Assembly (NCBI RefSeq): GCF_033060595.1
Contig: NZ_CP133038.1
Location: forward strand, 1,054,001-1,118,000
Origin: Pyramidobacter sp. YE332
GTDB lineage: Bacteria > Synergistota > Synergistia > Synergistales > Dethiosulfovibrionaceae
DNA: 64,000 nt
Reading direction: 5' to 3'
Below the pieces are notes generated by a model. It did no database searches, had not been told where the DNA came from, and saw only the letters and a list, made by a program, of their open reading frames with translations. Shown here piece by piece: positions 1 to 64,000 of the stretch. The position numbers were made by a program, and so were the translations under genes. How positions within the stretch are numbered: the stretch's first letter is position 1; every line of letters starts with the position of its first letter.

Positions 1-1155
1 GGCATGGACCGTTACTATCAGATCGCCAAATGCTTCCGCGACGAGGACCTGCGCGCCGACCGCCAGCCCGAGTTCACACAGGTCGATCTGGAGATGAGCT
101 TCGTCACCGAAGAAGACGTGTACGATCTGCTCGAGGGCTACGTCGTCGGCCTGTGGAAGAAGATCCTCGGCGTCGAAATCGCGGCGCCCTTCCGCCGCCT
201 CGGCTACGGCGAGGCGATGCGCCGCTTCGGCAGCGACAAGCCCGACCTGCGCATCCCCTTCGAAATTCACGACGTCACCGCCGCTTTCGAAAGCACGAGC
301 TTCGCTCCCTTCCAGAATCTGATCGCCAACGGCGGCGTGATCCGCACGATCTCCGTGCCCGGCGGCGCCGCATGGTCGCGCAAGCAGTGCGAGGACGTCG
401 CTGCCGCCGGCAAGAAGCTGGGCGCGCCCGACGTGGCGTTTTTCCAGATCAAGGAAGGAACGCTCAAGGGGCCGCTGGCCAAATACCTCGACGACGAACA
501 CAAGGCGCAGTTCCTCGAACTGGCGCAGGCGCAGGACGGCGACGCGATTTTCCTGATCGCCAACGTCGACGCCATGCTGGTCGCCACGGTGCTGGGGCAG
601 CTTCGTCTCGACGTCGCCAGGGCGCACGGCCTGGTGCGAGAGGGCTGGGAGTTCCTCTGGGTCACCAACTTCCCGCTGCTGGAGTGGAGTCCCGATGAAA
701 ACCGCTGGGTGGCCACGCATCACCCGTTCACCCAGCCCAACCCCGAGGACCTGCCCTATCTCGAAAGCGATCCCGCGCGCTGCGGCTCGCGCACCTACGA
801 CCTCGTGCTCAACGGCATCGAGGTGGGCGGCGGCTCGATCCGCATCCACGACGAAGAAGTGCAGGAAAAGGTCTTCAAGTGTCTGGCCTTCACGCCCGAA
901 GAAGCGCGAAGCCGTTTCGGTTTCTTCCTCGACGCGCTCAAGTACGGCACGCCGCCCCACGGCGGGCTGGCCATCGGTTTCGACCGCCTCTGCATGCTGC
1001 TGTGCGGCTGCAAGGGCATTCGCGAGGTGATGGCCTTCCCCAAGACGGCCAAGGCCCAGGACCTGATGGCCGGCGCGCCTTCGCCGGTCGAATCGCTTCA
1101 GCTCGACGAGCTGGGCATCTCCGTGCGCGCGTTCGCCGCCGCAGCGAAAAAGTGA
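1..1155 (+). CDS. aspS: aspartyl-tRNA synthetase, C-terminal part (5' end outside window)
   Basis: Class II aminoacyl-tRNA synthetase that charges tRNA-Asp (or tRNA-Asp/Asn) in the cytoplasm. The frame is open from base 1, so the anticodon-binding OB fold and the start lie upstream. The visible 384 residues begin inside the catalytic domain. Class II motif 2 reads YYQIAKCFRDEDLRADRQPEFTQ, cited here only by its core FRDEDLRADRQPEFTQ. The bacterial GAD insertion domain follows (about residues 90-240), then the IEVGGGSIRIHD segment. Motif 3 is close to GLAIGFDRLCMLL near the end. The stop at 1153-1155 is followed by a strong terminator, so aspS ends its transcription unit. Product assignment is secure. 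Discriminating versus non-discriminating type cannot be judged without the N-terminal domain. Confidence 0.96.
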   Translation, partial: GMDRYYQIAKCFRDEDLRADRQPEFTQVDLEMSFVTEEDVYDLLEGYVVGLWKKILGVEIAAPFRRLGYGEAMRRFGSDKPDLRIPFEIHDVTAAFESTSFAPFQNLIANGGVIRTISVPGGAAWSRKQCEDVAAAGKKLGAPDVAFFQIKEGTLKGPLAKYLDDEHKAQFLELAQAQDGDAIFLIANVDAMLVATVLGQLRLDVARAHGLVREGWEFLWVTNFPLLEWSPDENRWVATHHPFTQPNPEDLPYLESDPARCGSRTYDLVLNGIEVGGGSIRIHDEEVQEKVFKCLAFTPEEARSRFGFFLDALKYGTPPHGGLAIGFDRLCMLLCGCKGIREVMAFPKTAKAQDLMAGAPSPVESLQLDELGISVRAFAAAAKK

Positions 1156-1173
1156 TTTTCGCGAAAAACGTGA

Positions 1174-1211
1174 AACGCCGCGTCCCCCGTGAAAAGGACG
1201 CGGCGTTTTTT
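1174..1211 (+). terminator. intrinsic terminator of aspS
   Basis: Arms 1174-1185 and 1196-1207 form a 12-bp GC-rich stem (AACGCCGCGTCC pairing with its complement) with a 10-nt loop, followed directly by a T run. Confidence 0.85.
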
Positions 1212-1299
1212 GTGCGGCGGCGCGCGGTGTGTTAGAATCGTTTTGTTGCGAAGCGTCGGCAGATCCGGCGCGTAAAGATCGTCGAAAGGAGGTGAATGG

Positions 1300-3300
1300 A
1301 TGAACGAAAAAAACATGCCCAAGGAGTTCTGGCAGCGCGCCGACAGCCTGCAGAAGCGCACCGGCTATCAGTTCCGCGATCCCGAGCTGCTGCGCCTGGC
1401 CTTCACGCAGCGGTCCGGCGCCGGCGGCCAGAGCCCGAGCATGAACAACGAACGCCTCGAATTCCTTGGCGACGCCGCCTTGGGGCTGCTGGTCGGCGAG
1501 GCCCTCTACCAGGAATATCCCGAGGCCGACGAAGGTTTTATGACCATCGAGCGCTCCAAATTGGTCTGCGGCCGCAATCTCAGCGCCTGGGGCTACGAGG
1601 CCGGCTTCGACCGGATGCTGCGCGTGTGCGAGGGCGTGGAAGTTTCCGACGCCATGGTGGAAGACTCGGTCGAGGCCGTGGCCGGCGCCTTTTTTCTCGA
1701 CGGCGGGCTGGACGCCGTGCGCGCGCTGCTGCAGAGCTTTGCCGACTACCCCGACCAGGGCGCGGGCTTCGATTCGCGCCGCCACCTCGAGCGCGACTGC
1801 TCGTACGAAAAGCTCGGCGCGCCGCGCTACAGCACGATGCGCCGCCGCGCCAACGGCAAGATCATCTTCGAGAGCACCGTCTCCCTCGACAAAGAGCCCT
1901 CGGGCACGGGCCTCGGCGCCGACCGCACCGAGGCGGAGCGCAACGCCGCGCGCGACGCCATGTGCCGCCTCAGTCACGCTTCCGCCGAGGAACAGAAAAA
2001 GCGCGCCGTCGTGCTGCGCGCCCGCTACCGCCGCGTCCTGCCCCGCCATGGGCAGCCACCCCGCGGCCGCAGTGCGGCCGGCGCGAGCGAGGCCGAAAAC
2101 GCCGCCGCGGAAAAGCCCGTCCTCGTCCGCGACGGCGTGGAATACCGCATCGTCGCCAAAGACGGTCCCGAGCACAAGCCGGTGTTCACCGCCGCGGCGT
2201 TTCGAAACGGCATCCGCGTCGCCGAAGCCGGCGGCCCGTCGAAGAAGGACGCGCTGAAAGCCCTGGTCCGCGAGGTGGGCAAAGCCGCCGCCCGGCAGAC
2301 GAAGCGCGGCGCCGACGCTTTCAGGGACCTGGAGCTTGCCGGCCTGAAAAACAGCCCCGAGCTGAAAGGCCGCCTGCAGACCTGCTGCGAGCGCCTCGGC
2401 ATCGGCCAGCCCCATTACGTCGATCTGCCCTCGCCGGGCGGCAAAAGCCCGCTGTTCTTCGTGGAACTGCAGCTGAGCGGCGAGCCGATCGTCAGCGGCA
2501 GCGGCCAGAGCAAGCGCGCCGCCGGCCAGGCCGCCGCCTGGAAAATGCTGCAGCTGCTCGCCGCCGACGCCCTCGGGGAAAGCGAGCGGCTGAACGCCGA
2601 CCTGCCTCAGCTGCAGGCCCGTCTGGAGAGCGCCTTTCGCGCCGTCTGCGAGCGCGGCGGCGAGAAAGATCTGCGCGTCGAGATCGCCTCCGTTGCCGGG
2701 CAGGACGAAATGCGCCGCGCCCGCGTCTTTTTCGGCGACCGGTTCTGCACCGAAGTGCCCGGCCTCGGCGAAAATCAGGCCCGCCTGCTGGCCCTGTTCA
2801 GGGCCGTCACGCAGACCCGGCGCTGGAAGGACGTGCTGCGCGAGCTGAAGCTGAGCGCGCCTGCCGGCATGTCGCCGCAGAACGTCCGTCCCGACCTGCT
2901 GCTGGAAGAGCGTCTGAAAAGCTCGCGCCGCGGCCCCGCCGAGATCCTGTCGCTGCGCGCCGGCGGCAGCGAAGACCTGCGCCTGTACCGCACCGGCCTG
3001 TTCGTCAAGGGCGATCTGGCCGCCTGCATGACCGCTCCCGGCAAGAAAATCGCCGAGCAGGCGCTGGCGTTGCTGCTGCTTGACCGCGCCGCGCGCGAAA
3101 GCGCGCTCGTGCCGCCGCTCAAAAAAGAAGCCCCCGCCGCCCGTACCGCGCCGAGCGCCCCGCACGAGCGCCGCAAGCCGCGCCGCCGCGCGCCGGTCGC
3201 TCCTCTGCCTTTGCCCGAAGCGCCCCAGCCGAAAGTCACGCTCAAACAGCGCTTCGGCAGCTGGCTGCGCCGCATGGGCGACCTGTACACGCAATCGTGA
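1300..3300 (+). CDS. ribonuclease III-like protein with multiple dsRNA-binding modules
   Basis: 666 residues, against roughly 230-250 for ordinary bacterial RNase III. Residues 1-145 are a complete RNase III domain. The signature NERLEFLGD is at 50-58, and the Mg-binding residues matching E. coli E38, E41, D45, D114 and E117 are present as E51, E54, D58, D122 and E125, so catalysis should be intact. A first dsRBD-like unit spans about 160-226. Further units with dsRBD character follow at about 272-332 (GPEHKPVF, then PSKKDALKAL), 348-425 and 433-505. A weaker one may lie at 510-575, and a Pro/Arg-rich tail ends the protein. ATG 1300 was chosen because AGGAGGTG at 1287-1294 is well spaced. It lies between two terminators, so it is probably monocistronic. 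Whether it replaces the housekeeping rnc is unknown from this window. Confidence 0.85.
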   Translation: MNEKNMPKEFWQRADSLQKRTGYQFRDPELLRLAFTQRSGAGGQSPSMNNERLEFLGDAALGLLVGEALYQEYPEADEGFMTIERSKLVCGRNLSAWGYEAGFDRMLRVCEGVEVSDAMVEDSVEAVAGAFFLDGGLDAVRALLQSFADYPDQGAGFDSRRHLERDCSYEKLGAPRYSTMRRRANGKIIFESTVSLDKEPSGTGLGADRTEAERNAARDAMCRLSHASAEEQKKRAVVLRARYRRVLPRHGQPPRGRSAAGASEAENAAAEKPVLVRDGVEYRIVAKDGPEHKPVFTAAAFRNGIRVAEAGGPSKKDALKALVREVGKAAARQTKRGADAFRDLELAGLKNSPELKGRLQTCCERLGIGQPHYVDLPSPGGKSPLFFVELQLSGEPIVSGSGQSKRAAGQAAAWKMLQLLAADALGESERLNADLPQLQARLESAFRAVCERGGEKDLRVEIASVAGQDEMRRARVFFGDRFCTEVPGLGENQARLLALFRAVTQTRRWKDVLRELKLSAPAGMSPQNVRPDLLLEERLKSSRRGPAEILSLRAGGSEDLRLYRTGLFVKGDLAACMTAPGKKIAEQALALLLLDRAARESALVPPLKKEAPAARTAPSAPHERRKPRRRAPVAPLPLPEAPQPKVTLKQRFGSWLRRMGDLYTQS

Positions 3301-3351
3301 CCGACGCCGCTTGGAGCGTTCGTGGCGGCCCCGAGGCAGTCTCCGTCCAAA

Positions 3352-3405
3352 GAAAGGCCGGCCCGCGATGAAATTTCACTTCATCGCGGGCCGGCCTTTC
3401 TTTTG
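3352..3405. terminator. bidirectional terminator with long perfect stem
   Basis: Perfect 21-bp arms at 3352-3372 and 3380-3400 with a 7-nt loop. The stem ends are GAAAGG/CCTTTC, and T-rich sequence follows on the plus strand. It separates the convergent RNase III-like and TMEM43-like genes. Confidence 0.8.
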
Positions 3406-3429
3406 TTTCACGGGATGCGGCGGAGCGGC

Positions 3430-4191
3430 TCAGCCGCGGCGGAACGTGGCGACGCCCGCGGCGAGGAGCAGCGCGGCGATGACTGCGCCGGTCGCAAGCC
3501 CCATGACGCCGGATTCTTCGCTGTCTTTCAGCACTTCCTCACGGCTGAGAATGCCTTCCAGAACGCACGGCGCCTGATCGGGCGCGGGATGGAGCGCGCC
3601 GTCCTTCTGAACGGCTTTCACCGTGACCTGGCGGCCGTCGAGGTCGGAGATGCGGTAGGAGAAGCGCAGCGCGCCGCGCACGTTGCCCTTGGAGCGCGAC
3701 AGATAGCGCTCGCTGCCGAGGAGCTTGCCGTACGTTACCAGTCCGGCGCGCGCGAGTTCCCCGCCGTCGAACTCCCGGCAGAACGCTGGCGTCGGCAGGG
3801 TCCTGAGCAGTTCCGGCGCCAGGACGAAGGCGCCGAGCTTGGCTTCGCCGACGAGCGTGCGGCTGCCCAGCGCTCCGGAATAGATTTTCTTCCACTCGTA
3901 TTTGTTTTTGCCGTCCGTACCGACTCTTTCGTAACGTTCGGTCAGGCGCTCGGCCTTGGGCGAGGGCAGCGTGACGTTCAGCTCTCCGTCCACCGCCGGC
4001 GCGGTCATCTCCAGAACGCCGCCGCACACGACCAGGCGGCCTTCGTTTTCCGGCAGGACGGCCGGCTCGCCGAGGAACGCGGCGGCGGCCAGCTGCTCCT
4101 GCGCTTTCGGCATGTCGTTATGCATCTTCCAGACGAGAGCGCCCGTTCCGATTCCCAGCAGGACCAAAACGGCGCCGATGATTTTCTTCAT
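3430..4191 (-). CDS. TMEM43-like two-transmembrane protein
   Basis: 253 residues. An N-terminal membrane helix (about 3-20) and a C-terminal one (about 225-247, ending FRRG) flank a large non-cytoplasmic domain. The pattern EGRLVVCGG near residue 52, the two-helix layout and the domain size resemble the TMEM43 (LUMA) family, whose bacterial members have no settled function. ATG 4191 was preferred over the longer frame to 4284 because GGAGGAAG sits just upstream and the hydrophobic helix then starts at residue 3. It converges on the RNase III-like gene and shares the terminator at 3352-3405. Family assignment is from motif memory and is moderate. A generic two-TM envelope protein is the fallback call. 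Confidence 0.65.
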   Translation of the reverse strand: MKKIIGAVLVLLGIGTGALVWKMHNDMPKAQEQLAAAAFLGEPAVLPENEGRLVVCGGVLEMTAPAVDGELNVTLPSPKAERLTERYERVGTDGKNKYEWKKIYSGALGSRTLVGEAKLGAFVLAPELLRTLPTPAFCREFDGGELARAGLVTYGKLLGSERYLSRSKGNVRGALRFSYRISDLDGRQVTVKAVQKDGALHPAPDQAPCVLEGILSREEVLKDSEESGVMGLATGAVIAALLLAAGVATFRRG

Positions 4192-4454
4192 GAAGCTTCC
4201 TCCTTCGTCGATGTTGTGATGGGGCCGGCGTTTCGAAAAAACGATTGCAGTGTAGCAGAAACATACCGGCCGGTCATCGCCCAAAGGGGTGAAGCGGCGC
4301 CGGCCGCGGGCGGATGGGCAAGCTCGTTTTTCGCGCGGCGCTGCGAAGGCGCCGCCATTTTTATGGTATTATGAACGAAGATCGGCTATAATTTTCGAAC
4401 GATCGTGTGATTGCGGGCTGAGTGTTGCGGTCCGAACAGAGGAGGAATTTCATC

Positions 4455-6271
4455 ATGCACGTGTTCGCTTTTTTGCTGGCGGCCGCCGGAGCGGCGCTGT
4501 CCCTGTGTTACAGCGGCTGTCTCGCCATGATCATGGAAAGCGGTTTTGAGCTGGGCTGGCTGAAGGACTTCGCTTCGCTCGATCCCAAGTCGATGTGCGT
4601 CGTCGCTTCTTCCGCTCTGGCGGTGCTGGGGGCGCTGCTGGCCCTGTTCAGGAAAAAGCTTGCGGCGCTGCTGCTGTTCGCGGCGGCGGGGATCTCTTTG
4701 TACTGCGAGTTCAGGCTGAAAATCGTCTATCCCTACGTTCGCGCTTCGGCGGTGCTGTTCGCGGCGGCCGCACTGATGGGCATGAAGGTCCGCGGCGCGG
4801 AGGACGAATACGGGGACGAGGAATATGTCGGCAAGGAGCCGGAAATGGCCGACCCCGCTCCGGCGACGGCGCTTGACCGCGAAGTGAAAGATGAGCTCGC
4901 CGCGGCGGAGGAGGGAATGCCGGCCCCGAAGGCGGGCTGTTCGCGCCTCTGGGGGTTCCTGCTGGCGTTGGCGGCGGCAGGTTATACGCTCTGGCAGAGC
5001 GGCATGTGGCCGGTCGTGCAGGCACACTTCGTCGATCTCGAATGGTATAAGAATCTTCCCTCGCTCGACGCCAAATCGTTAAGCGCGCTTGCCGCGGCGG
5101 CTCTGGCCTTGTTGGGCGGCCTGCTGGCGCTGGCGAAGCGTGCCGGCGCTACGCTGTTTTTGACCGTTGCGGCCGTGGTCTGCGCGGTGGCCCAGCTTCA
5201 CTGGGACGTCTGGTTCCCCGCGTCCTGGGGGCTTTTGTCCTCTGCCTTGTCGCCGGCGCGGTTTCCTGGCCCGGTGCGGCGGTGGACGCGGCCCGGGCGG
5301 GACGCCGTTACACGTCGGCCTATGTTTTCGCCTTTATTTTCGCGCTGGCGGCTGCGGCTATTTCGCTTTATCAGAGCGGGGCGTGCCGCGTTCTTGGCGA
5401 AAAGTTCGGCGGCGGTTTCTGCCTGGCCGCGCTGGGCGATCTGGACGCGAAGACGCTATGCGCCGCGGTGACGGCGGCGCTTGGCCTTGCGGGCGGCCTG
5501 CTGGCGCTCTGCGGCCTGCGCTTTTCCGCCTGGCTGCTGCTGGCGGCGATGTTCGTCTCGCTGGGGGGCGAACTGATCTGGCCCGAGTATTACGCGTTCT
5601 CATGGATCGCGCTGCTGCTGTACGCGCTCTCCGCGTTGCTGAGCAGCGCGCTGGTGAGGGCCGGTGAGGAAACGCCCGTGAAGAAACTGCCGCTCTCCGT
5701 CGCCGTGATCGCCATGATGGCGGCGGCCGGAGCCGGCGGCGCCGCCGTGTGGTATTACGACAAGGGCGTGATGGCGGAGAGGTTCCGCGACGCCCGTGCC
5801 AACGATCCCGCCTATCAGCAGATCGCCGAAGAGGTGAAAGCGAAGGACGCGAGGATCGCCGAAACGGACGGCAAGGTGCGGGAGCAGATGGGGCTCGTGG
5901 CCGAGCGCGAGCAGAAGATCGGCGAGCTGACGGCGGTCAGTGCCGCCAAGGACGAAGAGATCAGGAAACTGACCGCTCAAAGCGCCGCGCGCGACGAACG
6001 GATCGCGGCGCTGAACGCCCGGCTTGAGCGGGCCAAGACGGAGCTGGCCGCGGCGCAAGCCGAGTCGAGACGGAAGTTCGTCTACCTGCGCGGCAGCAAC
6101 AACGTGCGCGACGTGCCGAACGCCGACAAAGGGTCCAAAGTCATCGGCCGCCTCAGCAACGAAACGGCCGAAGTCGTCGGCTCGCAGGGCGGCTGGTATC
6201 AGGTGAAAGGCTCCTTCGGCGCCGGCTGGGTCTTCGGCAAAAACGCCGTGATGCTGGATCTGGGCAGATAA
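4455..6271 (+). CDS. triplicated membrane module + coiled coil + SH3-like protein, frameshifted as read
   Basis: Two overlapping frames together give one protein of about 605 residues. The first frame runs from ATG 4455 (GAGGAGG at 4438-4444) to 5471. The second, in another frame, is coding from about 5219 and stops at 6271. A lost C in the CCCC run at 5216-5219 explains the switch: with five Cs the sequence reads WFPRVLGAFVL straight into the next helix. The restored protein has three copies of a module of about 110-150 residues, each a pair of helices separated by a loop containing DxK(S/T)(M/L). A final helix, a coiled coil of about 110 residues and a C-terminal SH3-like domain (KFVYLRGSNNVRDVPNADKG) follow. 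SH3-like domains of this kind often bind peptidoglycan. No known family was recognised for the membrane modules. Confidence 0.7.
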
Positions 6272-6296
6272 AACTTCAAAGCGGAGAACAACGGCG

Positions 6297-6340
6297 AAGA
6301 AGCCGCCTCGATCGAGATTTTGAGGCGGCTTCTTTCTTTT
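6297..6340 (+). terminator. intrinsic terminator
   Basis: Perfect 13-bp arms 6297-6309 and 6322-6334 (AAGAAGCCGCCTC and its complement) followed by a T-rich stretch, just after the SH3-protein stop. Confidence 0.85.
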
Positions 6341-6439
6341 GGGACCCCCGGCGGGGAGCGGGGGCGCTTTCCCATCGGCGGGCGGCGGTGCTACAATATG
6401 AAGCGGCAAACAGAAACAGAGTGAAGGCGGTCGATAGAA

Positions 6440-7513
6440 GTGAAGAAACTGATAACGGCGATGTGGCTGATCTGGCTCTGCGTCCCGGCCTGGGCGCGGC
6501 CGGAGGAGATCTTCCGGATCGAGATCCCCGCGGCGGCGGGCGGCATGGCGCGCGCCGTCCGCCCCAACGGACAGACGAAAGATCTCGGCAAAGTGCTGCG
6601 CGTGCCCACGGCCACGCGATATCCCGGCTACACGGCCAGCGCCTGGGCCGAACCCGGCACCGTGGCGGCCACGGCGGTGAACGCGATCCACCTGACGGTT
6701 TCCGTGGAGAACGAAAAGGGGCGCATCGTCAGCCTTGTGCCGGCGGAGACGATCGCTCCCGCGGCGGGCGCGTCGGCGGCGTTCGTGATCGACTGTCCGG
6801 CCGGTGCGGGGCTGTTCGGCGGCTGGGCGCCGGTGGTGGGCGACCGGGCGCGCGTGCGCCGCGCCGACGGCACGCTGCGCGAGCTGACGGCGGCTCAGCT
6901 GCCCGAACCCGGCGAGACGCTGGTGGTGTCGGTGACGGAAGACCTCGACGGACCCTACATGTTCGACTTCGAAAACCGCGCCGGCGGCGAGGTGCGGGCG
7001 TACTGGCGCGGCGGCGGCAAGGCGATCGCCTCCGTGGAGCGCCCCTTCCGCGGCGTGGGACGCTTCGGCGGCAGCAAGTTCCAGCGCCGCAGCGCCCTGC
7101 GCGCCAATCATTGCGGCGTGATCTGCGTGAGCACGAGCGACGTCGGCGACATCGGCGGCTTCCAGATCATTCCTTACGAGCATTCGTTCTCGCCGGAAAT
7201 GAAATCGGCGTGGGAGAAGACGCAGTGGATGATCGTTCGTTCCCTCGACGGCGAAAAGATGACGGCGCGCGCGCCGCTTTTCAAGGGCGTTTTCACGCCG
7301 GGAGCGCAGGCGCTGGAGAAGCTGTGGGATTTCTGGTCCACGTACGGCCGCCGCTCGCTGGTGATGTGCCGCGTCGACGGCGGCGAATGGCGGCGTTTTA
7401 ACGCCGCAGCCGGCAAGGACGACCACGCCTTCGACCATATCACGCATCTGCGCATCTACGCGCCCTTCACCAGGGAACCGGGCAGGAAGACGCATCTGGG
7501 CGACTTCCGCTGA
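6440..7513 (+). CDS. exported protein of unknown function
   Basis: 357 residues starting at GTG 6440. A typical signal peptide (MKKLITAMWLIWLCVPAWA, cleavage after about residue 19) directs it to the periplasm or beyond. The mature part is beta-rich, with no membrane helices and no catalytic motif I can name. Two cysteines sit close together near the centre (HCGVIC). It lies alone between two terminators, convergent with the membrane protein at 7576-8553. A TACAAT box near 6391 could be its -10 element. I do not recognise the family. The sequence supports only an exported, folded beta-type protein. Confidence 0.75.
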   Translation: MKKLITAMWLIWLCVPAWARPEEIFRIEIPAAAGGMARAVRPNGQTKDLGKVLRVPTATRYPGYTASAWAEPGTVAATAVNAIHLTVSVENEKGRIVSLVPAETIAPAAGASAAFVIDCPAGAGLFGGWAPVVGDRARVRRADGTLRELTAAQLPEPGETLVVSVTEDLDGPYMFDFENRAGGEVRAYWRGGGKAIASVERPFRGVGRFGGSKFQRRSALRANHCGVICVSTSDVGDIGGFQIIPYEHSFSPEMKSAWEKTQWMIVRSLDGEKMTARAPLFKGVFTPGAQALEKLWDFWSTYGRRSLVMCRVDGGEWRRFNAAAGKDDHAFDHITHLRIYAPFTREPGRKTHLGDFR

Positions 7514-7536
7514 ACGTTGCGGAAAAAACGTAAAAC

Positions 7537-7577
7537 AAAAAGGAGTTCACGAAAATTTTTCGGTGAACTCCTTTTTT
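7537..7577. terminator. bidirectional terminator
   Basis: Perfect 14-bp arms 7537-7550 and 7563-7576 (AAAAAGGAGTTCAC and its complement) with A and T runs on the two sides. It lies between convergent genes and overlaps the minus-strand gene's stop codon. Confidence 0.85.
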
Positions 7578-8553
7578 AATCGGGCAGAAACGGCTTGAGC
7601 TTGGCCGCGAGCCGGCGCCACAGCGGCGCGCAAAGGCGCGCGAGACGGCTCCGCGCGTGGAACAGCCCCCAGCCGGCCAGCAGGGCCGAAACGGCGAGCA
7701 GCGGATGATCCGCGCAGAACTGCAGTAGCCCCGCGGCCGGGGCGACGTAAACGAAGCGGAAAAACCGCTCGCCCGTCAGGCGCGCCACCAGCGGCGCGAG
7801 AAACAGGCGCATCACGGCGTAATAACAGCACAGCGACAGCGGCGCCAGCACGGCGATCAAGCGGATGAAGCGGCGGTTCTCGTCCAGCGCCTGCTGCGAG
7901 ATGGCCCGCGCGTAACATTCCGTGCCGCTGCCCATGAAGCGGTAAGCCCAGCGCTGCCACCGGCCGAGCCCCTGCACGCTCCGGTCGATCCGGGCGCAGG
8001 CTTCCCGGTAGACGCGCGCGAAGATCTGCACCTCGATGAAGCGCACCAGGTTGAAGCCGAATTCGCCGTAGATCTCCCTGACCTTTTTGAGCGGAAAGTC
8101 CCAGCGGGTGAAGTAGTAGTAAAGATTCTGCATGGCGATGCCGAGCGAGAGGGCGCGCACCACGAATCCCAGCGAGGCGACGCTGATCACGTGCAGGCGC
8201 GCCAGCGCGTAGCCCGTCAGGAAGACGACGAGCGTCGTGAAGGACTTGAAGAGGCTGACGATCACCAGTTCGAGAAAGCGCCGCCGCACCTGCTCGGCCA
8301 CGCGCTGCTCCCGCGCCCGCCGCATCACCGTGTCGTCGATGTAATCGGGGATCGCGCGCGTGATCCGGTCGAACCAGCCGTCGTAGCGGCGGACGGGCAG
8401 CGGCGCGGCGGGCGCGGCGGGGAAATATTTCTCCACCAGAAAGACGCTGAGCCGATGCGACAGGCGCTGGCGCAGCAGAATAAAGCCCAGCGCGCTCAGA
8501 AGCAGCGAATGGGCGACGACGAAAGAGATCAGTGAGGAAAGGAAATTCAGCAC
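7576..8553 (-). CDS. integral membrane protein of unknown function
   Basis: 325 residues from GTG 8553, preceded by a GAGGTG ribosome site. The N-terminus is a long helix (about 4-28). Further hydrophobic segments lie near 95-140, 228-250 and 275-300, separated by Arg/Tyr-rich cytoplasmic stretches. The middle (EIYGEFGFNLVRFIEVQIFARV) looks amphipathic. No family motif was recognised. It is the last gene of a minus-strand run that starts at the ADP-ribosylglycohydrolase, but a 166-bp gap separates it from the next gene upstream, so it may have its own promoter. Confidence 0.7.
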   Translation of the reverse strand: MLNFLSSLISFVVAHSLLLSALGFILLRQRLSHRLSVFLVEKYFPAAPAAPLPVRRYDGWFDRITRAIPDYIDDTVMRRAREQRVAEQVRRRFLELVIVSLFKSFTTLVVFLTGYALARLHVISVASLGFVVRALSLGIAMQNLYYYFTRWDFPLKKVREIYGEFGFNLVRFIEVQIFARVYREACARIDRSVQGLGRWQRWAYRFMGSGTECYARAISQQALDENRRFIRLIAVLAPLSLCCYYAVMRLFLAPLVARLTGERFFRFVYVAPAAGLLQFCADHPLLAVSALLAGWGLFHARSRLARLCAPLWRRLAAKLKPFLPD

Positions 8554-8719
8554 AGCGCACCTCGGAAGACGAAAAGTCGGCTTGCCGCCGCGGCAGTTTG
8601 TTCCATTTTACACTGAGCTTTCGGAAATTGCGATTTTTCCCCGAGGAACGGAGGATTCCGGCGCAAGCTCTTCCTGTATGAAGCGAAAACGTGCCGCGCG
8701 GAACATACAGCGGCGGCCG

Positions 8720-9187
8720 TCAATGATAACGAAGCGAGCTGAGGATACGTTCCGTTTCGGGCGTGTCGCCGTCCTTGACGATCTGCGTGACGAACCACGC
8801 GCCGTTTTCGATCGCGAAGCGGAAACGGCTTTTCGTCTCGGTTTGACTGCGCGAGTCTTTGCCCACGACGGTGAACGAGCAGGAACCGTCCGCCGCGGCG
8901 GAGACGGCGCTGGTTTGGGCGCCGCCTTCGCGAAGCTGCTCGGCAAGGTATCCGGCGACCGTCTGCGGATCGAGGTCAGCCTTTTCCCGAGCGCTGGCCA
9001 CCGCCTGAACCGTCAGCGTGATCACGGTCTTTTTGTTGGCGGCGGTCAGCGTTACGCTGTCGTCGGCGCGGACTGCGGCGTCCCATGTTTCGGGAAAGAC
9101 GACGGTCAGCGCTTTGGTGCGGATCTCCGTGGCGGAGGCCGAACGGGCGCACAGCATGACGATGAACAGCGCCATCAGTTTTTTCAT
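8720..9187 (-). CDS. small exported protein, possibly DcrB-like
   Basis: 155 residues. A signal peptide (MKKLMALFIVMLCARSASA) is followed by about 135 residues of alternating beta strands and one helix. These include a VFPETW motif near the mature N-terminus and a central helix (DPQTVAGYLAEQL). Size and pattern resemble small periplasmic or lipid-anchored proteins of the DcrB/PsbP-like fold, but this is a fold impression only. ATG 9187 was chosen over the longer frame because GGGAGGGG lies just upstream and the signal peptide then begins correctly. It follows the lysine decarboxylase gene by about 55 bp and may be cotranscribed with it. Confidence 0.65.
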   Translation of the reverse strand: MKKLMALFIVMLCARSASATEIRTKALTVVFPETWDAAVRADDSVTLTAANKKTVITLTVQAVASAREKADLDPQTVAGYLAEQLREGGAQTSAVSAAADGSCSFTVVGKDSRSQTETKSRFRFAIENGAWFVTQIVKDGDTPETERILSSLRYH

Positions 9188-9243
9188 GAAAACCCCTCCC
9201 GGGCACATCAATTTTGTCTTTGCGCCTGCGGTGCGCCGCGCGC

Positions 9244-11385
9244 TCATTCTTCGTCGAGCACCTTGACGTAATAGCCGTCCTTGCGGCGGTAGGCGCCGTG
9301 GATCTCGGTGTCGAAGCCGGGGAACAGTTCGCCCGTCTCGCAGAGCATGTTCAGGTAATCCAGCACGGCGGCGCTCTTCTCGGTGACTTTCTCGCCGGGC
9401 ATGACCAGCGGCACGCCGGGCGGGTAGGGCAGGATCATGTCGGCGCTGACTTGGCCGAGCAGTTCCGCCAGCGGCACCTCGTGCGTTTCGCCGCGCAGGT
9501 TTTTCTGAAAGGCCTGGTACGGCGTGTATTCCATCTCCGGCAGATCGTCGTAGGCGTGGTACATCAGCTTGGGCAGGTCGCGTTTGCGCATCACGCGGTG
9601 CAGGCCGCGCGTGAGCTGCTGCAGCGACATGTTCATGTAAAACACGGGATCGAGCTTGAACAGGTCGGGCATGGCCTCGCGGATGGGAACGTCGTTGTCG
9701 TAGTCGCGCTTGAAATCCTGAAGCGCTCGCAGCAGCGCCTTGGTGCGCAGCTCGTCGACGCCGAGCGCGAACAGGAACAGCATGTGGTACGGCCCCGTCT
9801 TCTCGGTGACGACGCCGTGATTGTTAAGGTAGCGCGACACCACGGCGGCGGGGATGCCCTCTTCCATGAGCTGTCCCGTGGGATCCATGCCGGGCGTGAG
9901 CACGGAGACGCGGATCGGGTCGAGGTAGTTGAAGTCCTCGTCGGCGCCGAGGAAACCGTGCCAGCGTTCGCCGCGGGAGATGGGCCAGCATTTGGTCTCG
10001 GAAATGTCGTCGGGCTGCCAGCACTTGAAGAACCACGTGCTGCATTCGTCGTGCAGGCGCGCCAGCTCGCGGCGGAAAGTCATGGCGCGGTCGATGGAGT
10101 TCTGCAGCAGCCGCCGTCCCTGGTTGCCCGTCATCATCGCCGCGCCCGTCTCGGCGCTGGCGACGATGGGATAGTTGGCCGAGGTGGTGGTGTGCATCAT
10201 GTAAACCTCGTCGAGCACGGATGCGTCGTACTCGCCCTTGACGTGAACGTAACTCGCCTGCGCGAAGGAGGCCAGCATCTTGTGCGCCGACTGCGTTTCA
10301 AAAATGGTCTTGCCGGCCGTCGCTTCGCCGCACATGCCGAACTTGTTCTCGTAGATTTGGTTGAACGGCGCGTAGGGCGACCAGGCGCTGTCGAAATGAA
10401 TTTTTTTCACCGGCAGGTTGGCCTTGATCCAGCTGCAGTCGTAGAGCAGCCCGTCGTAAGTGCTGTCGCTGATGACCGCGTAGGTGGGCCAGGTGGCGTC
10501 GTCGCGCTGGGAAAGTTTGTAATGGATGGCCTCGGACGTGAACTCGTCGGCGGGGATGCCGCCGATCATGCCGTAGGCGTTGCGCGTCGGCAGCAAATAA
10601 ATGGGCACCACGTCGCACATCATCAGCAGGTGCGTCATCGACTTGTGGCAGTTGCGGTCGATCAGCACCGTGTCGCCCTGCGACACGCAGTACATGCCGA
10701 CGATCTTGTTGGCCGTGGACGTGCCGTTGGTGACGATGTAGCTGCGGTCGGCGTTGAAGGCGCGGGCGATCAGCTCTTCGGCGTCTTTGTGCACGCCGGT
10801 GTGTTCCAGCAGCGAGCCCATGTCGGGCACCGACACCGACGTGTCGGCGCGGAAGGCGTTGGCTCCGTAGAATTTGTAGTAAGCCCAGCCCATGGCGTGA
10901 TGGCGGAACGCCGAGCCGAGCAGGTGCCCCGTGGTACAGAAGGTGTTCTTCTTCGCGTCGGCGAACTTGAACAGCGCGCGCGTGAACGGCGGCAGCAGCA
11001 GCTCGAAATAGCGGCGCACGGCGCGGTCGATTTTCGCCGCGGTTCTCTCGGCGTTGCGGCAGGGCAGCGGCACGAAGGCCAGCGTCAGTTTGTCCTTGTC
11101 CGGCGGCTGCAGTTCCTTGGCGGCCCCCGGGCTGGTCAGAGCGAAAAAGGGCAGGCGCTCGTTCAGTTCCCCCATAGAAGCGTACAGTTCGCCGCCCATC
11201 GTGTCCCAGTCGATGATCGCGCCGGCGGCTTCGGGGCGCTGCTCCAGCATGTCGACAAGGCTTCCCTCCAATTCCGGACGCTGCAGGCGGTAGCCTTTAT
11301 TTTCCAGTTCTTCGAAAAGCTCGGCGGTTTCGGGGCTGTCGAAAATCGAATCCGAAGCGCGGTCGAGCAGCAAGAGGACGTTCAT
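9244..11385 (-). CDS. cadA: lysine decarboxylase, CadA/LdcC type
   Basis: PLP-dependent decarboxylase converting lysine to cadaverine and CO2, with a role in acid-stress tolerance and polyamine supply. The 713 residues align over the full length with E. coli CadA (715 residues). They include an N-terminal wing domain (MNVLLLLD), TNGTSTANKIVGMY, SDSTYDGLLYD, the HFDSAW segment, and SAHKML carrying the PLP lysine near residue 367. Also present are EKTGPYHMLFLF, the ILPYPPGVPLVMPGE segment near the end, and a C-terminal YYVKVLDEE. It resembles inducible or constitutive lysine decarboxylase far more than arginine or ornithine decarboxylases. No cadB antiporter or cadC regulator is adjacent. The 250-bp leader contains an imperfect inverted repeat at 11512-11547. 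Confidence 0.93.
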   Translation of the reverse strand: MNVLLLLDRASDSIFDSPETAELFEELENKGYRLQRPELEGSLVDMLEQRPEAAGAIIDWDTMGGELYASMGELNERLPFFALTSPGAAKELQPPDKDKLTLAFVPLPCRNAERTAAKIDRAVRRYFELLLPPFTRALFKFADAKKNTFCTTGHLLGSAFRHHAMGWAYYKFYGANAFRADTSVSVPDMGSLLEHTGVHKDAEELIARAFNADRSYIVTNGTSTANKIVGMYCVSQGDTVLIDRNCHKSMTHLLMMCDVVPIYLLPTRNAYGMIGGIPADEFTSEAIHYKLSQRDDATWPTYAVISDSTYDGLLYDCSWIKANLPVKKIHFDSAWSPYAPFNQIYENKFGMCGEATAGKTIFETQSAHKMLASFAQASYVHVKGEYDASVLDEVYMMHTTTSANYPIVASAETGAAMMTGNQGRRLLQNSIDRAMTFRRELARLHDECSTWFFKCWQPDDISETKCWPISRGERWHGFLGADEDFNYLDPIRVSVLTPGMDPTGQLMEEGIPAAVVSRYLNNHGVVTEKTGPYHMLFLFALGVDELRTKALLRALQDFKRDYDNDVPIREAMPDLFKLDPVFYMNMSLQQLTRGLHRVMRKRDLPKLMYHAYDDLPEMEYTPYQAFQKNLRGETHEVPLAELLGQVSADMILPYPPGVPLVMPGEKVTEKSAAVLDYLNMLCETGELFPGFDTEIHGAYRRKDGYYVKVLDEE

Positions 11386-11511
11386 CTCGCCCCCCCTTTC
11401 TGGGAAGATCGGTGATCGTTACGTGGTACTTTATAAGCGCTTTCGCCTCAAAGCGCAAGGGCGGAAATCGGAAAAATCCGGCGGCGCGAAAATTTCATGC
11501 GGCGCGAAGAA

Positions 11512-11547
11512 TCGCCCCTCTTCCGCTTTCTCTGGAAGAAGGGGCGA
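11512..11547. repeat. imperfect inverted repeat between ADP-ribosylglycohydrolase and cadA
   Basis: Arms 11512-11524 (TCGCCCCTCTTCC) and 11534-11547, identical except for one extra base, loop 9 nt. It could be a weak minus-strand terminator after the upstream gene or part of the cadA leader. No clear T run follows. Confidence 0.5.
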
Positions 11548-11635
11548 AAATTCAGCAATAGGTTTATTTGTCTCATCTCTCCAGGGGCGGGCGAAAAAAG
11601 CCTTTTGCCCCAATTTGTTGCAACGGGGCGGCGCC

Positions 11636-12430
11636 TTACGGCGCGCCGCCCATGAAGCGTCCTTCGAAAGCCAGCAGCACGGCTTTCATCTTTTCGTCCA
11701 TGGCCGCTAGCGCTGCCGCGCGCATCGCCTCCGGCACGCCGAAGCGGACCTGCGCCAGCGCGCCGGCCATGTCGGCCTGCGTATCGGTGTCGCCGTTGAG
11801 AAGCAGCGCTTTGGCGACGGCGTCCTCGTAGGACGAGCTTTCGAGGAAACAGCGCACGGCCTGGGGCACGCTGCCCTGGCAGGCGGCGCTGAACGCATAG
11901 CCCTGCGCCATGATCTGCGCTACTGGCGTGCTCAGGTCGCAGCCGAACGTCGCCTCGAGATAATTTTTCAGCTCGTCGTTGGACGCTCCCTGACGCAGCG
12001 TGAAAACGGCGGCGGCGATGATCTGCGCGCCCTTGACGCCTTCGGGATGCCCGTGTGTGTAAAGGGCGCTGGCGCGCGCCAGTTCAAGGGCCTCGTCGCG
12101 CGTGCGCGCCGCCCAGCCGACGGGGGAAACGCGCATGGCCGAGCCGTTGCCGAAGCTGTCGTTTCGGGCCAGCTCGCCGTTTTCGAGCCAGAGGCGGAAG
12201 CCGCGTCCATAGCCGCGGTTCGGATACGCGCGGCCCCATTCCATGTAGCCGCGGGCGAAGCGTTCCGCGCTGCGGTCGCCGCCGAGCAGCGTTTCCGCCG
12301 TGGCGAAAGTGAGGATCGAGTCGTCGGTGAAACGGCAGCCGCCGTTGAGCAGCGGCCGCGAACCGTCGTAACGGGAACAACGGCTCTCGTACTGAGCGCC
12401 GCAGAAATCGCCGAGAATCGCGCCGAGCAT
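11636..12430 (-). CDS. ADP-ribosylglycohydrolase family protein
   Basis: 264 residues of the DraG/ARH fold, a binuclear Mg enzyme family that removes ADP-ribose from proteins or hydrolyses related ADP-ribosyl compounds. The N-terminal GAILGDFCGAQYE matches the usual GxxxGDxxG. TDDS at about 35-38 supplies metal ligands. GNGSAMRVSPVG, YTHGHPEG and the C-terminal GDTDTQADMAGAL complete the set of family metal and substrate motifs, so it should be active. Its start at ATG 12430 has AGGAGG spaced correctly. It is divergent from sbcD, and the 115 bp between them must hold both promoters. The substrate cannot be told from sequence. Confidence 0.88.
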   Translation of the reverse strand: MLGAILGDFCGAQYESRCSRYDGSRPLLNGGCRFTDDSILTFATAETLLGGDRSAERFARGYMEWGRAYPNRGYGRGFRLWLENGELARNDSFGNGSAMRVSPVGWAARTRDEALELARASALYTHGHPEGVKGAQIIAAAVFTLRQGASNDELKNYLEATFGCDLSTPVAQIMAQGYAFSAACQGSVPQAVRCFLESSSYEDAVAKALLLNGDTDTQADMAGALAQVRFGVPEAMRAAALAAMDEKMKAVLLAFEGRFMGGAP

Positions 12431-12545
12431 TTTTTCATTCCTCCTGTTTTGAGAGTGAAACCTCTGCGTCCTCCGCTGTGTTATGATTATTGTACCGCAG
12501 GATCGCCGTTTCGCGAAAGACGGCGCTCCATGAGGAGGCTGATCG

Positions 12546-13754
12546 ATGAGAATCCTTCACACGTCGGACTGGCATCTGGGACGCAAGCTCTGCGGCCAGG
12601 AGCGGGCCGACGAATTCCGCCAGTTTCTCGACTGGCTGACGGATACGCTGATTTGCGAACGTGTCGACGCGCTCGTCGTGGCGGGGGACGTTTTCGATTC
12701 CTACACGCCGCCCTTGTGGGCGCAGAGCCTTTATTACCGTTTTCTCACGGGACTGTCGCGCACGCCCTGCCGCAGCGCGGTGATCGTGGCCGGCAATCAC
12801 GATTCGGCGGCGCTGCTCGACTCGCCCCGGGAGCTGCTGGACCGTCTCGACGTCCACGTCGTGGGCGCGCCGGCGGCGGAGCCCGGCGCGGAGCTTTTCG
12901 AGCTGCCGGACGCGCAGGGGAAAACGGGCGCGTTGTGCTGCGCCGTGCCGTTTCTGCGCTCGCGCGACCTCTGCGGCGCGCTTGTCGGCGAAGACGCCGA
13001 CGCGATCGCGCGCGCCGAACTGGACGGCTTCGCGAAGCATTACGCCGCCGTGTGCGCGCTGGCCGAAACGCGGCGCGCGGGGCGCGATATCCCCGTCGTC
13101 GCCCTGGGGCACTGCTTTGCCGCCGGCGGAACCGTGCGCGCCGACGACGGCGTGCGCGACCTGGCGGTCGGTTCACTGGGCGCGGTGCCGCTGTCGGCTT
13201 TTCCCGAAAACGTCGATTATCTGGCGCTGGGGCACCTGCACGCGCCGCAGATCTGCGGCGGGCTCGAGAGCCGCCGTTATTGCGGCGCGCCGCTGTGCAT
13301 GGGCTTCGGCGAGGCGGGGCAGAAAAAGCAGGTCTGCGTCGTCGATTTCGACGGGCGCGCCGTTTCGGTGCGCGCGATCGACGTGCCCGTGTGGCAGGAG
13401 ATCCGCCGCCTGAAAGGCTCCTTCGACGAGATCGCCGCCGCTTTGAGCGAACTCGAACGGTCCGGCCGCTCCGTTTGGGTCGAAGCGGACTGCGCCGACG
13501 AGGGCGCTCAGGGACTGAACGACCGTATCCGCGAGCTGAGCGGCGGCGCGGTGAAGATCCTGCGCGTCAAAGTGGCGGGCGCGGGGCCGGCGGACGCTTT
13601 TTCCGGCGCGGGCGACCTGAACGAGGACTGGTCGCCGCGCGAAGTCTTCAGGCTCTATCTGAACGAGCACCAGATTGAGGGCGCGGAAGCGGAGGCGCTG
13701 ACGGGCGCGTATCTCGAGGCGCTCGAAGCCGTGCGGACGGAGGCGGCGCGATGA
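12546..13754 (+). CDS. sbcD: exonuclease SbcCD subunit D (nuclease)
   Basis: 402 residues of the Mre11/SbcD calcineurin-like phosphoesterase family. Metal motifs are in order: DWHLGRK at the N-terminus, GDVFD near residue 50, GNHDSAAL near 83, and the C-terminal GHCF and GHLH. With SbcC it cleaves hairpins and protein-blocked DNA ends, which matters in a genome carrying long perfect palindromes like this one. Start ATG 12546 is preceded by TGAGGAG. The stop overlaps the sbcC start (ATGA at 13751-13754), showing translational coupling. Length and motif set are normal for the family. Confidence 0.95.
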   Translation: MRILHTSDWHLGRKLCGQERADEFRQFLDWLTDTLICERVDALVVAGDVFDSYTPPLWAQSLYYRFLTGLSRTPCRSAVIVAGNHDSAALLDSPRELLDRLDVHVVGAPAAEPGAELFELPDAQGKTGALCCAVPFLRSRDLCGALVGEDADAIARAELDGFAKHYAAVCALAETRRAGRDIPVVALGHCFAAGGTVRADDGVRDLAVGSLGAVPLSAFPENVDYLALGHLHAPQICGGLESRRYCGAPLCMGFGEAGQKKQVCVVDFDGRAVSVRAIDVPVWQEIRRLKGSFDEIAAALSELERSGRSVWVEADCADEGAQGLNDRIRELSGGAVKILRVKVAGAGPADAFSGAGDLNEDWSPREVFRLYLNEHQIEGAEAEALTGAYLEALEAVRTEAAR

Positions 13755-16435
13755 GACTGTGCCGCCTTCATTTCAAGAACCTCAACTCTCTCGCCGGAGA
13801 GTGGAACGTCGATTTCGAGTCGCCGGAATTCCGCGGCGGCCTGTTCGCCATCACCGGCCCCACCGGCGCGGGCAAGAGCACGCTGCTCGACGCCGTGTGC
13901 CTGGCGCTTTACGGCCGCACGCCGCGCCTGGAGCGCGTCAACACCTCCGGCAATGAGATCATGACCCGCGGCGAGCGCGAGTGTTTCGCCGAAGCGGTCT
14001 TCGAGATCGGCGGCGAGCGCTACAGCGCCTTCTGGTCGCAGAAAAAATCCTCCCGCAAGGGCGCGGCCCGGGAGTGGCAGGCGCCGAAGTGCCGTTTCTC
14101 GCGGCTCGGCGGCGGCGAAGAAGTGCTGGCCGACAGCGTCAGCTCCATGGCCAAAAAGGTGGAGGAAGTCTGCCGTCTCGATTTCGAGCGCTTCACGCGC
14201 ACCGTCATGCTGCCGCAGGGCGGCTTCGCGGCCTTCCTGCAGGCCGACGGCGCCGACCGCGCCAAACTGCTCGAAGAGCTGACGGGCGCGGAAATCTACC
14301 GGCGGATCTCGCGCGAAGTCTACGACCGAACCAAGCGCGAGAGATTCGAGCTGGAGCAGATCCGTTCCTCGCAGGCCGAACACGCCCCGCTGGCCGAGGA
14401 AGTCCGCGCCGCGGCGCAGCGGCGCGCCGCCGTCAGCGAGACGCGCGAGAAGGAACTGCGCGCGCGGGAAAAAACGCTTCGGCAGGCGCTGGATTGGTAT
14501 GACCGCCGCGACGCCCTCTCGGCGCGCCGGGCGGAATACGAACAGGCGCGTTGCGAACTGAACGGGGAGCAGACGGCTTTTGCGCCGCAGGCCGAGGATC
14601 TGGCGCGGGCCGAGCGAGCCGCGCAGGCAGGCGACCTTTACGCCGCTTTGACGCGCGGCCGCTCGCGTCTCGACGCCGCCGCGGGCGATCTGGAACGCCT
14701 CGAAAAAGACGCCGCCGCCGGCGCGCAGCGGCGCGAAGACGCGGAACACCGGCGCGTCAGCGCCGCGGAGGATCTGGCGCTTTTGAAGAAAGAACACGGC
14801 GAGCAGGCCGAACTATGGGCCAAAGTCCACGACCTCGACCGCGAGATCGAAAGTCACGCCCTGCGCTGCCACGAGCAGGAGACCCGCATCGCCGAGCTGG
14901 AAAGTTCCTTCGCCGCCGGCGACGCGCAGGACATCGCCGTGCTGGCCGAGCTGAATCAGTTCAAGTTCGAAGCCGAGGCGATGAACAAAAGCCTCGCCGG
15001 GGCGCGCGAAGAAAAGGAACAGGCGATGGCGGCCATGTACCGCGCCGACCTCAGCATTCTCAGTTCCCGCCTCGAAGAGGGCAAGCCCTGTCCGCTTTGC
15101 GGCGCCGTCCATCATCCCGCGCCCTATCAGCGCAGCGTGCTTCAGGAAGAAGAGTTGAAGCTCCATCAGAACGCCGAAAAAGCGGCGCGGAAAGTGACCG
15201 ATCTGGAACGCAAGTTTGCCTCCATGCAGGAAAAGATCGCCGCCCGGCAGATGGAGCACAAGCGTCTTTCCACGATGGGGCAGACGGCGCAGCGTTCGCT
15301 CCAGGACGCGCGCGAAACGCTGGCTCGCGGACAGGAAAATCTGGAAGCGCGCCAGCGGGCGCGGCGCGAGCTGTTCGGCGAACGCCGTCCCGAGGCGGAA
15401 GCCGCGAAGCTGAAAGAAAAACTTGCCGCCGCCGAGAGCTCGTTGGCCGAGGCGGACGCGCTCCGCCATCAGAGCGCCCTCGACGCCGCCCGTACCGAGA
15501 CCGAACTGGCAGGCGTGCGCGAAGATCTGGCGGCGCTGAGCGGCGAGCTCGCCGCAGCTCAGGCGCAGTTTGCCGAGAGATTGAAGCGCCTCGGCTTTGC
15601 GGAAGAATCCGCGTGGCGGGCCGCCGCGCTTTCCGAAGAAGTTGTCGCGGCTCTGCGCGCTCGTCTCGAAGAATTGCAGCGGCGCGAAGAAGCGCTGCGC
15701 TCGCAGGCGCTGCTGCTCGACGAGGAAGAGCGCGCGCTCGGTCCCGCGCCCGAGCTCGCCGCCGCCGACCTCACGGCCGCGCTCGAGGCGTGCGGAAACG
15801 AACTGACCGATCTGCTCAAGAACCGCGGCGCCGACGAGCAGATGCTGCGCCACGACGACGAATGTCGCCGCCGTCTGGGCGAGCTGCGGGAAGCCGAAGC
15901 GCGCCGGCGGAAAGTCTACGAACTCTGGAGCGACCTCAACGACCGGATCGGCTCCGCCTCCGGCGACCAGTTCAGCCGCTACGTGCAGGGCCTCACCTTC
16001 CGCCGCCTCGTGCGGGCCGCCAACCTGCAGCTCGAACAGCTTTCCGAGCGTTACCGCCTCAAGGTGGCGGCCGACGACGCCCTGCGCCTCGACGTCGTCG
16101 ACCTCTGGCAGGGCGGCGAAGTGCGCACCTCGCGCAACCTCTCCGGCGGCGAGAGCTTCATCGTCAGCCTGGCGCTGGCTCTGGCCCTGTCGCACGGCAT
16201 GAGGGAAGTGAAAGTGGACTCGCTGTTCCTCGACGAGGGCTTCGGCACGCTCGACGAAGAAACGCTGGAGACCGTGCTCGACTGCCTGAACCGCCTGCGC
16301 GAGAGGGGCAAGCTCGTCGGCGTCATCTCCCACGTGAAGACGCTGCGCGAACGCATCGACGCGCATCTCACGCTCACGCCCGGCCCCGGCGGCCACAGCC
16401 TGCTGGGCGGTCCCGGCTGCTCGCGGCTGGGCTGA
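13751..16435 (+). CDS. sbcC: exonuclease SbcCD subunit C (ATPase)
   Basis: 894-residue SMC/Rad50-like ATPase partner of SbcD. The Walker A motif GPTGAGKST is near residue 38. Long coiled coils lie on either side of a zinc hook CPLC at residues 447-450. The ABC signature LSGGESF and Walker B SLFLDEGFGTLD are near the C-terminus. It is somewhat shorter than E. coli SbcC (about 1050), mainly because the coiled-coil arms are shorter. It is coupled to sbcD by a 4-bp overlap. The gene ends about 55 bp before the FMN riboswitch, and no terminator was identified between them. Confidence 0.95.
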   Translation: MRLCRLHFKNLNSLAGEWNVDFESPEFRGGLFAITGPTGAGKSTLLDAVCLALYGRTPRLERVNTSGNEIMTRGERECFAEAVFEIGGERYSAFWSQKKSSRKGAAREWQAPKCRFSRLGGGEEVLADSVSSMAKKVEEVCRLDFERFTRTVMLPQGGFAAFLQADGADRAKLLEELTGAEIYRRISREVYDRTKRERFELEQIRSSQAEHAPLAEEVRAAAQRRAAVSETREKELRAREKTLRQALDWYDRRDALSARRAEYEQARCELNGEQTAFAPQAEDLARAERAAQAGDLYAALTRGRSRLDAAAGDLERLEKDAAAGAQRREDAEHRRVSAAEDLALLKKEHGEQAELWAKVHDLDREIESHALRCHEQETRIAELESSFAAGDAQDIAVLAELNQFKFEAEAMNKSLAGAREEKEQAMAAMYRADLSILSSRLEEGKPCPLCGAVHHPAPYQRSVLQEEELKLHQNAEKAARKVTDLERKFASMQEKIAARQMEHKRLSTMGQTAQRSLQDARETLARGQENLEARQRARRELFGERRPEAEAAKLKEKLAAAESSLAEADALRHQSALDAARTETELAGVREDLAALSGELAAAQAQFAERLKRLGFAEESAWRAAALSEEVVAALRARLEELQRREEALRSQALLLDEEERALGPAPELAAADLTAALEACGNELTDLLKNRGADEQMLRHDDECRRRLGELREAEARRRKVYELWSDLNDRIGSASGDQFSRYVQGLTFRRLVRAANLQLEQLSERYRLKVAADDALRLDVVDLWQGGEVRTSRNLSGGESFIVSLALALALSHGMREVKVDSLFLDEGFGTLDEETLETVLDCLNRLRERGKLVGVISHVKTLRERIDAHLTLTPGPGGHSLLGGPGCSRLG

Positions 16436-16490
16436 CTCTTGACCGGCGGCGGCCGGAGGAGTATGATTCTTTTCGCACCATCACAATCGA

Positions 16491-16600
16491 ACTTCAGGGC
16501 AGGGTGAAAGTCCCTACCGGCGGTAAAGCCCGCGAGCCGCAAGGCATGATTCGGTGAGATTCCGAAGCCGACAGTACAGTCTGGATGGAAGAAGCGAGTT
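16491..16600 (+). promoter_or_regulatory. FMN riboswitch (RFN element)
   Basis: Contains conserved RFN blocks in order: AGGGCAGGGTGAAAGTCCC, CTACCGGCGGTAAAGCCCG, GAGCCGC, GATTCGGTGAGATTCCGA, AAGCCGACAGT and a closing GGATGGAAGAAG. It lies upstream of ribBA with a terminator (16622-16660) between, so FMN binding most likely causes premature termination. Boundaries are approximate. Confidence 0.95.
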
Positions 16601-16621
16601 CCGCCGTTGTCCCGGGATCCC

Positions 16622-16660
16622 GGCTCTGAAATGCTCCGCGCGTTTCAGAGCCTTTTTTTT
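16622..16660 (+). terminator. riboswitch-controlled terminator of ribBA
   Basis: Arms 16622-16631 and 16643-16652 (GGCTCTGAAA and its complement) followed by eight Ts. It sits between the aptamer and the ribBA ribosome site, as in transcriptional FMN switches. Confidence 0.9.
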
Positions 16661-16707
16661 CGTAGCCAAACGACGGCCCTGATGATTTCCAGAGGGAGGA
16701 ATCCGAC

Positions 16708-17907
16708 GTGATCCAGTACAACACCGTTGAAGAAGCCGCCGCCGAACTGCGCGCCGGCAAGATCGTCCTCGTCGCCGACGACGAGAATCGCGAGAACGAA
16801 GGCGACATGATCTGCGCCGCCCAGTTCGCCGGCACCGAAAACGTCAACTTCATGGCCCGCTTCGCGCGCGGCCTGATCTGCATGCCCATGAGCGCGGCCT
16901 ACGTGAAACGCCTCGGCCTGCCGCAGATGGTCGAGAGCAACACCGACAACCACTGCACGGCCTTTACCGTCTCCATCGACCATATTTCCACCGCCACGGG
17001 CATCTCCGCCGTCGAACGCGGCGTCACTGCCCGCGCCTGCGTGGGCGACGACGCCAAGCCGGAAGACTTCCGCCGCCCCGGCCACATGTTCCCGCTGCTG
17101 GCCCGGCCGAACGGCGTGCTCGAACGCAACGGACACACCGAAGCCACGGTGGACCTGCTGCGCCTCGCCGGGCTGAAAGAGTGCGGCCTCTGCTGCGAAG
17201 TGATGCGCGACGACGGCGGGATGATGCGCGCTCCCGAGCTGGCGGAGAAGGCGAAAGAGTGGGGCCTGAAATTCATCACCATCCGCGCCATCCAGGAATA
17301 CCGCAAGCGTCATGAAACGTTCGTCGAGCGCGTGGCGACGACGAAGATGCCCACCAAGTACGGCTTCTTCACGGCCTACGGCTATCGCAACCGCCTCAAC
17401 GGCGAGCATCACGTCGCGCTCGTCATGGGCGACGTGGGCGACGGGCGCGACGTGCTCTGCCGCGTCCACTCCGAATGCCTGACCGGCGACACGTTCGGCT
17501 CGCTGCGCTGCGACTGCGGCCAGCAGTTCGCCGCCGCCATGACGCAGATCGCCGCGGAAGGGCGCGGCGTCATGCTTTACCTGCGCCAGGAAGGACGCGG
17601 CATCGGCCTGCTCAACAAGCTGCGCGCCTACGCGCTGCAGGACCGCGGCCTGGACACCGTCGAAGCCAACCTGGCTCTCGGCTTCGAAGAAGACCAGCGC
17701 GAGTACTACATCGGCGCGCAGATCCTGCGCGACCTCGGCGTGCGCACGCTGCGCCTGCTCACCAACAATCCGAAGAAGATCGAAGGGCTGGCGGATTTCG
17801 GCCTGGAGATCGCCGCGCGCGTCCCCATCCAGATGCCCGCCACCGCCAACGACCTGTTCTACCTTCAGACGAAAGAGCACAAGATGGGTCATCTCGTCAC
17901 CTATTAA
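16708..17907 (+). CDS. ribBA: bifunctional DHBP synthase / GTP cyclohydrolase II
   Basis: 399 residues. It catalyses the two entry steps of riboflavin synthesis: GTP to the diaminopyrimidine phosphate, and ribulose 5-phosphate to DHBP. Residues 1-200 are the RibB domain with the acidic [10 protein letters not shown] metal/substrate loop and the RPGHMFPL segment. Residues 205-399 are the RibA domain with the zinc cysteines in [16 protein letters not shown] and the [16 protein letters not shown] segment. ATG 16708 follows GAGGGAGG. The FMN riboswitch directly upstream controls it. The remaining rib genes are not in this window, so ribBA stands alone here, unlike the usual ribDEBAH cluster. Confidence 0.96.
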
Positions 17908-18114
17908 TACTAATTCTTGATAGAAAGTATTAGCATAGTTTTCGGGGGCTGCGGGGGAGTTCAGTCGCTCAGAACTGCCTCGACTGCCGCGCGGCTCGCT
18001 TTGTGAATCTCCCCTGCAGCGCTCTTACGTTCGGCTTTTTAATTAAGAAATAGTATGGCCCGCCGTCTCTGCGCGGAAAATGGCGAATGGCTGCAAGCGG
18101 CGCGGAGCGCCGCG

Positions 18115-18176
18115 GGCGCACAACGAAAAATGCGTGATGATCGGGCCCGATCATCACGCATTTTTCGTTGTGCGCC
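18115..18176. terminator. 62-bp perfect palindrome, bidirectional terminator
   Basis: A perfect palindrome with 31-bp arms centred on GGGCCC, carrying internal A5 and T5 tracts that act as the U tracts on each strand. It lies between convergent ribBA and the RCK gene. The roughly 200 bp from ribBA to here contain nothing else I can identify beyond a short TAATACT/AGTATTA repeat. Confidence 0.75.
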
Positions 18177-18189
18177 TTCGGGGAGCGCT

Positions 18190-18927
18190 TCAGCGCTCTC
18201 CGTTGTTTTGTCCCGGTTTCTCGCAGCTGATGTAAATGACTTTCATCGGCAGCTCCGCTTTCGTCCCCGCGGCGGGGTTGATCTCGTGACGCCAGACTTG
18301 GCGCGAATCGTTGTCGTCGCGGCGCATGACGCCGAGCGGCAGGTCGCCCTGCGCGCGGACGGCCGCGAAGATTTCGCCGATGCTCCTGCCCTGCCATTTG
18401 GGATCGAGATCCATCGTGTTCAGGCTGGAACGGTCGTCGGAATGGCTGAAGAGGTCGTTGGCGAAGTCGGAGATGCCCCGCTGCGAAGCGCAGAGCGCGA
18501 TGTAATTGGCGATCAGACGATTGCAGTAGACCACGTTGTCCACGTTGGCGTTGTGGGCATGGCGTTCGTTTTCGGGATTGATGATTTCCAGCACGGAGTA
18601 GATCTCCGGATGCAGCGATTCGACGGCCAGCGCCGTGAGGATTGAGCGGGCGTCGACGGTGTCGGCCGGCAGAGAGCCGACGTTCTCGGCGAGGATAATG
18701 GCGGCCGTGGCGGTCTCGACGCCGGCCCTCTTGAGCGTTTCGTCGTCGGAGATGTCGCCTTCGACGACCGGTACGGCGCTGTTTTTCAGCTCTTCGGGAC
18801 GCCTGCGGGCGACGACGACAACGGGTTGCCCGGAGGCTTCGAGTTCCCTGAGCACCTTGAGCGCGTGGGAGTTCCAGCCGCAGATGAGCGTGTGTCCTTG
18901 GGGGATGTTGACGAAGATTTCGGTCAT
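18190..18927 (-). CDS. soluble RCK (TrkA-N/TrkA-C) domain protein
   Basis: 245 residues. An N-terminal Rossmann-type RCK_N domain begins HTLICGWNSHALKVLREL, where the usual glycine-rich loop GxGxxG is altered to GWNSHA. An acidic strand end and TAAIILAEN follow. A C-terminal RCK_C-like region ends in KVIYISCEKPG. No membrane helix is present. It is a paralogue of the RCK half of the channel encoded 16 bp upstream: both share DARS/DAHTVLTALAVESL, NERHAHxAxVD and WRHEINP. It probably co-assembles with the channel's gating ring. ATG 18927 is preceded by GGGAGG. It is the second gene of a two-gene operon. Confidence 0.85.
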   Translation of the reverse strand: MTEIFVNIPQGHTLICGWNSHALKVLRELEASGQPVVVVARRRPEELKNSAVPVVEGDISDDETLKRAGVETATAAIILAENVGSLPADTVDARSILTALAVESLHPEIYSVLEIINPENERHAHNANVDNVVYCNRLIANYIALCASQRGISDFANDLFSHSDDRSSLNTMDLDPKWQGRSIGEIFAAVRAQGDLPLGVMRRDDNDSRQVWRHEINPAAGTKAELPMKVIYISCEKPGQNNGER

Positions 18928-18943
18928 GGGTGAAGGCCTCCCT

Positions 18944-20005
18944 TTACTTCCCGCTGTTTTTCGAGATGAACACGACGCGCATGGGCAGCCTGACGGGCCT
19001 GGACGCCGGCGGGTTGATCTCGTGGCGCCAGCGTTCCGCTCCGGAAGAGGCGTCGGGCGTCATGACGCCCAGCGGCAGTTCGCCGTCGGCCTGCATGGCC
19101 GCGAACAGCTCGCCGGTGGTCCGATTCTCCCACTGCGGTTCGATGTCGGCGGCGCGAAGGGCCGAGCCGCTGTCGGAATAAGTGAGGATGTCGCCGATGA
19201 ACGAGCTGATGCCCTGCTGTGAGGCGCAGGCGGCGACGATGTCGGCCAGCGTGCTTTCGCAGTAGACGATGTCGTCCACGTGGGCGCGGCGGGCGTGGCG
19301 CTCGTTGGCGGGATCGAGCAGTTCGACGACCGTGTAGATCTCGGGGCGCAGCGACTCGACCGCGAGGGCGGTGAGCACGGTGTGCGCGTCGAGGTCGTCG
19401 TTCGTCAGTCGGGGCTGCGGTTCGGCGAAGACGATCGCCGACTCGGCTTTTTCGATGCCGGCCTGGATCAGGCGCGCCTCGTTGGTCGGTTCGCCGGCGA
19501 CGAAAAATACGTCGTAATGCGACAGTTCCGCCGGCTTGGCGCGAGTCAGCACGGCGACCTGCCGTCCCGAGGCGGCAAGTTCCTTCAGCACGAGCTCGGC
19601 GCGGCCGTTCCAGCCGCAGAAGATCGTGTGCCCCTCGTATCTGCACGCGTTCAGTCCGAGCATGTTCTTGAGATTGTACTTCATCACGCGCGTGAGCACT
19701 TCCGACAGCACGACGCCGAGCACGGAAATGCCGACGATGGAGAGCGCGAAGACGATCACGCGCCCGACCATCGTGTGAGGGTTGTTGGCGAACTCGCCCT
19801 GGCCGATCAGCGTGAACAGGATCGTCCACAGGGCTTCGAAGACGCTGCCCTCGCCGCCGCGTTCCAGCTTCCAGTACAGATAGGCCGAGCCGGAAACCAG
19901 CGCCAGGAATCCGAGCAGGATCCAGAAAAAATACTTGTGCAGCTTGCCGGCCATGTTGGCGCCGCGCTTCAGCCCTTTGACCTTTTGGGAATAATTCGAA
20001 GCCAC
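18944..20005 (-). CDS. two-TM ion channel with RCK domain and non-canonical selectivity filter
   Basis: 353 residues from GTG 20005, chosen for GGAGGTGA just upstream. TM1 (YFFWILLGFLALVSGSAYLYW), a pore helix, then TM2 (about 85-108), then an RCK domain (HTIFCGWNGRAELVLKEL) form the MthK/GsuK layout. In the filter position the sequence reads TLIGQGE instead of TTVGYGD: the first Thr and both Gly remain, but the second Thr and Tyr are replaced. Ion selectivity is therefore uncertain. The RCK loop is GWNGRA rather than GxGxxG. An intact IS lies 115 bp upstream. A TATACT box on the minus strand near 20075 may be the remaining -10. Confidence 0.82.
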   Translation of the reverse strand: MASNYSQKVKGLKRGANMAGKLHKYFFWILLGFLALVSGSAYLYWKLERGGEGSVFEALWTILFTLIGQGEFANNPHTMVGRVIVFALSIVGISVLGVVLSEVLTRVMKYNLKNMLGLNACRYEGHTIFCGWNGRAELVLKELAASGRQVAVLTRAKPAELSHYDVFFVAGEPTNEARLIQAGIEKAESAIVFAEPQPRLTNDDLDAHTVLTALAVESLRPEIYTVVELLDPANERHARRAHVDDIVYCESTLADIVAACASQQGISSFIGDILTYSDSGSALRAADIEPQWENRTTGELFAAMQADGELPLGVMTPDASSGAERWRHEINPPASRPVRLPMRVVFISKNSGK

Positions 20006-20120
20006 AATGTCACCTCCGCAGGAGTATGCAATCTGACGTCCCCCTTCGGAACGCGCTCGGGGGACCAAAAATAAGTATAACAAAGAAACGGGAAAAATGC
20101 TTGCGGGCTTTTCTGCCCGC

Positions 20121-21460
20121 CAGGGCAATCGCTTACGAAAATCCACTCGAGGAAATTGCCATTAAGCTCACGAGAAGAAGAAAGCCGCAACGCAGAAAAG
20201 TAAGTTCATCCCAAGAAAGCCTCCCTGCGGTAGAATACAAAGAAACACCGAAAACGCCCCAAAACACCGACAGGAGGCACGAGAATGAACCAGACATTTC
20301 TGGAACTGCTGGCAGAAATTGAAGATTTCCGCACAGGCAACGCGATCCACTATCGGCTCCAGGATATCCTTCTGGTCAGCGTGCTGGCCGTGATCTGTAA
20401 CATGGATACCTATACGGAAATGGCCATGTTTGCCGATCATCAGAAGAAATATCTGGCGCCGTTCTGCGACTTCCGCCACGGCACCCCTTCTCACGATACC
20501 TTTGGCAAGGTGTTGAGCCGCCTCGATCCCCGTGTGTTGTCCGAACGCTTCAACGCCTGGATGAGCGAGCTGTACGTCCACCTGGGCAAGCTGGCGGAGT
20601 CAAGAGGCATGACCGTCGCCATCGACGGCAAGACCATATGCCGCAGCGGCAGTTCCGAACAGAAAGCCAGTCACGTGCTCACCGCTTTTGCCAGTCGGGC
20701 GCAGCTGGTCCTCGGTCAGATCAAGACCGACGAGAAGAGCAACGAGATCACGGCTATCCCCGAACTGCTGGATCTCTTTCAGGTCAAAGACACCGTCGTC
20801 ACCATCGACGCCATGGGGACGCAGAAGGACATCGCCGCCAAGATCATCGAAAAGGGCGGAGATTACGTCCTCGCCGTCAAAGGCAATCAGAAGAAACTGC
20901 ACGACGACATCATCTGGCACCTGCGCAGCGAAGCGCAGGACACAAGCACAAGAGAACTCAAAGCCAAAGGACAGTATGCCAGCACCCTGGAGAAGGATCA
21001 TGGGCGCATCGAGAGAAGAGAATGTTACCTTTCCAACGACCTGAGCTGGTTCGAAGGACTTGAAGACTGGCGAGGCATCACGGGCGTCGCCTGGATCCAC
21101 AACACCCGGAACGTCGATAACAAGACCAGCACTGAAGACCATTACTTCATCTACAGCCTGAAAGGAGCCCGGGCGCAAGACCTTCTGCGCATCAAGAGAG
21201 AGCACTGGGCGATCGAGAACAACTTACACTGGATGCTGGACATGGCCTTCAGGGAGGATGACTGTCGGGCGAGAGCGAAGAACGCGGCGGAAGTGATGAA
21301 CATTCTGCGAAAACTCGCTTTGCAGATGCTGAAGACCTGTGACACGTGCAAATGCGGGATGAGGAGCAAGCGCAAGCTCTGCGGGCTTGGCATTCCTACG
21401 GCTCTGCAGGTCTTGGGACTCGTCCCTACGGGGGTTCTTATTCCGTAAGCGATTGCCCTG
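20121..21460 (+). mobile_element. intact ISAs1-family insertion sequence
   Basis: 1340 bp bounded by perfect 17-bp terminal inverted repeats CAGGGCAATCGCTTACG (20121-20137 and, inverted, 21444-21460). It is flanked by a 10-bp direct target duplication TTCTGCCCGC (20111-20120 and 21461-21470). It carries one full-length transposase. Undamaged ends and duplication indicate a recent insertion. The target was a small hairpin, GCGGGC-TTTTCT-GCCCGC, upstream of the channel gene. Confidence 0.95.
20285..21448 (+). CDS. ISAs1 family transposase
   Basis: 387 residues. DDE-type transposase, also known as H-repeat-associated protein. The N-terminal DUF4338-like segment (LLAEIEDFRTGNAIHYRLQ) is followed by the catalytic region: D in VAIDGKTICRSG, D in VVTIDAMGTQ, and E in REHWAIENNLHWMLDMAFRED. 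ATG 20285 has ACAGGAGG upstream. The gene almost fills the element, ending 12 bp before the right inverted repeat. The second copy at 35139-36275 shares nearly identical N-terminal protein sequence but is broken. Confidence 0.95.
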   Translation: MNQTFLELLAEIEDFRTGNAIHYRLQDILLVSVLAVICNMDTYTEMAMFADHQKKYLAPFCDFRHGTPSHDTFGKVLSRLDPRVLSERFNAWMSELYVHLGKLAESRGMTVAIDGKTICRSGSSEQKASHVLTAFASRAQLVLGQIKTDEKSNEITAIPELLDLFQVKDTVVTIDAMGTQKDIAAKIIEKGGDYVLAVKGNQKKLHDDIIWHLRSEAQDTSTRELKAKGQYASTLEKDHGRIERRECYLSNDLSWFEGLEDWRGITGVAWIHNTRNVDNKTSTEDHYFIYSLKGARAQDLLRIKREHWAIENNLHWMLDMAFREDDCRARAKNAAEVMNILRKLALQMLKTCDTCKCGMRSKRKLCGLGIPTALQVLGLVPTGVLIP

Positions 21461-21504
21461 TTCTGCCCGCGGCGCGCGGAGAAACGGTTCCGCGCGCCGC
21501 GGCA

Positions 21505-21532
21505 TAAAAAACAGGCCCCGACGGCGGGGCCT
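21505..21532 (-). terminator. minus-strand terminator after the Ala/Lys-rich gene
   Basis: Arms 21512-21520 and 21524-21532 (CAGGCCCCG and its complement). On the minus strand they are followed by six Ts. A second GC hairpin (GCGGCGCGCGGA) lies beside it at about 21470-21501. Confidence 0.8.
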
Positions 21533-21546
21533 GCGAGCGGCGGTTC

Positions 21547-22943
21547 TCAGTTTTGTTTCTCGTCGTCCTTCTGGCGGAACATGTCGGGAGCGATGGTCTC
21601 TTCGGCGGTATAGTCGTTGACGTCGTCCGCCGGGGAGACGGGCTGCCGAGGCTGCGGGGGAACGGCGGGAATTTGCGGCGCGGGCGGATCCTCGGGCGTT
21701 TCCTCTTCGGGAACGCGCAGAGCGTCGAAGCGGCTTTTTGCCTTCGCGGCCAAATCCTTGGCGCCGAGCGTCACTTTGTCCTTCCAGCCGCGAAGTTTTT
21801 CGCCCAGCGGCGCGCTCTTGCCGGGCTGTTTTTCCTCGCCGGCGTTCCCTTCGTCGCGGCCGGGGCGTTCGGCGTGGTCGCGGTGCAGCGTGCTCTTGGC
21901 GTTTGCGGCGATTTTCCTGGCCTTCTCGGAAAGCTCGCCGCGCATGCTTTTGAATCGGCTGGCCGCTTTTTCGGAGAGGGCTTTCAGTTTCTCTCCGGCG
22001 CTGAGCGTCCCCTCGGCTTCGCGGGCGGCGCGGCGCTCTTCGCGTTTGGCGTCGGCCTTTTCCTTGAGGGCCCCAGACGCTCGCCGGCGTTCCGGGCGGC
22101 TTCCTTCAATCCCGTCGCGGCGCCCGAGGCGGCTTTGCCGAGGCGCTCGCCGGCGTTTTTGCCCTTCCGCGAAAGTTCCTGCATGGCGCTGGACGCGCTC
22201 TGGCCGAGTTTGTCTTTCGCGTTCTCGAAGGCTCCCGAGTCTTTGAGGTCTTTCAGCTTCTCTCCGGCGCCGCGACCGACCGAGACGAGCCCTTTGCCGG
22301 CCGCCCGGGCGACTTTGCCGGCGGCGCTGAGCGACGTGCCGAGGGCGATGCCGACGGCGTGGAAGATCCTGTTCGCCTTGGGAAACCTGTTTTCGACGGC
22401 ACGGCGAAGGGCACGCGCCCCCTCGGCGACGCCGTAGAACGCCGTGCCGAACCCTTCGGCGGCCGCTCCGGCGGCGATGCGTCCCATCTCGCGGTTCTTC
22501 TCGCTGGCAAGGCGCAGCGCGCCGCTCTTCAGGATTTCTTTCGTCTTGTTCGCCGCCGCGGGGAGCTTTTGCGGAGCGACGCTCTGTTCATCGCGGCTCG
22601 TTTCTTCGCACGGCGTCTCTTCCTCTTCGAAGTCGACGACGAGCTTCTCTTTTTTGCCGGCGTGGGCCCGGGCGCTGCGCTCGGCTGCGTCGGGCAAGGC
22701 GCTTTTGATCAGGTGCCCGATCGCGGCGAACGTCTGCGCGGCCGAACGTTTGCCCAGCTGGTCTACGGGAACGGGGCGCCCCTCGGCGACGGGAGCGTTC
22801 TTGTGGAACTTCTCGGCGACGTGGTGAAGGCCGTTTTTGATGGCGTTCATTTCCTCGTCGAAATCGTTGGGCGCGAGTTTCCTCAGCCCATGGGGCTGCG
22901 GTTTTTCTTTTTTGAGATCCTCACGGTCGGCTGACATCTGCAT
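21547..22943 (-). CDS. Ala/Lys-rich amphipathic-helix protein, frameshifted as read
   Basis: From ATG 22943 (GGAGGTAC upstream) a 319-residue frame stops at 21984, but true coding moves to another minus frame near 22071-22074. There the coding-strand run GGGG would need one more G. With that repair the reading GERLGALKEKADAKREERR continues to the stop at 21547, giving about 465 residues. The protein has no signal peptide or membrane helix. Its centre is built of repeated amphipathic helices such as GAGEKLKDLKDSG and KNAGERLGKAASG, resembling LEA- or apolipoprotein-like sequences. The acidic C-terminus carries a Pro-rich segment. Function unknown. It is divergent from thrC. Confidence 0.7.
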
Positions 22944-23161
22944 GTACCTCCTGCTTTTTCGCTGGGAAACGGCCGGCGCGAGCCGGACTGTCTGTCTTCA
23001 TGCGGTGATTTTGGCGCTGTGTGTGCGCACAACTGCCTCAACCATATATTTAAACTTGAAAACGGAGAAAAATCAACTGGCAAAGCTCATGAAATCATAT
23101 TTTTTTGCAGGATCTTTGTGGTAAGATGATTTTATCTTTCTGTCGGAACGGGGTGTTTTCC

Positions 23162-24343
23162 ATGAAAAAAGCTCTTCTGCGGTGCAAAACCTGCGGCGCC
23201 GAGTACGGCGCGGAGCGGGCGCCATTTCGCTGCGCCTGCGGCGAACCGCTCGATCTGGCGTGGGACGGAGCCGGCATCGACACGAACGAAAGATGCCAGT
23301 CGCGTCGCTACGCGGCGTTCTATCCGTTTGCGGCGGACGAGTGGCGCTCGCTGGGCGAGGGCGGCACGCCGCTCGTAAAGCTCGAGGCGCTGGGCCAGGA
23401 GCTTGGCCTGGCCGAGCTGGCGGTCAAAAACGAGAGCGCCAACCCCACCTGGTCGTTCAAGGACCGCGGCACGGCGGCCTGTATCGCCCACGCGCGGGCG
23501 CTCGGCTATACAAAAGTCGGCACGGTCTCTTCGGGCAACATGGCGGCCTCGGTGGCGGCGTACGCCGCGGCGGCGGGCATGGAGGCCTTCATTCTCGTCA
23601 AAGGCAACGTCGCCGACGAGAAACTGGCGCCGATCGCCATTTACGGGCCGCATCTGCTGCGCGTCGCCGGCCCGTACGACGCGCTGTACAGCGAAAGCCT
23701 GCGCCTCGGCGCCGAGCGCGGCATCTACTTCATGAATTCCGACGTGCCGTTTCGCGTCGCCGGCTCGCGCACGATCGCCTACGAGATCGCCGAAGAGCGC
23801 GGCTTCCGCGTCCCTGACTGGGTGATCGTGCCGGTGAGCGCGGGCGGCAACCTGCGCGGCATTATCAACGGCTTCGAGGATCTGCGGCGCGCGGGCCTGA
23901 CCGACCGCCTGCCGCGGTTCATCTGCGCGCAGACGGCCCGCGTCGCGCCCGTCGCCGCGGCCTTCGCCGCCGGCGCGGCGCGGATCAGCCGATTCCCCGG
24001 CAACGATACGATCGCCCACGCCATCGACAATCCGTTTCCGCCCAGCGGCAACCGCGTGCTGGCGGAGCTGCGCCGTCTCGGCGGCGCGGCGATGACGGCG
24101 GACGAAGGCGAGATCGTCCGCGCCCAGGCCGACCTGGCCCGTTGCGGTCTGTTTGGCCAGCCGGCGTCCTGCGTGCCGCTGGCGGTCCTGCGCCGGGCCC
24201 GCGCGGCCGGCATCGTGGCGGAGGGCGAGAGCGCCGTGCTGGTGATGACGGGCAGCGGGCTGAAGTATACGGCGGCTTTCGCGGCGCACCGCCTTAAATG
24301 GTGCGACTGCGACCTTGCGGCGCTGCCGGAGCATCTGCGATAA
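23162..24343 (+). CDS. thrC: threonine synthase
   Basis: 393 residues. PLP enzyme converting O-phosphohomoserine to threonine. The N-terminus holds a small zinc-ribbon-like motif (CKTCGAEYG, then CACG) common in this ThrC type. The PLP lysine lies in NPTWSFKDRGTAAC. SSGNMAASVAAYAA and PVSAGGNLRGI are substrate and phosphate loops, and MTGSGLKY closes the cofactor site. ATG 23162 was chosen since the upstream in-frame ATG at 23105 has no ribosome site and the zinc motif then starts at residue 8. Monocistronic, followed by the gtr cassette with its own promoter. Confidence 0.93.
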   Translation: MKKALLRCKTCGAEYGAERAPFRCACGEPLDLAWDGAGIDTNERCQSRRYAAFYPFAADEWRSLGEGGTPLVKLEALGQELGLAELAVKNESANPTWSFKDRGTAACIAHARALGYTKVGTVSSGNMAASVAAYAAAAGMEAFILVKGNVADEKLAPIAIYGPHLLRVAGPYDALYSESLRLGAERGIYFMNSDVPFRVAGSRTIAYEIAEERGFRVPDWVIVPVSAGGNLRGIINGFEDLRRAGLTDRLPRFICAQTARVAPVAAAFAAGAARISRFPGNDTIAHAIDNPFPPSGNRVLAELRRLGGAAMTADEGEIVRAQADLARCGLFGQPASCVPLAVLRRARAAGIVAEGESAVLVMTGSGLKYTAAFAAHRLKWCDCDLAALPEHLR

Positions 24344-24402
24344 TCGCGCGGCCAAAGCGCCGCCTCCGGTCGACCGAAGGGGAGGGCGTGAGAAGCGGCG
24401 CT

Positions 24403-24431
24403 TTGTCTCCCGGCTCGCCGGGGAGTATAAT
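24403..24431 (+). promoter_or_regulatory. sigma-70 type promoter of the gtr cassette
   Basis: TTGTCT at 24403-24408, a 17-nt spacer, and TATAAT at 24426-24431, 51 bp before the first gtr gene. Confidence 0.65.
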
Positions 24432-24481
24432 ATCCTGACCTGTTCGAGAAGGATGTTTCAAGAAAAGCGAGGACTTTTGCC

Positions 24482-26020
24482 ATGGAACAATCGAAGAATC
24501 CCTGCCGTCTGATCCTCCTCAGCACGCTGCTCTGGGGGCTTTTCGCGCACGGCATGATGCTGCTCAATAAATTTTCGTTCCACGACGACGCCAAGCTGGG
24601 CTTCGGCCTCGGCGCCACGGTGACGTCGGGACGGTGGATGCTCGAGGTGCTGAAGCGCGTCACCGAGTTCGTTTTCGGCGGCAGCCTCTACAGCCTGCCG
24701 CTTTTCAACGGCCTGCTGACGCTGATTCTGGTCGGTCTGGCGGCCTGCATGACGGCGAGAATATTCCGGCTGCGGCGCGTTTACAGCTGCGTGCTGCTGG
24801 CGGGCGTGATGGTGGCCTTTCCTGTGGTGACGGCGATGATGGGGTACATGTACACGGTGCCCTATTACATGATCGGTCTCGACCTGGCCGTGGCCGGCGC
24901 CTGGCTGATCTGCGACGGCGACCGGCGGCACTGGTACCGGCTGCCGGCGGGCTGCGTGCTGGCGGCCTGCGCGGTGGGCGTATATCAGTCCTGCATCCCC
25001 ATCGTGCTCAGCGTGATGTTGCTGCACATGATGATGAGTCTGCATGACGACGCCTCGGCGCGGCGCTTCGATTTCTTTTACAAGGGGCTTTCCCTGGCGC
25101 TGGCCTGTGCGCTGTTCATGGCGCTGTACCTGGCGGTGAACTGGTTCAGCCTGAAGGCCGCGGGCGCGCAGCTTTCCGATTACGAGAGCATCAACACGTT
25201 CGGCTTCGGCGGCTGGAGCGAGTATCTTGACCGCGCGGCGCGGGCCTACCGCGAGTTTTTCCTGCCGCCGCCGATGAAGATGCGCGACATGTATCCCACG
25301 GCGTCGCTGCGCTGGCTCTATCAGGCCGTGCTGTGGTTCGGCGTTCTGCTCGGGCTGGACCGGGCCGCTCAGCTGTTCCGGCGCAAACCGCGGCGCGGCT
25401 TCGAATTCCTGCTGACGCTGGCGCTGCTGCCGCTGGCAGTCAATTTTATCCACGTCATGGTGGACGTGAAGATGGTCCACTCGCTCATGGTCTACTCCAA
25501 AGTTTTCGTCTTCGTGGGCTTCATCTGCCTGCTGGAGAACGCCGCTCTGGACCGCCTCCATTATCCGCGCTGGGTCTATCGAGGCGGCATGCTGCTGATG
25601 TTCTGCGTGACGGTGCTGTACTGCCGCTTCTCCAACATCTGCTATTTCAAGGCCAACTTTCTGCAGAATCAGGCGATCAGCTACTTCACGCGGCTGGCGG
25701 CGCGCATCGAGAGCATGCCCGGCTATTCGCCCTACCTGCCCGTGGCTTTTCTGAACGAAGACGCAAAACAGGATTTCAACGCGCCCGTGATCCCGGAATT
25801 CGAACGCATTCGTCTGATTCCTTACCTGTTCAACGAGGAGTCCCCGCTGATCAACAACTACGCGTGGAAGGACTTCATGCGCATGTGGTGCGATTATTCG
25901 CCGATCGTCATCGAGAACGTGGAATCCTTCGAAAAGCTGCCCGAAGTGATGGCCATGCCGCGCTATCCTCTCGAAGGCTCGATCAGGGTCGTGAACGAGG
26001 CTATCGTCGTCAAATTTTGA
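24482..26020 (+). CDS. GtrII-type glucosyltransferase, polytopic membrane protein
   Basis: 512 residues with about ten hydrophobic helices and a C-terminal extracytoplasmic tail. It resembles the Glucos_trans_II family, whose members transfer glucose from undecaprenyl phosphate-glucose to O-antigen or other envelope polymers on the outer face of the inner membrane. Early FSFHDDAKLGFG, the GYMYTVPYYMIGL loop and VGVYQSCIPI are typical positions. It is first in a three-gene cassette with GtrB- and GtrA-like genes, whose order differs from the classic gtrA-gtrB-gtrX of phage serotype-conversion loci. The acceptor polymer cannot be deduced. Confidence 0.8.
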   Translation: MEQSKNPCRLILLSTLLWGLFAHGMMLLNKFSFHDDAKLGFGLGATVTSGRWMLEVLKRVTEFVFGGSLYSLPLFNGLLTLILVGLAACMTARIFRLRRVYSCVLLAGVMVAFPVVTAMMGYMYTVPYYMIGLDLAVAGAWLICDGDRRHWYRLPAGCVLAACAVGVYQSCIPIVLSVMLLHMMMSLHDDASARRFDFFYKGLSLALACALFMALYLAVNWFSLKAAGAQLSDYESINTFGFGGWSEYLDRAARAYREFFLPPPMKMRDMYPTASLRWLYQAVLWFGVLLGLDRAAQLFRRKPRRGFEFLLTLALLPLAVNFIHVMVDVKMVHSLMVYSKVFVFVGFICLLENAALDRLHYPRWVYRGGMLLMFCVTVLYCRFSNICYFKANFLQNQAISYFTRLAARIESMPGYSPYLPVAFLNEDAKQDFNAPVIPEFERIRLIPYLFNEESPLINNYAWKDFMRMWCDYSPIVIENVESFEKLPEVMAMPRYPLEGSIRVVNEAIVVKF

Positions 26021-26053
26021 CGACGGCGGCACGGTGCGAAAGGAGCGATAGGC

Positions 26054-27058
26054 ATGACCGAGAAGAGACAGGGAAAACGGCCGCTGTTTTCCATCGCGGT
26101 GCCGTTTTACAACGAGCAGGAGAACTTGCGGGCGTTGTACGAGCGCCTCTGCCGCGTCGTCGTTGGCGTGGAAAACTGCGACTTCGAGCTGCTTTTTGTG
26201 GACGACGGCAGCGCCGACGCCTCGCTGGACGTCGTGCGCTCCCTGGCGGCGCAGGACGCCCGCGTGCGCTACCTGAGCTTCTCGCGCAACTTCGGCAAGG
26301 AGATCGCCCTGTCGGCAGCCATCGATCATGCGCGCGGCGACGGCGCCATCTTCATGGACGCCGACCTGCAGCATCCGCCGGAGCTGATCCCGAAGCTGAT
26401 TGAGGGTTGGTTCGAGGGCTACGACGACGTGTATGCGCAGCGCCGCACGCGCGGCGGCGAGTCGGCTTTCAAAAAGCTGACGGCGAAACTGTACTATCAC
26501 GTGCTGGCGCGCTCGACGCGCATCCCCATCCAGATGGACGCCGGCGATTTCCGCCTGCTCAGCGCCCGGGCGCTGGCGGTGCTGCGGCGAATGCCCGAAC
26601 ACCAGCGCAACATGAAAAGCCTGTACAGCTGGATCGGCTTCAAAAAGAAAGCCGTGCCCGTCGACCAGGAACCGCGCCTGCACGGCGCAAGCAAGTTCGG
26701 TTTCTTCCGCCTGCTCAACCTGGCCCTGGACGGCATCACCTCGTTCACGACGGCGCCGCTGCGTCTGGCCACGATTCTCGGCGCGCTCAGCGCCGCCGTG
26801 GCGCTGCTTTCGTTCTGCTGGTTCCTGATCCGCACGGCGGTGTGGGGCAATCCCGTGCCCGGCTACCCCTCGCTGTTCTGCGGCATCCTCTTCTTCGGCG
26901 GCGTGCAGCTGCTGGGACTGGGCGTCATCGGCGAGTATCTCGGCCGCGTCTTCATGGAGACCAAAGGGCGCCCGCTCTACGTCGTGGCCGAAAGCAACGT
27001 GACTGACGAGACGCCGGACGAAACGTTCCCGAATCGCGAGGAGGCACGGCATGACTGA
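26054..27058 (+). CDS. gtrB: GtrB-type glycosyltransferase family 2 (bactoprenol glucosyltransferase)
   Basis: 334 residues. N-terminal GT-A domain (about 1-230) starts SIAVPFYNEQENL. FVDDGSADAS is the nucleotide-sugar motif, and MDADLQHPPELIPKL contains the DxD metal site. Two C-terminal membrane helices (about 240-262 and 275-300) and the GEYLGRVFMETKGRPLY ending are characteristic of GtrB/DPM1-like enzymes, which make undecaprenyl phosphate-glucose. ATG 26054 lies 33 bp after the previous stop with AAAGGAG. The stop region overlaps the gtrA start at 27051. Confidence 0.9.
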   Translation: MTEKRQGKRPLFSIAVPFYNEQENLRALYERLCRVVVGVENCDFELLFVDDGSADASLDVVRSLAAQDARVRYLSFSRNFGKEIALSAAIDHARGDGAIFMDADLQHPPELIPKLIEGWFEGYDDVYAQRRTRGGESAFKKLTAKLYYHVLARSTRIPIQMDAGDFRLLSARALAVLRRMPEHQRNMKSLYSWIGFKKKAVPVDQEPRLHGASKFGFFRLLNLALDGITSFTTAPLRLATILGALSAAVALLSFCWFLIRTAVWGNPVPGYPSLFCGILFFGGVQLLGLGVIGEYLGRVFMETKGRPLYVVAESNVTDETPDETFPNREEARHD

Positions 27059-27461
27059 GACGGAACGGGAACGGTTCCGGGAAGTCGCCGGCTACCTGTT
27101 CTTCGGCGTGCTGACGACGATCGTCAACTACGTCAGCTACTACGCGCTGACGCGCGGGCTGGGAATGGGCGTGACGGCGGCGACGGTCTGGGCCTGGGGG
27201 CTGGCGGTGCTGTTCGCGTTCGTGACCAACAAGCTCTGGGTCTTTCGCAGCCGCACGCGCGGCCTGGCGGCGCTGGGGCGCGAGCTGTCGGCCTTCGTGG
27301 CGGCGCGCCTTTTTTCCGGCCTGCTCGACGTGGGCATGATGTGGCTGTTTGCCGAGAAGCTGGGCTGGCCGGACATGTGGGTGAAAATCGGCGGCAACGT
27401 GTTCGTCACGGCGCTCAACTACGTTTTCAGCAAACGCTGGATTTTCCGCAGGCGGGGGTGA
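27051..27461 (+). CDS. gtrA: GtrA family membrane protein (putative flippase)
   Basis: 136 residues with four transmembrane helices. The opening REVAGYLFFGVLTTIVNYVS matches the GtrA/DPMS start. FVTNKLWVF and NYVFSKRWIFRRRG are the two hallmark Arg/Trp motifs. It is thought to flip undecaprenyl phosphate-glucose across the inner membrane for the GtrII-type transferase. It overlaps gtrB by 8 bp, so the cassette is translationally coupled. Confidence 0.9.
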   Translation: MTETERERFREVAGYLFFGVLTTIVNYVSYYALTRGLGMGVTAATVWAWGLAVLFAFVTNKLWVFRSRTRGLAALGRELSAFVAARLFSGLLDVGMMWLFAEKLGWPDMWVKIGGNVFVTALNYVFSKRWIFRRRG

Positions 27462-27618
27462 CGGAAAGCTGATGCTGTTTCTTGATTGAGAAGCATGGAC
27501 AGAGCTCGCTGGGCGCTGCGAGGAAGTCCAGATATTCAGGCCGGTCTCGGCCGCTGGGCGGGCTGCGCTGCTCGCTTTTGCAGAGGGCGGCAGCCGATAA
27601 AGATCGGTGATTTCATCA

Positions 27619-27646
27619 CTGACGCGGTCGTTTTTGCGAGTATAAT
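27619..27646 (+). promoter_or_regulatory. probable ftsH promoter
   Basis: TATAAT at 27641-27646 with CTGACG at 27619-27624 (16-nt spacer), 40 bp before the ftsH start. The rest of the gap after gtrA (27462-27618) holds nothing I can name. Confidence 0.5.
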
Positions 27647-27685
27647 GAAAAGCAATCAACATTTTCACATAAAGGGGGAAACGCT

Positions 27686-29509
<1,824 letters not shown>

Positions 29510-29520
29510 CTGAAGAAGAC

Positions 29521-29575
29521 GTGCGCAAAAAATTCCCGGAAGGCTGTGCGCCTTTCGGGAATTTTTTGCGCGCAC
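29521..29575. terminator. ftsH terminator
   Basis: A long nearly perfect stem: 29521-29543 pairs with 29551-29575 and contains AAAAAA and TTTTTT tracts. It starts 12 bp after the ftsH stop. Confidence 0.8.
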
Positions 29576-29722
29576 CGCGCGGGAAAATCTTTCGCGCAGC
29601 GCGTCTCGTCCGAAAAAATCGGCAAAAAGTTTTTTGAATCAAGGCTGAGTTTGACCTTTCATGACCTGTCTTAAGCCTATCAAAATGAGTCGTATCAATC
29701 ATTTATATCAATTTAAAATGAA

Positions 29723-29749
29723 TTAGCACTCGATGCTTGACAGTGCTAA
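29723..29749 (+). promoter_or_regulatory. CIRCE operator (HrcA-binding site)
   Basis: TTAGCACTC, nine bases, then CAGTGCTAA. This matches the CIRCE consensus TTAGCACTC-N9-GAGTGCTAA with one mismatch. It overlaps the -35 box of the hsp20 promoter, as expected for HrcA repression. A further half-site GAGTGCTA lies at 29753-29760. Confidence 0.92.
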
Positions 29750-29764
29750 CAAGAGTGCTATAAT
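29737..29764 (+). promoter_or_regulatory. hsp20 promoter
   Basis: Consensus TTGACA (29737-29742), 16-nt spacer, consensus TATAAT (29759-29764). The -35 lies inside the CIRCE element, so HrcA would block RNA polymerase until heat shock. Confidence 0.88.
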
Positions 29765-29877
29765 ACACTCAGAACGAAGGAGGAACGATGAAGCGAGAGA
29801 CCTCCGGACGTTCCCGCATCGTTAATATAGAAGGCGGATCCCGCACGGGGCCGCCCGATCTCGAGGAGGAAATAAAG

Positions 29878-30318
29878 ATGATGGTACCGAGCATTTGGAA
29901 CGACAATCTGTTTGACGAACTGGAAAACGTGTTCAGCGACGGTTTCTTCCGCCGCAGCCCGCTGTACGGGCGCCGGGAGCGGAACATGATGAAGACCGAC
30001 GTGCGCGAGACGGAGAGCAATTATGAAGTCGACGTCGACCTGCCTGGCTTCAAAAAGGAAAACGTCAATGTCCAGCTGCAGAACGGCTATCTGACGATCA
30101 GCGCCGTCAGGCAGCACTCCAAGGAAGAGAAGGACGCCAAGGGTGCCTTCATCCGTCAGGAACGCTACGAGGGCAGCTGTTCGCGCAGCTTCTACGTAGG
30201 GGACGGCATCAAGAAGGAAGACATCAGCGCCAAGCTGGAAGACGGCATCCTGCGCTTGACCTTCCCGAAGAAGAGCGAAAAGGAACTCGAACAGAGCAAG
30301 CTGATCGAAATCGAATAG
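29878..30318 (+). CDS. Hsp20/alpha-crystallin family small heat-shock protein
   Basis: About 146 residues from ATG 29878 (or 29881). ATP-independent holdase chaperone. An N-terminal MMVPSIWNDNLFDELENVF region is followed by an alpha-crystallin domain (MKTDVRETESNYEVDVDLPG through GILRLTFPKK) and a C-terminal extension KLIEIE containing an I-x-I-type anchor. GAGGAGGAAATAAAG precedes 29878. An alternative in-frame ATG at 29788 also has a good ribosome site (AAGGAGG at 29777-29783) and would add 30 residues. The shorter start matches the usual family N-terminus. CIRCE control is described separately. Confidence 0.93.
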   Translation: MMVPSIWNDNLFDELENVFSDGFFRRSPLYGRRERNMMKTDVRETESNYEVDVDLPGFKKENVNVQLQNGYLTISAVRQHSKEEKDAKGAFIRQERYEGSCSRSFYVGDGIKKEDISAKLEDGILRLTFPKKSEKELEQSKLIEIE

Positions 30319-30327
30319 GCGTCTGCA

Positions 30328-30371
30328 GGCAGGCCGCCGGGAGCGAATCCCGGCGGCCTGCCGCGTTTTTT
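30328..30371 (+). terminator. hsp20 terminator
   Basis: Perfect 15-bp arms 30328-30342 and 30348-30362 (GGCAGGCCGCCGGGA and its complement), loop GCGAA, then GCG and a T run. Confidence 0.88.
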
Positions 30372-30385
30372 GGAAAGGGGCGCTC

Positions 30386-30418
30386 TCGAAGCGGCGTTTT
30401 ATGTGAACGCCGCTTCGA
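30386..30418. repeat. perfect inverted repeat upstream of nucleobase permease
   Basis: Arms 30386-30398 and 30406-30418 (TCGAAGCGGCGTT and its complement), loop 7 nt, no T run. It lies about 45 bp before a TATAAT box at 30465-30470, so an operator or leader structure is possible. Confidence 0.5.
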
Positions 30419-30505
30419 ATGGTTGGTTATGAATGATGTGCAACCGGTTTTACATTTTCTGTGCTATAATTCCGGCAGGATCAAAATTCACCCGGAGGTG
30501 TTTGT

Positions 30506-31873
30506 GTGATGGCTCGGAAAGAACTGGTATATGGAGTGGACGACGTTCCGTCATTGCCGATTTTGCTGCTGGCGGGCGCGCAGCACGTGCTCACGCTGTT
30601 CGGAGCGACGACGCTGGTGCCGCTGATTTTCGGCCCGGCGATGGGGATGACGCCGGCGCAGATCGGATTTTTCATTTCCTGCGTGTATTTCGCCATGGGA
30701 GTGTGCACGCTGATCCAGACCAGCCCGTTCGGTTCCGGGCTGCCGATCGTGCAGGGCTCGAGCTTCAGCTTCATCCCGCCGATCATGACGATCGTCGGCA
30801 TCTATTCGGCGCAGGGCACGAACGTGATCCTGCAGTACATCGGCGGGGCGCTGATCTCGGGGGGCGTGTGCCTGGTGCTGCTGGGGCAGTTCGGGCTGAT
30901 CGGACGGATCCGCCGCTTCGTCGGCCCGATCACGGTGGGCACGACGATCATGGCGATCGGCTTCTCGCTGGCTGGAACGGCCATCAGCGGCAACGCGGCC
31001 GGGTACTGGCCGGCCTCGCTGGCAGTGGTGGCGCTGATCTTCCTGTTCGGTCTGAAAGTCAAGGGGCGTTACGTCAACATCTTCTCGGTCCTTCTGAGCG
31101 TGGTCATCGTCTGGGGAGCGTGCTTCGCGCTGAGCAGTTCCGGCGTGTTCCAGCCGGGGCACCCCGTTTATATCGGTCTCGAGAACGTGAACGCGGCCAA
31201 GTGGTTCCAGTTCACGGGCTTTATGCCCTGGGGCATGCCGAAGTTCAGTCTGGTGGCGTTCGGCGCGATCTTGGCGGGCTTCTTTTCCGTCATCCTCGAG
31301 AGCATCGGCGACTATTTCAATGTCTGCAACGCGGCGGGACTGCCCGATCCGACGGAACAGCAGATCAGCCGGGGCATCCGCGCCGAGGGGCTGGGCTGCA
31401 TCTTCGGCGGCCTGACGGGGGCGGTGGCCTGCACGAGCTACACCGAGAACATCGGCCTGATCGGCCTGACGGGCGTGGCTTCGCGCTGGGTGGTGCGCGT
31501 CGGTGCGATCCTGTTGATCGGCATGAGCATGGTCGGCAAGTTCGGCGCGCTGGTGGCCACGCTGCCTGCGCCGATCATCGGCGGCTGTTACATCGCCCTG
31601 TTCGGCACCATCGGCGCGCTGGGCATCCAGGCGCTGACCCGCGCCGACATGCAGAAGCAGCGCAACGTGATGATCGTCGGCTTTTCCTTCCTGATGGCGC
31701 TGGGGCTGCCGGGCTGGGTGGAGGCGCAGAAGGAACTGTTCTTCGGCTGGGGCATTCCCGGCCAGATCCTCTGGGCGGTCGGCAAGACGTCGATGGCGGT
31801 GGCGGGCGTTTCGGCCTGTCTGCTGGACAATCTGATCCCCGGCACGCGCGAGGAGCGCGGCTTCAGGGACTGA
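30506..31873 (+). CDS. uracil/xanthine permease family (NCS2) transporter
   Basis: 455 residues, about 12-14 membrane helices. Proton-coupled uptake of xanthine, uric acid or uracil. The family motif region GSGLPIVQGSSFSFIPP and the later ILESIGDYFNVCNAAG and CTSYTENIGLIGLTGVASR (in place of the common QNNGVI) place it in the NCS2 family. The second motif is closer to the xanthine/urate branch, but substrate choice is uncertain. GTG 30506 or ATG 30509 may start it, and GGAGG at 30494-30498 serves both. It is flanked by terminators and stands alone. Confidence 0.88.
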   Translation: MMARKELVYGVDDVPSLPILLLAGAQHVLTLFGATTLVPLIFGPAMGMTPAQIGFFISCVYFAMGVCTLIQTSPFGSGLPIVQGSSFSFIPPIMTIVGIYSAQGTNVILQYIGGALISGGVCLVLLGQFGLIGRIRRFVGPITVGTTIMAIGFSLAGTAISGNAAGYWPASLAVVALIFLFGLKVKGRYVNIFSVLLSVVIVWGACFALSSSGVFQPGHPVYIGLENVNAAKWFQFTGFMPWGMPKFSLVAFGAILAGFFSVILESIGDYFNVCNAAGLPDPTEQQISRGIRAEGLGCIFGGLTGAVACTSYTENIGLIGLTGVASRWVVRVGAILLIGMSMVGKFGALVATLPAPIIGGCYIALFGTIGALGIQALTRADMQKQRNVMIVGFSFLMALGLPGWVEAQKELFFGWGIPGQILWAVGKTSMAVAGVSACLLDNLIPGTREERGFRD

Positions 31874-32063
31874 TCGCGATTTGAGAAGTTCTCGTTGAAA
31901 ATGCCGCACTGGAACCGTGCGGCAAAAAACATGCAGCGAATCCATGCGTTATTCACGCGGGGCGCTGTCAAAAGGCAAAAGTCTGAATCATTCAACAAAA
32001 AACGGTACCGGTACGGCGTAAAACGCAGCGCGAAACGGCAAAAGCTTTTTCGTGCCGCGTTTT

Positions 32064-32108
32064 TGTTCAAAGAAAACCCCCGGCTGTGCCGGGGGTTTTC
32101 TTTGAACA
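32064..32108. terminator. bidirectional terminator, 21-bp perfect stem
   Basis: Arms 32064-32084 and 32088-32108 are perfect complements with a 3-nt loop (TGT), containing AAAA and TTTT tracts. It lies between the permease and the convergent RES-protein gene. The 280-bp gap also holds a small GCCGCAC hairpin near 31902-31924 and nothing else. Confidence 0.8.
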
Positions 32109-32111
32109 AAA

Positions 32112-32140
32112 ATAGCGACCATTGTTTTGATGGTCGCTAT
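32112..32140. terminator. second hairpin of tandem terminator
   Basis: Arms 32112-32122 and 32130-32140 (ATAGCGACCAT and its complement), loop 7 nt. It directly follows the hairpin at 32064-32108 and is closest to the 3' end of the minus-strand AT-rich operon. Confidence 0.65.
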
Positions 32141-32154
32141 TATAAGCAAAAAAA

Positions 32155-33237
32155 CTATAGTTTTGTATAGGAATAGGAAATTGATTTTACGTCGTACACA
32201 CTTGTGTCAGTGCATTTGAAAAGAGAAGGGTTGAAAACTGCTAAATTAGCGCCATTTTTACACATCGTGCTTATGTATTCGATTCCATTATATCCTCTGC
32301 TGCGTATATAATCACTAATATACTGTGTCGGCAAATAATCGAGAGCGTTATCATTTCGCAGGGGTTTTGCAATTTCTTGTGAAATCATTTTAAGATGCTC
32401 AATGTTCATGGCATACTGCATAAAGTCAAATCCATAATCAATGCCAATAAACGGACTAATATGGTCAATACCTGCGAGGTTGATGACCTCAATGTCCTTT
32501 TGAAGTTTGAAACGACCAACTGTGACAAAGTCATATACACCTGCCCGGATTTCGTACAAGGTCGTTTCTGTTGAGTCAGAAAGATAAAGGATACTGATAC
32601 CCATTGGATTTACACGTCCGCCTTTTGCCTTGTTATCTGGAGGGGCCCCCATTTCTGTTTTCATAAATCCTTTTTCGTCAGGGCATATTCGTGAGCGATA
32701 CATTACTTCGCCTTTATGATGGAATTTTACAGCGCATCTCAGAAATATAAACAGCTTGTCCGTATTGATATAGTCGCCGTGAAAACGGTTCTTGCGCTTA
32801 ATTCCCTCGACGAAGTCACCCCAGCAATTATTCTTTAGAATTGAGTTTTCCTCTAAATAATCAAGATCCTGACACTGCTTAATAGCAACAGGGCTATCAA
32901 ATAATTCTGGCTGATCTTTATATCTTTTGGCGCAAATTGTGGTGATAAGCCGATATGCTCCATCAGGTTTTAAATTAAAAATTTGGCAGTTATTGCAAAG
33001 AATGTTCTTTATAAGATCTGTCTTCTCACGTGGAAAATCGGCAGATAAATCTGATACTGGGGTATAAATATCTAACAATCCATCAAAGAGCTCTGCTATA
33101 ATGGAATCTTTTCCAATTTCATATACATGGGTATTATGACTCCCGCAGAAATCGCAATCGCCAGTTGTTTTGTTCCCATCTATAATTGCTTTGATTTCTG
33201 TGTCAGCAAAACAATTACTGCAACAGAACATACGCAT
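32155..33237 (-). CDS. RES-domain protein with N-terminal zinc-ribbon/HEPN-RES-type region
   Basis: 360 residues. The N-terminus has paired cysteines (FCCSNC, then CDFC, later CNNC) typical of a zinc-binding region found ahead of RES domains. From about residue 175 a RES domain is visible. R lies in VMYRSRICP. A glycine- and Pro-rich GAPPDNKAKGGRVNPMGISI loop is followed by LYLSDSTETTLYEIRAG with the family Glu. GIEYISTMCKNGANLAVF may supply the family Ser. RES toxins degrade NAD+ in RES-Xre toxin-antitoxin pairs. No Xre antitoxin is adjacent here. The start overlaps the sce7725 stop by one base (TAATG), so the three genes form one operon. AT-rich, unlike its surroundings. Confidence 0.85.
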   Translation of the reverse strand: MRMFCCSNCFADTEIKAIIDGNKTTGDCDFCGSHNTHVYEIGKDSIIAELFDGLLDIYTPVSDLSADFPREKTDLIKNILCNNCQIFNLKPDGAYRLITTICAKRYKDQPELFDSPVAIKQCQDLDYLEENSILKNNCWGDFVEGIKRKNRFHGDYINTDKLFIFLRCAVKFHHKGEVMYRSRICPDEKGFMKTEMGAPPDNKAKGGRVNPMGISILYLSDSTETTLYEIRAGVYDFVTVGRFKLQKDIEVINLAGIDHISPFIGIDYGFDFMQYAMNIEHLKMISQEIAKPLRNDNALDYLPTQYISDYIRSRGYNGIEYISTMCKNGANLAVFNPSLFKCTDTSVYDVKSISYSYTKL

Positions 33238-34190
33238 TACCTCTCGCTAAGATATTTACCCATCAACTCCAGGTGGTGCATCAGCGAGAGTTTTTTTACT
33301 GTCCCGAGTCCTGGATAAGACTGTTGCTCGTGATGCTGTAAAAAAGTTTGGAGACCTGAGGTCATCTCAACAGGGTGCGGATCAGCATTGTACCACGCAG
33401 CTAGCTTTGATACTGCTTCGTAGAACTTCAAAGCAGGGTTTGTGATATCCTCGTTGGAATCCGAGACAAAATGCCTAACACGTAAAGTTTTGTCAGATGC
33501 AAAATACACTATATGAATAGCTACCGCATAGGGCGCAAATCCAGCTTCAAGGTACTCATTGCCAACTACTGAATAGTCAGAAAAACCGATAAAACCATCT
33601 TCTTTATAGAATAAATGGTCGTCAGAAAAGAATTCATCTTCGCTTTCTTGATAATCTGCGTTTCTACCTTGCCTTTCGAACTTGTCGTCAAGTAAAACTT
33701 TATGATGACGTACTTTACGCCTGAATACACTCTCATCCGGCATCAACACATAGCGGGGGACCTCTATTTCGAATGTGCTCTCGTATAGTTCTAAATAATC
33801 TCGATCAGTATTAATAACAAGCAAATCCGATTTATTAATGTTTTGTTCATCCCAAAACTCAAGCAAAACTTTTGCATTTTCCTGCATTATGAGTGACTTA
33901 ATTATAGTTGAATTCTCATATTGCTCTGAAAAACGCTGCTTATACGCAGCTTCTTTGGATTGTTTCTGAACATCTTGCCAATCAGACATAAAAGTACCCA
34001 CTGCGGGATTTCGTATAATCGAAATGGGATGTCCGATCTTAATAAACTCCGCCATCACATTTACAAGGGTAGGGGAGAGTTTTACAGGTTCAACAATGGG
34101 AGTAACGGAATCACCCAAGAGATCATTTGTCGCTAGCTCGCGTAGTGCAAGCAACTCGTATTGCCGGCCTCGAACATACGGGAAATACAT
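33237..34190 (-). CDS. sce7725 family protein
   Basis: 317 residues. The opening MYFPYVRGRQYELLALREL and the TPIVEPVKL segment are typical of the sce7725 family, which is regularly encoded next to sce7726. Biochemical function is not established. The fold hints at a TIM-barrel-like alternation (TPIVEPV, ISIIRNP, LLVINTDRD, RYVLMPD), similar to the so-called beta-family phage-related proteins, but this is inference. The ribosome site GGAGG lies in the last codons of the sce7726 gene, with a 3-bp gap. It is the middle gene of the operon. Confidence 0.85.
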   Translation of the reverse strand: MYFPYVRGRQYELLALRELATNDLLGDSVTPIVEPVKLSPTLVNVMAEFIKIGHPISIIRNPAVGTFMSDWQDVQKQSKEAAYKQRFSEQYENSTIIKSLIMQENAKVLLEFWDEQNINKSDLLVINTDRDYLELYESTFEIEVPRYVLMPDESVFRRKVRHHKVLLDDKFERQGRNADYQESEDEFFSDDHLFYKEDGFIGFSDYSVVGNEYLEAGFAPYAVAIHIVYFASDKTLRVRHFVSDSNEDITNPALKFYEAVSKLAAWYNADPHPVEMTSGLQTFLQHHEQQSYPGLGTVKKLSLMHHLELMGKYLSER

Positions 34191-34193
34191 AGA

Positions 34194-35051
34194 TTATCCT
34201 CCATATTTCTGATTTAAAAAGCCATTGATGGCTTGCCAGTCAGATGTCGATGGACTGGCAAAGTATATTAGGGATTTTAACTCGTATGGTATCTTCTTAA
34301 ATTCATTAACTCTAATTCTGTTGCGCTTCTTAAGCTGCTTAAGAGCCATCCTATAGGCGCGTACAATTGGAATCTGCGAGAACTGCTTTAGGCATTCGCC
34401 ATAATAGAACACCTGCGAAGCAACGGGGAGTTTGCCAAAATATTGTAACAATATGTTTTCATACTCGCGTTTGTGCAGTATCTTGAAAATGGCTGTATGA
34501 TCAAGTTGTGAGTTATTTTCTTCTGGTTCTTTCCGCAATTTTGTGCTGATTGTGTTCTGGGGAGTAAGTACATAAATACCTACCTGTGTACCTTGGAGAA
34601 TATTCACTGCACGTTCATATTGGCTTTCTGACGTGACAACACATACATGATTAAAAGCCTTAAAATAATCTCGCAACTGAGTGTCAAGACGATCAAAGGA
34701 GTCAAGATCTGTCTTTATCTCATATACAACTGCTTTGCCGTTAATTAAAATAAAATCAGCTTTCGATTTGCAAATTGGAACTTGTGTCAATGCTGTTGTA
34801 GTATTTACGCTGTGCTTCCCAAGCAAAAGTTTGTTGAGTAACGTGTTTTGATAGAAATATTCATTGCGGTAGGCTTTTGACATGAACTTATATATTTCAC
34901 TTATCAAGGCTCCGTTGTCTTTGTCCCTGGGGGCACTTACAAAACGTTGAATTACGGCTCCATAAGTGGTATCGTTAAAATTAGAATTAACCATGCTAAA
35001 GAGAAAATTTTGAGTAAAGAACCGATTTAAGATTAGATTATTTTCTGTCAA
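34194..35051 (-). CDS. sce7726 family protein (nuclease-like)
   Basis: 285 residues from TTG 35051, chosen because GGAGGGG lies about 10 bp upstream while the nearby ATG is followed at once by a stop. The central block SKADFILINGKAVVYEIKTDLDSFDRLDTQL contains a D and an E-x-K spaced as in PD-(D/E)xK nucleases (cite SKADFIL and YEIKTDLD). This is followed by YFKAFNHVCVVT. A helical C-terminal half completes the family pattern. First gene of the AT-rich operon. A TTGACT box with a weak TGTAGT lies about 60-85 bp upstream on the minus strand. The nuclease role is inferred from motif layout. Confidence 0.85.
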   Translation of the reverse strand: MTENNLILNRFFTQNFLFSMVNSNFNDTTYGAVIQRFVSAPRDKDNGALISEIYKFMSKAYRNEYFYQNTLLNKLLLGKHSVNTTTALTQVPICKSKADFILINGKAVVYEIKTDLDSFDRLDTQLRDYFKAFNHVCVVTSESQYERAVNILQGTQVGIYVLTPQNTISTKLRKEPEENNSQLDHTAIFKILHKREYENILLQYFGKLPVASQVFYYGECLKQFSQIPIVRAYRMALKQLKKRNRIRVNEFKKIPYELKSLIYFASPSTSDWQAINGFLNQKYGG

Positions 35052-35138
35052 ATCATGCCCCTCCCTTCGATTTAGTTACAACTACATTTTATTGTATCAT
35101 ATCAGTCAAGCTCTTGGGTTTCTGGTTATATTGGGGCC

Positions 35139-36275
35139 CAGAGCAATCGTTTACGAAACAAGCAAGCCCGTAGGCACGAGCCCCAAGACCTGCAGAGCCG
35201 TGGGGATGCCAAGCCCGCAGAGCTTTCGTTTGCTCCTCATCCCGCATTTGCACGTACTGCAGGTCTTCAGCATCTGTAAGGCGAGTTTCCGCAGAATATT
35301 CATCACTTCGGCCGCGTTCTTCGCTCTCGCTCGGCAGTCTTCAAGGTCTTCGAACTAGCTCAGGTCGTTGGAGAGGTAACATTCTCTTCTCTCGATGCGG
35401 CCATGATCCTTCTCCAGGGTGCTGGCATACTGTCCTTTGGCTTTGAGTTCTCTTGTGCTTGTGTCCTGAGCTTCGCTGCGCAGGTGCCAGATGATGTCGT
35501 CGTGCAGTTTCTTCTGATTTGCCTTTGACGGCGAGGACGTAATCTCCGCCCTTTTCGATGATCTTGGCGGCGATGTCCTTCTGCGTCCCCATGGCGTCGA
35601 TGGTGACGACGGTGTCTTTGACCTGAAAGAGATCCAGCAGTTCGGGGATGGCCGTGATCTCGTTGCTCTTCTCGTCGGTCTTGATCTGACCGAGGACCAG
35701 CTGCGCCCGACTGGCAAAAGCGGTGAGCACGTGACTGGCTTTCTGTTCGGAACTGCCGCTGCGGCATATGGTCTTGCCGTCGATGGCGACGGTCATGCCT
35801 CTTGACTCCGCCAGCTTGCCCAGGTGGACGCACAGCTCGCTCATCCAGGCGTTGAAGCGTTCGGACAACACGCGGGGATCGAGGCGGCTCAACACCTTGC
35901 CAAAGGTATCGTGAGAAGGGGTGCCGTGGCGGAAGTCGCAGAACGGTTCCAGATATTTCCTTTGATGATTGGCAAACATGGCCATTTCCGTGGAGGTATC
36001 CGTGTTGCAGATCACGGCCAGCACGCTGACCAGAAGGATATCCTGGAGCCGATAGTGGATCGCGTTGCCTGTGCGGAAGTCTTCGATTTCTGCCAGCAGT
36101 TCCAGAAATGTCTGGTTCATTCTCGTGCCTCCTGTCGAGGTTCTTGATGTTACTTTTATTCTACCGCAGGGAAGGCTGCTTGAGATTAAGAGAGACGTGC
36201 TCTTCTGGGAGACGTTCTTTCCTCACGGGCTTGCAGACGCTTTTCACGAGTCCTTTTTCGTAAGCGATTGTCCTG
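35139..36275 (-). pseudogene. decayed ISAs1-family element with broken transposase
   Basis: Minus-strand relative of the intact IS at 20121-21460. Its ends match with mismatches: CAGAGCAATCGTTTACG at 35139-35155 and, inverted, CAGGACAATCGCTTACG at 36259-36275. The transposase starts at ATG 36120 and is nearly identical for the first 190 residues or so. It then has an extra A near 35520 (GGCAAATCAG instead of GGCAATCAG). An internal deletion of about 190 bp near 35335-35345 fuses the middle to the C-terminal end. The region ahead of the start codon differs strongly from that of the intact copy. No clear target duplication. The element cannot transpose by itself. Confidence 0.9.
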
Positions 36276-36553
36276 GTATGGGGGATGCTCGTGGTGTCGG
36301 ACGGGGAATAGTTTCGTGAAGAAGAAAAGAGACATAATAACACAATATGAAATGTCCTGTTTTTCAAAGGCTTTTAGGCACAAGCCATAAAGGTTTGTGC
36401 AGGGATAGGGGCGTTTTTTTGCAGTTTCAAGTCCCTTGAATCAGCCAGAGAGATATGCTCCTCGGGGCAATCCTCTTCCTTTGTCATGCCGTAAATTTTA
36501 GGTGTCGAAGCGTTTTCACACATATTATACGTGCTATTTGCTCCGACCTTTGT
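36276..36553. other. intergenic AT-rich stretch, nothing firm
   Basis: This gap between the decayed IS and the exonuclease terminator holds only a 69-codon minus-strand frame (36374-36583) that starts inside a palindrome and has no recognisable product. A short stretch encoding CPEEHIS-like residues resembles the leader of the decayed IS (PEEHVS), suggesting leftover mobile DNA. Confidence 0.4.
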
Positions 36554-36624
36554 GGCTTTATAATAAATGTTAGTGGGAGGCAAACGATAATCGCTTGCCT
36601 CCCACTAACATTTATTATAAAGCC
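36554..36624. repeat. 71-bp perfect inverted repeat, probable terminator of exonuclease gene
   Basis: 30-bp perfect arms 36554-36583 and 36595-36624, loop ACGATAATCGC. The outer part is AT-rich (GGCTTTATAATAAATG), the inner part GC-rich. It lies 3 bp after the minus-strand exonuclease stop but lacks a proper T run on that strand. Confidence 0.65.
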
Positions 36625-36627
36625 TTT

Positions 36628-37218
36628 TTACCTTGCGAGCAGGCGGGCGGACGAGGCGTACTCGCGCGCGAACGCGGCGAAATCCATGTCGAGCCCGCGG
36701 ATCTTGCGCAGGATGCGCGCGAAGAGCTGAGCGCAGTAGCGGCAGTCGGTCAGCGCGCGGTGATGGCCGCCGGCGTCGAAGTCGAAGAAGCGGCTCAGGT
36801 TTTCCAGGCTGTAGCTGTTCAGTCCGGGAAAGGCCTGGCGGCTCAGCCTGAGCGTGTCGAAGACGGCGGGGCTGCTCCACTGGAGCCGCTGCCGCCGCAC
36901 GACGGGGTTGAGAAAGCTCATGTCGAACGGTGCGTTGTGCAGCACCAGCGGCGACGGTCCCACGAAGCTCACGAGCGCGGCGACGGCGTCGGCGGCGCGG
37001 GGCTGACCGCGGACCATGGCGTCGTCGATGCCGTGGATGGCGGAGACGTCGCGCGGGATGGGGCGCCCGGGATCGACCAGCATTTGAAAAGGCCGCTGCG
37101 AGCCATCGGGAAAGATTTTCAGAGCGGCGATCTCGACGATGCCGCACAAGGCGGGACTCAATCCGGTGGTTTCGATGTCGAGGGCGGTGAAGCCCGTTTC
37201 GGCGATGGAGAGAGGCAT
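36628..37218 (-). CDS. DnaQ-like 3'-5' exonuclease
   Basis: 196 residues, single DEDDh exonuclease domain. Exo I is FTALDIETTGLSP, Exo II is VLHNAPFDMSFL, and Exo III is HHRALTDCRYCAQL with the catalytic His, so all acidic residues are present. Similar stand-alone proteins act as proofreading subunits or in DNA repair or RNA processing. There is no polymerase or helicase domain attached. ATG 37218 is preceded by AAAGGAGG. Monocistronic, with a large palindrome immediately downstream. Confidence 0.88.
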   Translation of the reverse strand: MPLSIAETGFTALDIETTGLSPALCGIVEIAALKIFPDGSQRPFQMLVDPGRPIPRDVSAIHGIDDAMVRGQPRAADAVAALVSFVGPSPLVLHNAPFDMSFLNPVVRRQRLQWSSPAVFDTLRLSRQAFPGLNSYSLENLSRFFDFDAGGHHRALTDCRYCAQLFARILRKIRGLDMDFAAFAREYASSARLLAR

Positions 37219-37326
37219 GAGACGCCTCCTTTCTGTTTGCTGCTTGGGCGGCCCGAGAAGAGCCGTCCGACGTGAAAAAGTCTAGTGCAAAAGCGCGCGC
37301 TCTGTCAAGGGGCTGCGGCGCGGTTT

Positions 37327-37381
37327 AAAAAAGCGAAGGTTCCGGGCGGAAAATCCATTTCCCCGGAACCTTCGCCTTTTT
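37327..37381. terminator. terminator of the redox operon
   Basis: Arms 37333-37346 and 37362-37375 (GCGAAGGTTCCGGG and its complement) flanked by A6 and T5, so it can act on both strands. It lies 22 bp after the ferredoxin-gene stop. Confidence 0.85.
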
Positions 37382-37402
37382 GAGGATTTGTGCCGCCGGT
37401 TT

Positions 37403-38299
37403 TCAGGGACGTTCCGGCGACGGTTTGCGCCGCGCTTTCAGGCTTTGTTTGAGCGGCGGCGTCAGCGCGGCGACAGGGCAGACGTCCACGCACCGGCCGC
37501 AGCGGATGCATTCGCCGCCGTTGGTGCCCTGCGGCAGCCTCAGCGTCATCGGGCAGGACGCGGCGCAGCGCCCGCAGGCGACGCATTTTTTTTCGTCGAA
37601 GTCGTAACGGAGCAGGGCGATGCGGTTGAAGAAGCCGTAAAAGGCCCCCAGGGGGCACAGATATTTGCAGAAAGGGCGAAACGACTTCACCGACAGGACG
37701 ATCAGCGCGGTCAGCAGCGCGCTCTTCCACGTGAACAGCCATCCGGCCGCGCCGCGCAGACTTTCGTTCAGGCTCAGCAGCGTCCAGCCGCCCATCAGCG
37801 TGCCCGAAGGACAAATGTACTTGCAGAACCATGGAGAGCTGACGCCGGTTAGATCGTCGCGCACGAACAGCGGCAGGATGATGACGAACAGCGCCAGCAC
37901 GGCGTATTTCAGCCGCCTCAGGGCGCGGTCGCCGGGCAGATCGAGCCGCTTGCGCCCGAGCGGGATCTTGTACAGCAGGTCCTGGACCAGCCCGAACGGG
38001 CAGAGCCAGCCGCAAACGAAGCGTCCCAGCAGCGCGCCGAACGCGAACAGAAAACCCGTGACGTACAGCGGCAGCTGCGGCTCGAAGCCCGTCAGCATGG
38101 CCTGGAAGGAGCCGACCGGGCAGGCCCCCAGCGCGCCGGGGCAGGAATAGCAGTTTAGCCCGGGGACGCAGACGTTTTTCAGCGTGCCCGTGTAAATTTT
38201 GCCCTTCAGGAAGCCCGCCAGGTAGCCGTTGGTTACGGCCGTCCACAGCACCTGAACGGTCTGACGCAGCCGACCGCTCTTTTTCCGGGCGCTAGCCAA
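37403..38299 (-). CDS. NapH/MauN-like membrane 4Fe-4S ferredoxin
   Basis: 298 residues. Several membrane helices bear cysteine motifs typical of this family ([39 protein letters not shown]). Two C-terminal 4Fe-4S clusters follow, [12 protein letters not shown] and [12 protein letters not shown]. It probably passes electrons across or into the membrane. The likely start is TTG 38299, overlapping the preceding 45-codon gene by 8 bp. Third gene of an operon with TlpA and a small CxxC protein, which points to a periplasmic thiol or metal redox role. Confidence 0.87.
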
Positions 38300-38429
38300 T
38301 GCCCACGCACTCCAGACAGATCTTGGCGGCCTTCTGGAACACGGCGAAGTTCTCGCCGCCCCACAACCCGGCGGCGATCAGGGCAGCGCCGGCGAGCAGA
38401 CACATCCAGCCCGCGCCGTATCTTTTCAT
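38292..38429 (-). CDS. CD1871A-like small CxxC membrane protein
   Basis: 45 residues, a very short gene. ATG 38427-38429 overlaps the tlpA stop by one base (TAATG), and the TAG stop lies inside the start of the ferredoxin gene. The protein is one helix ([14 protein letters not shown]) followed by a linker and ends [12 protein letters not shown]. The C-terminal CxxC plus GIG matches the small CD1871A family of clostridia, found next to similar ferredoxins. Probably a redox-active or metal-holding membrane partner of its two neighbours. Tight overlap on both sides supports it as real. Confidence 0.8.
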
Positions 38430-38944
38430 TATTTGGCCTTCGCCAGCATTTCGCGGATGATCTCCCGCCACTGCGCGGCGCTCCGCGCGCCCGTCGCCTC
38501 GCCGACGATCTCGCCGCGTCCGTTCACGAAGAACGTCTGCGGGATGGCGCTGAAGTCGCCGAGATGCCGCGCCAGACCGTCGTCAAGCAGCAGGTGGAGG
38601 TAATCGGCGCCGGTGCGCTCCACCAGCGTCTTCGCCTTGACGATCTGTTTCTCGCTGCGGCGGCCGGCCGGATCGAACCAGTCGTAGAGCAGTCCGACGA
38701 TTTGCACGCCTTCGGGGGCCATTTCCTTCGCCAGCCGGCCGAGATCGGGCATCTCGTGCAGGCAGGGCGGACAGAACGTGCCCCAGACGTTGAACATCGT
38801 CAGCGGCGCCTGCCGGAAGAGCGCCTCGTCGTGCGCCGCGCCTTCCAGATCCTCGGCCTTGAACGCGCCGATCTTTTTCGCCGCGAAAGCGGACGAAGCC
38901 ATCATCGCCAGAACCGTTGCGACAAGCAAAAACTTTTTCATCAT
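38429..38944 (-). CDS. TlpA/ResA-type thioredoxin-like exported protein
   Basis: 171 residues. Signal peptide ([20 protein letters not shown], starting at the second Met) and a thioredoxin fold with active site [14 protein letters not shown] conserved cis-Pro lies in [18 protein letters not shown]. Periplasmic thiol-disulfide reductase, possibly reduced through the downstream ferredoxin and CxxC protein. Its start overlaps the stop of the TIGR02757 gene (38941-38944), so that gene may belong to the same transcript. Confidence 0.9.
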
Positions 38945-39762
38945 TCCGTTTCAATCCTTCCTGTTGTAGAGCGCGCCCGGCATTCCGCCAGCAACGCTTC
39001 CTGTTCCATGTCGGCACGGATGCCGAACCTCGTCAGGACAAAATCGTAGCGCACCGGGTCGCGCGGCGACAGACGCGCGAAAGCCCGCGTGACTTCCTGC
39101 GCCGTTTTCAGATCGGCCGCCCTGCGCTTCGTGAAGCGCAGCGAGCGGCACACCGCGTACATGTGCGTGTCAAGCGGCACGATCAGCTCGGCGGGGTCGA
39201 GCCCGTCCCAACCGCCGGGGTCCACTTCGTCGCGGCGGACGAGCCAGCGCAGCATCAGAAAATGCCGCTTGCAGGCGCTGCCGCGCTGCGGACGGCACAG
39301 CAGGCTGCTCGGACGGCCGTTTTCCAGCGCCGCGATCAGGAAATCGAGCGCGCCCGCAAGCGAGCCGCATTCCCGGCGGGCCGCGAGCATACAGGCACCG
39401 AGACTGCCCCAGCGGGAAACGACGCGCCTGACGCCGCCCAGCAGCGCCGCGACGTCGGCCCCGTCGGTGAAGCGGTGCCGGAACGCCGCGAAGACGCCGC
39501 GCCAGTGTTCTTCGCCGTACCGTTCTACGGCCGTCCGCGGCGAGGCCCCGATCGCGCCGAGCACGACGCCGACGCTTTTGAGGATCGTCGCCACGCGCCC
39601 GTAGGCCAGCGACGAGGCGACGAGCGCGGCGATCTCGCGGTCTTCGGGCGCTTCGTAGCGGTAGAGGAACTGCAGCGGGTCGGGCGAGACGAGTTCACGC
39701 CGGTTGCAGCGTTCGTACAATTCCTCAAGATAGAGCCCAAGCGACTTTTGCCGCGGCGTCAT
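38941..39762 (-). CDS. TIGR02757 family protein
   Basis: 273 residues of a family with no established biochemical function. Features typical of it are visible: SPDPLQFLYRYEAPEDREIAA cited by SPDPLQFLYRY, ASSLAYGRVATILKSV, CKRHFLMLRWLVRRDEVDPG (by core LRWLVRRDEVDPG), and PLDTHMYAVCRSL. The last segments recall the helix-hairpin-helix DNA glycosylase fold, but without a clear catalytic Lys/Asp this is only inference. ATG 39762 has GAGGTGA upstream. First gene of the redox-operon run by overlap. The 136 bp between it and the next upstream gene hold no other feature. Confidence 0.85.
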   Translation of the reverse strand: MTPRQKSLGLYLEELYERCNRRELVSPDPLQFLYRYEAPEDREIAALVASSLAYGRVATILKSVGVVLGAIGASPRTAVERYGEEHWRGVFAAFRHRFTDGADVAALLGGVRRVVSRWGSLGACMLAARRECGSLAGALDFLIAALENGRPSSLLCRPQRGSACKRHFLMLRWLVRRDEVDPGGWDGLDPAELIVPLDTHMYAVCRSLRFTKRRAADLKTAQEVTRAFARLSPRDPVRYDFVLTRFGIRADMEQEALLAECRARSTTGRIETE

Positions 39763-39898
39763 GACGTCGTCACCTCGAATTCCCGAGCTATTATATCATA
39801 ATTCCGCCGGCCGAAAAACGTGCGGCGTCGTCGCTGTTCTGAGTATATGGGAAACGCGGTTCCCATTCCGTGACAAAGTTACGGAAGAAAATCCGCCG

Positions 39899-40225
39899 TC
39901 AGTCGAACAGATAGCGGCCGCACTTGAGGCAATGCTTCTTGCGGTCGCCGAAGGCGCAGTTCTGGCACAGCACGGCGGGGGCGCCGCGGCCGAACGTGTA
40001 GGCGCCGCATTTGACGCAGTACCGCCAGCGGTCGCCGAAGCCGCAGTTCTCGCACAGCCGCGCCGGGACGCCCTTGTCGAACGTGTAGGCCCCGCATTTG
40101 ACGCAGTACCTGCGCCGGTCGCCGAAAGCGCAGTTGGAGCAGAGCTGGGCGATATAGCTGCGGGCCTGAGCGGCGGACGCCGCCAGCGCGAGCAGAAGGA
40201 GACACGTCACGATTTTTTTGCGCAT
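39899..40225 (-). CDS. small exported protein with three tandem double-CxxC repeats
   Basis: 108 residues. Signal peptide (MRKKIVTCLLLLALAASAAQA) then three nearly identical units of about 29 residues of the form LCxNCxFGDRxxYCVKCGxYTF, each with two CxxC pairs. Four cysteines per unit could bind one zinc, as in zinc ribbons, or form disulfides in the periplasm. ATG 40225 was chosen over the longer frame because GGAAGGAT lies upstream and the signal peptide then begins correctly. It lies 20 bp after the phosphosugar mutase gene and could be cotranscribed. No named family recognised. Confidence 0.75.
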   Translation of the reverse strand: MRKKIVTCLLLLALAASAAQARSYIAQLCSNCAFGDRRRYCVKCGAYTFDKGVPARLCENCGFGDRWRYCVKCGAYTFGRGAPAVLCQNCAFGDRKKHCLKCGRYLFD

Positions 40226-40245
40226 GATCCGATCCTTCCTTTCCC

Positions 40246-41877
40246 TTACAGTCCGAGGACGCCGCCGACTTCGGCGCGGCGGGCGTCGAGCTTGGCGCGC
40301 GCGCTCGTCTCGTCCGCGTCTTTGATGGAATAGTAGATTTTGATCTTCGGCTCGGTGCCGGAAGGGCGCACGGCGAACCACGAGCCGTCGGCGCAGAGGA
40401 ACTTCATCACGTTTTCGCGCGGCAGGCCGTCCAGCCCCTGCGCGTAGTCAAGCGTCTGCGAAACGCCTTCGAAGCGCGCGCCGCCGCGCAGGCGTGCCAT
40501 CATCGCGGCGATGCGCTCGGCGCCGTCCTTGCCCTTGAGCGTGTGCGACTCCTGGGCGTCGAGGTAATAGCCGAAGCGCGCGTACAGCCCGTCCAGCTCG
40601 TCGATCAGCGTGCGCCCCTGCGACTTGGCCGCGGCCGCCATTTCGCAGATCAGCATGGCCGCGACGACGGCGTCCTTGTCCTGCGCGTGCGTGCCGGCCA
40701 GGTAGCCGTAGCTTTCCTCGTAGCCGAACAGGAACTCGCGCTCGCCGCTGCGCGCGAACTCGGTGATCTTTTCGCCGATGTACTTGAAGCCCGTCAGCGT
40801 GCGCAGCACGGTCACGCCGCGGCTCTGCGCCACGCGGGCCCCCAGTTCGCCGGTGACGATCGTGGTGATCATCGTCGATTTGGGCGTGAGGGCGCGGTGA
40901 GAGAGCACGAAGTCGGCCAGCAGCGCGCCGATCTGGTTGCCCGAAAGCAGCCGGAATTCGCCGCCCGCGGCGACGGCGCAGCCGATGCGGTCGCTGTCCG
41001 GATCGGTGCCGATGACGACGTCGGCGCCGACGCGGCGGGCCAGCTCGATGCCCAGCGAAAGCGTGCTGCGCTCCTCGGGATTGGGCGCCGTGACGGTGGG
41101 AAAATCGCCGTCGGGCAGTTCCTGTTCGGCGACGACCTGCACGTCGGCGAAGCCGCAGCGCTTCAGGATGGCGCGCACCGGAAGGTTGCCCGAGCCGTGC
41201 AGCGGCGTGTAGACCACTTTCAGCACGCCCGCGTCCCGCTGCGGCACCGACTGGCACTGGACGGCGTCGAGAAAGGCCTCGACGGTCTCCTGACCGATCC
41301 AGGCGATCAGCTTTTCGTCGCCGGGAGGGATCTGCGCCAGGTCGGCGGCCTCCACGTATTTCGTCAGTTTGGCGGCGGGGGCGGGGCAGAGCTGGCAGCC
41401 GTGCTCGTCGTAAACTTTGTAGCCGTTGTATTCTTTGGGGTTGTGGCTGGCGGTGATGACCACGCCGGCCGCGGCCTTGTGGTGCTTGACGGCGAACGAC
41501 AGCGCGGGCACCGGTTCGAGCTGCCGGAAAATCTTCACCGGCACGCCGCAGGCGGAAAGCACGCGCGCCGTTTCCAGCGCGAATTCGGATGAGCGGTTGC
41601 GCGAATCGTAGGCGACGACGACGCCGCGCTGCCAGTCCGCGATTTCCGCCTTGAGATAGCGCGCCAGCCCCAGCGTGGCCTTGCCGACGGTGTAGCGGTT
41701 GAGGCGGTTCGTGCCCGCGCCCATGACGCCGCGCATGCCGGCGGTGCCGAATTCGAGGTCGCGGTAGAAACGGTCTTCGATCTCCTTCTCGTCGCTCAGC
41801 GCCGCCAGTTCGCGCCGCGACGCCTCGTCGAGCCATGAAGCGCCAAGCCATTGTTCGTATCGTTCGCGATAAGTCAT
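40246..41877 (-). CDS. phospho-sugar mutase (phosphoglucomutase/phosphomannomutase family)
   Basis: 543 residues of the alpha-D-phosphohexomutase superfamily, interconverting hexose 1- and 6-phosphates. FGTAGMRGVMGAG opens domain 1. The phosphoserine loop is VVITASHNPKEYNGYKVYDEHG (core TASHNPKEYNGYK). The metal loop is GTDPDSDRIGCAV, the sugar-binding loop FGYEESYGY, and the phosphate-binding C-terminal loop RPSGTEPKIKIY. Length and motifs match the PgcA/PGM2 branch rather than GlmM. ATG 41877 follows CGGAGG. A parS-like site lies 38 bp upstream. Confidence 0.93.
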   Translation of the reverse strand: MTYRERYEQWLGASWLDEASRRELAALSDEKEIEDRFYRDLEFGTAGMRGVMGAGTNRLNRYTVGKATLGLARYLKAEIADWQRGVVVAYDSRNRSSEFALETARVLSACGVPVKIFRQLEPVPALSFAVKHHKAAAGVVITASHNPKEYNGYKVYDEHGCQLCPAPAAKLTKYVEAADLAQIPPGDEKLIAWIGQETVEAFLDAVQCQSVPQRDAGVLKVVYTPLHGSGNLPVRAILKRCGFADVQVVAEQELPDGDFPTVTAPNPEERSTLSLGIELARRVGADVVIGTDPDSDRIGCAVAAGGEFRLLSGNQIGALLADFVLSHRALTPKSTMITTIVTGELGARVAQSRGVTVLRTLTGFKYIGEKITEFARSGEREFLFGYEESYGYLAGTHAQDKDAVVAAMLICEMAAAAKSQGRTLIDELDGLYARFGYYLDAQESHTLKGKDGAERIAAMMARLRGGARFEGVSQTLDYAQGLDGLPRENVMKFLCADGSWFAVRPSGTEPKIKIYYSIKDADETSARAKLDARRAEVGGVLGL

Positions 41878-41919
41878 GGTCAGTCCTCCGTCGGTTTAAA
41901 ATTTTGCAGCGGCGGCAGA

Positions 41920-41935
41920 TGTTCCACGTGGAACA
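41920..41935. other. parS-like ParB-binding site 1
   Basis: Perfect 16-bp palindrome TGTTCCACGTGGAACA, a close match to the conserved parS core TGTTTCACGTGAAACA. Symmetry extends to 26 bp here (41915-41940). It is intergenic, between the mutase and amidohydrolase genes. Confidence 0.85.
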
Positions 41936-42043
41936 TCTGCCTTCGCCGCGCCCAAAAGAGATTCGTGGTTCCCACTTGATTTTAATTGAACGACGTCGGC
42001 CCTGCAAGATGAGGAAAACCGCAAATTTGAAACGATGCGGTAC

Positions 42044-42077
42044 AAAACAGCCCGCGCGAATTTATTCGCGCGGGCTG
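42044..42077 (-). terminator. terminator of M20 amidohydrolase gene
   Basis: Perfect 14-bp arms 42048-42061 and 42064-42077 (CAGCCCGCGCGAAT and its complement). On the minus strand they are followed by TTTTG. Confidence 0.8.
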
Positions 42078-42092
42078 GAAATTCACGCTGAT

Positions 42093-43265
42093 TCAGCGGC
42101 ACACGTCCAGAGCCAGTCCGGTCAGCGCGGCGACGCCGCAGACGAAGGCGCTTTCGTCTGCTTTGAAACAGGACGAATGGAGCGGCGCGTTGTCCTTGTC
42201 CTTGAAGCCGACGCCGAGGCGGAACATGACGCCGGGAACTCGTTCGGTGAAGAAGGCGAAATCCTCGCCGCCCATGGAGCAGTTCTCGAAGGCGACGATG
42301 CGGTCTTTGCCGACGACGCGCTCGGCCACGGAGACGAGCCGGTCGAACATGCCGTCGTCGTTGACCAGCACCGGCGTGCCTTCGCGGATCTCCACCCCGG
42401 CGCAGGCGCGCAGCGCTTCGGCCGTCAATCTGGCGACGCGCGGGATGGCTTCGAACAGGTGCTCCCGCACCCGGGAGCGGACCGTGCGGATCGTGCCCGT
42501 CATCTTCACGTCGGGGGCGATGATGTTGCTCCTGACGCCGCCGTGGATCGTGCCGATCGTGACCACCGCCGAGTCCTGCGGCGCCACCTCGCGGCTGACC
42601 AGCTGCTGCAGGGCCGTGATCACCTGGGCGCCGACGGCGATCGGGTCGATGCACAGCTCCGGATAGGCGCCGTGTCCCTGCCGGCCGATGACGTCCAGCG
42701 AGAAACTGTCGGACGAGGCGTTGAACGCGCCGCGGCGCACGCCCAGCGTTCCGGCGGGAATGCCGGGAAAAACGTGCAGCGCCGCGATGCAGGCGGGCGG
42801 ATCCTTTTCGTCCAGCTCCCCTGCGGCGATCATCTCCCTGGCGCCCCGGCCGATCTCTTCGGCGGGCTGGAAGAAAAATTTCACCGCGCCGTGAATCTGT
42901 CCGCGCACGCCGCACAGCGCCTTGGCCGCGCCCAGCAGCACCGCCGTGTGAACGTCGTGGCCGCAGGCGTGCATCACGTTTTCGTTCCGCGATTTGAATT
43001 CCACGTCGGCCAGCTCCGGCACGGGCAAAGCGTCCATGTCGGCGCGCAGGGCGAAGACCGGGCCGGGCCGAGCGCCCCTGACCAGCGCCACGACCCCCGT
43101 TTTGCCGGCGCGGCGCACCTCGTCCGCGCCCATTTCGCGCAGCGTCCTCTCTACGAACGCCGACGTTTCCACTTCCTGACCGCTCAGCTCCGGATGGGCG
43201 TGAAGATGGTGACGCCACGCCGTCACGTCGCCGACGACCGACGAAGCCAGTTTTAGAAGATCCAT
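42093..43265 (-). CDS. M20 family amidohydrolase (HipO-like)
   Basis: 390 residues. Zinc-dependent amidohydrolase/carboxypeptidase removing acyl groups from N-acyl amino acids or aminobenzoyl-type conjugates. RHHLHAHPELSGQE opens the protein, and RADMDALPV and ACGHDVHTAVLLGAA supply metal ligands. FFFQPAEEIGRGA holds the general base Glu. GRQGHGAYPE is the dimer-domain His loop, and GGEDFAFF the C-terminal ligand. ATG 43265 follows GGGAGG. It is downstream of the YfcC transporter on the same strand, a common pairing that suggests uptake and hydrolysis of peptides or acylated amino acids. Confidence 0.92.
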   Translation of the reverse strand: MDLLKLASSVVGDVTAWRHHLHAHPELSGQEVETSAFVERTLREMGADEVRRAGKTGVVALVRGARPGPVFALRADMDALPVPELADVEFKSRNENVMHACGHDVHTAVLLGAAKALCGVRGQIHGAVKFFFQPAEEIGRGAREMIAAGELDEKDPPACIAALHVFPGIPAGTLGVRRGAFNASSDSFSLDVIGRQGHGAYPELCIDPIAVGAQVITALQQLVSREVAPQDSAVVTIGTIHGGVRSNIIAPDVKMTGTIRTVRSRVREHLFEAIPRVARLTAEALRACAGVEIREGTPVLVNDDGMFDRLVSVAERVVGKDRIVAFENCSMGGEDFAFFTERVPGVMFRLGVGFKDKDNAPLHSSCFKADESAFVCGVAALTGLALDVCR

Positions 43266-43301
43266 TGTTTATGCCTCCCTGTCGTGCAGCATGTCATGGA
43301 A

Positions 43302-43339
43302 AAGCGGAAAAACATCTCTGCCGGGACGTTTTTCCGCTT
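43302..43339. repeat. inverted repeat between YfcC and amidohydrolase genes
   Basis: Perfect 12-bp arms 43302-43313 and 43328-43339 (AAGCGGAAAAAC and its complement), with TTTT following on the minus strand. It could terminate part of the yfcC transcript or protect its 3' end. Confidence 0.55.
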
Positions 43340-43356
43340 CCATTGTTTGATTGTGT

Positions 43357-44742
43357 TCACCAGCCGAAGATCTGCATCAGCGTGACCGTGGCGCAGCCCA
43401 TGAGAATCTGGAGAAGCAGCATGGGCAGGAACCAGCGCACGTATTTGCCGTAGGCGATTCCCGCCAGGCCGAGGACGCCCATGAGCACGCCCGAGGTGGG
43501 GATGAAGCAGTTCGTGAAACCGTCGCCGAACTGGAACGCCTGCACGGCCACCTGGCGGCTGATGTTGCTCAGATCGGCCACGGGCACCATGATCGGCATG
43601 ACGGTGACCGCCTGGCCGGAGCCGGAAGGAATAAAGAAGTTGATGATCACGTTGGCCAGGAACATCAGGTTGGCCCCCACGACGGCGCTGACTTTGCCGA
43701 TGGGCATGGACAGGTAGTAGACGATGGTGTGGATGATCTTGCCGTCCGTCATGACCACCGAGATGGCGCGGGCGAAAACGATCACGAAGGCTGCGTACGT
43801 CAGACCGGACATGCCCTTGGTAAAGGCTTTGAACGTCTGGTTCAGCCCCAGCCCGCCGACGAAGCCGGAGGTCAGCCCCATGATCAGGAAAACGGTGGAG
43901 TAGTGGGAGATGCCCCACTTCCAGTTCAGCGAGCCGTAGATGATGAAGCCGAAACTGAGCGCCACGATCAGCGCGCAGACCGACTGCCGCCAGGTCATCT
44001 TCGCGTTCGCCGCGAGAGCGCCGAGGTCTTCCGCTTGCGCCGGCGCGTTCGGATCGTAGACAAGGCTCTTCGTGGGATCCTTTTTGATCCTTCTGATGTA
44101 GATCAGCACGAAGGCGATCGTCAGCGCGATGTTGAGGACGTGAAGCACCACGCGGATGTTGAACCCCGAGGTGATGGGCAGGCCGGCGATCTCGTTGGCG
44201 ATGCCGACCGTGAACATGTTGGCCCAGCCCACGTTGAAGCCGGCGTAGGAGCCCAGATACATCATGGCGAAGCCGACCACGGCGTCGTAGCCGAGGCTCT
44301 TGGCCAGCAGCACGCCGACGGGGATCAGGGCGATGACGGGATTGGCGAAAACCCCCACGGCGCCGCCGATCGACATGACGATCATAATGACGACCACGGC
44401 CCAGATCTCCTTGCCCTTCAGCATGCCGACGATGCGTCCCATGCCGGCGCGGATCGTGCCGGTCTGTTCGATCACTTCGACGGCGCCGCCGATGAAGAAC
44501 ACCATCGACATCATCACGGCCGACTGGATCATGCCCTTGGTGACGGCGTTGAAGATGTCCCACAGCCCCTGGGGATTGCTCGCCACCTGATGATAGGAAT
44601 CGGCGATGACTCGCTTGGTCTGCGGATCGACGTCGTACACGCCGGCGGGGATGATCCACGTCAGCGCCGCCATCACGGCCGTGAGGACAAACATGAGCGC
44701 GAACGTGTGAGGAAGCTTGAGCGCTTTGTTCTGGACTGCCAT
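43357..44742 (-). CDS. YfcC family (AbgT-related) transporter
   Basis: 461 residues and about 12 helices. YfcC-type membrane transporter, often annotated as a basic amino acid antiporter, though substrates are poorly known. KLPHTFALMFVLTAVMAALTWIIPAG (core ALTWIIPAG) is the usual N-terminus. VMMSMVFFIGGAVEVIE, SIGGAVGVFANPVIALIP and FFIPSGSGQAVTVMPIM are family segments. ATG 44742 was chosen because GGGAGGGAT precedes it, rather than the longer frame. The roughly 430 bp to the divergent adh gene contain AT-rich promoter-like sequence (two TAAAAT boxes near 45100-45113) but no other gene. Confidence 0.85.
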   Translation of the reverse strand: MAVQNKALKLPHTFALMFVLTAVMAALTWIIPAGVYDVDPQTKRVIADSYHQVASNPQGLWDIFNAVTKGMIQSAVMMSMVFFIGGAVEVIEQTGTIRAGMGRIVGMLKGKEIWAVVVIMIVMSIGGAVGVFANPVIALIPVGVLLAKSLGYDAVVGFAMMYLGSYAGFNVGWANMFTVGIANEIAGLPITSGFNIRVVLHVLNIALTIAFVLIYIRRIKKDPTKSLVYDPNAPAQAEDLGALAANAKMTWRQSVCALIVALSFGFIIYGSLNWKWGISHYSTVFLIMGLTSGFVGGLGLNQTFKAFTKGMSGLTYAAFVIVFARAISVVMTDGKIIHTIVYYLSMPIGKVSAVVGANLMFLANVIINFFIPSGSGQAVTVMPIMVPVADLSNISRQVAVQAFQFGDGFTNCFIPTSGVLMGVLGLAGIAYGKYVRWFLPMLLLQILMGCATVTLMQIFGW

Positions 44743-45177
44743 TGTGATCCCTCCCGAAAATGATATAAGACCAAAGGGTTTGTTTCGGTAAATTACCATA
44801 ACCGCCTGAGTTGGACAAGTACAAGAAGAATAAATAAGTTTAATTTTCTGAAAAAACGGCGAAGACCATCTCCCGTCGACGGTGAAATCGGGAACGCGCC
44901 ATCTCCGGCGGCTGTCCAGTAAGCGACAGTCTATGAAAAAAACGCGGGCTGCGGAAGAGACCTCGACCGTTCGTTTTTTTCGAAGCCCGTCGCGTCATGG
45001 CCGCTGGCTCTGTCCCTATATTATTGAGAATTTTTCCTGGAATATGCCTTGTAAATCTGACCGTTCTTCTTCAAATATGAGCATGGAACATTCCCCCCAT
45101 AAAATGGTAAAATATATTTTAAGCGGTGTGCTGCAGGGGCAGCCCGCTATTCCAAAGAAAAAAGAGGTGTGTGTGTT

Positions 45178-46239
45178 ATGAGAGGTTACGCGATGCTCAA
45201 AATTGGCGAAGTTGGTTGGATCGAAAAAGACCGGCCGGCCTGCGGCCCGATGGACGCCATCTGCAAACCGCTTGCGCTGGCGATCTGCACATCGGACGTC
45301 CATACGGTCTGGGAGGGGGCCATCGGCGAACGGCACAACATGATCCTCGGCCACGAAGGCTGCGCCGAGGTCGTGGAAGTCGGCTCGATGGTCAAGGACT
45401 TCAAGCCCGGCGACCGCGTGCTCGTGCCCGCGATCACGCCCGACTGGAACTCCCTCGAGGCCCAGGGCGGCTATTCCATGCATTCCGGCGGCATGCTCGC
45501 CGGCTGGAAGTTCTCCAACTTCAAGGACGGCGTTTTCGCCGAGTACTTCCACGTCAACGACGCCGACGGCAACCTGGCCCTGATCCCCGAGGGCATGAAC
45601 ACCGTCGACGCCTGCATGCTTTCCGACATGGTCCCGACCGGGTTCCACGGCGTTGAACTGGCCGACGTGCAGTTCGGCGACGTCGTCCTGGTCATCGGCA
45701 TCGGCCCGGTCGGCCTGATGGCCGTAGCCGGCACCAACATGCGCGGCGCTTCGCGGATCATCGCCGTCGGCACGCGCCCGGTCTGCGTCGAAGCCGCCAA
45801 GAAGTACGGCGCCACCGATTTCATCAGCTACAAGAAAGGCCCGATCGAGGAGCAGGTCTTGGAGCTCACCGGCGGCAAGGGCGTCGACCGCGTCGTCATC
45901 GCCGGCGGCACCGTGGCATCCTTCGAGCCGGCCGTCAAATCCCTCAAGCCCGGCGGCAAGATCGGCAACGTCAACTACCTGGGCAGCGGCACCTACATCA
46001 ACATTCCCCGCGCCGAGTGGGGCGTGGGCATGGGCCACAAGCAGATCAACGGCGGGCTGATGCCCGGCGGCCGTCTGCGCATGGAAAAGCTCGCCCGACT
46101 CATCACCTCCGGCAAGCTGGACGTCGCGCCGCTGTCGACTCACGTCTTCGAAGGCTGGGAACATCTGCCCGAAGCGCTGCAGCTCATGAAGGACAAGCCC
46201 GCGGAGCTGATCAAGCCGGTCGTCAAGATCTCCGGCTGA
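45178..46239 (+). CDS. adh: NADP-dependent secondary alcohol dehydrogenase (TBADH/CBADH type)
   Basis: 353 residues, closely similar along the whole length to the Thermoanaerobacter brockii and Clostridium beijerinckii enzymes that reduce ketones such as acetone with NADPH. Catalytic zinc ligands are C37 in CTSDVHTVWEGAIGERH (core CTSDVH) and H59 with its neighbour Glu in LGHEG. Also conserved are DRVLVPAITPDWNS, HSGGMLAGWKFSN and the nucleotide loop GIGPVGLMAVAG, followed by GTRP, which fits NADP preference. ATG 45178 was chosen over 45169 from family alignment. Own terminator downstream, so monocistronic. Confidence 0.94.
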   Translation: MRGYAMLKIGEVGWIEKDRPACGPMDAICKPLALAICTSDVHTVWEGAIGERHNMILGHEGCAEVVEVGSMVKDFKPGDRVLVPAITPDWNSLEAQGGYSMHSGGMLAGWKFSNFKDGVFAEYFHVNDADGNLALIPEGMNTVDACMLSDMVPTGFHGVELADVQFGDVVLVIGIGPVGLMAVAGTNMRGASRIIAVGTRPVCVEAAKKYGATDFISYKKGPIEEQVLELTGGKGVDRVVIAGGTVASFEPAVKSLKPGGKIGNVNYLGSGTYINIPRAEWGVGMGHKQINGGLMPGGRLRMEKLARLITSGKLDVAPLSTHVFEGWEHLPEALQLMKDKPAELIKPVVKISG

Positions 46240-46250
46240 CGGAACATCGT

Positions 46251-46290
46251 AAAAAAACAGGCCTGAGCTCGAAATTCAGGCCTGTTTTTT
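46251..46290 (+). terminator. adh terminator
   Basis: Perfect 15-bp arms (46252-46266 and 46276-46290, AAAAAACAGGCCTGA and its complement) ending in six Ts. Confidence 0.88.
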
Positions 46291-46309
46291 GTCGTGCGGA
46301 GGTGGAAAC

Positions 46310-47242
46310 GTGAAAATACTGGTCATCTCCGGCTTTCTGGGAGCCGGAAAAACGACCTTCATCAAGGAGCTGATCCGGCGCACGGGCAAGAACGTCGTCG
46401 TCATGGAGAACGAATACGGCGAGGTGAACCTGGACAGCCAGGAGATCTCGCAGACGTCCGACGTCGACATCCTCGAATTTGCCGAAGGCTGCATCTGCTG
46501 TTCCATGAAGGACAGCTTCGCCTCGTCGCTGCTGACGATCTCGTCCTCGCTGGATCCCGAGTACCTTGTCGTCGAGCCGACGGGGATCGGCAAGCTGAGC
46601 AGCATCCTGGCGACGGCCCAAAAATATGAGTACGAGCGGATCAGCCTGCTCCGCCCGGTGACGATCGTGACGCCGCAGAGTTTTTACCGGTATCGGCGCG
46701 AGCATCCCGACATCTATCTCGATCAGATCGAAAATTCTTCGCGGATCGTCTTCTCCAAAGGCGAAAACGAATCGCCCGACGTTCTCGAAAAGATCGCCGC
46801 CGAGATCCGCAGGCTCAACCCGCGGGCCGAGATCGTCTGCCGCCACTACACCCAGCAGGATGACGCGTGGTGGAACGGACTGCTGGAGGAAGAGCGCGCC
46901 GCGGAATGTTCCACGTGGAACACGGCGGCCGAAAGCGCCGGCCGCGCCTCGAAAATCCACGAGTGCACGTTTGCCAAGGCACGCCTGCGCAATCCGGCGG
47001 AACTGATCGTCCTTTTGGAAGACGTGATCCGCGGCGAACTGGGCGACATCAGCCGGGCCAAAGGCGTCCTGCAGTGCGGCGGCGAATGGCTGCGTTTCGA
47101 CGCCGCCGATTCGCGCTACGGCGTGACCGGCGCCGAAGGCTACGCGCAGGAAACGCAGTGCGTCTTCATCGGCCGCACCGTCAAAAGACGGGCCCTTTTC
47201 GACCGACTGAACGCCGGAACCGACGGCGCGGTTGAGACGTGA
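46310..47242 (+). CDS. CobW/COG0523 family GTP-binding metallochaperone
   Basis: 310 residues from GTG 46310 (GGAGGTGG upstream). G3E GTPase thought to deliver metals such as zinc or cobalt to target proteins. Walker A is SGFLGAGKTT, and the metal motif CxCC is GCICCSM near residue 58. EPTGIG is Walker-B-like. The C-terminal CobW_C-like domain ends in CVFIGRTVKRR. The usual NKxD base-recognition loop is not evident at the expected place, so nucleotide choice is unclear. The reading frame contains a perfect parS-like site (46907-46922). Confidence 0.85.
   Translation: MKILVISGFLGAGKTTFIKELIRRTGKNVVVMENEYGEVNLDSQEISQTSDVDILEFAEGCICCSMKDSFASSLLTISSSLDPEYLVVEPTGIGKLSSILATAQKYEYERISLLRPVTIVTPQSFYRYRREHPDIYLDQIENSSRIVFSKGENESPDVLEKIAAEIRRLNPRAEIVCRHYTQQDDAWWNGLLEEERAAECSTWNTAAESAGRASKIHECTFAKARLRNPAELIVLLEDVIRGELGDISRAKGVLQCGGEWLRFDAADSRYGVTGAEGYAQETQCVFIGRTVKRRALFDRLNAGTDGAVET
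46907..46922. other. parS-like ParB-binding site 2
   Basis: Perfect 16-bp palindrome TGTTCCACGTGGAACA, identical to site 1, located inside the CobW-type coding sequence, where it encodes CSTWN. Intragenic parS sites are common in bacterial chromosomes. Confidence 0.85.
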
Positions 47243-47303
47243 CAGAAGGCAGGTAAAAGCCGCCGCCGCGGCGCGAAGAAGAGCGAAGAGCCGTTTCGCG
47301 GCA

Positions 47304-47357
47304 AAAACATGAGGACGGATGACCGGGATAAAAATCAGTCATCCGTCCTCATGTTTT
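47304..47357. terminator. bidirectional terminator, 20-bp perfect stem
   Basis: Arms 47304-47323 and 47338-47357 are perfect complements beginning AAAACATGAGGACGG, loop 14 nt. It separates the CobW-type gene from the convergent minus-strand operon. Confidence 0.82.
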
Positions 47358-47438
47358 CATAGTGTCTCAGCGATGTGCGCTCTTTGCGTCGTGGCGGCGG
47401 GTTCTGTTTTCGGGAAGGCCCGGTCAGCGGCGGCACGC

Positions 47439-47810
47439 TTAAAATTCTTCGTCGTCCCCGCGCCGCGAGGCGCAGCCGGCGGCGCAGCGGGCGCAGCCGC
47501 CGTCGCAGGCGGGCGTCAGGATCGCCGTCAGGGCGACGGGCAGCACCATGTTGGCGACGCCGCAGAGGTCAACGATCACTTCGTCGTTGATGAAGCTCTC
47601 CGCGAGCGGCGCCCACACGGTCAGTTCCCCCTGGGTCAGAGGCGCGTAACCGGCGCGCGCTTCCGCGTCCGGCGCGCCGAAACGGCAGACGGCGGCCGGC
47701 ACGGGGCCGCTGCGCGTGGTGAGCTGCATCGCGGCGATCGTGAATTCCCTGCCCATGGCGAGCATGCGCTCCATGGCGCGGTCGGTGACGGTCAGTTTCA
47801 GTTCGGACAT
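47439..47810 (-). CDS. small cysteine-rich protein of unknown function
   Basis: 123 residues, soluble. The opening KLTVTDRAMERML faintly recalls the HesB/IscA N-terminus, but the remainder does not clearly match. The C-terminus has CDGGCARCAAGC, four cysteines that could bind a metal or cluster, then an acidic tail. ATG 47810 is preceded by AGGAGGAAA. It lies 15 bp after the RluA-family gene and is the third member of that operon. I do not recognise a defined family. Confidence 0.65.
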   Translation of the reverse strand: MSELKLTVTDRAMERMLAMGREFTIAAMQLTTRSGPVPAAVCRFGAPDAEARAGYAPLTQGELTVWAPLAESFINDEVIVDLCGVANMVLPVALTAILTPACDGGCARCAAGCASRRGDDEEF

Positions 47811-47825
47811 GTTTTCCTCCTGGGG

Positions 47826-48773
47826 TCAAGGCCGCGCGCCGGCGTCGATGAAGCCGAGCTTTTCCATGACGCGGCGCAGGTCATCGGGAGCCGGGGCGCG
47901 GAACGTTCTGCCTTCGAGATGCGACAAAAACGCCGGCAGGCCGCCGAGCGTCAGGCTGCGGGCGTGCAGCATGGGCCGCTTGACGCCGAGCGATCTCAGC
48001 TGCCCTTTGGAGCCGAAGTCGCCGTATTTCACGTCGCCGAGCAGCGGATGGCCGACGTGGTTCATGTGCACGCGGATCTGGTGCGTGCGCCCCGTGAGCA
48101 GATGCACCTCGGCCAGACTGAAGGCGCCGCTGCTCGTCAGGCGTTTGTATTCGGTGACGGCGCGTTCGCCTTTGGGATCGACGCGCACCAGCTTCTTGTC
48201 GGCGTCTTTGAGCAGCGGCACGTCGATGCGGCCGCGCTCGGGCAGTTCGCCGATGACGATGGCCCAGTAGCGCTTGTCGGCGCGGCGGGCCTTGAAGCAT
48301 TCCATCAGCGCGCGCGTGGTCGGCCCGTCCATGGCCAGCGCCATGACGCCGCTGGTGTTGCGGTCGAGGCGGTGTACCAGCTGGGGCGGGAATTCGGGAT
48401 CGACGGCGTAGCCCAGCGCGCGCGTGACGACGCTGTCCTCGCCCTTGACGTCGGGCTGGCTCAGCAGCCCGGCAGGCTTGTTCACGACCATCACGCAGCG
48501 GTCGCTGTAAACGACGTCGAGCGGCAGCCGGCGCGGCGTGCCGTCGGGCATCTCGGCGCGGCCGACGGTGCCCGGCTCTTCCCACGGCACCCAGACGTGC
48601 TGTCCCTCGAGGACGCGGTCGTTCGGCTGGCAGCGTTTGCCTTCGAGGCGCACGGCCCCCTTGCGGAAGTATTTCATCATCGCGCCCAGCGGCACGCCCG
48701 GCCACATGCCGCGCAGCACGGCGTCGAGGCGTCGGCCTTCGTCGTGGCGGCTGATCTGGAATTGCCAGCTCAT
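47826..48773 (-). CDS. RluA family pseudouridine synthase (RluC/RluD type)
   Basis: 315 residues. S4-like N-terminal RNA-binding domain (RRLDAVLRGMWPG, then KYFRKGAVRLEGKR), followed by the catalytic domain. VVNKPAGLLSQPD is motif I. The catalytic Asp lies in LVHRLDRNTSGVM. LLTGRTHQIRVHM and GHPLLGDVKYG complete the set. It isomerises uridines in rRNA, probably 23S, but the site is undetermined. Start ATG 48773 lies two bases after the YhaM-like stop, showing tight coupling. Confidence 0.92.
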   Translation of the reverse strand: MSWQFQISRHDEGRRLDAVLRGMWPGVPLGAMMKYFRKGAVRLEGKRCQPNDRVLEGQHVWVPWEEPGTVGRAEMPDGTPRRLPLDVVYSDRCVMVVNKPAGLLSQPDVKGEDSVVTRALGYAVDPEFPPQLVHRLDRNTSGVMALAMDGPTTRALMECFKARRADKRYWAIVIGELPERGRIDVPLLKDADKKLVRVDPKGERAVTEYKRLTSSGAFSLAEVHLLTGRTHQIRVHMNHVGHPLLGDVKYGDFGSKGQLRSLGVKRPMLHARSLTLGGLPAFLSHLEGRTFRAPAPDDLRRVMEKLGFIDAGARP

Positions 48774-48775
48774 GG

Positions 48776-49822
48776 TCAGCGGGGCTGCTCGGGGCGCCAT
48801 TTCCACAGGCGCCGCTGCGTGGAGAAATCGAAGTCGGAGATGGCGCGGTCCGCTTCCATGCCGCCGTCGAGCTGTTCGACGGAACCGTGCCAGCTGTTGA
48901 GGTAAAAGTCCAGATTGTCCGCCGCCGCCACGATCATGGCCTCGGGCGTGGCGGGCAGCACCGGCGAGCCGAACTCCTTCTGGCCGTGGTGGCTGAGGAT
49001 GATGTGCCCGAGCAGCGTGCGCGTCAGCGGCGTGAGCTTGAACTCGTCCGCCAGCCTGACGAAGCGCGCGTAGCCGGTGGCGATGTGGTCGAGCACCGTG
49101 CCTTCCAGCGTCGATTCGGGGCCGGGATCGAGCGCGTAGGTGTCGAGCTTGCCGAGATCGTGCAGCAGCGCTCCGGCGACGACAACGTCGAGGTCGGGCT
49201 CGTACGCGGTGCCCTGATAGCTCTGGGCGATGGCCCGGGCGGAGCGCGCCACGCCGAGCGTGTGTTCGAGCAGGCCGTGCAGGTAGGCGTGATGGTGCGC
49301 CACGGCGGCGGGAAAGGTCCTGAAGGCCTGCCACGTAGCGCTGTCGGGCTGGAAGACGAAGCGCAGGAATTCGCCCGCCTCGCCTCCGCAGCCGTTGACG
49401 AACTGCCAGAACTCGGCTTCCAGCCGGTCGACGGGGACCCCGGCGGCGCGGATGAACGCGGCCGGACGGTATTCCTCGCGCTCCTGATCGACGAGCCAGA
49501 TCTGATTGAACTGATACTGAGGCTTGCCCTTGAACTCGGTGATCGAGCCGATCAGCCCCACCGTTTCGCCTTTGAGGTTCCGTACCAGCGGCGAAGCGGC
49601 CGGTTCGGCGATTTCCTTTTTGACGCCGTCCTTGAGGTCGAACCACTGGGCGTTGCCCCAGATCTTGGCGTCGAGCGCGCCCGACTTGTCCATGACGGAC
49701 ATGACCCAGTAGGGCTTGTCGTTTTTGTCGCGCTTTTCCTTGAGCTCCGTGACCAGGCCGACGGACTGGAACTTGGAATCGACGGGAAGCGCGCGCACTT
49801 CCGCGAGCGTTTTATTGGACAT
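48776..49822 (-). CDS. YhaM-like OB-fold + HD-domain 3'-5' exonuclease
   Basis: 348 residues. An N-terminal OB-fold (KPYWVMSVMDKSGALDAKIWG) is typical of nucleic-acid binding. The C-terminal HD domain carries metal-binding H and HD residues (HHAYLHGLLEHTLGV, GALLHDLGK, HIILSHHGQKEFGSP). This layout matches YhaM/CBF1 3'-5' exoribonucleases. Its operon with a pseudouridine synthase fits an RNA-processing unit. ATG 49822 follows AAAGGAG. Confidence is high for the architecture, moderate for the precise substrate. Confidence 0.85.
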   Translation of the reverse strand: MSNKTLAEVRALPVDSKFQSVGLVTELKEKRDKNDKPYWVMSVMDKSGALDAKIWGNAQWFDLKDGVKKEIAEPAASPLVRNLKGETVGLIGSITEFKGKPQYQFNQIWLVDQEREEYRPAAFIRAAGVPVDRLEAEFWQFVNGCGGEAGEFLRFVFQPDSATWQAFRTFPAAVAHHHAYLHGLLEHTLGVARSARAIAQSYQGTAYEPDLDVVVAGALLHDLGKLDTYALDPGPESTLEGTVLDHIATGYARFVRLADEFKLTPLTRTLLGHIILSHHGQKEFGSPVLPATPEAMIVAAADNLDFYLNSWHGSVEQLDGGMEADRAISDFDFSTQRRLWKWRPEQPR

Positions 49823-50003
49823 GAAAAAACTCCTTTACGTGATGAAAGTGGCTCAGCTGAAAAAGATCCTGCCGCAGACAACTTATAATATCACCGCCAA
49901 AAGTCAAGAGGCAAGGCGCTGAAAGATCGGGAATTTTCCGTGACGATTCTGCCGAAGAAAACGAAGTGTGTTAAACTTTCACTGTGTCACGGAGGTGGTG
50001 GCT

Positions 50004-52135
50004 TTGCTGAAAATCATCAGTGGAAACGAATCGGACCGGGGGCTCGTGCACGCGCGGGTGTCTCCGGCCGATATGAGCCGATATGCGCTGACCGACGGCG
50101 GTTTCGTGGAGCTCGAAGGCGAACGCCGCTCGGCGTTCCGCGTGGTCTACGACGCTTCCGTTGCCGAAGGCTGCGTGGGGCTCGATCCCGTCGGCATGGA
50201 GAATCTCGGCCGCGGCGAAGGGGGCGAGGTGCGCCTTTATCGCTGCGAGCTGGGGTATGCCGAGCGCGTCGTGCTGATCCCCATGGCCGTTGCCGCCGCC
50301 GACGAACTGGACCGCGGCTATCTCCGCGCGCGCCTGCGCGACCTGCCGGCGAGCGTCGGCGACGAGGTGCGGATCCTGTCGCCGTACGGAAACGAACTGC
50401 GTCTGCGCGTGGCCGAGACGATGCCCGGCGGCGCCGTGATGGTGACCGCCTCCACCGACGTCGTCCTCGAACGGGCCCAGATCGGCGCCCTGAAACCGAA
50501 GAAGATCACCTATGCCGACATCGGCGGGCTGGACGCGCAGCTGCGCCGTATCCGCGAGATGATCGAACTGCCGCTGAAGTTCCCGGAAGCTTTTGTGCGC
50601 CTCGGCGTGGAGCCGCCGAAGGGCGTGCTCCTTTACGGCCCGCCCGGCACCGGCAAGACGGTGATCGCCCGCGCCGTGGCCAACGAAAGCGACGCCTGGT
50701 TCACGAGCATCTCCGGCCCGGAGATCATCGGCAAGTATTACGGCGAGAGCGAGGAGCGCCTGCGCGCCGTTTTCGAGGAAGCCCAGCAGAACGCGCCGGC
50801 CATCATCTTCATCGACGAAGTGGACGCCATCGCCCCAAACGGGAGGAGATGGGCGGCGAGAAACAGGTGGAGCGGCGCGTCGTGGCCCAGCTGCTGACGC
50901 TGATGGACGGGCTTTCGTCGCGCGGCCAGGTCGTGGTCATCGCCGCCACGAACATCCCCAACACGCTCGATCCGGCTCTGCGCCGTCCCGGGCGTTTCGA
51001 CCGCGAGATTGCCGTGCCCATCCCCGACCGCAACGGCCGCCTGGAGATCCTGAAGATCCACACGCGCGGCATGCCTCTGGCGGAAAGCGTGGATCTGGAA
51101 CGTCTGGCCGACATCACGCACGGTTTCGTCGGCGCCGACCTGCAGGCCCTCGCCAAGGAATCGGCCATGATGGCGCTGCGCCGCCTGCTGCCGTCGCTCG
51201 ACGACGCGGCGAAACTGAAGGACGAAAGCTTCCTTTCCATGGAGATCACCATGGGCGACTTTCTCACGGCGCTGCGCGAGATCGAGGCGTCGGCCATCCG
51301 CGAAGTTTTCGTGGAGATCCCGAACACGACCTGGGACGACGTGGGCGGTCTGAAAGACGCGAAGGAAAAACTCGTCGAGGCCGTGCAGTGGCCGCTCAAA
51401 CAGGGCGATCTGTTCCGCCGCTGGGGCGTGACGCCGCCGCGGGGCATCATGATCCACGGCCCTTCCGGCACGGGCAAGACGCTGCTGGTCAAGGCTCTGG
51501 CTCACGAGAGCGGCGTGAACTTCATCACCGTCAAGGGCCCGTCGCTGATGTCGCGCTACGTGGGCGAAAGCGAGCGGGCCCTGCGCGACGTGTTCCGCAC
51601 GGCCCGGCAGGCGGCGCCGTCGATCCTCTATTTCGACGAGATCGACTCGCTGACGCCGCGCCGCGGCAACGACGGCAGCTCGCAGGCGCAGACCGCCGAC
51701 CGCGTGATCAGCCAGTTCCTGGCCGAGATGAGCGGCATCGAAGACATGGGAGGCGTGGTGGTGGTAGCGACGACGAACCGCATCGACCGCATCGATCCGG
51801 CCCTGTTCAGCGCCGGCCGTTTCGAACTGGCGCTGGAACTGCCCATGCCCGACGAAGCGGCGCGCGAGGAGATCCTGCGCATCCATCTGCGCAAGATCCC
51901 CCTTGCGGGGCTGTCGTTCCATGATCTGGCCGTACGGAGCGAAGGCATGAACGGCGCCGAGATCGCGGCTCTGTGCCACGCCGCCTCCATGGAGGCGCTG
52001 CGCGAGCAGATCCGCAACGGGACCGACGTTTCTCCCTGCCTGGAGCGGCGTCATTTCGAGGCGGCTTTTCGGGCGGAAAAGCTGCGCCGTCAGGCGCTGG
52101 AGCGGGAAAACGGCGATAAAGCGGATGGTTCATGA
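50004..52135 (+). CDS. CDC48/VAT-like double AAA+ ATPase, frameshifted as read
   Basis: Start near TTG 50004 (GGAGG at 49991-49995). The first frame runs to 50897 and the second resumes until 52135. A C missing from the CCCC run at 50833-50836 explains it: with five Cs the reading becomes [19 protein letters not shown]. The restored protein of about 710 residues has an N-domain (1-160) like that of Cdc48/VAT. D1 carries Walker A GPPGTGKT and Walker [14 protein letters not shown]2 has the variant Walker A GPSGTGKT and [12 protein letters not shown] with RGND. Such unfoldases are typical of archaea and eukaryotes and scattered in bacteria. Likely an unfoldase in protein quality control. Confidence 0.8.
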
Positions 52136-52210
52136 GCTTTTGGCCGCGCTGGCGCTTCCGCTCCTTCGCCGAGAGAGCGGCGAAGCGCCGCTGAGTTTCA
52201 AGAAGATCGA

Positions 52211-52240
52211 ACGGGTCTGTTTGCGAAAACAGGCCCTTTT
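52211..52240 (+). terminator. terminator of the AAA ATPase gene
   Basis: Arms 52211-52220 and 52225-52234 (GGGTCTGTTT with AAACAGGCCC, one G-T pair), loop GCGA, then six Ts. Confidence 0.85.
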
Positions 52241-52287
52241 TTCAAGGACGATGCGAGTCGCATCGGATCCCCCTCGAGGTGATGGGA

Positions 52288-53951
52288 ATGAAAAAAGTCG
52301 CGGCGCTGACGGCGCTGCTTCTGTGCTGCGCCTGGCCGTCATTGGGCGCGCCGGTCTTCGATCCGGAAAAAGTGACCGGACCGCGAATCGAAAGGCTGTG
52401 CCTGGTCATCGTCGCCAACGCCGATGCGCAGGTGCTGGCGGCGGAAAACGGCGAGCTCGACATCCTCGGCGACATCGCCCGCCCCGCGGACATCGATCGC
52501 CTGAGCGCCGACCCGAATCTGGAAATGTCGCTGGCGCGAGGTTTCCATGCGTTCTTCCTGCTCATGAACAACACCCGCGCCCCTTGGAACGATCGGATCG
52601 TCCGCCAGGCGGCGGCTCAGTCCATCGACCGCAACGGCATGGTGCGCAGCATCTATTCCGGCTACTGCGAGCCCATCAACAGCTGGCTGCCGCCCGTTTC
52701 GCCCTGGGCGAGCCCGGACGGCACGCGCAATATTTTCGACCGCGCCGCCGCCCGCGAGAAACTGCTTTCCTGCGGCTACCGCTTCAACTTTGCGGGAAAA
52801 CTGACGGCTCCCGACGGCCGCCCGCTGCCTAAAATCACGCTGCTGGCGCCGCTGGCCCGCGCGGCGCCGACCACGGCGGAAATGGCGGAGCGCCTCGCCG
52901 ACTCGCTGAACGCCGCCGGCTTCGACGTGGAAGTGGAGCCGCTGGACTTTTCCGCCATGGTCGCGCGCCTGGACCGCAAGGACTATTCGCTGGCGGTGCT
53001 GGCCTGGTCCATGGGGCGCAATCCCGATTCGCTTTACAGCTTTTACCACAGCTCCATGGACGTTGCCGGCGGTTACAATCTGACCGGCACTCACGACGCG
53101 GCGCTCGACGCGGCGCTGACGAGACTGCGCTTCGCGCCCGACAAGGCGTCGGCGGAACGGGCGTCGGCGGAAGCGCAGCGCCTGCTCGGCGAACTGGTGC
53201 CGTCGGTGCCTGTTTACAGCCGCTTCTCCGTGGCGGCCGTCTCGAAAAAGTGGCGCAACGTGCTGTCGACGGACCGGATCACCGCCGACAACCTGTGGAC
53301 GCTGATGATGGCCGAACCGCGCGACGGGACGACGCGCACCATGACCATGGCGCTGGCCGAGGAACCGCGCAGCCTGAATCCATTTACCGCCAGCAGCGCC
53401 TATTCATGGCAGGTGCTCGGCATGATCTACGAGGCCTGATCGCTGTCAACCCTTTCACGCTCGAGGACATGCCCGGTCTGGCGGAAGAATGGCGCGTCGA
53501 GACGGCGGGCGAAGGCGCCGGCGCTCATACCGTGCTGCGCTTCCGGCTGAAGGAGAATCTGCGCTGGAATGACGGAACGCCGCTGACGGCCGGCGACTTG
53601 AAGGCGACGATCGATTTCGTCCATAAAAACGAAATTCCCCGCTTCTTCGACGCCGTCAAGGACGTGGCGGAAACGGAGGCGCCGAACGCCCGCGAGCTGA
53701 CGGTGACCATGAAAGGCGTGAGCTACTGGTATCTCGACAACGTCGCCGGTCTGCCCTGGATGCCGGCGCGGATCGTGGAAAACGTCAGGGACTGGCAGAA
53801 CTGGGACCCCCTCGACCGCGAAGAAAAATTCGGCCCGCGCGGCCTCGTCGGCGCCGGCCCCTTCATGCTCGAGGAATACCGCCCCGGCGAGTACGTGATG
53901 ATGAAACGGAATCCCTGCTATCTGCGCTTGCCGGAGGAGGAAAGGCGATGA
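52288..53951 (+). CDS. circularly permuted SBP_bac_5-like peptide-binding protein, frameshifted as read
   Basis: Signal peptide (MKKVAALTALLLCCAWPSLGA) then two halves of a dipeptide/oligopeptide-binding protein in swapped order. Residues about 30-335 correspond to the usual C-terminal half (AAENGELDILGDIARPADI, then FFLLMNNTRAPWNDRIVRQA and AAAQSIDRNGMV, ending VSKKWRNVLSTDRITADNLW). Residues about 345-554 are the usual N-terminal half (ALAEEPRSLNPFTA, LRFRLKENLRWNDGTPLTA, GAGPFMLEEYRPGEYVMMKR), which ends where the C-half would normally follow. One C appears to be missing near 53435 (GAGGCCTGATC instead of GAGGCCCTGATC), splitting the frame. Restored length is about 554 residues, normal for the family. 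First gene of an ABC-transporter operon. Confidence 0.82.
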
Positions 53952-54925
53952 GAAAAAACTGGCTGCTGCGCCGCGTGCTGGCCTCGCTGGCCGTGCTGGC
54001 GGCTGTGCTGGCGCTGAACTTCGTCCTTTTCCGGGTGATGCCCGGCGACGCCGTGAGCACCATCATCGACCCGAACTTTTCGCCGCAGGCCAAGGAACGC
54101 CTGCGCGAACTCTACGGGTTGGAACGCCCCTTGCCGGAACAGTTCTTTTTGTATCTGAAGCGGATGCTGACGTTCCGTTTCGGCCTGTCGTTCCTGAGCC
54201 GGAAGCCCGTCTGGGACGAACTGCTTTCGCGCTTGCCCGGCACGCTGATCTTGATGTCGCTGGCCATGCTCTGCTCGGCGGCGCTGGGCATTTGGCTCGG
54301 CGTGAAAGCGGCGGTGAAACGCGGCTCATGGCTGGAGCGGACGGTCCTGCGCGTCGGCGCGGCGATGTCGTCGTTCCCGGGATTTTTTGTGCAGCTGGTG
54401 CTGCTCATGCTGCTGGCGCACGACTTCCCGATCTTTCCGCTGCGCGGCAGCCTGTCGGTCCCTGCCCCTTCGGGCGCCTGGGCGCTGTTGGCCGACCGCG
54501 CCTGGCATCTGGCGCTGCCGGTGCTGTCGCTGACGCTGATGGGTTTCGGCGGCTGGGCGCTGTACGTGCGCAATCTGATGGTCCGCGCGCTTGGCGAAGA
54601 TTACGTGCTGATGGCCCGCGCCCGCGGCCTGACGAGACGCCGCGTGATTTACGGGCATGCCTTCCGCACGATCCTGCCGCCGCTCGTGACGATCCTGCTG
54701 ATGTCGGTGCCGGGGCTCGTTTCCGGCGCGGTGATCACCGAGACGGTCTTCTCGCTGCGCGGCGTGGGTTCGTTTTTGCTCGAGGCGCTTTCGGGCCATG
54801 ATTATCCGGCGGCGGGGGCTTCCTTTTATTTGCTGGCGCTGATCACGGTCGTCTGCAACCTGCTGGCCGACGTCGCCTATGGGCTGGTCGACCCGCGCGT
54901 GCGCCTCGAGGGGGTGAACCGATGA
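53948..54925 (+). CDS. DppB-like ABC transporter permease
   Basis: 325 residues, six helices. First permease of a dipeptide/oligopeptide importer. RVMPGDAVSTII and FGLSFLSRKPVWDELLSRLPGTL cover the N-terminal TM1 and the DppB N-terminal domain. The EAA-like loop is VLMARARGLTRRRVIYGHAFR. It overlaps the binding-protein gene by 4 bp (ATGA) and the next permease by 4 bp. Length is normal. Confidence 0.93.
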   Translation: MRKNWLLRRVLASLAVLAAVLALNFVLFRVMPGDAVSTIIDPNFSPQAKERLRELYGLERPLPEQFFLYLKRMLTFRFGLSFLSRKPVWDELLSRLPGTLILMSLAMLCSAALGIWLGVKAAVKRGSWLERTVLRVGAAMSSFPGFFVQLVLLMLLAHDFPIFPLRGSLSVPAPSGAWALLADRAWHLALPVLSLTLMGFGGWALYVRNLMVRALGEDYVLMARARGLTRRRVIYGHAFRTILPPLVTILLMSVPGLVSGAVITETVFSLRGVGSFLLEALSGHDYPAAGASFYLLALITVVCNLLADVAYGLVDPRVRLEGVNR

Positions 54926-56175
54926 GCGGTTTTTTCGGGCGCGCTTCCTTTTGGTCCCTTGTCTTCATCGCCGCGGCGGGAATCGTCGGTCCGCGGCTGC
55001 TGGACAGCCCCGCCGACGTCGTGGGGGCGCCGTTTGCCCGGCCGCTCTGGTGGCGCGGCGATCTTTCGACGTCGAAAACGGCGGAGATCTCGGCTGCCGG
55101 CGGACGCGCGACGCTGGCAACCGACGGCTTTGCGAAAGACGACGTCGGCCTGCGCCCCGGCGCGTCGGGGCTGGCTTTCGACTGGAAGACGCAGCCGGCG
55201 GCGGTTTTCGCGCTGGAAGGCGAGATCACGGCGAATCCCGCCCGGACGGTGACCGTGACGTGGCGCGCCCCGGAAAAGGATTTTGAGCTGGTGCGCCGTG
55301 ACGGACAGGAAAAGTATTGGCTCAATCTGGACGCGCGGGACATGATCTTCAAGCGGCGCCTTGGCCTGCCGCTGATCGGCCGCGGCACGGAACGGCTTTT
55401 CCCGCGGCGGGGGCGTTACGAACTCGTGGTCGGCGGCGCGGAGAGTTTTCGCCTCAAACTGATCCTGTTCGGTCAGAAACAGGGATTGCTGGGCACCGAC
55501 CAACGCGGGCGCGACGTCCTTGCCCTGCTGCTGAACGGCATCGGCACGTCGCTGACCGTCGGCGTCAGCGCGACGCTGGCGGCGACGCTGCTGGGGCTCG
55601 GCTTCGGGCTGACGGCCGGTTACGTGGGCGGCTGGATCGACGCTCTGATCATGCGCGTCGTGGACATTCTGCTGGCGATCCCCGCGCTGCCGATTTTGAT
55701 GACGTTGGCCGGTTTGTGGGGCAAAGGATTATGGCAGCTTGTGCTGATCCTGTCGATCTTCTCGTGGATGGGAACGGCCCGTTCGGTGCGCGCGCTGACG
55801 CTGACCGTCCGCGAAAGCCCGTGGGTGGAGGGATTGAAGGCGCTCGGCGCGAAAAAAAGTTATATCCTCCGGCGGCATCTGCTCCCCGAGACGGCGCCGA
55901 TCGTGCTGGCCAATCTGGCTCTGGGGGTGCCGGGCGCGATTCTGGCGGAAGCGGGGCTGGCCTTTTTGGGATTGTCGGACCCGCGCCTGGTGTCGTGGGG
56001 GCGAATGCTGCACGAAGCGCACTCTTTCGGCGCGTTTACCGAGGGCGCGTGGTGGCTGATCGTGCCGCCCGGCCTCGGCATCGTGTCGCTGTGTCTGATC
56101 TTCGTGGACATGGGGCGTTTCCTTGAAGAGCGCATCGACCCGCGGCTGGGAGGAGAAGATCATGCTCACCGTTGA
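54922..56175 (+). CDS. DppC-like ABC transporter permease with extra extracytoplasmic domain
   Basis: 417 residues against about 300 for ordinary DppC. After TM1 (residues 8-26) an insert of about 140 residues precedes the permease core. The insert is beta-rich (TAEISAAGGRATLATDGF, ARTVTVTWRAPEKDF, RRGRYELVVGGAESFRL). The core begins at LLGTDQRGRDVLALLLNGIG and contains GLKALGAKKSYILRRHLLPE as the EAA loop. The insert most likely faces the periplasm and could contact the binding protein. Coupled to both neighbours by overlaps. Confidence 0.9.
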   Translation: MSGFFGRASFWSLVFIAAAGIVGPRLLDSPADVVGAPFARPLWWRGDLSTSKTAEISAAGGRATLATDGFAKDDVGLRPGASGLAFDWKTQPAAVFALEGEITANPARTVTVTWRAPEKDFELVRRDGQEKYWLNLDARDMIFKRRLGLPLIGRGTERLFPRRGRYELVVGGAESFRLKLILFGQKQGLLGTDQRGRDVLALLLNGIGTSLTVGVSATLAATLLGLGFGLTAGYVGGWIDALIMRVVDILLAIPALPILMTLAGLWGKGLWQLVLILSIFSWMGTARSVRALTLTVRESPWVEGLKALGAKKSYILRRHLLPETAPIVLANLALGVPGAILAEAGLAFLGLSDPRLVSWGRMLHEAHSFGAFTEGAWWLIVPPGLGIVSLCLIFVDMGRFLEERIDPRLGGEDHAHR

Positions 56176-56917
56176 AGGGCTCCGCGTCCGTTACGACGGT
56201 CAGTCTCATGAGGCGGTTTCGGGGGTGTCGTTCGACGTGCCGCGGGGAGCTTTCGTCGGCCTTGTCGGAGAGTCGGGCAGCGGCAAGACCAGTATCGTCA
56301 TGACGGCGCTGGGGCTTTTGCCTGCGGGCAGCGTCGCGGCCGGTTCCGTCTTCTTCGCCGGGCGGAACCTGCTGGCGCTCGACGAGGAATCGCTGCGCCG
56401 CCTGCGCTGGAAAAAGATCGCGCTGGTGCCGCAGGGCGCGCAGAATTCCTTTACGCCCGTCAAAACGATCGGGGCCCACATCGAGGAAGTCCTGCGCGTT
56501 CATCTGCGCCTGCGCGGCGAGGCGGCCAAGGCGCGCGCCGCCGCGCTGCTGGCGGAAGCCGAACTGGACGCCGCCGTCGCCCGCCGTTATCCTCACGAAC
56601 TGTCCGGCGGCCAGAAACAGCGCGCCGCCATCGCCCTGGCGCTGGCCTGCGAACCGTCGCTGCTGCTGGCCGACGAACCGACCACGGCGCTTGACGTGAT
56701 CACCCAGGCCGGCATTCTCGGATTGCTGCGCCGGCTGCAGCGGGAAAAGCGGCTGACCGTGCTGCTTGTGACCCACGACCTGCCCATGGCCGCGTCCGTC
56801 TGTTCGCAGCTTTTCGTGATGAAAGACGGCCGGCTGGTCGAGCGCGGCGCGCCGGAGGATCTGTTGACGGCGCCCCGTCATCCCTACACGCGCCGGCTCG
56901 TTCGCGCGATACTTTGA
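56162..56917 (+). CDS. DppD-like ABC transporter ATP-binding protein
   Basis: 251 residues. Walker A GESGSGKTS, signature LSGGQKQR, Walker B LLLADEPTTALD, and the switch His in LLVTHDLPMA. The C-terminal HPYTRRLVRAIL is a shortened oligopeptide-type tail, and the usual cysteine-rich iron-sulfur segment of DppD is absent. Start ATG 56162 follows GGGAGGAGAAG and overlaps the permease gene by 14 bp. Confidence 0.93.
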   Translation: MLTVEGLRVRYDGQSHEAVSGVSFDVPRGAFVGLVGESGSGKTSIVMTALGLLPAGSVAAGSVFFAGRNLLALDEESLRRLRWKKIALVPQGAQNSFTPVKTIGAHIEEVLRVHLRLRGEAAKARAAALLAEAELDAAVARRYPHELSGGQKQRAAIALALACEPSLLLADEPTTALDVITQAGILGLLRRLQREKRLTVLLVTHDLPMAASVCSQLFVMKDGRLVERGAPEDLLTAPRHPYTRRLVRAIL

Positions 56918-56929
56918 GGCGAAGGGGAG

Positions 56930-57730
56930 ATGGCTGTGGAAGCGACGATTCGGGTGCACAATCTTTTCGTGAGCTTTCGTTCCAAGAACGGCGGCGAACA
57001 TCGGGCGGTCGCGGGGCTTTCCTTCGCCGTGGAAAAAGGCGGGACGCTGGCCGTCGTCGGCGAATCGGGCAGCGGCAAAACCACGCTGCTGCGCGCGCTG
57101 ATCGGCCTCGTGCCGCCGGAGGCGGGGTCGGTGGCGCTTTTCGGGCACGATCTGCAGGAGCTCGCCGCGGCGGATCTTTCGAAGATACGCCAGCGCTGCG
57201 GTTACGTGCCGCAGGATCCGTACGGAGCGCTGCCGCCGTCGCTGACCGCGCTGGGCGCTGTGATGGAACCGGCGCTCATCGCCCGGCGCGGACGTACGAA
57301 AGAAGACGTTCGCGCCAGAGCCAAAGCGATTCTGGCCGAGCTGGGGCTGACGGGCGAGCGCGTCCTCGATTCCCGCGCCGTCGGGCTTTCGGGCGGCCAG
57401 CGCCAGCGCGTCGAACTGGCCCGGGCGCTGATGCTCGGGCCGGAATTGCTGCTCTGCGACGAACCGACCTCCATGCAGGACGTGTCGACGCGCGGCGACA
57501 TCATCGCGGTGTTGCGCCGACACGTGGAGCGCGGCATGAGCCTGATCTTCGTCACTCACGACCTGAAACTGGCGGCCCGCGCCGCCGAACGCATCCTCGT
57601 CATGCAGCGCGGGCGCCTTTGCGAGGAGGGGCCCGCCGCCGAAGTGCTGTCCCGTCCTCGGGCTCCTTACACAAAGGCTCTGATCGCGGCGATCCCCGTG
57701 CTGCCGGCGAAACCGCTCCCCGGGGCGTGA
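56930..57730 (+). CDS. DppF-like ABC transporter ATP-binding protein
   Basis: 266 residues. Second ATPase of the importer, complete with Walker A GESGSGKTT, QDPYGALPPSLTA, signature LSGGQRQRVELARAL, Walker B LLLCDEPTSMQD (with Met-Gln where Ala-Leu is usual) and THDLKLAARAA. It follows the first ATPase by 12 bp and is the last gene of the operon. Confidence 0.93.
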   Translation: MAVEATIRVHNLFVSFRSKNGGEHRAVAGLSFAVEKGGTLAVVGESGSGKTTLLRALIGLVPPEAGSVALFGHDLQELAAADLSKIRQRCGYVPQDPYGALPPSLTALGAVMEPALIARRGRTKEDVRARAKAILAELGLTGERVLDSRAVGLSGGQRQRVELARALMLGPELLLCDEPTSMQDVSTRGDIIAVLRRHVERGMSLIFVTHDLKLAARAAERILVMQRGRLCEEGPAAEVLSRPRAPYTKALIAAIPVLPAKPLPGA

Positions 57731-57775
57731 CTGAAGAGAAAGCGTCTCTATCGGGATGGCGGGAATGATGTTATC

Positions 57776-57804
57776 TTGACATAATTTTGTTACGTTTTTA
57801 TAAT
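57776..57804 (+). promoter_or_regulatory. perfect consensus sigma-70 promoter
   Basis: TTGACA (57776-57781), 17-nt spacer, TATAAT (57799-57804). Probably drives the exported propeller-like gene at 57966, with a leader of about 155 nt. Confidence 0.85.
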
Positions 57805-57816
57805 GAATTTACGGTT

Positions 57817-57841
57817 TCACCCGAACGGGTGATGCTTTTTT
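57817..57841 (+). terminator. hairpin with T run, terminator of the ABC operon
   Basis: Arms 57817-57822 and 57827-57832 (TCACCC and its complement), loop GAAC, then six Ts. It sits only a few bases after the expected start of the consensus promoter, so on that transcript it would form a 5' stem instead. Confidence 0.6.
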
Positions 57842-57965
57842 CCACGCGTCGGATATGCTGGTATCGGTTTCAAAAACGTGCGCGGGCATCCGGCGGGGGC
57901 CGGAAAAGGAAGACGTTTTTGCCGCCGCGCGGCGGCGGAAGCGCGTTTGCGAAAGGAGCATGACG

Positions 57966-59402
57966 ATGAAGGACATTTCTGCGCGAAAAGTTATGAGCGT
58001 TCTGACGGCGGCGGGATTGGCCGCCTGTCTGTGCGGCGGCGCGGCCCGGGCCGAAGTCAAAAAGATCGAGGCGACCTATTTCACGCTGGATTACGAGACG
58101 GACGCGGGCTGGACCTTCGACGAGAAAAAAGACCTCAAAGACAGCCAGAAGGCTTCGACGCTGCGGATTCGCATTCCCAGCGCGGCCGATCCCAAGAGGA
58201 GCGACGCGCTGGTGGACGTCAAGGCGAATATCGAAAATCAGTCGAACTTCCGCCGCTATCTCGAGCAGTTTGGCTTCGACCCGTACGAATACGCGGAAAA
58301 GCGTTCCTACACGCTCGTCCCGCTGGGCGGCGTGGACTGCCTCGTCAAAGAAGATTCGTCCAGGATCAACTATCTCGCCCGCGTCGAGGGCGCCGGCGAA
58401 ACCATCCAGATTTCGGCCGATTCCAAGGAAAAGCTGGAAGACGTCAGAACGCTGCTGAAGGGACTTCAGTTCAAAGTGACCGACGCCGGCAAAAAGGACG
58501 GCCCCTGGTACTGGAACGGCACGCCCTACGCCAGCGCCGAACACTCCGCGGAAGTCGGCTCCGTGACGCTGAACAGCAAGCACGTGCCCATCGACCCCAT
58601 CATCATCCGCTCCGTGATCGGCGGCAACCGCATCTGGTCCGACGGGACCAGGGCGTATATCCTCAGCAACGCCTGCAAACTCGCCGAGTACGCCCTCGAC
58701 GGCGGCAAACTGGTCAAGAAGGCCGACATCGAGCTTGGCGACAAAGCTAACTACCAGACCATGACCGTCACCGACGACGGCGCGGTCTGGCTGGGCGGGG
58801 TCGGCCGCGGCGCCTGCCACATCAAGGACGGCGCCGTCGAGAAAATCAAAGGCCCGCGCGAACTGGTCATGCACCCCTCGGGGACCTGGGGACTCGAGCG
58901 CTCCTGCCGCAAGGGCGCGGAGATGAAGAAGTACGAGATCGCCGCGGACGGGACCGTCGCGACCGTCGACTTCCCCCTGGCCGAGATCGACTCTATGGTC
59001 AACGCCTATCTGCGCATCGACGCCAACCACATCTACGTCAGCGGCCGCGAAGCCGGTTCCAAGACCACGGCGCTTTTCGTCTACGACCACGGCGGCAAAC
59101 TGGAAAAGATCCTCAGGGAGCCGGCCCAAAACTCCATGGGCGGCGTCTTCTTCGCGGGCGAAACCGCCAACGGCTTCGTCGCCCTGCCGCTGCAGAGCAC
59201 TGTGATACTGTGGGACAAGGAAGGCAATCCGATCGGCCGTCTTAACGACGTCAAAAAACTCTACGACAGCCCCACCACCGGCGTGGCCGCCAACGAGGAC
59301 GGCGTCCTGCTGCCCGGCGGCGGCCTGCTGACGCTGACCCGCCGCGAGCGCGCCGACAAGTCCACCTACGAACTCGTCGTGTTCCGCGTCGACGGATTCT
59401 AG
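57966..59402 (+). CDS. exported beta-propeller-like protein
   Basis: 478 residues from ATG 57966, chosen because GAAAGGAG lies 8 bp upstream. The signal peptide runs through GLAACLCGGAARA. Residues about 40-180 form a small alpha/beta domain (YFTLDYETDAGWTFD). Residues 190-478 are repeated strands with WLGGVGRGACHIKDG, MHPSGTWGL and NHIYVSGREAG, a pattern fitting a beta-propeller or similar sensor domain. No catalytic motif seen. Strong consensus promoter at 57776-57804. Function unknown, probably periplasmic or surface binding. Confidence 0.75.
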   Translation: MKDISARKVMSVLTAAGLAACLCGGAARAEVKKIEATYFTLDYETDAGWTFDEKKDLKDSQKASTLRIRIPSAADPKRSDALVDVKANIENQSNFRRYLEQFGFDPYEYAEKRSYTLVPLGGVDCLVKEDSSRINYLARVEGAGETIQISADSKEKLEDVRTLLKGLQFKVTDAGKKDGPWYWNGTPYASAEHSAEVGSVTLNSKHVPIDPIIIRSVIGGNRIWSDGTRAYILSNACKLAEYALDGGKLVKKADIELGDKANYQTMTVTDDGAVWLGGVGRGACHIKDGAVEKIKGPRELVMHPSGTWGLERSCRKGAEMKKYEIAADGTVATVDFPLAEIDSMVNAYLRIDANHIYVSGREAGSKTTALFVYDHGGKLEKILREPAQNSMGGVFFAGETANGFVALPLQSTVILWDKEGNPIGRLNDVKKLYDSPTTGVAANEDGVLLPGGGLLTLTRRERADKSTYELVVFRVDGF

Positions 59403-59420
59403 GGCTCGTTTATCGTTGAA

Positions 59421-59466
59421 GAAACGGCCTCCGGCTCCTTGTCGGGAGCGTCGGCAGGCCGTTTTT
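59421..59466 (+). terminator. terminator after propeller-like gene
   Basis: AAACGGCCT (59422-59430) pairs with AGGCCGTTT (59456-59464) around an inner partial stem, ending in a T run just before the DUF4428 gene's ribosome site. Confidence 0.6.
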
Positions 59467-59485
59467 CGAAAAAGGAGGGAAAATC

Positions 59486-60295
59486 ATGGCCCTGTTCAGC
59501 AAGGAACCCTGCGCGTTCTGCGGCAAAGAAGTCGGCATGATGAGCCGCAGCAAGATGAGCAGCAAGGATTACGTCTGCGACGACTGCCGCAAGAAAGGCA
59601 ACCCCTTCGCGCGCGTCGACCATCTGACCAAGGATCAGGTCGCCGAGATGTTCGCGCGCGCGGAGCGCGACGAGAAGCTCCTCGACGGCATGGAGCTGAG
59701 CGACGAATATCTGGACGTCGGCATGGGGAAGGTTATCCATTTCCGCAGCCAGAAGGGCGGCGGCGACATCTTCACGATTTCCACGCCGGAGACCCGACGC
59801 TACGAGCATCGTCCCGTGTTCTACTTCAGCAGCATCCGCAAGTGGAACCCCAGCGAGGCCTTCGTCGAGCGCAGCGTCGGCGCCGCGCCGCGCGAAGCCG
59901 TGCGCGACTACAGCACTCTGATCACGCTCAAGGAGAAACTGTCCGCCGACAAGAAAAACGACGGCTGGGAGCTCCGTATCCCTTACTTCGACGCCGCCGT
60001 TCCCGAGATCCTCATCAAAATTCCCAAAGAAGCCGACGCCGACAAAGTGCAGAGGTTTTACAGGAACATCTGCGGCAAATGCGACTATCGAGTGTCGCGC
60101 GGCATTCAAACCGCCCGCGACAAAGAGGATCTGCAGGTGAAGAACGCCTGCAAGACCGCCAACGAAGCGCTGAAAGCGGCGCTCAAGGGCGGCGACGTCA
60201 AGGAAGCTCTCGCCGAAGGCCTCCAAAAGTCGATCGACATCGACCAGGGCAAGGTCAGGAAAAAGGGATTCTTCGCCCGGCTCTTCGGGCGGTGA
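59486..60295 (+). CDS. DUF4428 domain-containing protein
   Basis: 269 residues. An N-terminal treble-clef-like zinc motif (CAFCGKEVG, then CDDC, residues 9-35) is typical of DUF4428 proteins. A central domain of about 130 residues has PVFYFSSIRKWNPS and a later CGKCDYRVS. The C-terminal helices end SIDIDQGKVRKKGFFARLFGR, a basic tail. Cytoplasmic. Function of the family is unknown. ATG 59486 follows AAAGGAGGG. Its last 117 bp recur as a decayed fragment at 61587-61703 on the far side of the fic gene. Confidence 0.85.
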   Translation: MALFSKEPCAFCGKEVGMMSRSKMSSKDYVCDDCRKKGNPFARVDHLTKDQVAEMFARAERDEKLLDGMELSDEYLDVGMGKVIHFRSQKGGGDIFTISTPETRRYEHRPVFYFSSIRKWNPSEAFVERSVGAAPREAVRDYSTLITLKEKLSADKKNDGWELRIPYFDAAVPEILIKIPKEADADKVQRFYRNICGKCDYRVSRGIQTARDKEDLQVKNACKTANEALKAALKGGDVKEALAEGLQKSIDIDQGKVRKKGFFARLFGR

Positions 60296-60363
60296 GACCG
60301 CGGCTGATACGGTTTTTTCTGCAGGGATCCCGATCGCACATTGCAACGGCATTTGCATAGATG

Positions 60364-60407
60364 AAAAGAATCTGCATATAATCCAAGGATTATATGCAGA
60401 TTCTTTT
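60364..60407. repeat. 44-bp perfect palindrome (terminator and possible operator)
   Basis: 21-bp perfect arms 60364-60384 and 60387-60407 around the loop AA. It contains TCTGCATATAAT and its inverse, flanked by AAAA and TTTT. It can terminate the DUF4428 gene, and the same motif recurs at the fic promoter. Confidence 0.8.
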
Positions 60408-60435
60408 TGCGGGAACTCGTTTATCTGCATATAAT
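60407..60435 (+). promoter_or_regulatory. fic promoter
   Basis: TTGCGG (60407-60412), 17-nt spacer, TATAAT (60430-60435). The -10 box lies inside the TCTGCATAT operator-like repeat. Confidence 0.6.
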
Positions 60436-60457
60436 ATGGTAAGATGATATGCAGATA
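60422..60457. promoter_or_regulatory. inverted repeat over fic promoter and ribosome site
   Basis: Perfect 11-bp arms TATCTGCATAT (60422-60432 and, inverted, 60447-60457), spacing 14 nt. It covers the -10 box, and its right arm abuts AGGAGA, the fic ribosome site. It shares TCTGCATAT with the palindrome at 60364-60407, giving four copies in 94 bp. Confidence 0.7.
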
Positions 60458-60469
60458 GGAGAAGATACA

Positions 60470-61516
60470 ATGAGACGATTCGATTATTCTTTCCTTAATA
60501 ATGGACTGTTGCCCGCAAAGTTTGTGAACCTTACGGCAAGCATTACGAGCCTGAAAACGATGGCCGGGGTTCGGAAAGAGGAATACGTCCGTGTTTTCAC
60601 GGAATTGGAAGCCATCGCGAAGGTACAATCGGTAAAGAGTTCCAATGCGATCGAGGGGATTGTTACCAGCGATGAACGTATCGCGGCGATCGTGAATCAG
60701 AATAGTGCACCGCTGAATCACACCGAAGCGGAGATCGCCGGGTACAGAGACGCCCTGAATGAAATACATCTGGGCTGCGAGCACATCAACTTCCGCCGGA
60801 GTGACATCTTGAGGCTGCATGAAATGCTTTTGTCGGCTGCCGGGCATGAATACGGCGGACGCTACAAGACGGATGACAACGTAATCATGGAAGTCGATGC
60901 GTTCGGGAACCGAAAAGTACGGTTTTCTCCTACTCCGGCCGCTGAAACGGAAGCCGCGATGGAACAGCTGGAACTTGCCTATCTGGACGCCTGCGGCGAC
61001 GCCAACGTCAATCAGCTCTTGTTGATCCCGTGCGTGATTCTGGATTTTCTGTGTATCCATCCCTTCCGAGACGGCAACGGAAGAATGTCGCGACTCTTAT
61101 CGCTCCTGCTGCTGTACAAAAGCGGTCATGACGTGGGGAAATATGTCTCTTTCGAGGAGCAGATCAACAATCGCAAGGCGTATTACTATGAGGCGCTGCG
61201 GCGATCTTCTGATGGCTGGCGCACAAATGAAAACACCTATTTCCCGTTTATCGAGAACTTCCTGTCCACTTTGTATATGTGCTATAAAGAGCTGGATAAG
61301 CGTTTCGCCGTAGTCCACGGGAGAAAAATCACCAAAAAGGCACGCATTGAATCGACCGTATTGAACAGCCTGACGCCGCTCTCCAAAGCCGAGATATGCA
61401 AGATCCTCCCGGACGTCAGCCCAACGACGGTGGAGGCCGTGTTGGGAGCCATGGTAAAAGCCGGTGCCATTAAACGCATTGGTGCTGGCAGGGCGTCGAG
61501 ATATGCAAAGGCGTAA
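60470..61516 (+). CDS. Fic family protein with N-terminal inhibitory motif
   Basis: 348 residues from ATG 60470. Fic domain with the complete active motif HPFRDGNGRMSR near residue 204, so AMP (or other NMP) transfer to target hydroxyls is expected. The N-terminal helix carries SSNAIEGI, the class II inhibitory motif (S/T)xxxE(G/N) that blocks ATP positioning. The C-terminus (NSLTPLSKAEICKILPDVSP onward) is a winged-helix domain, which may bind the repeated TCTGCATAT sites upstream. Such Fic-wHTH proteins often stand alone and self-regulate. Lower GC than the flanking DUF4428 copies suggests acquisition. Confidence 0.92.
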   Translation: MRRFDYSFLNNGLLPAKFVNLTASITSLKTMAGVRKEEYVRVFTELEAIAKVQSVKSSNAIEGIVTSDERIAAIVNQNSAPLNHTEAEIAGYRDALNEIHLGCEHINFRRSDILRLHEMLLSAAGHEYGGRYKTDDNVIMEVDAFGNRKVRFSPTPAAETEAAMEQLELAYLDACGDANVNQLLLIPCVILDFLCIHPFRDGNGRMSRLLSLLLLYKSGHDVGKYVSFEEQINNRKAYYYEALRRSSDGWRTNENTYFPFIENFLSTLYMCYKELDKRFAVVHGRKITKKARIESTVLNSLTPLSKAEICKILPDVSPTTVEAVLGAMVKAGAIKRIGAGRASRYAKA

Positions 61517-61586
61517 AAAGCGGACAAAAAGCTCAAGGTGGAGGCCGGGATTCTCAAGCAGGCATCCTGTGCCGCCCTGATAGACG

Positions 61587-61703
61587 GCGCTCAAGGGCGG
61601 CGGCGTCAAGGAAGCGCTCGCCGGGGGCCTTTAGAAGTCAATCGACATCGACCAGGACAAGGTCAAGAAAAAGGGATTCTTCGCCCGGCTCTTCGGGCGC
61701 TGA
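61587..61703 (+). pseudogene. remnant of a second DUF4428 gene (3' end only)
   Basis: About 117 bp closely matching the last part of the DUF4428 gene at 59486-60295, ending KKGFFARLFGR and a TGA stop. It carries an in-frame TAG (GGLstopKSIDID). It shows that a DUF4428 copy once stood here and that the fic gene now occupies the space between the intact copy and this stub. Confidence 0.85.
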
Positions 61704-61805
61704 GGGCTCGATCGCCGAAATGAACGCAGGCCCCCGCGGGACGTAAAGGCGCAAGGAAACTTCGAAACGGAATATACGAAAAAAGAGGACGCCTCGATCG
61801 ATCTT

Positions 61806-61844
61806 GAACTGCCCCCCAAAAGTCTAACTTTTGGGGGGCAGTTC
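61806..61844. repeat. perfect hairpin resembling two abutting IS3-type ends
   Basis: 17-bp perfect arms 61806-61822 and 61828-61844 (GAACTGCCCCCCAAAAG and its complement), loop TCTAA. The right half inverted reads GAACTGCCCCCCAAAAGTTA, like the ends of IS3/IS150-group elements. It may serve as a terminator. The rest of 61704-62020 holds nothing I can identify. Confidence 0.6.
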
Positions 61845-62022
61845 ATTTCGAGACGTCCTCTTTTTTTGCGCAAATCTATTTTTGATGACGACCGCTGAAA
61901 ACGACCTGCGGATATTGCGGATTTTTTTCCGGAGCGAACCGTTCGGAACGCCGCGAATCGTTGCGAACGCCGCGGTTTTTATTTACGAACGGCGAAAATG
62001 CAAACGCAAACAATGAGTTATC

Positions 62023-62049
62023 TTTACACGGGGGGGGGTATGATATGCT
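62023..62049 (+). promoter_or_regulatory. probable adhesin promoter with a G9 tract in the spacer
   Basis: TTTACA (62023-62028) and TATGCT (62044-62049) are separated by 15 nt that include nine consecutive Gs (62030-62038). A change in G number would alter promoter spacing, the classic form of phase-variable expression. The promoter boxes are inferred; the G9 tract is certain. Confidence 0.55.
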
Positions 62050-62142
62050 CTTCACTGTTTGCCCATATACAATTTGAATGCGTTTGTTTTATCAATCGAA
62101 TTTGTTTTTGTAGTAAAAACAAAAAAGGAGGAGATGTGGTAC

Positions 62143-64000
62143 ATGGGTTCGATTTACGAAGAGGTGGAAAACAAGGCTCGAAAATGCCATGCAGAAGCGC
62201 CCGGGATCGTCGGCGTAAGACGCGCCGCGGTCCTGGTATGCGCTCTGGCGTTGGCCGTCGGGAGCTTTGAACCGTCGCGGGCGTCGGTGATCGACGAGAG
62301 CTATGTGGAGATTGCGAGAGGGGCCGAGGCGAATCATACGAAGGCGATCGCCGTCGGCAATAAGGCCAAAGCAAAGGGAGAGGAAAGTATCGCGATAGGC
62401 TACGAGGCGGAAGCCAACAATCCGCAGCAATCTAATTATGCGGTTCCGGCAATCGCCATCGGCTCCCGGGCGCGGGCGCTGAAAAGCAATGCCATCGCTT
62501 TCGGCACGCTGAGCACCGCGCACGGCAACCGCAGTATCGCCATCGGTTCCGGCGCGGTGGCCGACGACTTTACGACGTCGTTGGGCTGGATGGCCGGCTC
62601 GACGAGCAAGGTCAAAGGAGAGCATGGCGTTATTCCCGTAGGGAAGTTCAAATCGAGCAAAGAAAGCGTTTTTATCGGAAAGAACGCAGGCCGCGACATC
62701 GAAGGCAAGGATAACGTCGTTATCGGCAATTATGGGGCCGAAGGCGTTCCCGAAGATGGCTCTTATGTACAAGGCAACACGCCGGGCGACAACGCAGGAC
62801 ATTTCGTAGGCATCACGGCGATCGGCCGGAGCGCTCTGGTCAAAGGCGACAACGGCGTGGCTCTGGGCAAGGAAGCCAAGGCCATGGGGACCTCTGGCGT
62901 GGCCGTAGGTCATCTTGCCAATGCAAAAAAGAATTTTGACATAGCCTTAGGTTACAAGGCTGAAGCCGAAGGGGTTCCCCCTTCTTCCAGTAGCACCGGC
63001 GGTTCGGCAATGGCTTTGGGCACGAGCGCCCACGCCGCGGGTATGAACGCGGTCAGCATTGGCAACGGAGCGTCTGCGACGAATACTTCCACCATCGCAC
63101 TGGGGGGCAAGGCCGAAGGACACAGTTCCACAGCGCTTGGTTATGTCACGCAGGCGTCCGGCTCCAGCGCTACGGCGGTAGGCTATTATGCCCAGGCGAC
63201 CGGGAACCAGAGCACGGCCCTCGGCACGATAGCCAAGGCCGAAACGGTCGGGGCCGTGGCCATCGGTAACGAGGCCAAAGCCGCAGCTTCCGAAGGCGAC
63301 GTCGCTTTGGGTGCCGGCTCGGAAACAGCGGCAGCCGTGGGAACGGCTTCCTACATGGTTAACGGGCAGACGAAGAATTTTGCGGGAACAGATCCAGCCT
63401 CTACCGTCAGCGTGGGCAAAGCCGGCACGGAGCGCACGATCACCAACGTGGCGGCCGGACGCATCAGCGGCAACTCTACGGACGCCGTCAACGGCAGCCA
63501 GCTGTTCGGCGTCATCGAAGAAGTGAACAAAGGAACCAAATACGGCGGAGACACGGGCGCCGTCTTTACCCGCAGACTGGGCGAACAGACCAGCGTCAAG
63601 GGCGGCAAGAGCACCGGCCTGACCGAAAACAATATCGGCGTGGTTTCCAACGGCACGGACACCCTCACCGTCAAGCTGTCCAAAGATGTGAACCTGGGCA
63701 GTACGGGCAGCCTGCAGGCCGGCGGCACCACGATCAACAGTACCGGCATCGCCACCAATCAGATCGTGGCGGGCGGCACGACGATCAACGGCACCACGTT
63801 CGACGCGGGCAACAAGCAGATCACCAACGTAGCCAGCGGCGGCAGCGTTACGAACAATGCGGCTACCATCGGCGACGTCAATACCATTATCGGCAATAAA
63901 ACCAAGTGGACCATCAAAGACGGAGGCAGCGGGAGCAAGGAAATCAACGCTACGACCCCGTTGGTCGTCAAAGGCGACGCTTACGTAAAGACCAAAGTGG
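62143..64000 (+). CDS. YadA-like trimeric autotransporter adhesin (3' end outside window)
   Basis: Open from ATG 62143 to the window edge (619 codons). AGGAGGAG at 62126-62133 supports this start. The N-terminus has a signal-type hydrophobic segment (AAVLVCALALAVGSFEPSRA). The head is built of repeated YadA-head units of about 14 residues with SIAIG/AIAVG/TALG cores (NATAIAIG-like), forming a left-handed beta roll. A neck motif ISGNSTDAVNGSQLF is followed by stalk repeats with KQITNVASGG and TIGDVNT. The C-terminal membrane anchor must lie beyond 64000. Surface adhesin mediating attachment or aggregation. Confidence 0.93.
   Translation, partial: MGSIYEEVENKARKCHAEAPGIVGVRRAAVLVCALALAVGSFEPSRASVIDESYVEIARGAEANHTKAIAVGNKAKAKGEESIAIGYEAEANNPQQSNYAVPAIAIGSRARALKSNAIAFGTLSTAHGNRSIAIGSGAVADDFTTSLGWMAGSTSKVKGEHGVIPVGKFKSSKESVFIGKNAGRDIEGKDNVVIGNYGAEGVPEDGSYVQGNTPGDNAGHFVGITAIGRSALVKGDNGVALGKEAKAMGTSGVAVGHLANAKKNFDIALGYKAEAEGVPPSSSSTGGSAMALGTSAHAAGMNAVSIGNGASATNTSTIALGGKAEGHSSTALGYVTQASGSSATAVGYYAQATGNQSTALGTIAKAETVGAVAIGNEAKAAASEGDVALGAGSETAAAVGTASYMVNGQTKNFAGTDPASTVSVGKAGTERTITNVAAGRISGNSTDAVNGSQLFGVIEEVNKGTKYGGDTGAVFTRRLGEQTSVKGGKSTGLTENNIGVVSNGTDTLTVKLSKDVNLGSTGSLQAGGTTINSTGIATNQIVAGGTTINGTTFDAGNKQITNVASGGSVTNNAATIGDVNTIIGNKTKWTIKDGGSGSKEINATTPLVVKGDAYVKTKV

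Follow-up and report, generated by a model that had tools for sequence, protein, structure and literature searches.

The three-gene operon on the minus strand of the window (the whole 64,000-nucleotide stretch of Pyramidobacter sp. YE332 DNA that was analysed) is probably, at roughly two chances in three, a mobile anti-phage cassette, in which a core of the Beta/cII type is joined to a RES-domain NADase standing in the place of Gop. Its kinship with the P4 gop-beta-cII system and with PD-lambda-2 is the best evidence for a role in defence. This kinship was overlooked by the original prediction, whose gene facts, expected recurrence and conserved residues were nevertheless borne out.

Organization of the operon

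The operon lies on an AT-rich island, and the features discussed below are as follows (coordinates are those of the window).

31874..36627, no strand: island, missing from a same-species genome and from another congener; edges approximate
35341..36120, minus strand: dead, truncated ISAs1 transposase (NF033564, 7e-58), with a C-terminal remnant that continues towards 35150
35091..35099, minus strand: extended -10 promoter TGATACAAT, putatively the cassette's own
35058..35067, minus strand: ribosome-binding site AAGGGAGGGG, preceding the TTG start of sce7726 and kept in relatives
34194..35051, minus strand: sce7726 gene (cII-like), 285 aa, TTG start, first in transcription order
33237..34190, minus strand: sce7725 gene, 317 aa, second in transcription order
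32155..33237, minus strand: RES gene, 360 aa, third in transcription order
32111..32141, minus strand: intrinsic terminator after the RES gene, a strong hairpin with a 12-bp stem
32065..32107, no strand: second hairpin, GC-rich and symmetrical, read from the sequence

The description of the locus given by the original prediction agrees with what we found. The three minus-strand open reading frames are present from 35051 to 32155, with a 3-base gap between sce7726 and sce7725 and a 1-base overlap between sce7725 and RES. GC content is 38.8% across the triplet versus 63.7% in the flanks, and 36–39% at third codon positions of the three genes. The tandem terminator is made up of the hairpin at 32141–32111 and the GC-rich one immediately after it, which is possibly bidirectional, and the C-terminal remnant of the dead ISAs1 copy ends about 100 bases ahead of the TTG start. 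A TGnTAYAAT-like element was found at a similar distance in eight cassettes from three phyla, and no -35 element stands at canonical spacing from the extended -10 element of the window copy.

sce7726 and sce7725 are related to P4 cII and Beta

The first protein is a member of the sce7726 family (NCBIfam NF033832, 6.5e-56, 189 bits against a curated cut-off of 70 bits), and P4 cII belongs to the same family (2.5e-44, 151 bits). Consistent with this, sce7726 matches the PADLOC model "cll" at 1.2e-17; this is the model of P4 cII, and P4's own cII scores 3e-113 against it. The PD-(D/E)xK-like residues that had been attributed to the protein proved invariant: all 21 homologues compared, those from loci without RES among them, have the same D, E, K and Q as D99, E111-x-K113 and Q125, and these residues align with D43, E55, K57 and Q69 of P4 cII. 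A sequence search of solved structures returned no usable relative of sce7726 or sce7725, and fold comparison was used instead. The AF2 model of sce7726 (pLDDT 92) matched PD-(D/E)xK proteins, with 3dnx (SPO1766) as the best hit (Z 9.1), the restriction enzyme PaqCI at Z 8.3, and XisH and BamHI also among the matches. With its D...ExK...Q arrangement on a modelled alpha/beta nuclease core, sce7726 has the hallmarks of the PD-(D/E)xK superfamily and is nuclease-like, its activity being predicted. A match to NYN proteins (E 0.08) fell under the Pfam cut-off and was rejected.

The second protein is a member of the sce7725 family (NCBIfam NF033831, 1e-109, 367 bits against a curated cut-off of 60 bits). 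It gave no match above gathering score to Pfam, the Beta family PF14350 included, and no PADLOC model matches it, that for beta included. Profile alignment against relatives of P4 Beta (hhalign), on the other hand, covered 296 columns with a probability of 96.1% (P 3.6e-9), and column-shuffled, reversed and unrelated control profiles all stayed at or below 1.5%. By this profile evidence, sce7725 is a full-length remote homologue of P4 Beta. The two families also occur side by side, as an adjacent cII/sce7726 gene was present at all seven Beta loci that were taken as P4 or found via Beta. The AF2 model of sce7725 (pLDDT 89) predicts a TIM barrel, matching many unrelated barrels at Z of about 10, so the fold tells nothing of function. 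In a viral structure library its single confident match was an uncharacterised Gordonia phage protein; P4 Beta was not listed.

The RES protein is a predicted NAD+ phosphorylase

The third protein matches Pfam RES (PF08808) at 5.8e-16, with 59.3 bits against a gathering cut-off of 23.2. Among 27 RES proteins from triplets, R181, R183, R208, Y218, E229, Y301, S323 and N331 are each kept in at least 96%. A sequence search of solved structures gave weak matches only, in which S323 and N331 align directly with a serine and an asparagine of a solved RES protein; its numbering fits S184 and N193 of NatT, given a constant tag offset. NatT is a demonstrated NAD+/NADP+ phosphorylase in which R82 is required for toxicity (PMC11535050). 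Going by the order of RES motifs rather than by a solved alignment, R208 would be the counterpart of that arginine. We therefore predict, from these residues, that the RES protein is an NAD+ phosphorylase effector. Its N-terminus carries an invariant zinc-ribbon-like C6-x2-C9 ... C28-x2-C31 pattern. A match of this region to HEPN_RES_NTD1 was under the Pfam cut-off and the assignment was withheld. No PADLOC model matches the RES protein.

No open reading frame for an Xre, MbcA or ParS antitoxin adjoins RES in the island, and DNA comparison of the cassettes revealed no extra gene, Xre included, that is common to close relatives. This agrees with the absence of an Xre antitoxin noted by the original prediction.

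Comparison with known systems

Rousset et al. 2022 (PMC9122126) showed that P4 gop-beta-cII protects E. coli from lambda and P1 and that Gop is toxic when Beta is missing. Like the P4 system, the cassette comprises three genes on mobile elements, in which a protein of the cII family (NF033832) adjoins a full-length homologue of Beta. The two differ in their toxic part, which in P4 is Gop, a small hydrophobic protein with one predicted membrane stretch (by a simple hydropathy scan), and in the cassette RES; the PADLOC gop model matches none of the three cassette proteins. They differ also in layout, as P4 cII is convergent to gop-beta whereas sce7726 is first in a single operon, and in that sce7725 is a separate NCBI family that the PADLOC beta model does not recognise.

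According to Vassallo et al. 2022 (PMC9519451), PD-lambda-2 has a third component, described as related to a P4 antitoxin, that is required for defence against lambda without being the neutraliser of the system's toxin. This Beta-like component is homologous to sce7725, and P4 Beta itself matches the PD-lambda-2_C model. In PD-lambda-2, however, the toxic part is of the Xre-peptidase type, a HigB-like protein neutralises it, and there is no RES. Neither of these genes was found in the island, and the Beta homologue alone is common to both. Given the lack of Gop and of a direct match to PF14350, we regard the cassette as related to gop-beta-cII and PD-lambda-2 but not as a member of either.

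With the RES-Xre systems (MbcTA, ParTS and NatRT) the cassette shares the RES domain and the same active-site residues. It differs from them in having no Xre antitoxin, in tying RES to two sce proteins, and in the extra N-terminal zinc-ribbon-like domain. Among openly licensed papers, we found none on the combination of sce7726, sce7725 and RES; unpublished or subscription work may exist.

We also note that three rhizobial plasmid loci (L026, L028 and L031) carry DUF6932, ImmA/IrrE-HTH and Beta genes in a PD-lambda-2-like arrangement together with a convergent sce7726/cII gene; cII could be a component of PD-lambda-2 that has gone unrecognised. On an Azospirillum plasmid (L022), Beta and cII adjoin ImmA/IrrE and a sigma-70-like gene, with a DUF3644 gene nearby.

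The triplet recurs across phyla

In all seven close homologues, from genomes of Spirochaetota and Bacillota found via sce7725, gene content and gene order match those of the window triplet; L010 has its RES frame split in two. For six of the seven genomes, DNA similarity to the window cassette begins near the ribosome-binding site, or in one case shortly inside sce7726, and ends at the RES stop codon. The cassettes of close relatives all have 33–39% GC, and their host flanks 42 to 57%. Carriers made up 3 of 151 genomes in Synergistota (all three with the triplet), 9 of 398 in the phylum of Butyricicoccus (eight matches with the triplet, the ninth broken), 1 of 296 in the phylum of Spirochaetales and 18 of 5426 in E. 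coli, where the triplet was found on 18 chromosomes. In other hosts it was found on plasmids, prophages and ICEs. The same genes recurring in the same order across phyla place the triplet well beyond chance, and on this comparative evidence it is a mobile cassette, recurring in and transferred between unrelated bacteria.

Proposed mechanism and alternative explanations

In the mechanism that we propose, sce7726 and sce7725 would act jointly to sense or engage either phage nucleic acid or some change that the phage induces. Before infection, RES would be kept quiet by sce7725, alone or with sce7726; on infection it would be released and break down NAD+, and the cell would stop ahead of phage maturation, as in abortive infection. 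The two known relatives offer different precedents for the second gene: by analogy, P4 suggests that a Beta homologue restrains the toxin, and PD-lambda-2 suggests one that is needed for defence but not as a neutraliser. Because the Beta-like protein of PD-lambda-2 is not the neutraliser there, sce7725 need not be what restrains RES.

According to the main rival explanation, defence is the work of the sce7726-sce7725 pair itself, with a restriction-like nuclease and its TIM-barrel partner attacking phage DNA, and RES is only a fail-safe which kills if this first line fails or if the phage inhibits the pair. We consider this unlikely, though it draws on the distribution of RES. The original prediction was to be abandoned if RES were usually absent beside sce7725 and sce7726, and its proposal that the triplet recurs in other genomes held: RES comes after sce7725 at 27 of the 37 non-redundant loci, and no close relative lacks it. 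Among the other ten loci are copies from E. faecium and Listeria and several pairs in proteobacterial prophages, though one of the ten (L047) ends at a contig edge and is uninformative. As versions without RES exist, the idea of an obligate three-part system did not survive; RES is an add-on that the core can do without, and it may have a separate action. RES-free pairs in prophages keep the D/E/K/Q residues, and presence or absence of RES requires at least four state changes on the sce7725 tree, both as expected if the pair can defend by itself. Against this, close relatives are never without RES, and co-inheritance is tight, with pairwise distances among the three proteins correlating at r 0.95–0.98 across triplet loci. 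Moreover, P4 and PD-lambda-2 likewise couple a toxin to a Beta protein.

Among the RES-free loci, sce7725 is present without RES on an E. faecium plasmid (L011, 7306–8957) and on a Listeria contig (L017). At L011 a 229-aa protein, MmcB-like by motif, precedes sce7725 in place of sce7726, and a GNAT gene follows; here the nuclease part may possibly have been swapped.

Still less probable is a toxin-antitoxin or stabilisation module of three parts that would prevent the loss of mobile elements from the cell, with RES as toxin and the sce proteins as antitoxin; phage defence would then be secondary or absent. Type II toxins with RES domains are known, and the cassette is frequent on plasmids, ICEs and prophages, as such a module would be. 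However, every homologue retains the nuclease motif, the known relatives are anti-phage systems, some cassettes are chromosomal with no obvious element around them, and some neighbours are defence genes. The triplet adjoins Pycsar, ThsB-TIR and caspase genes on a Salmonella ICE; caspase and TIR genes, KwaB and an integrase in one E. coli setting, and KwaB (Kiwa) and a type I restriction gene in another; Olokun in Rhizobium; PDC-S21 on a viral contig; and RM genes in a Clostridiales MAG. Type IIG and type II RM are among the defence neighbours overall. The recurrence in defence islands that the original prediction asked about thus held for distant relatives (Pycsar, Kiwa, Olokun and RM) but not for the window's own locus. 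The window copy and most of its close relatives stand alone among housekeeping genes, so that the defence-island argument rests on the distant relatives.

An accidental or decaying set of three foreign genes with no joint function, which the AT-rich locus, the dead IS element alongside and the absence from a same-species genome might suggest, is very improbable and already contradicted by the recurrence, since genes, order and spacing are the same in at least three phyla, frames are intact, residues are conserved and the three proteins diverge in step.

For the anti-phage cassette that we favour, the kinship points to a likely role for two NCBI families whose function had been unknown, sce7725 and sce7726, and ties them to P4 gop-beta-cII and PD-lambda-2, two systems that are proven but little understood. 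It also suggests that a single sensor core is paired with various toxins, among them a RES NADase without an Xre antitoxin. Whether Beta/sce7725 and cII/sce7726 form a widespread, unrecognised sensor core of immunity with an exchangeable killing arm (Gop, an Xre-peptidase pair, a RES NADase or none), of which this cassette would be the first described NAD+-destroying, RES-armed form, is a more tentative proposition, to which we give slightly less than even odds. Since E. coli strains such as MS 115-1 and B1-56 carry related triplets, the question is directly testable in laboratory E. coli.

Island edges and surroundings

Genomes G078 (the same-species genome) and G001 match the window up to 31873–31910 and resume at 36628–36630, with about 217 unrelated bases between the matching flanks, and a third congener has the island at 94–96% DNA identity. 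In G078 the empty site (L078, C19 55355–55570) holds a filler of about 217 unrelated bases whose ends resemble imperfect inverted repeats (ATACTATTTCT ... AGAAATAGTAT); from these ends, it is possibly a small non-autonomous element. No Rfam family was found in the island and no tRNA attachment site within the 64-kb window. An intact-looking ISAs1 copy of 387 aa at 20285–21448 (plus strand) is near-identical to the dead copy, which has lost an internal stretch relative to it. Elsewhere in the window, 60449–61516 (plus strand), where GC is lower (~52%), encodes a Fic-family protein, identified by the motif HPFRDGNGRMSR.
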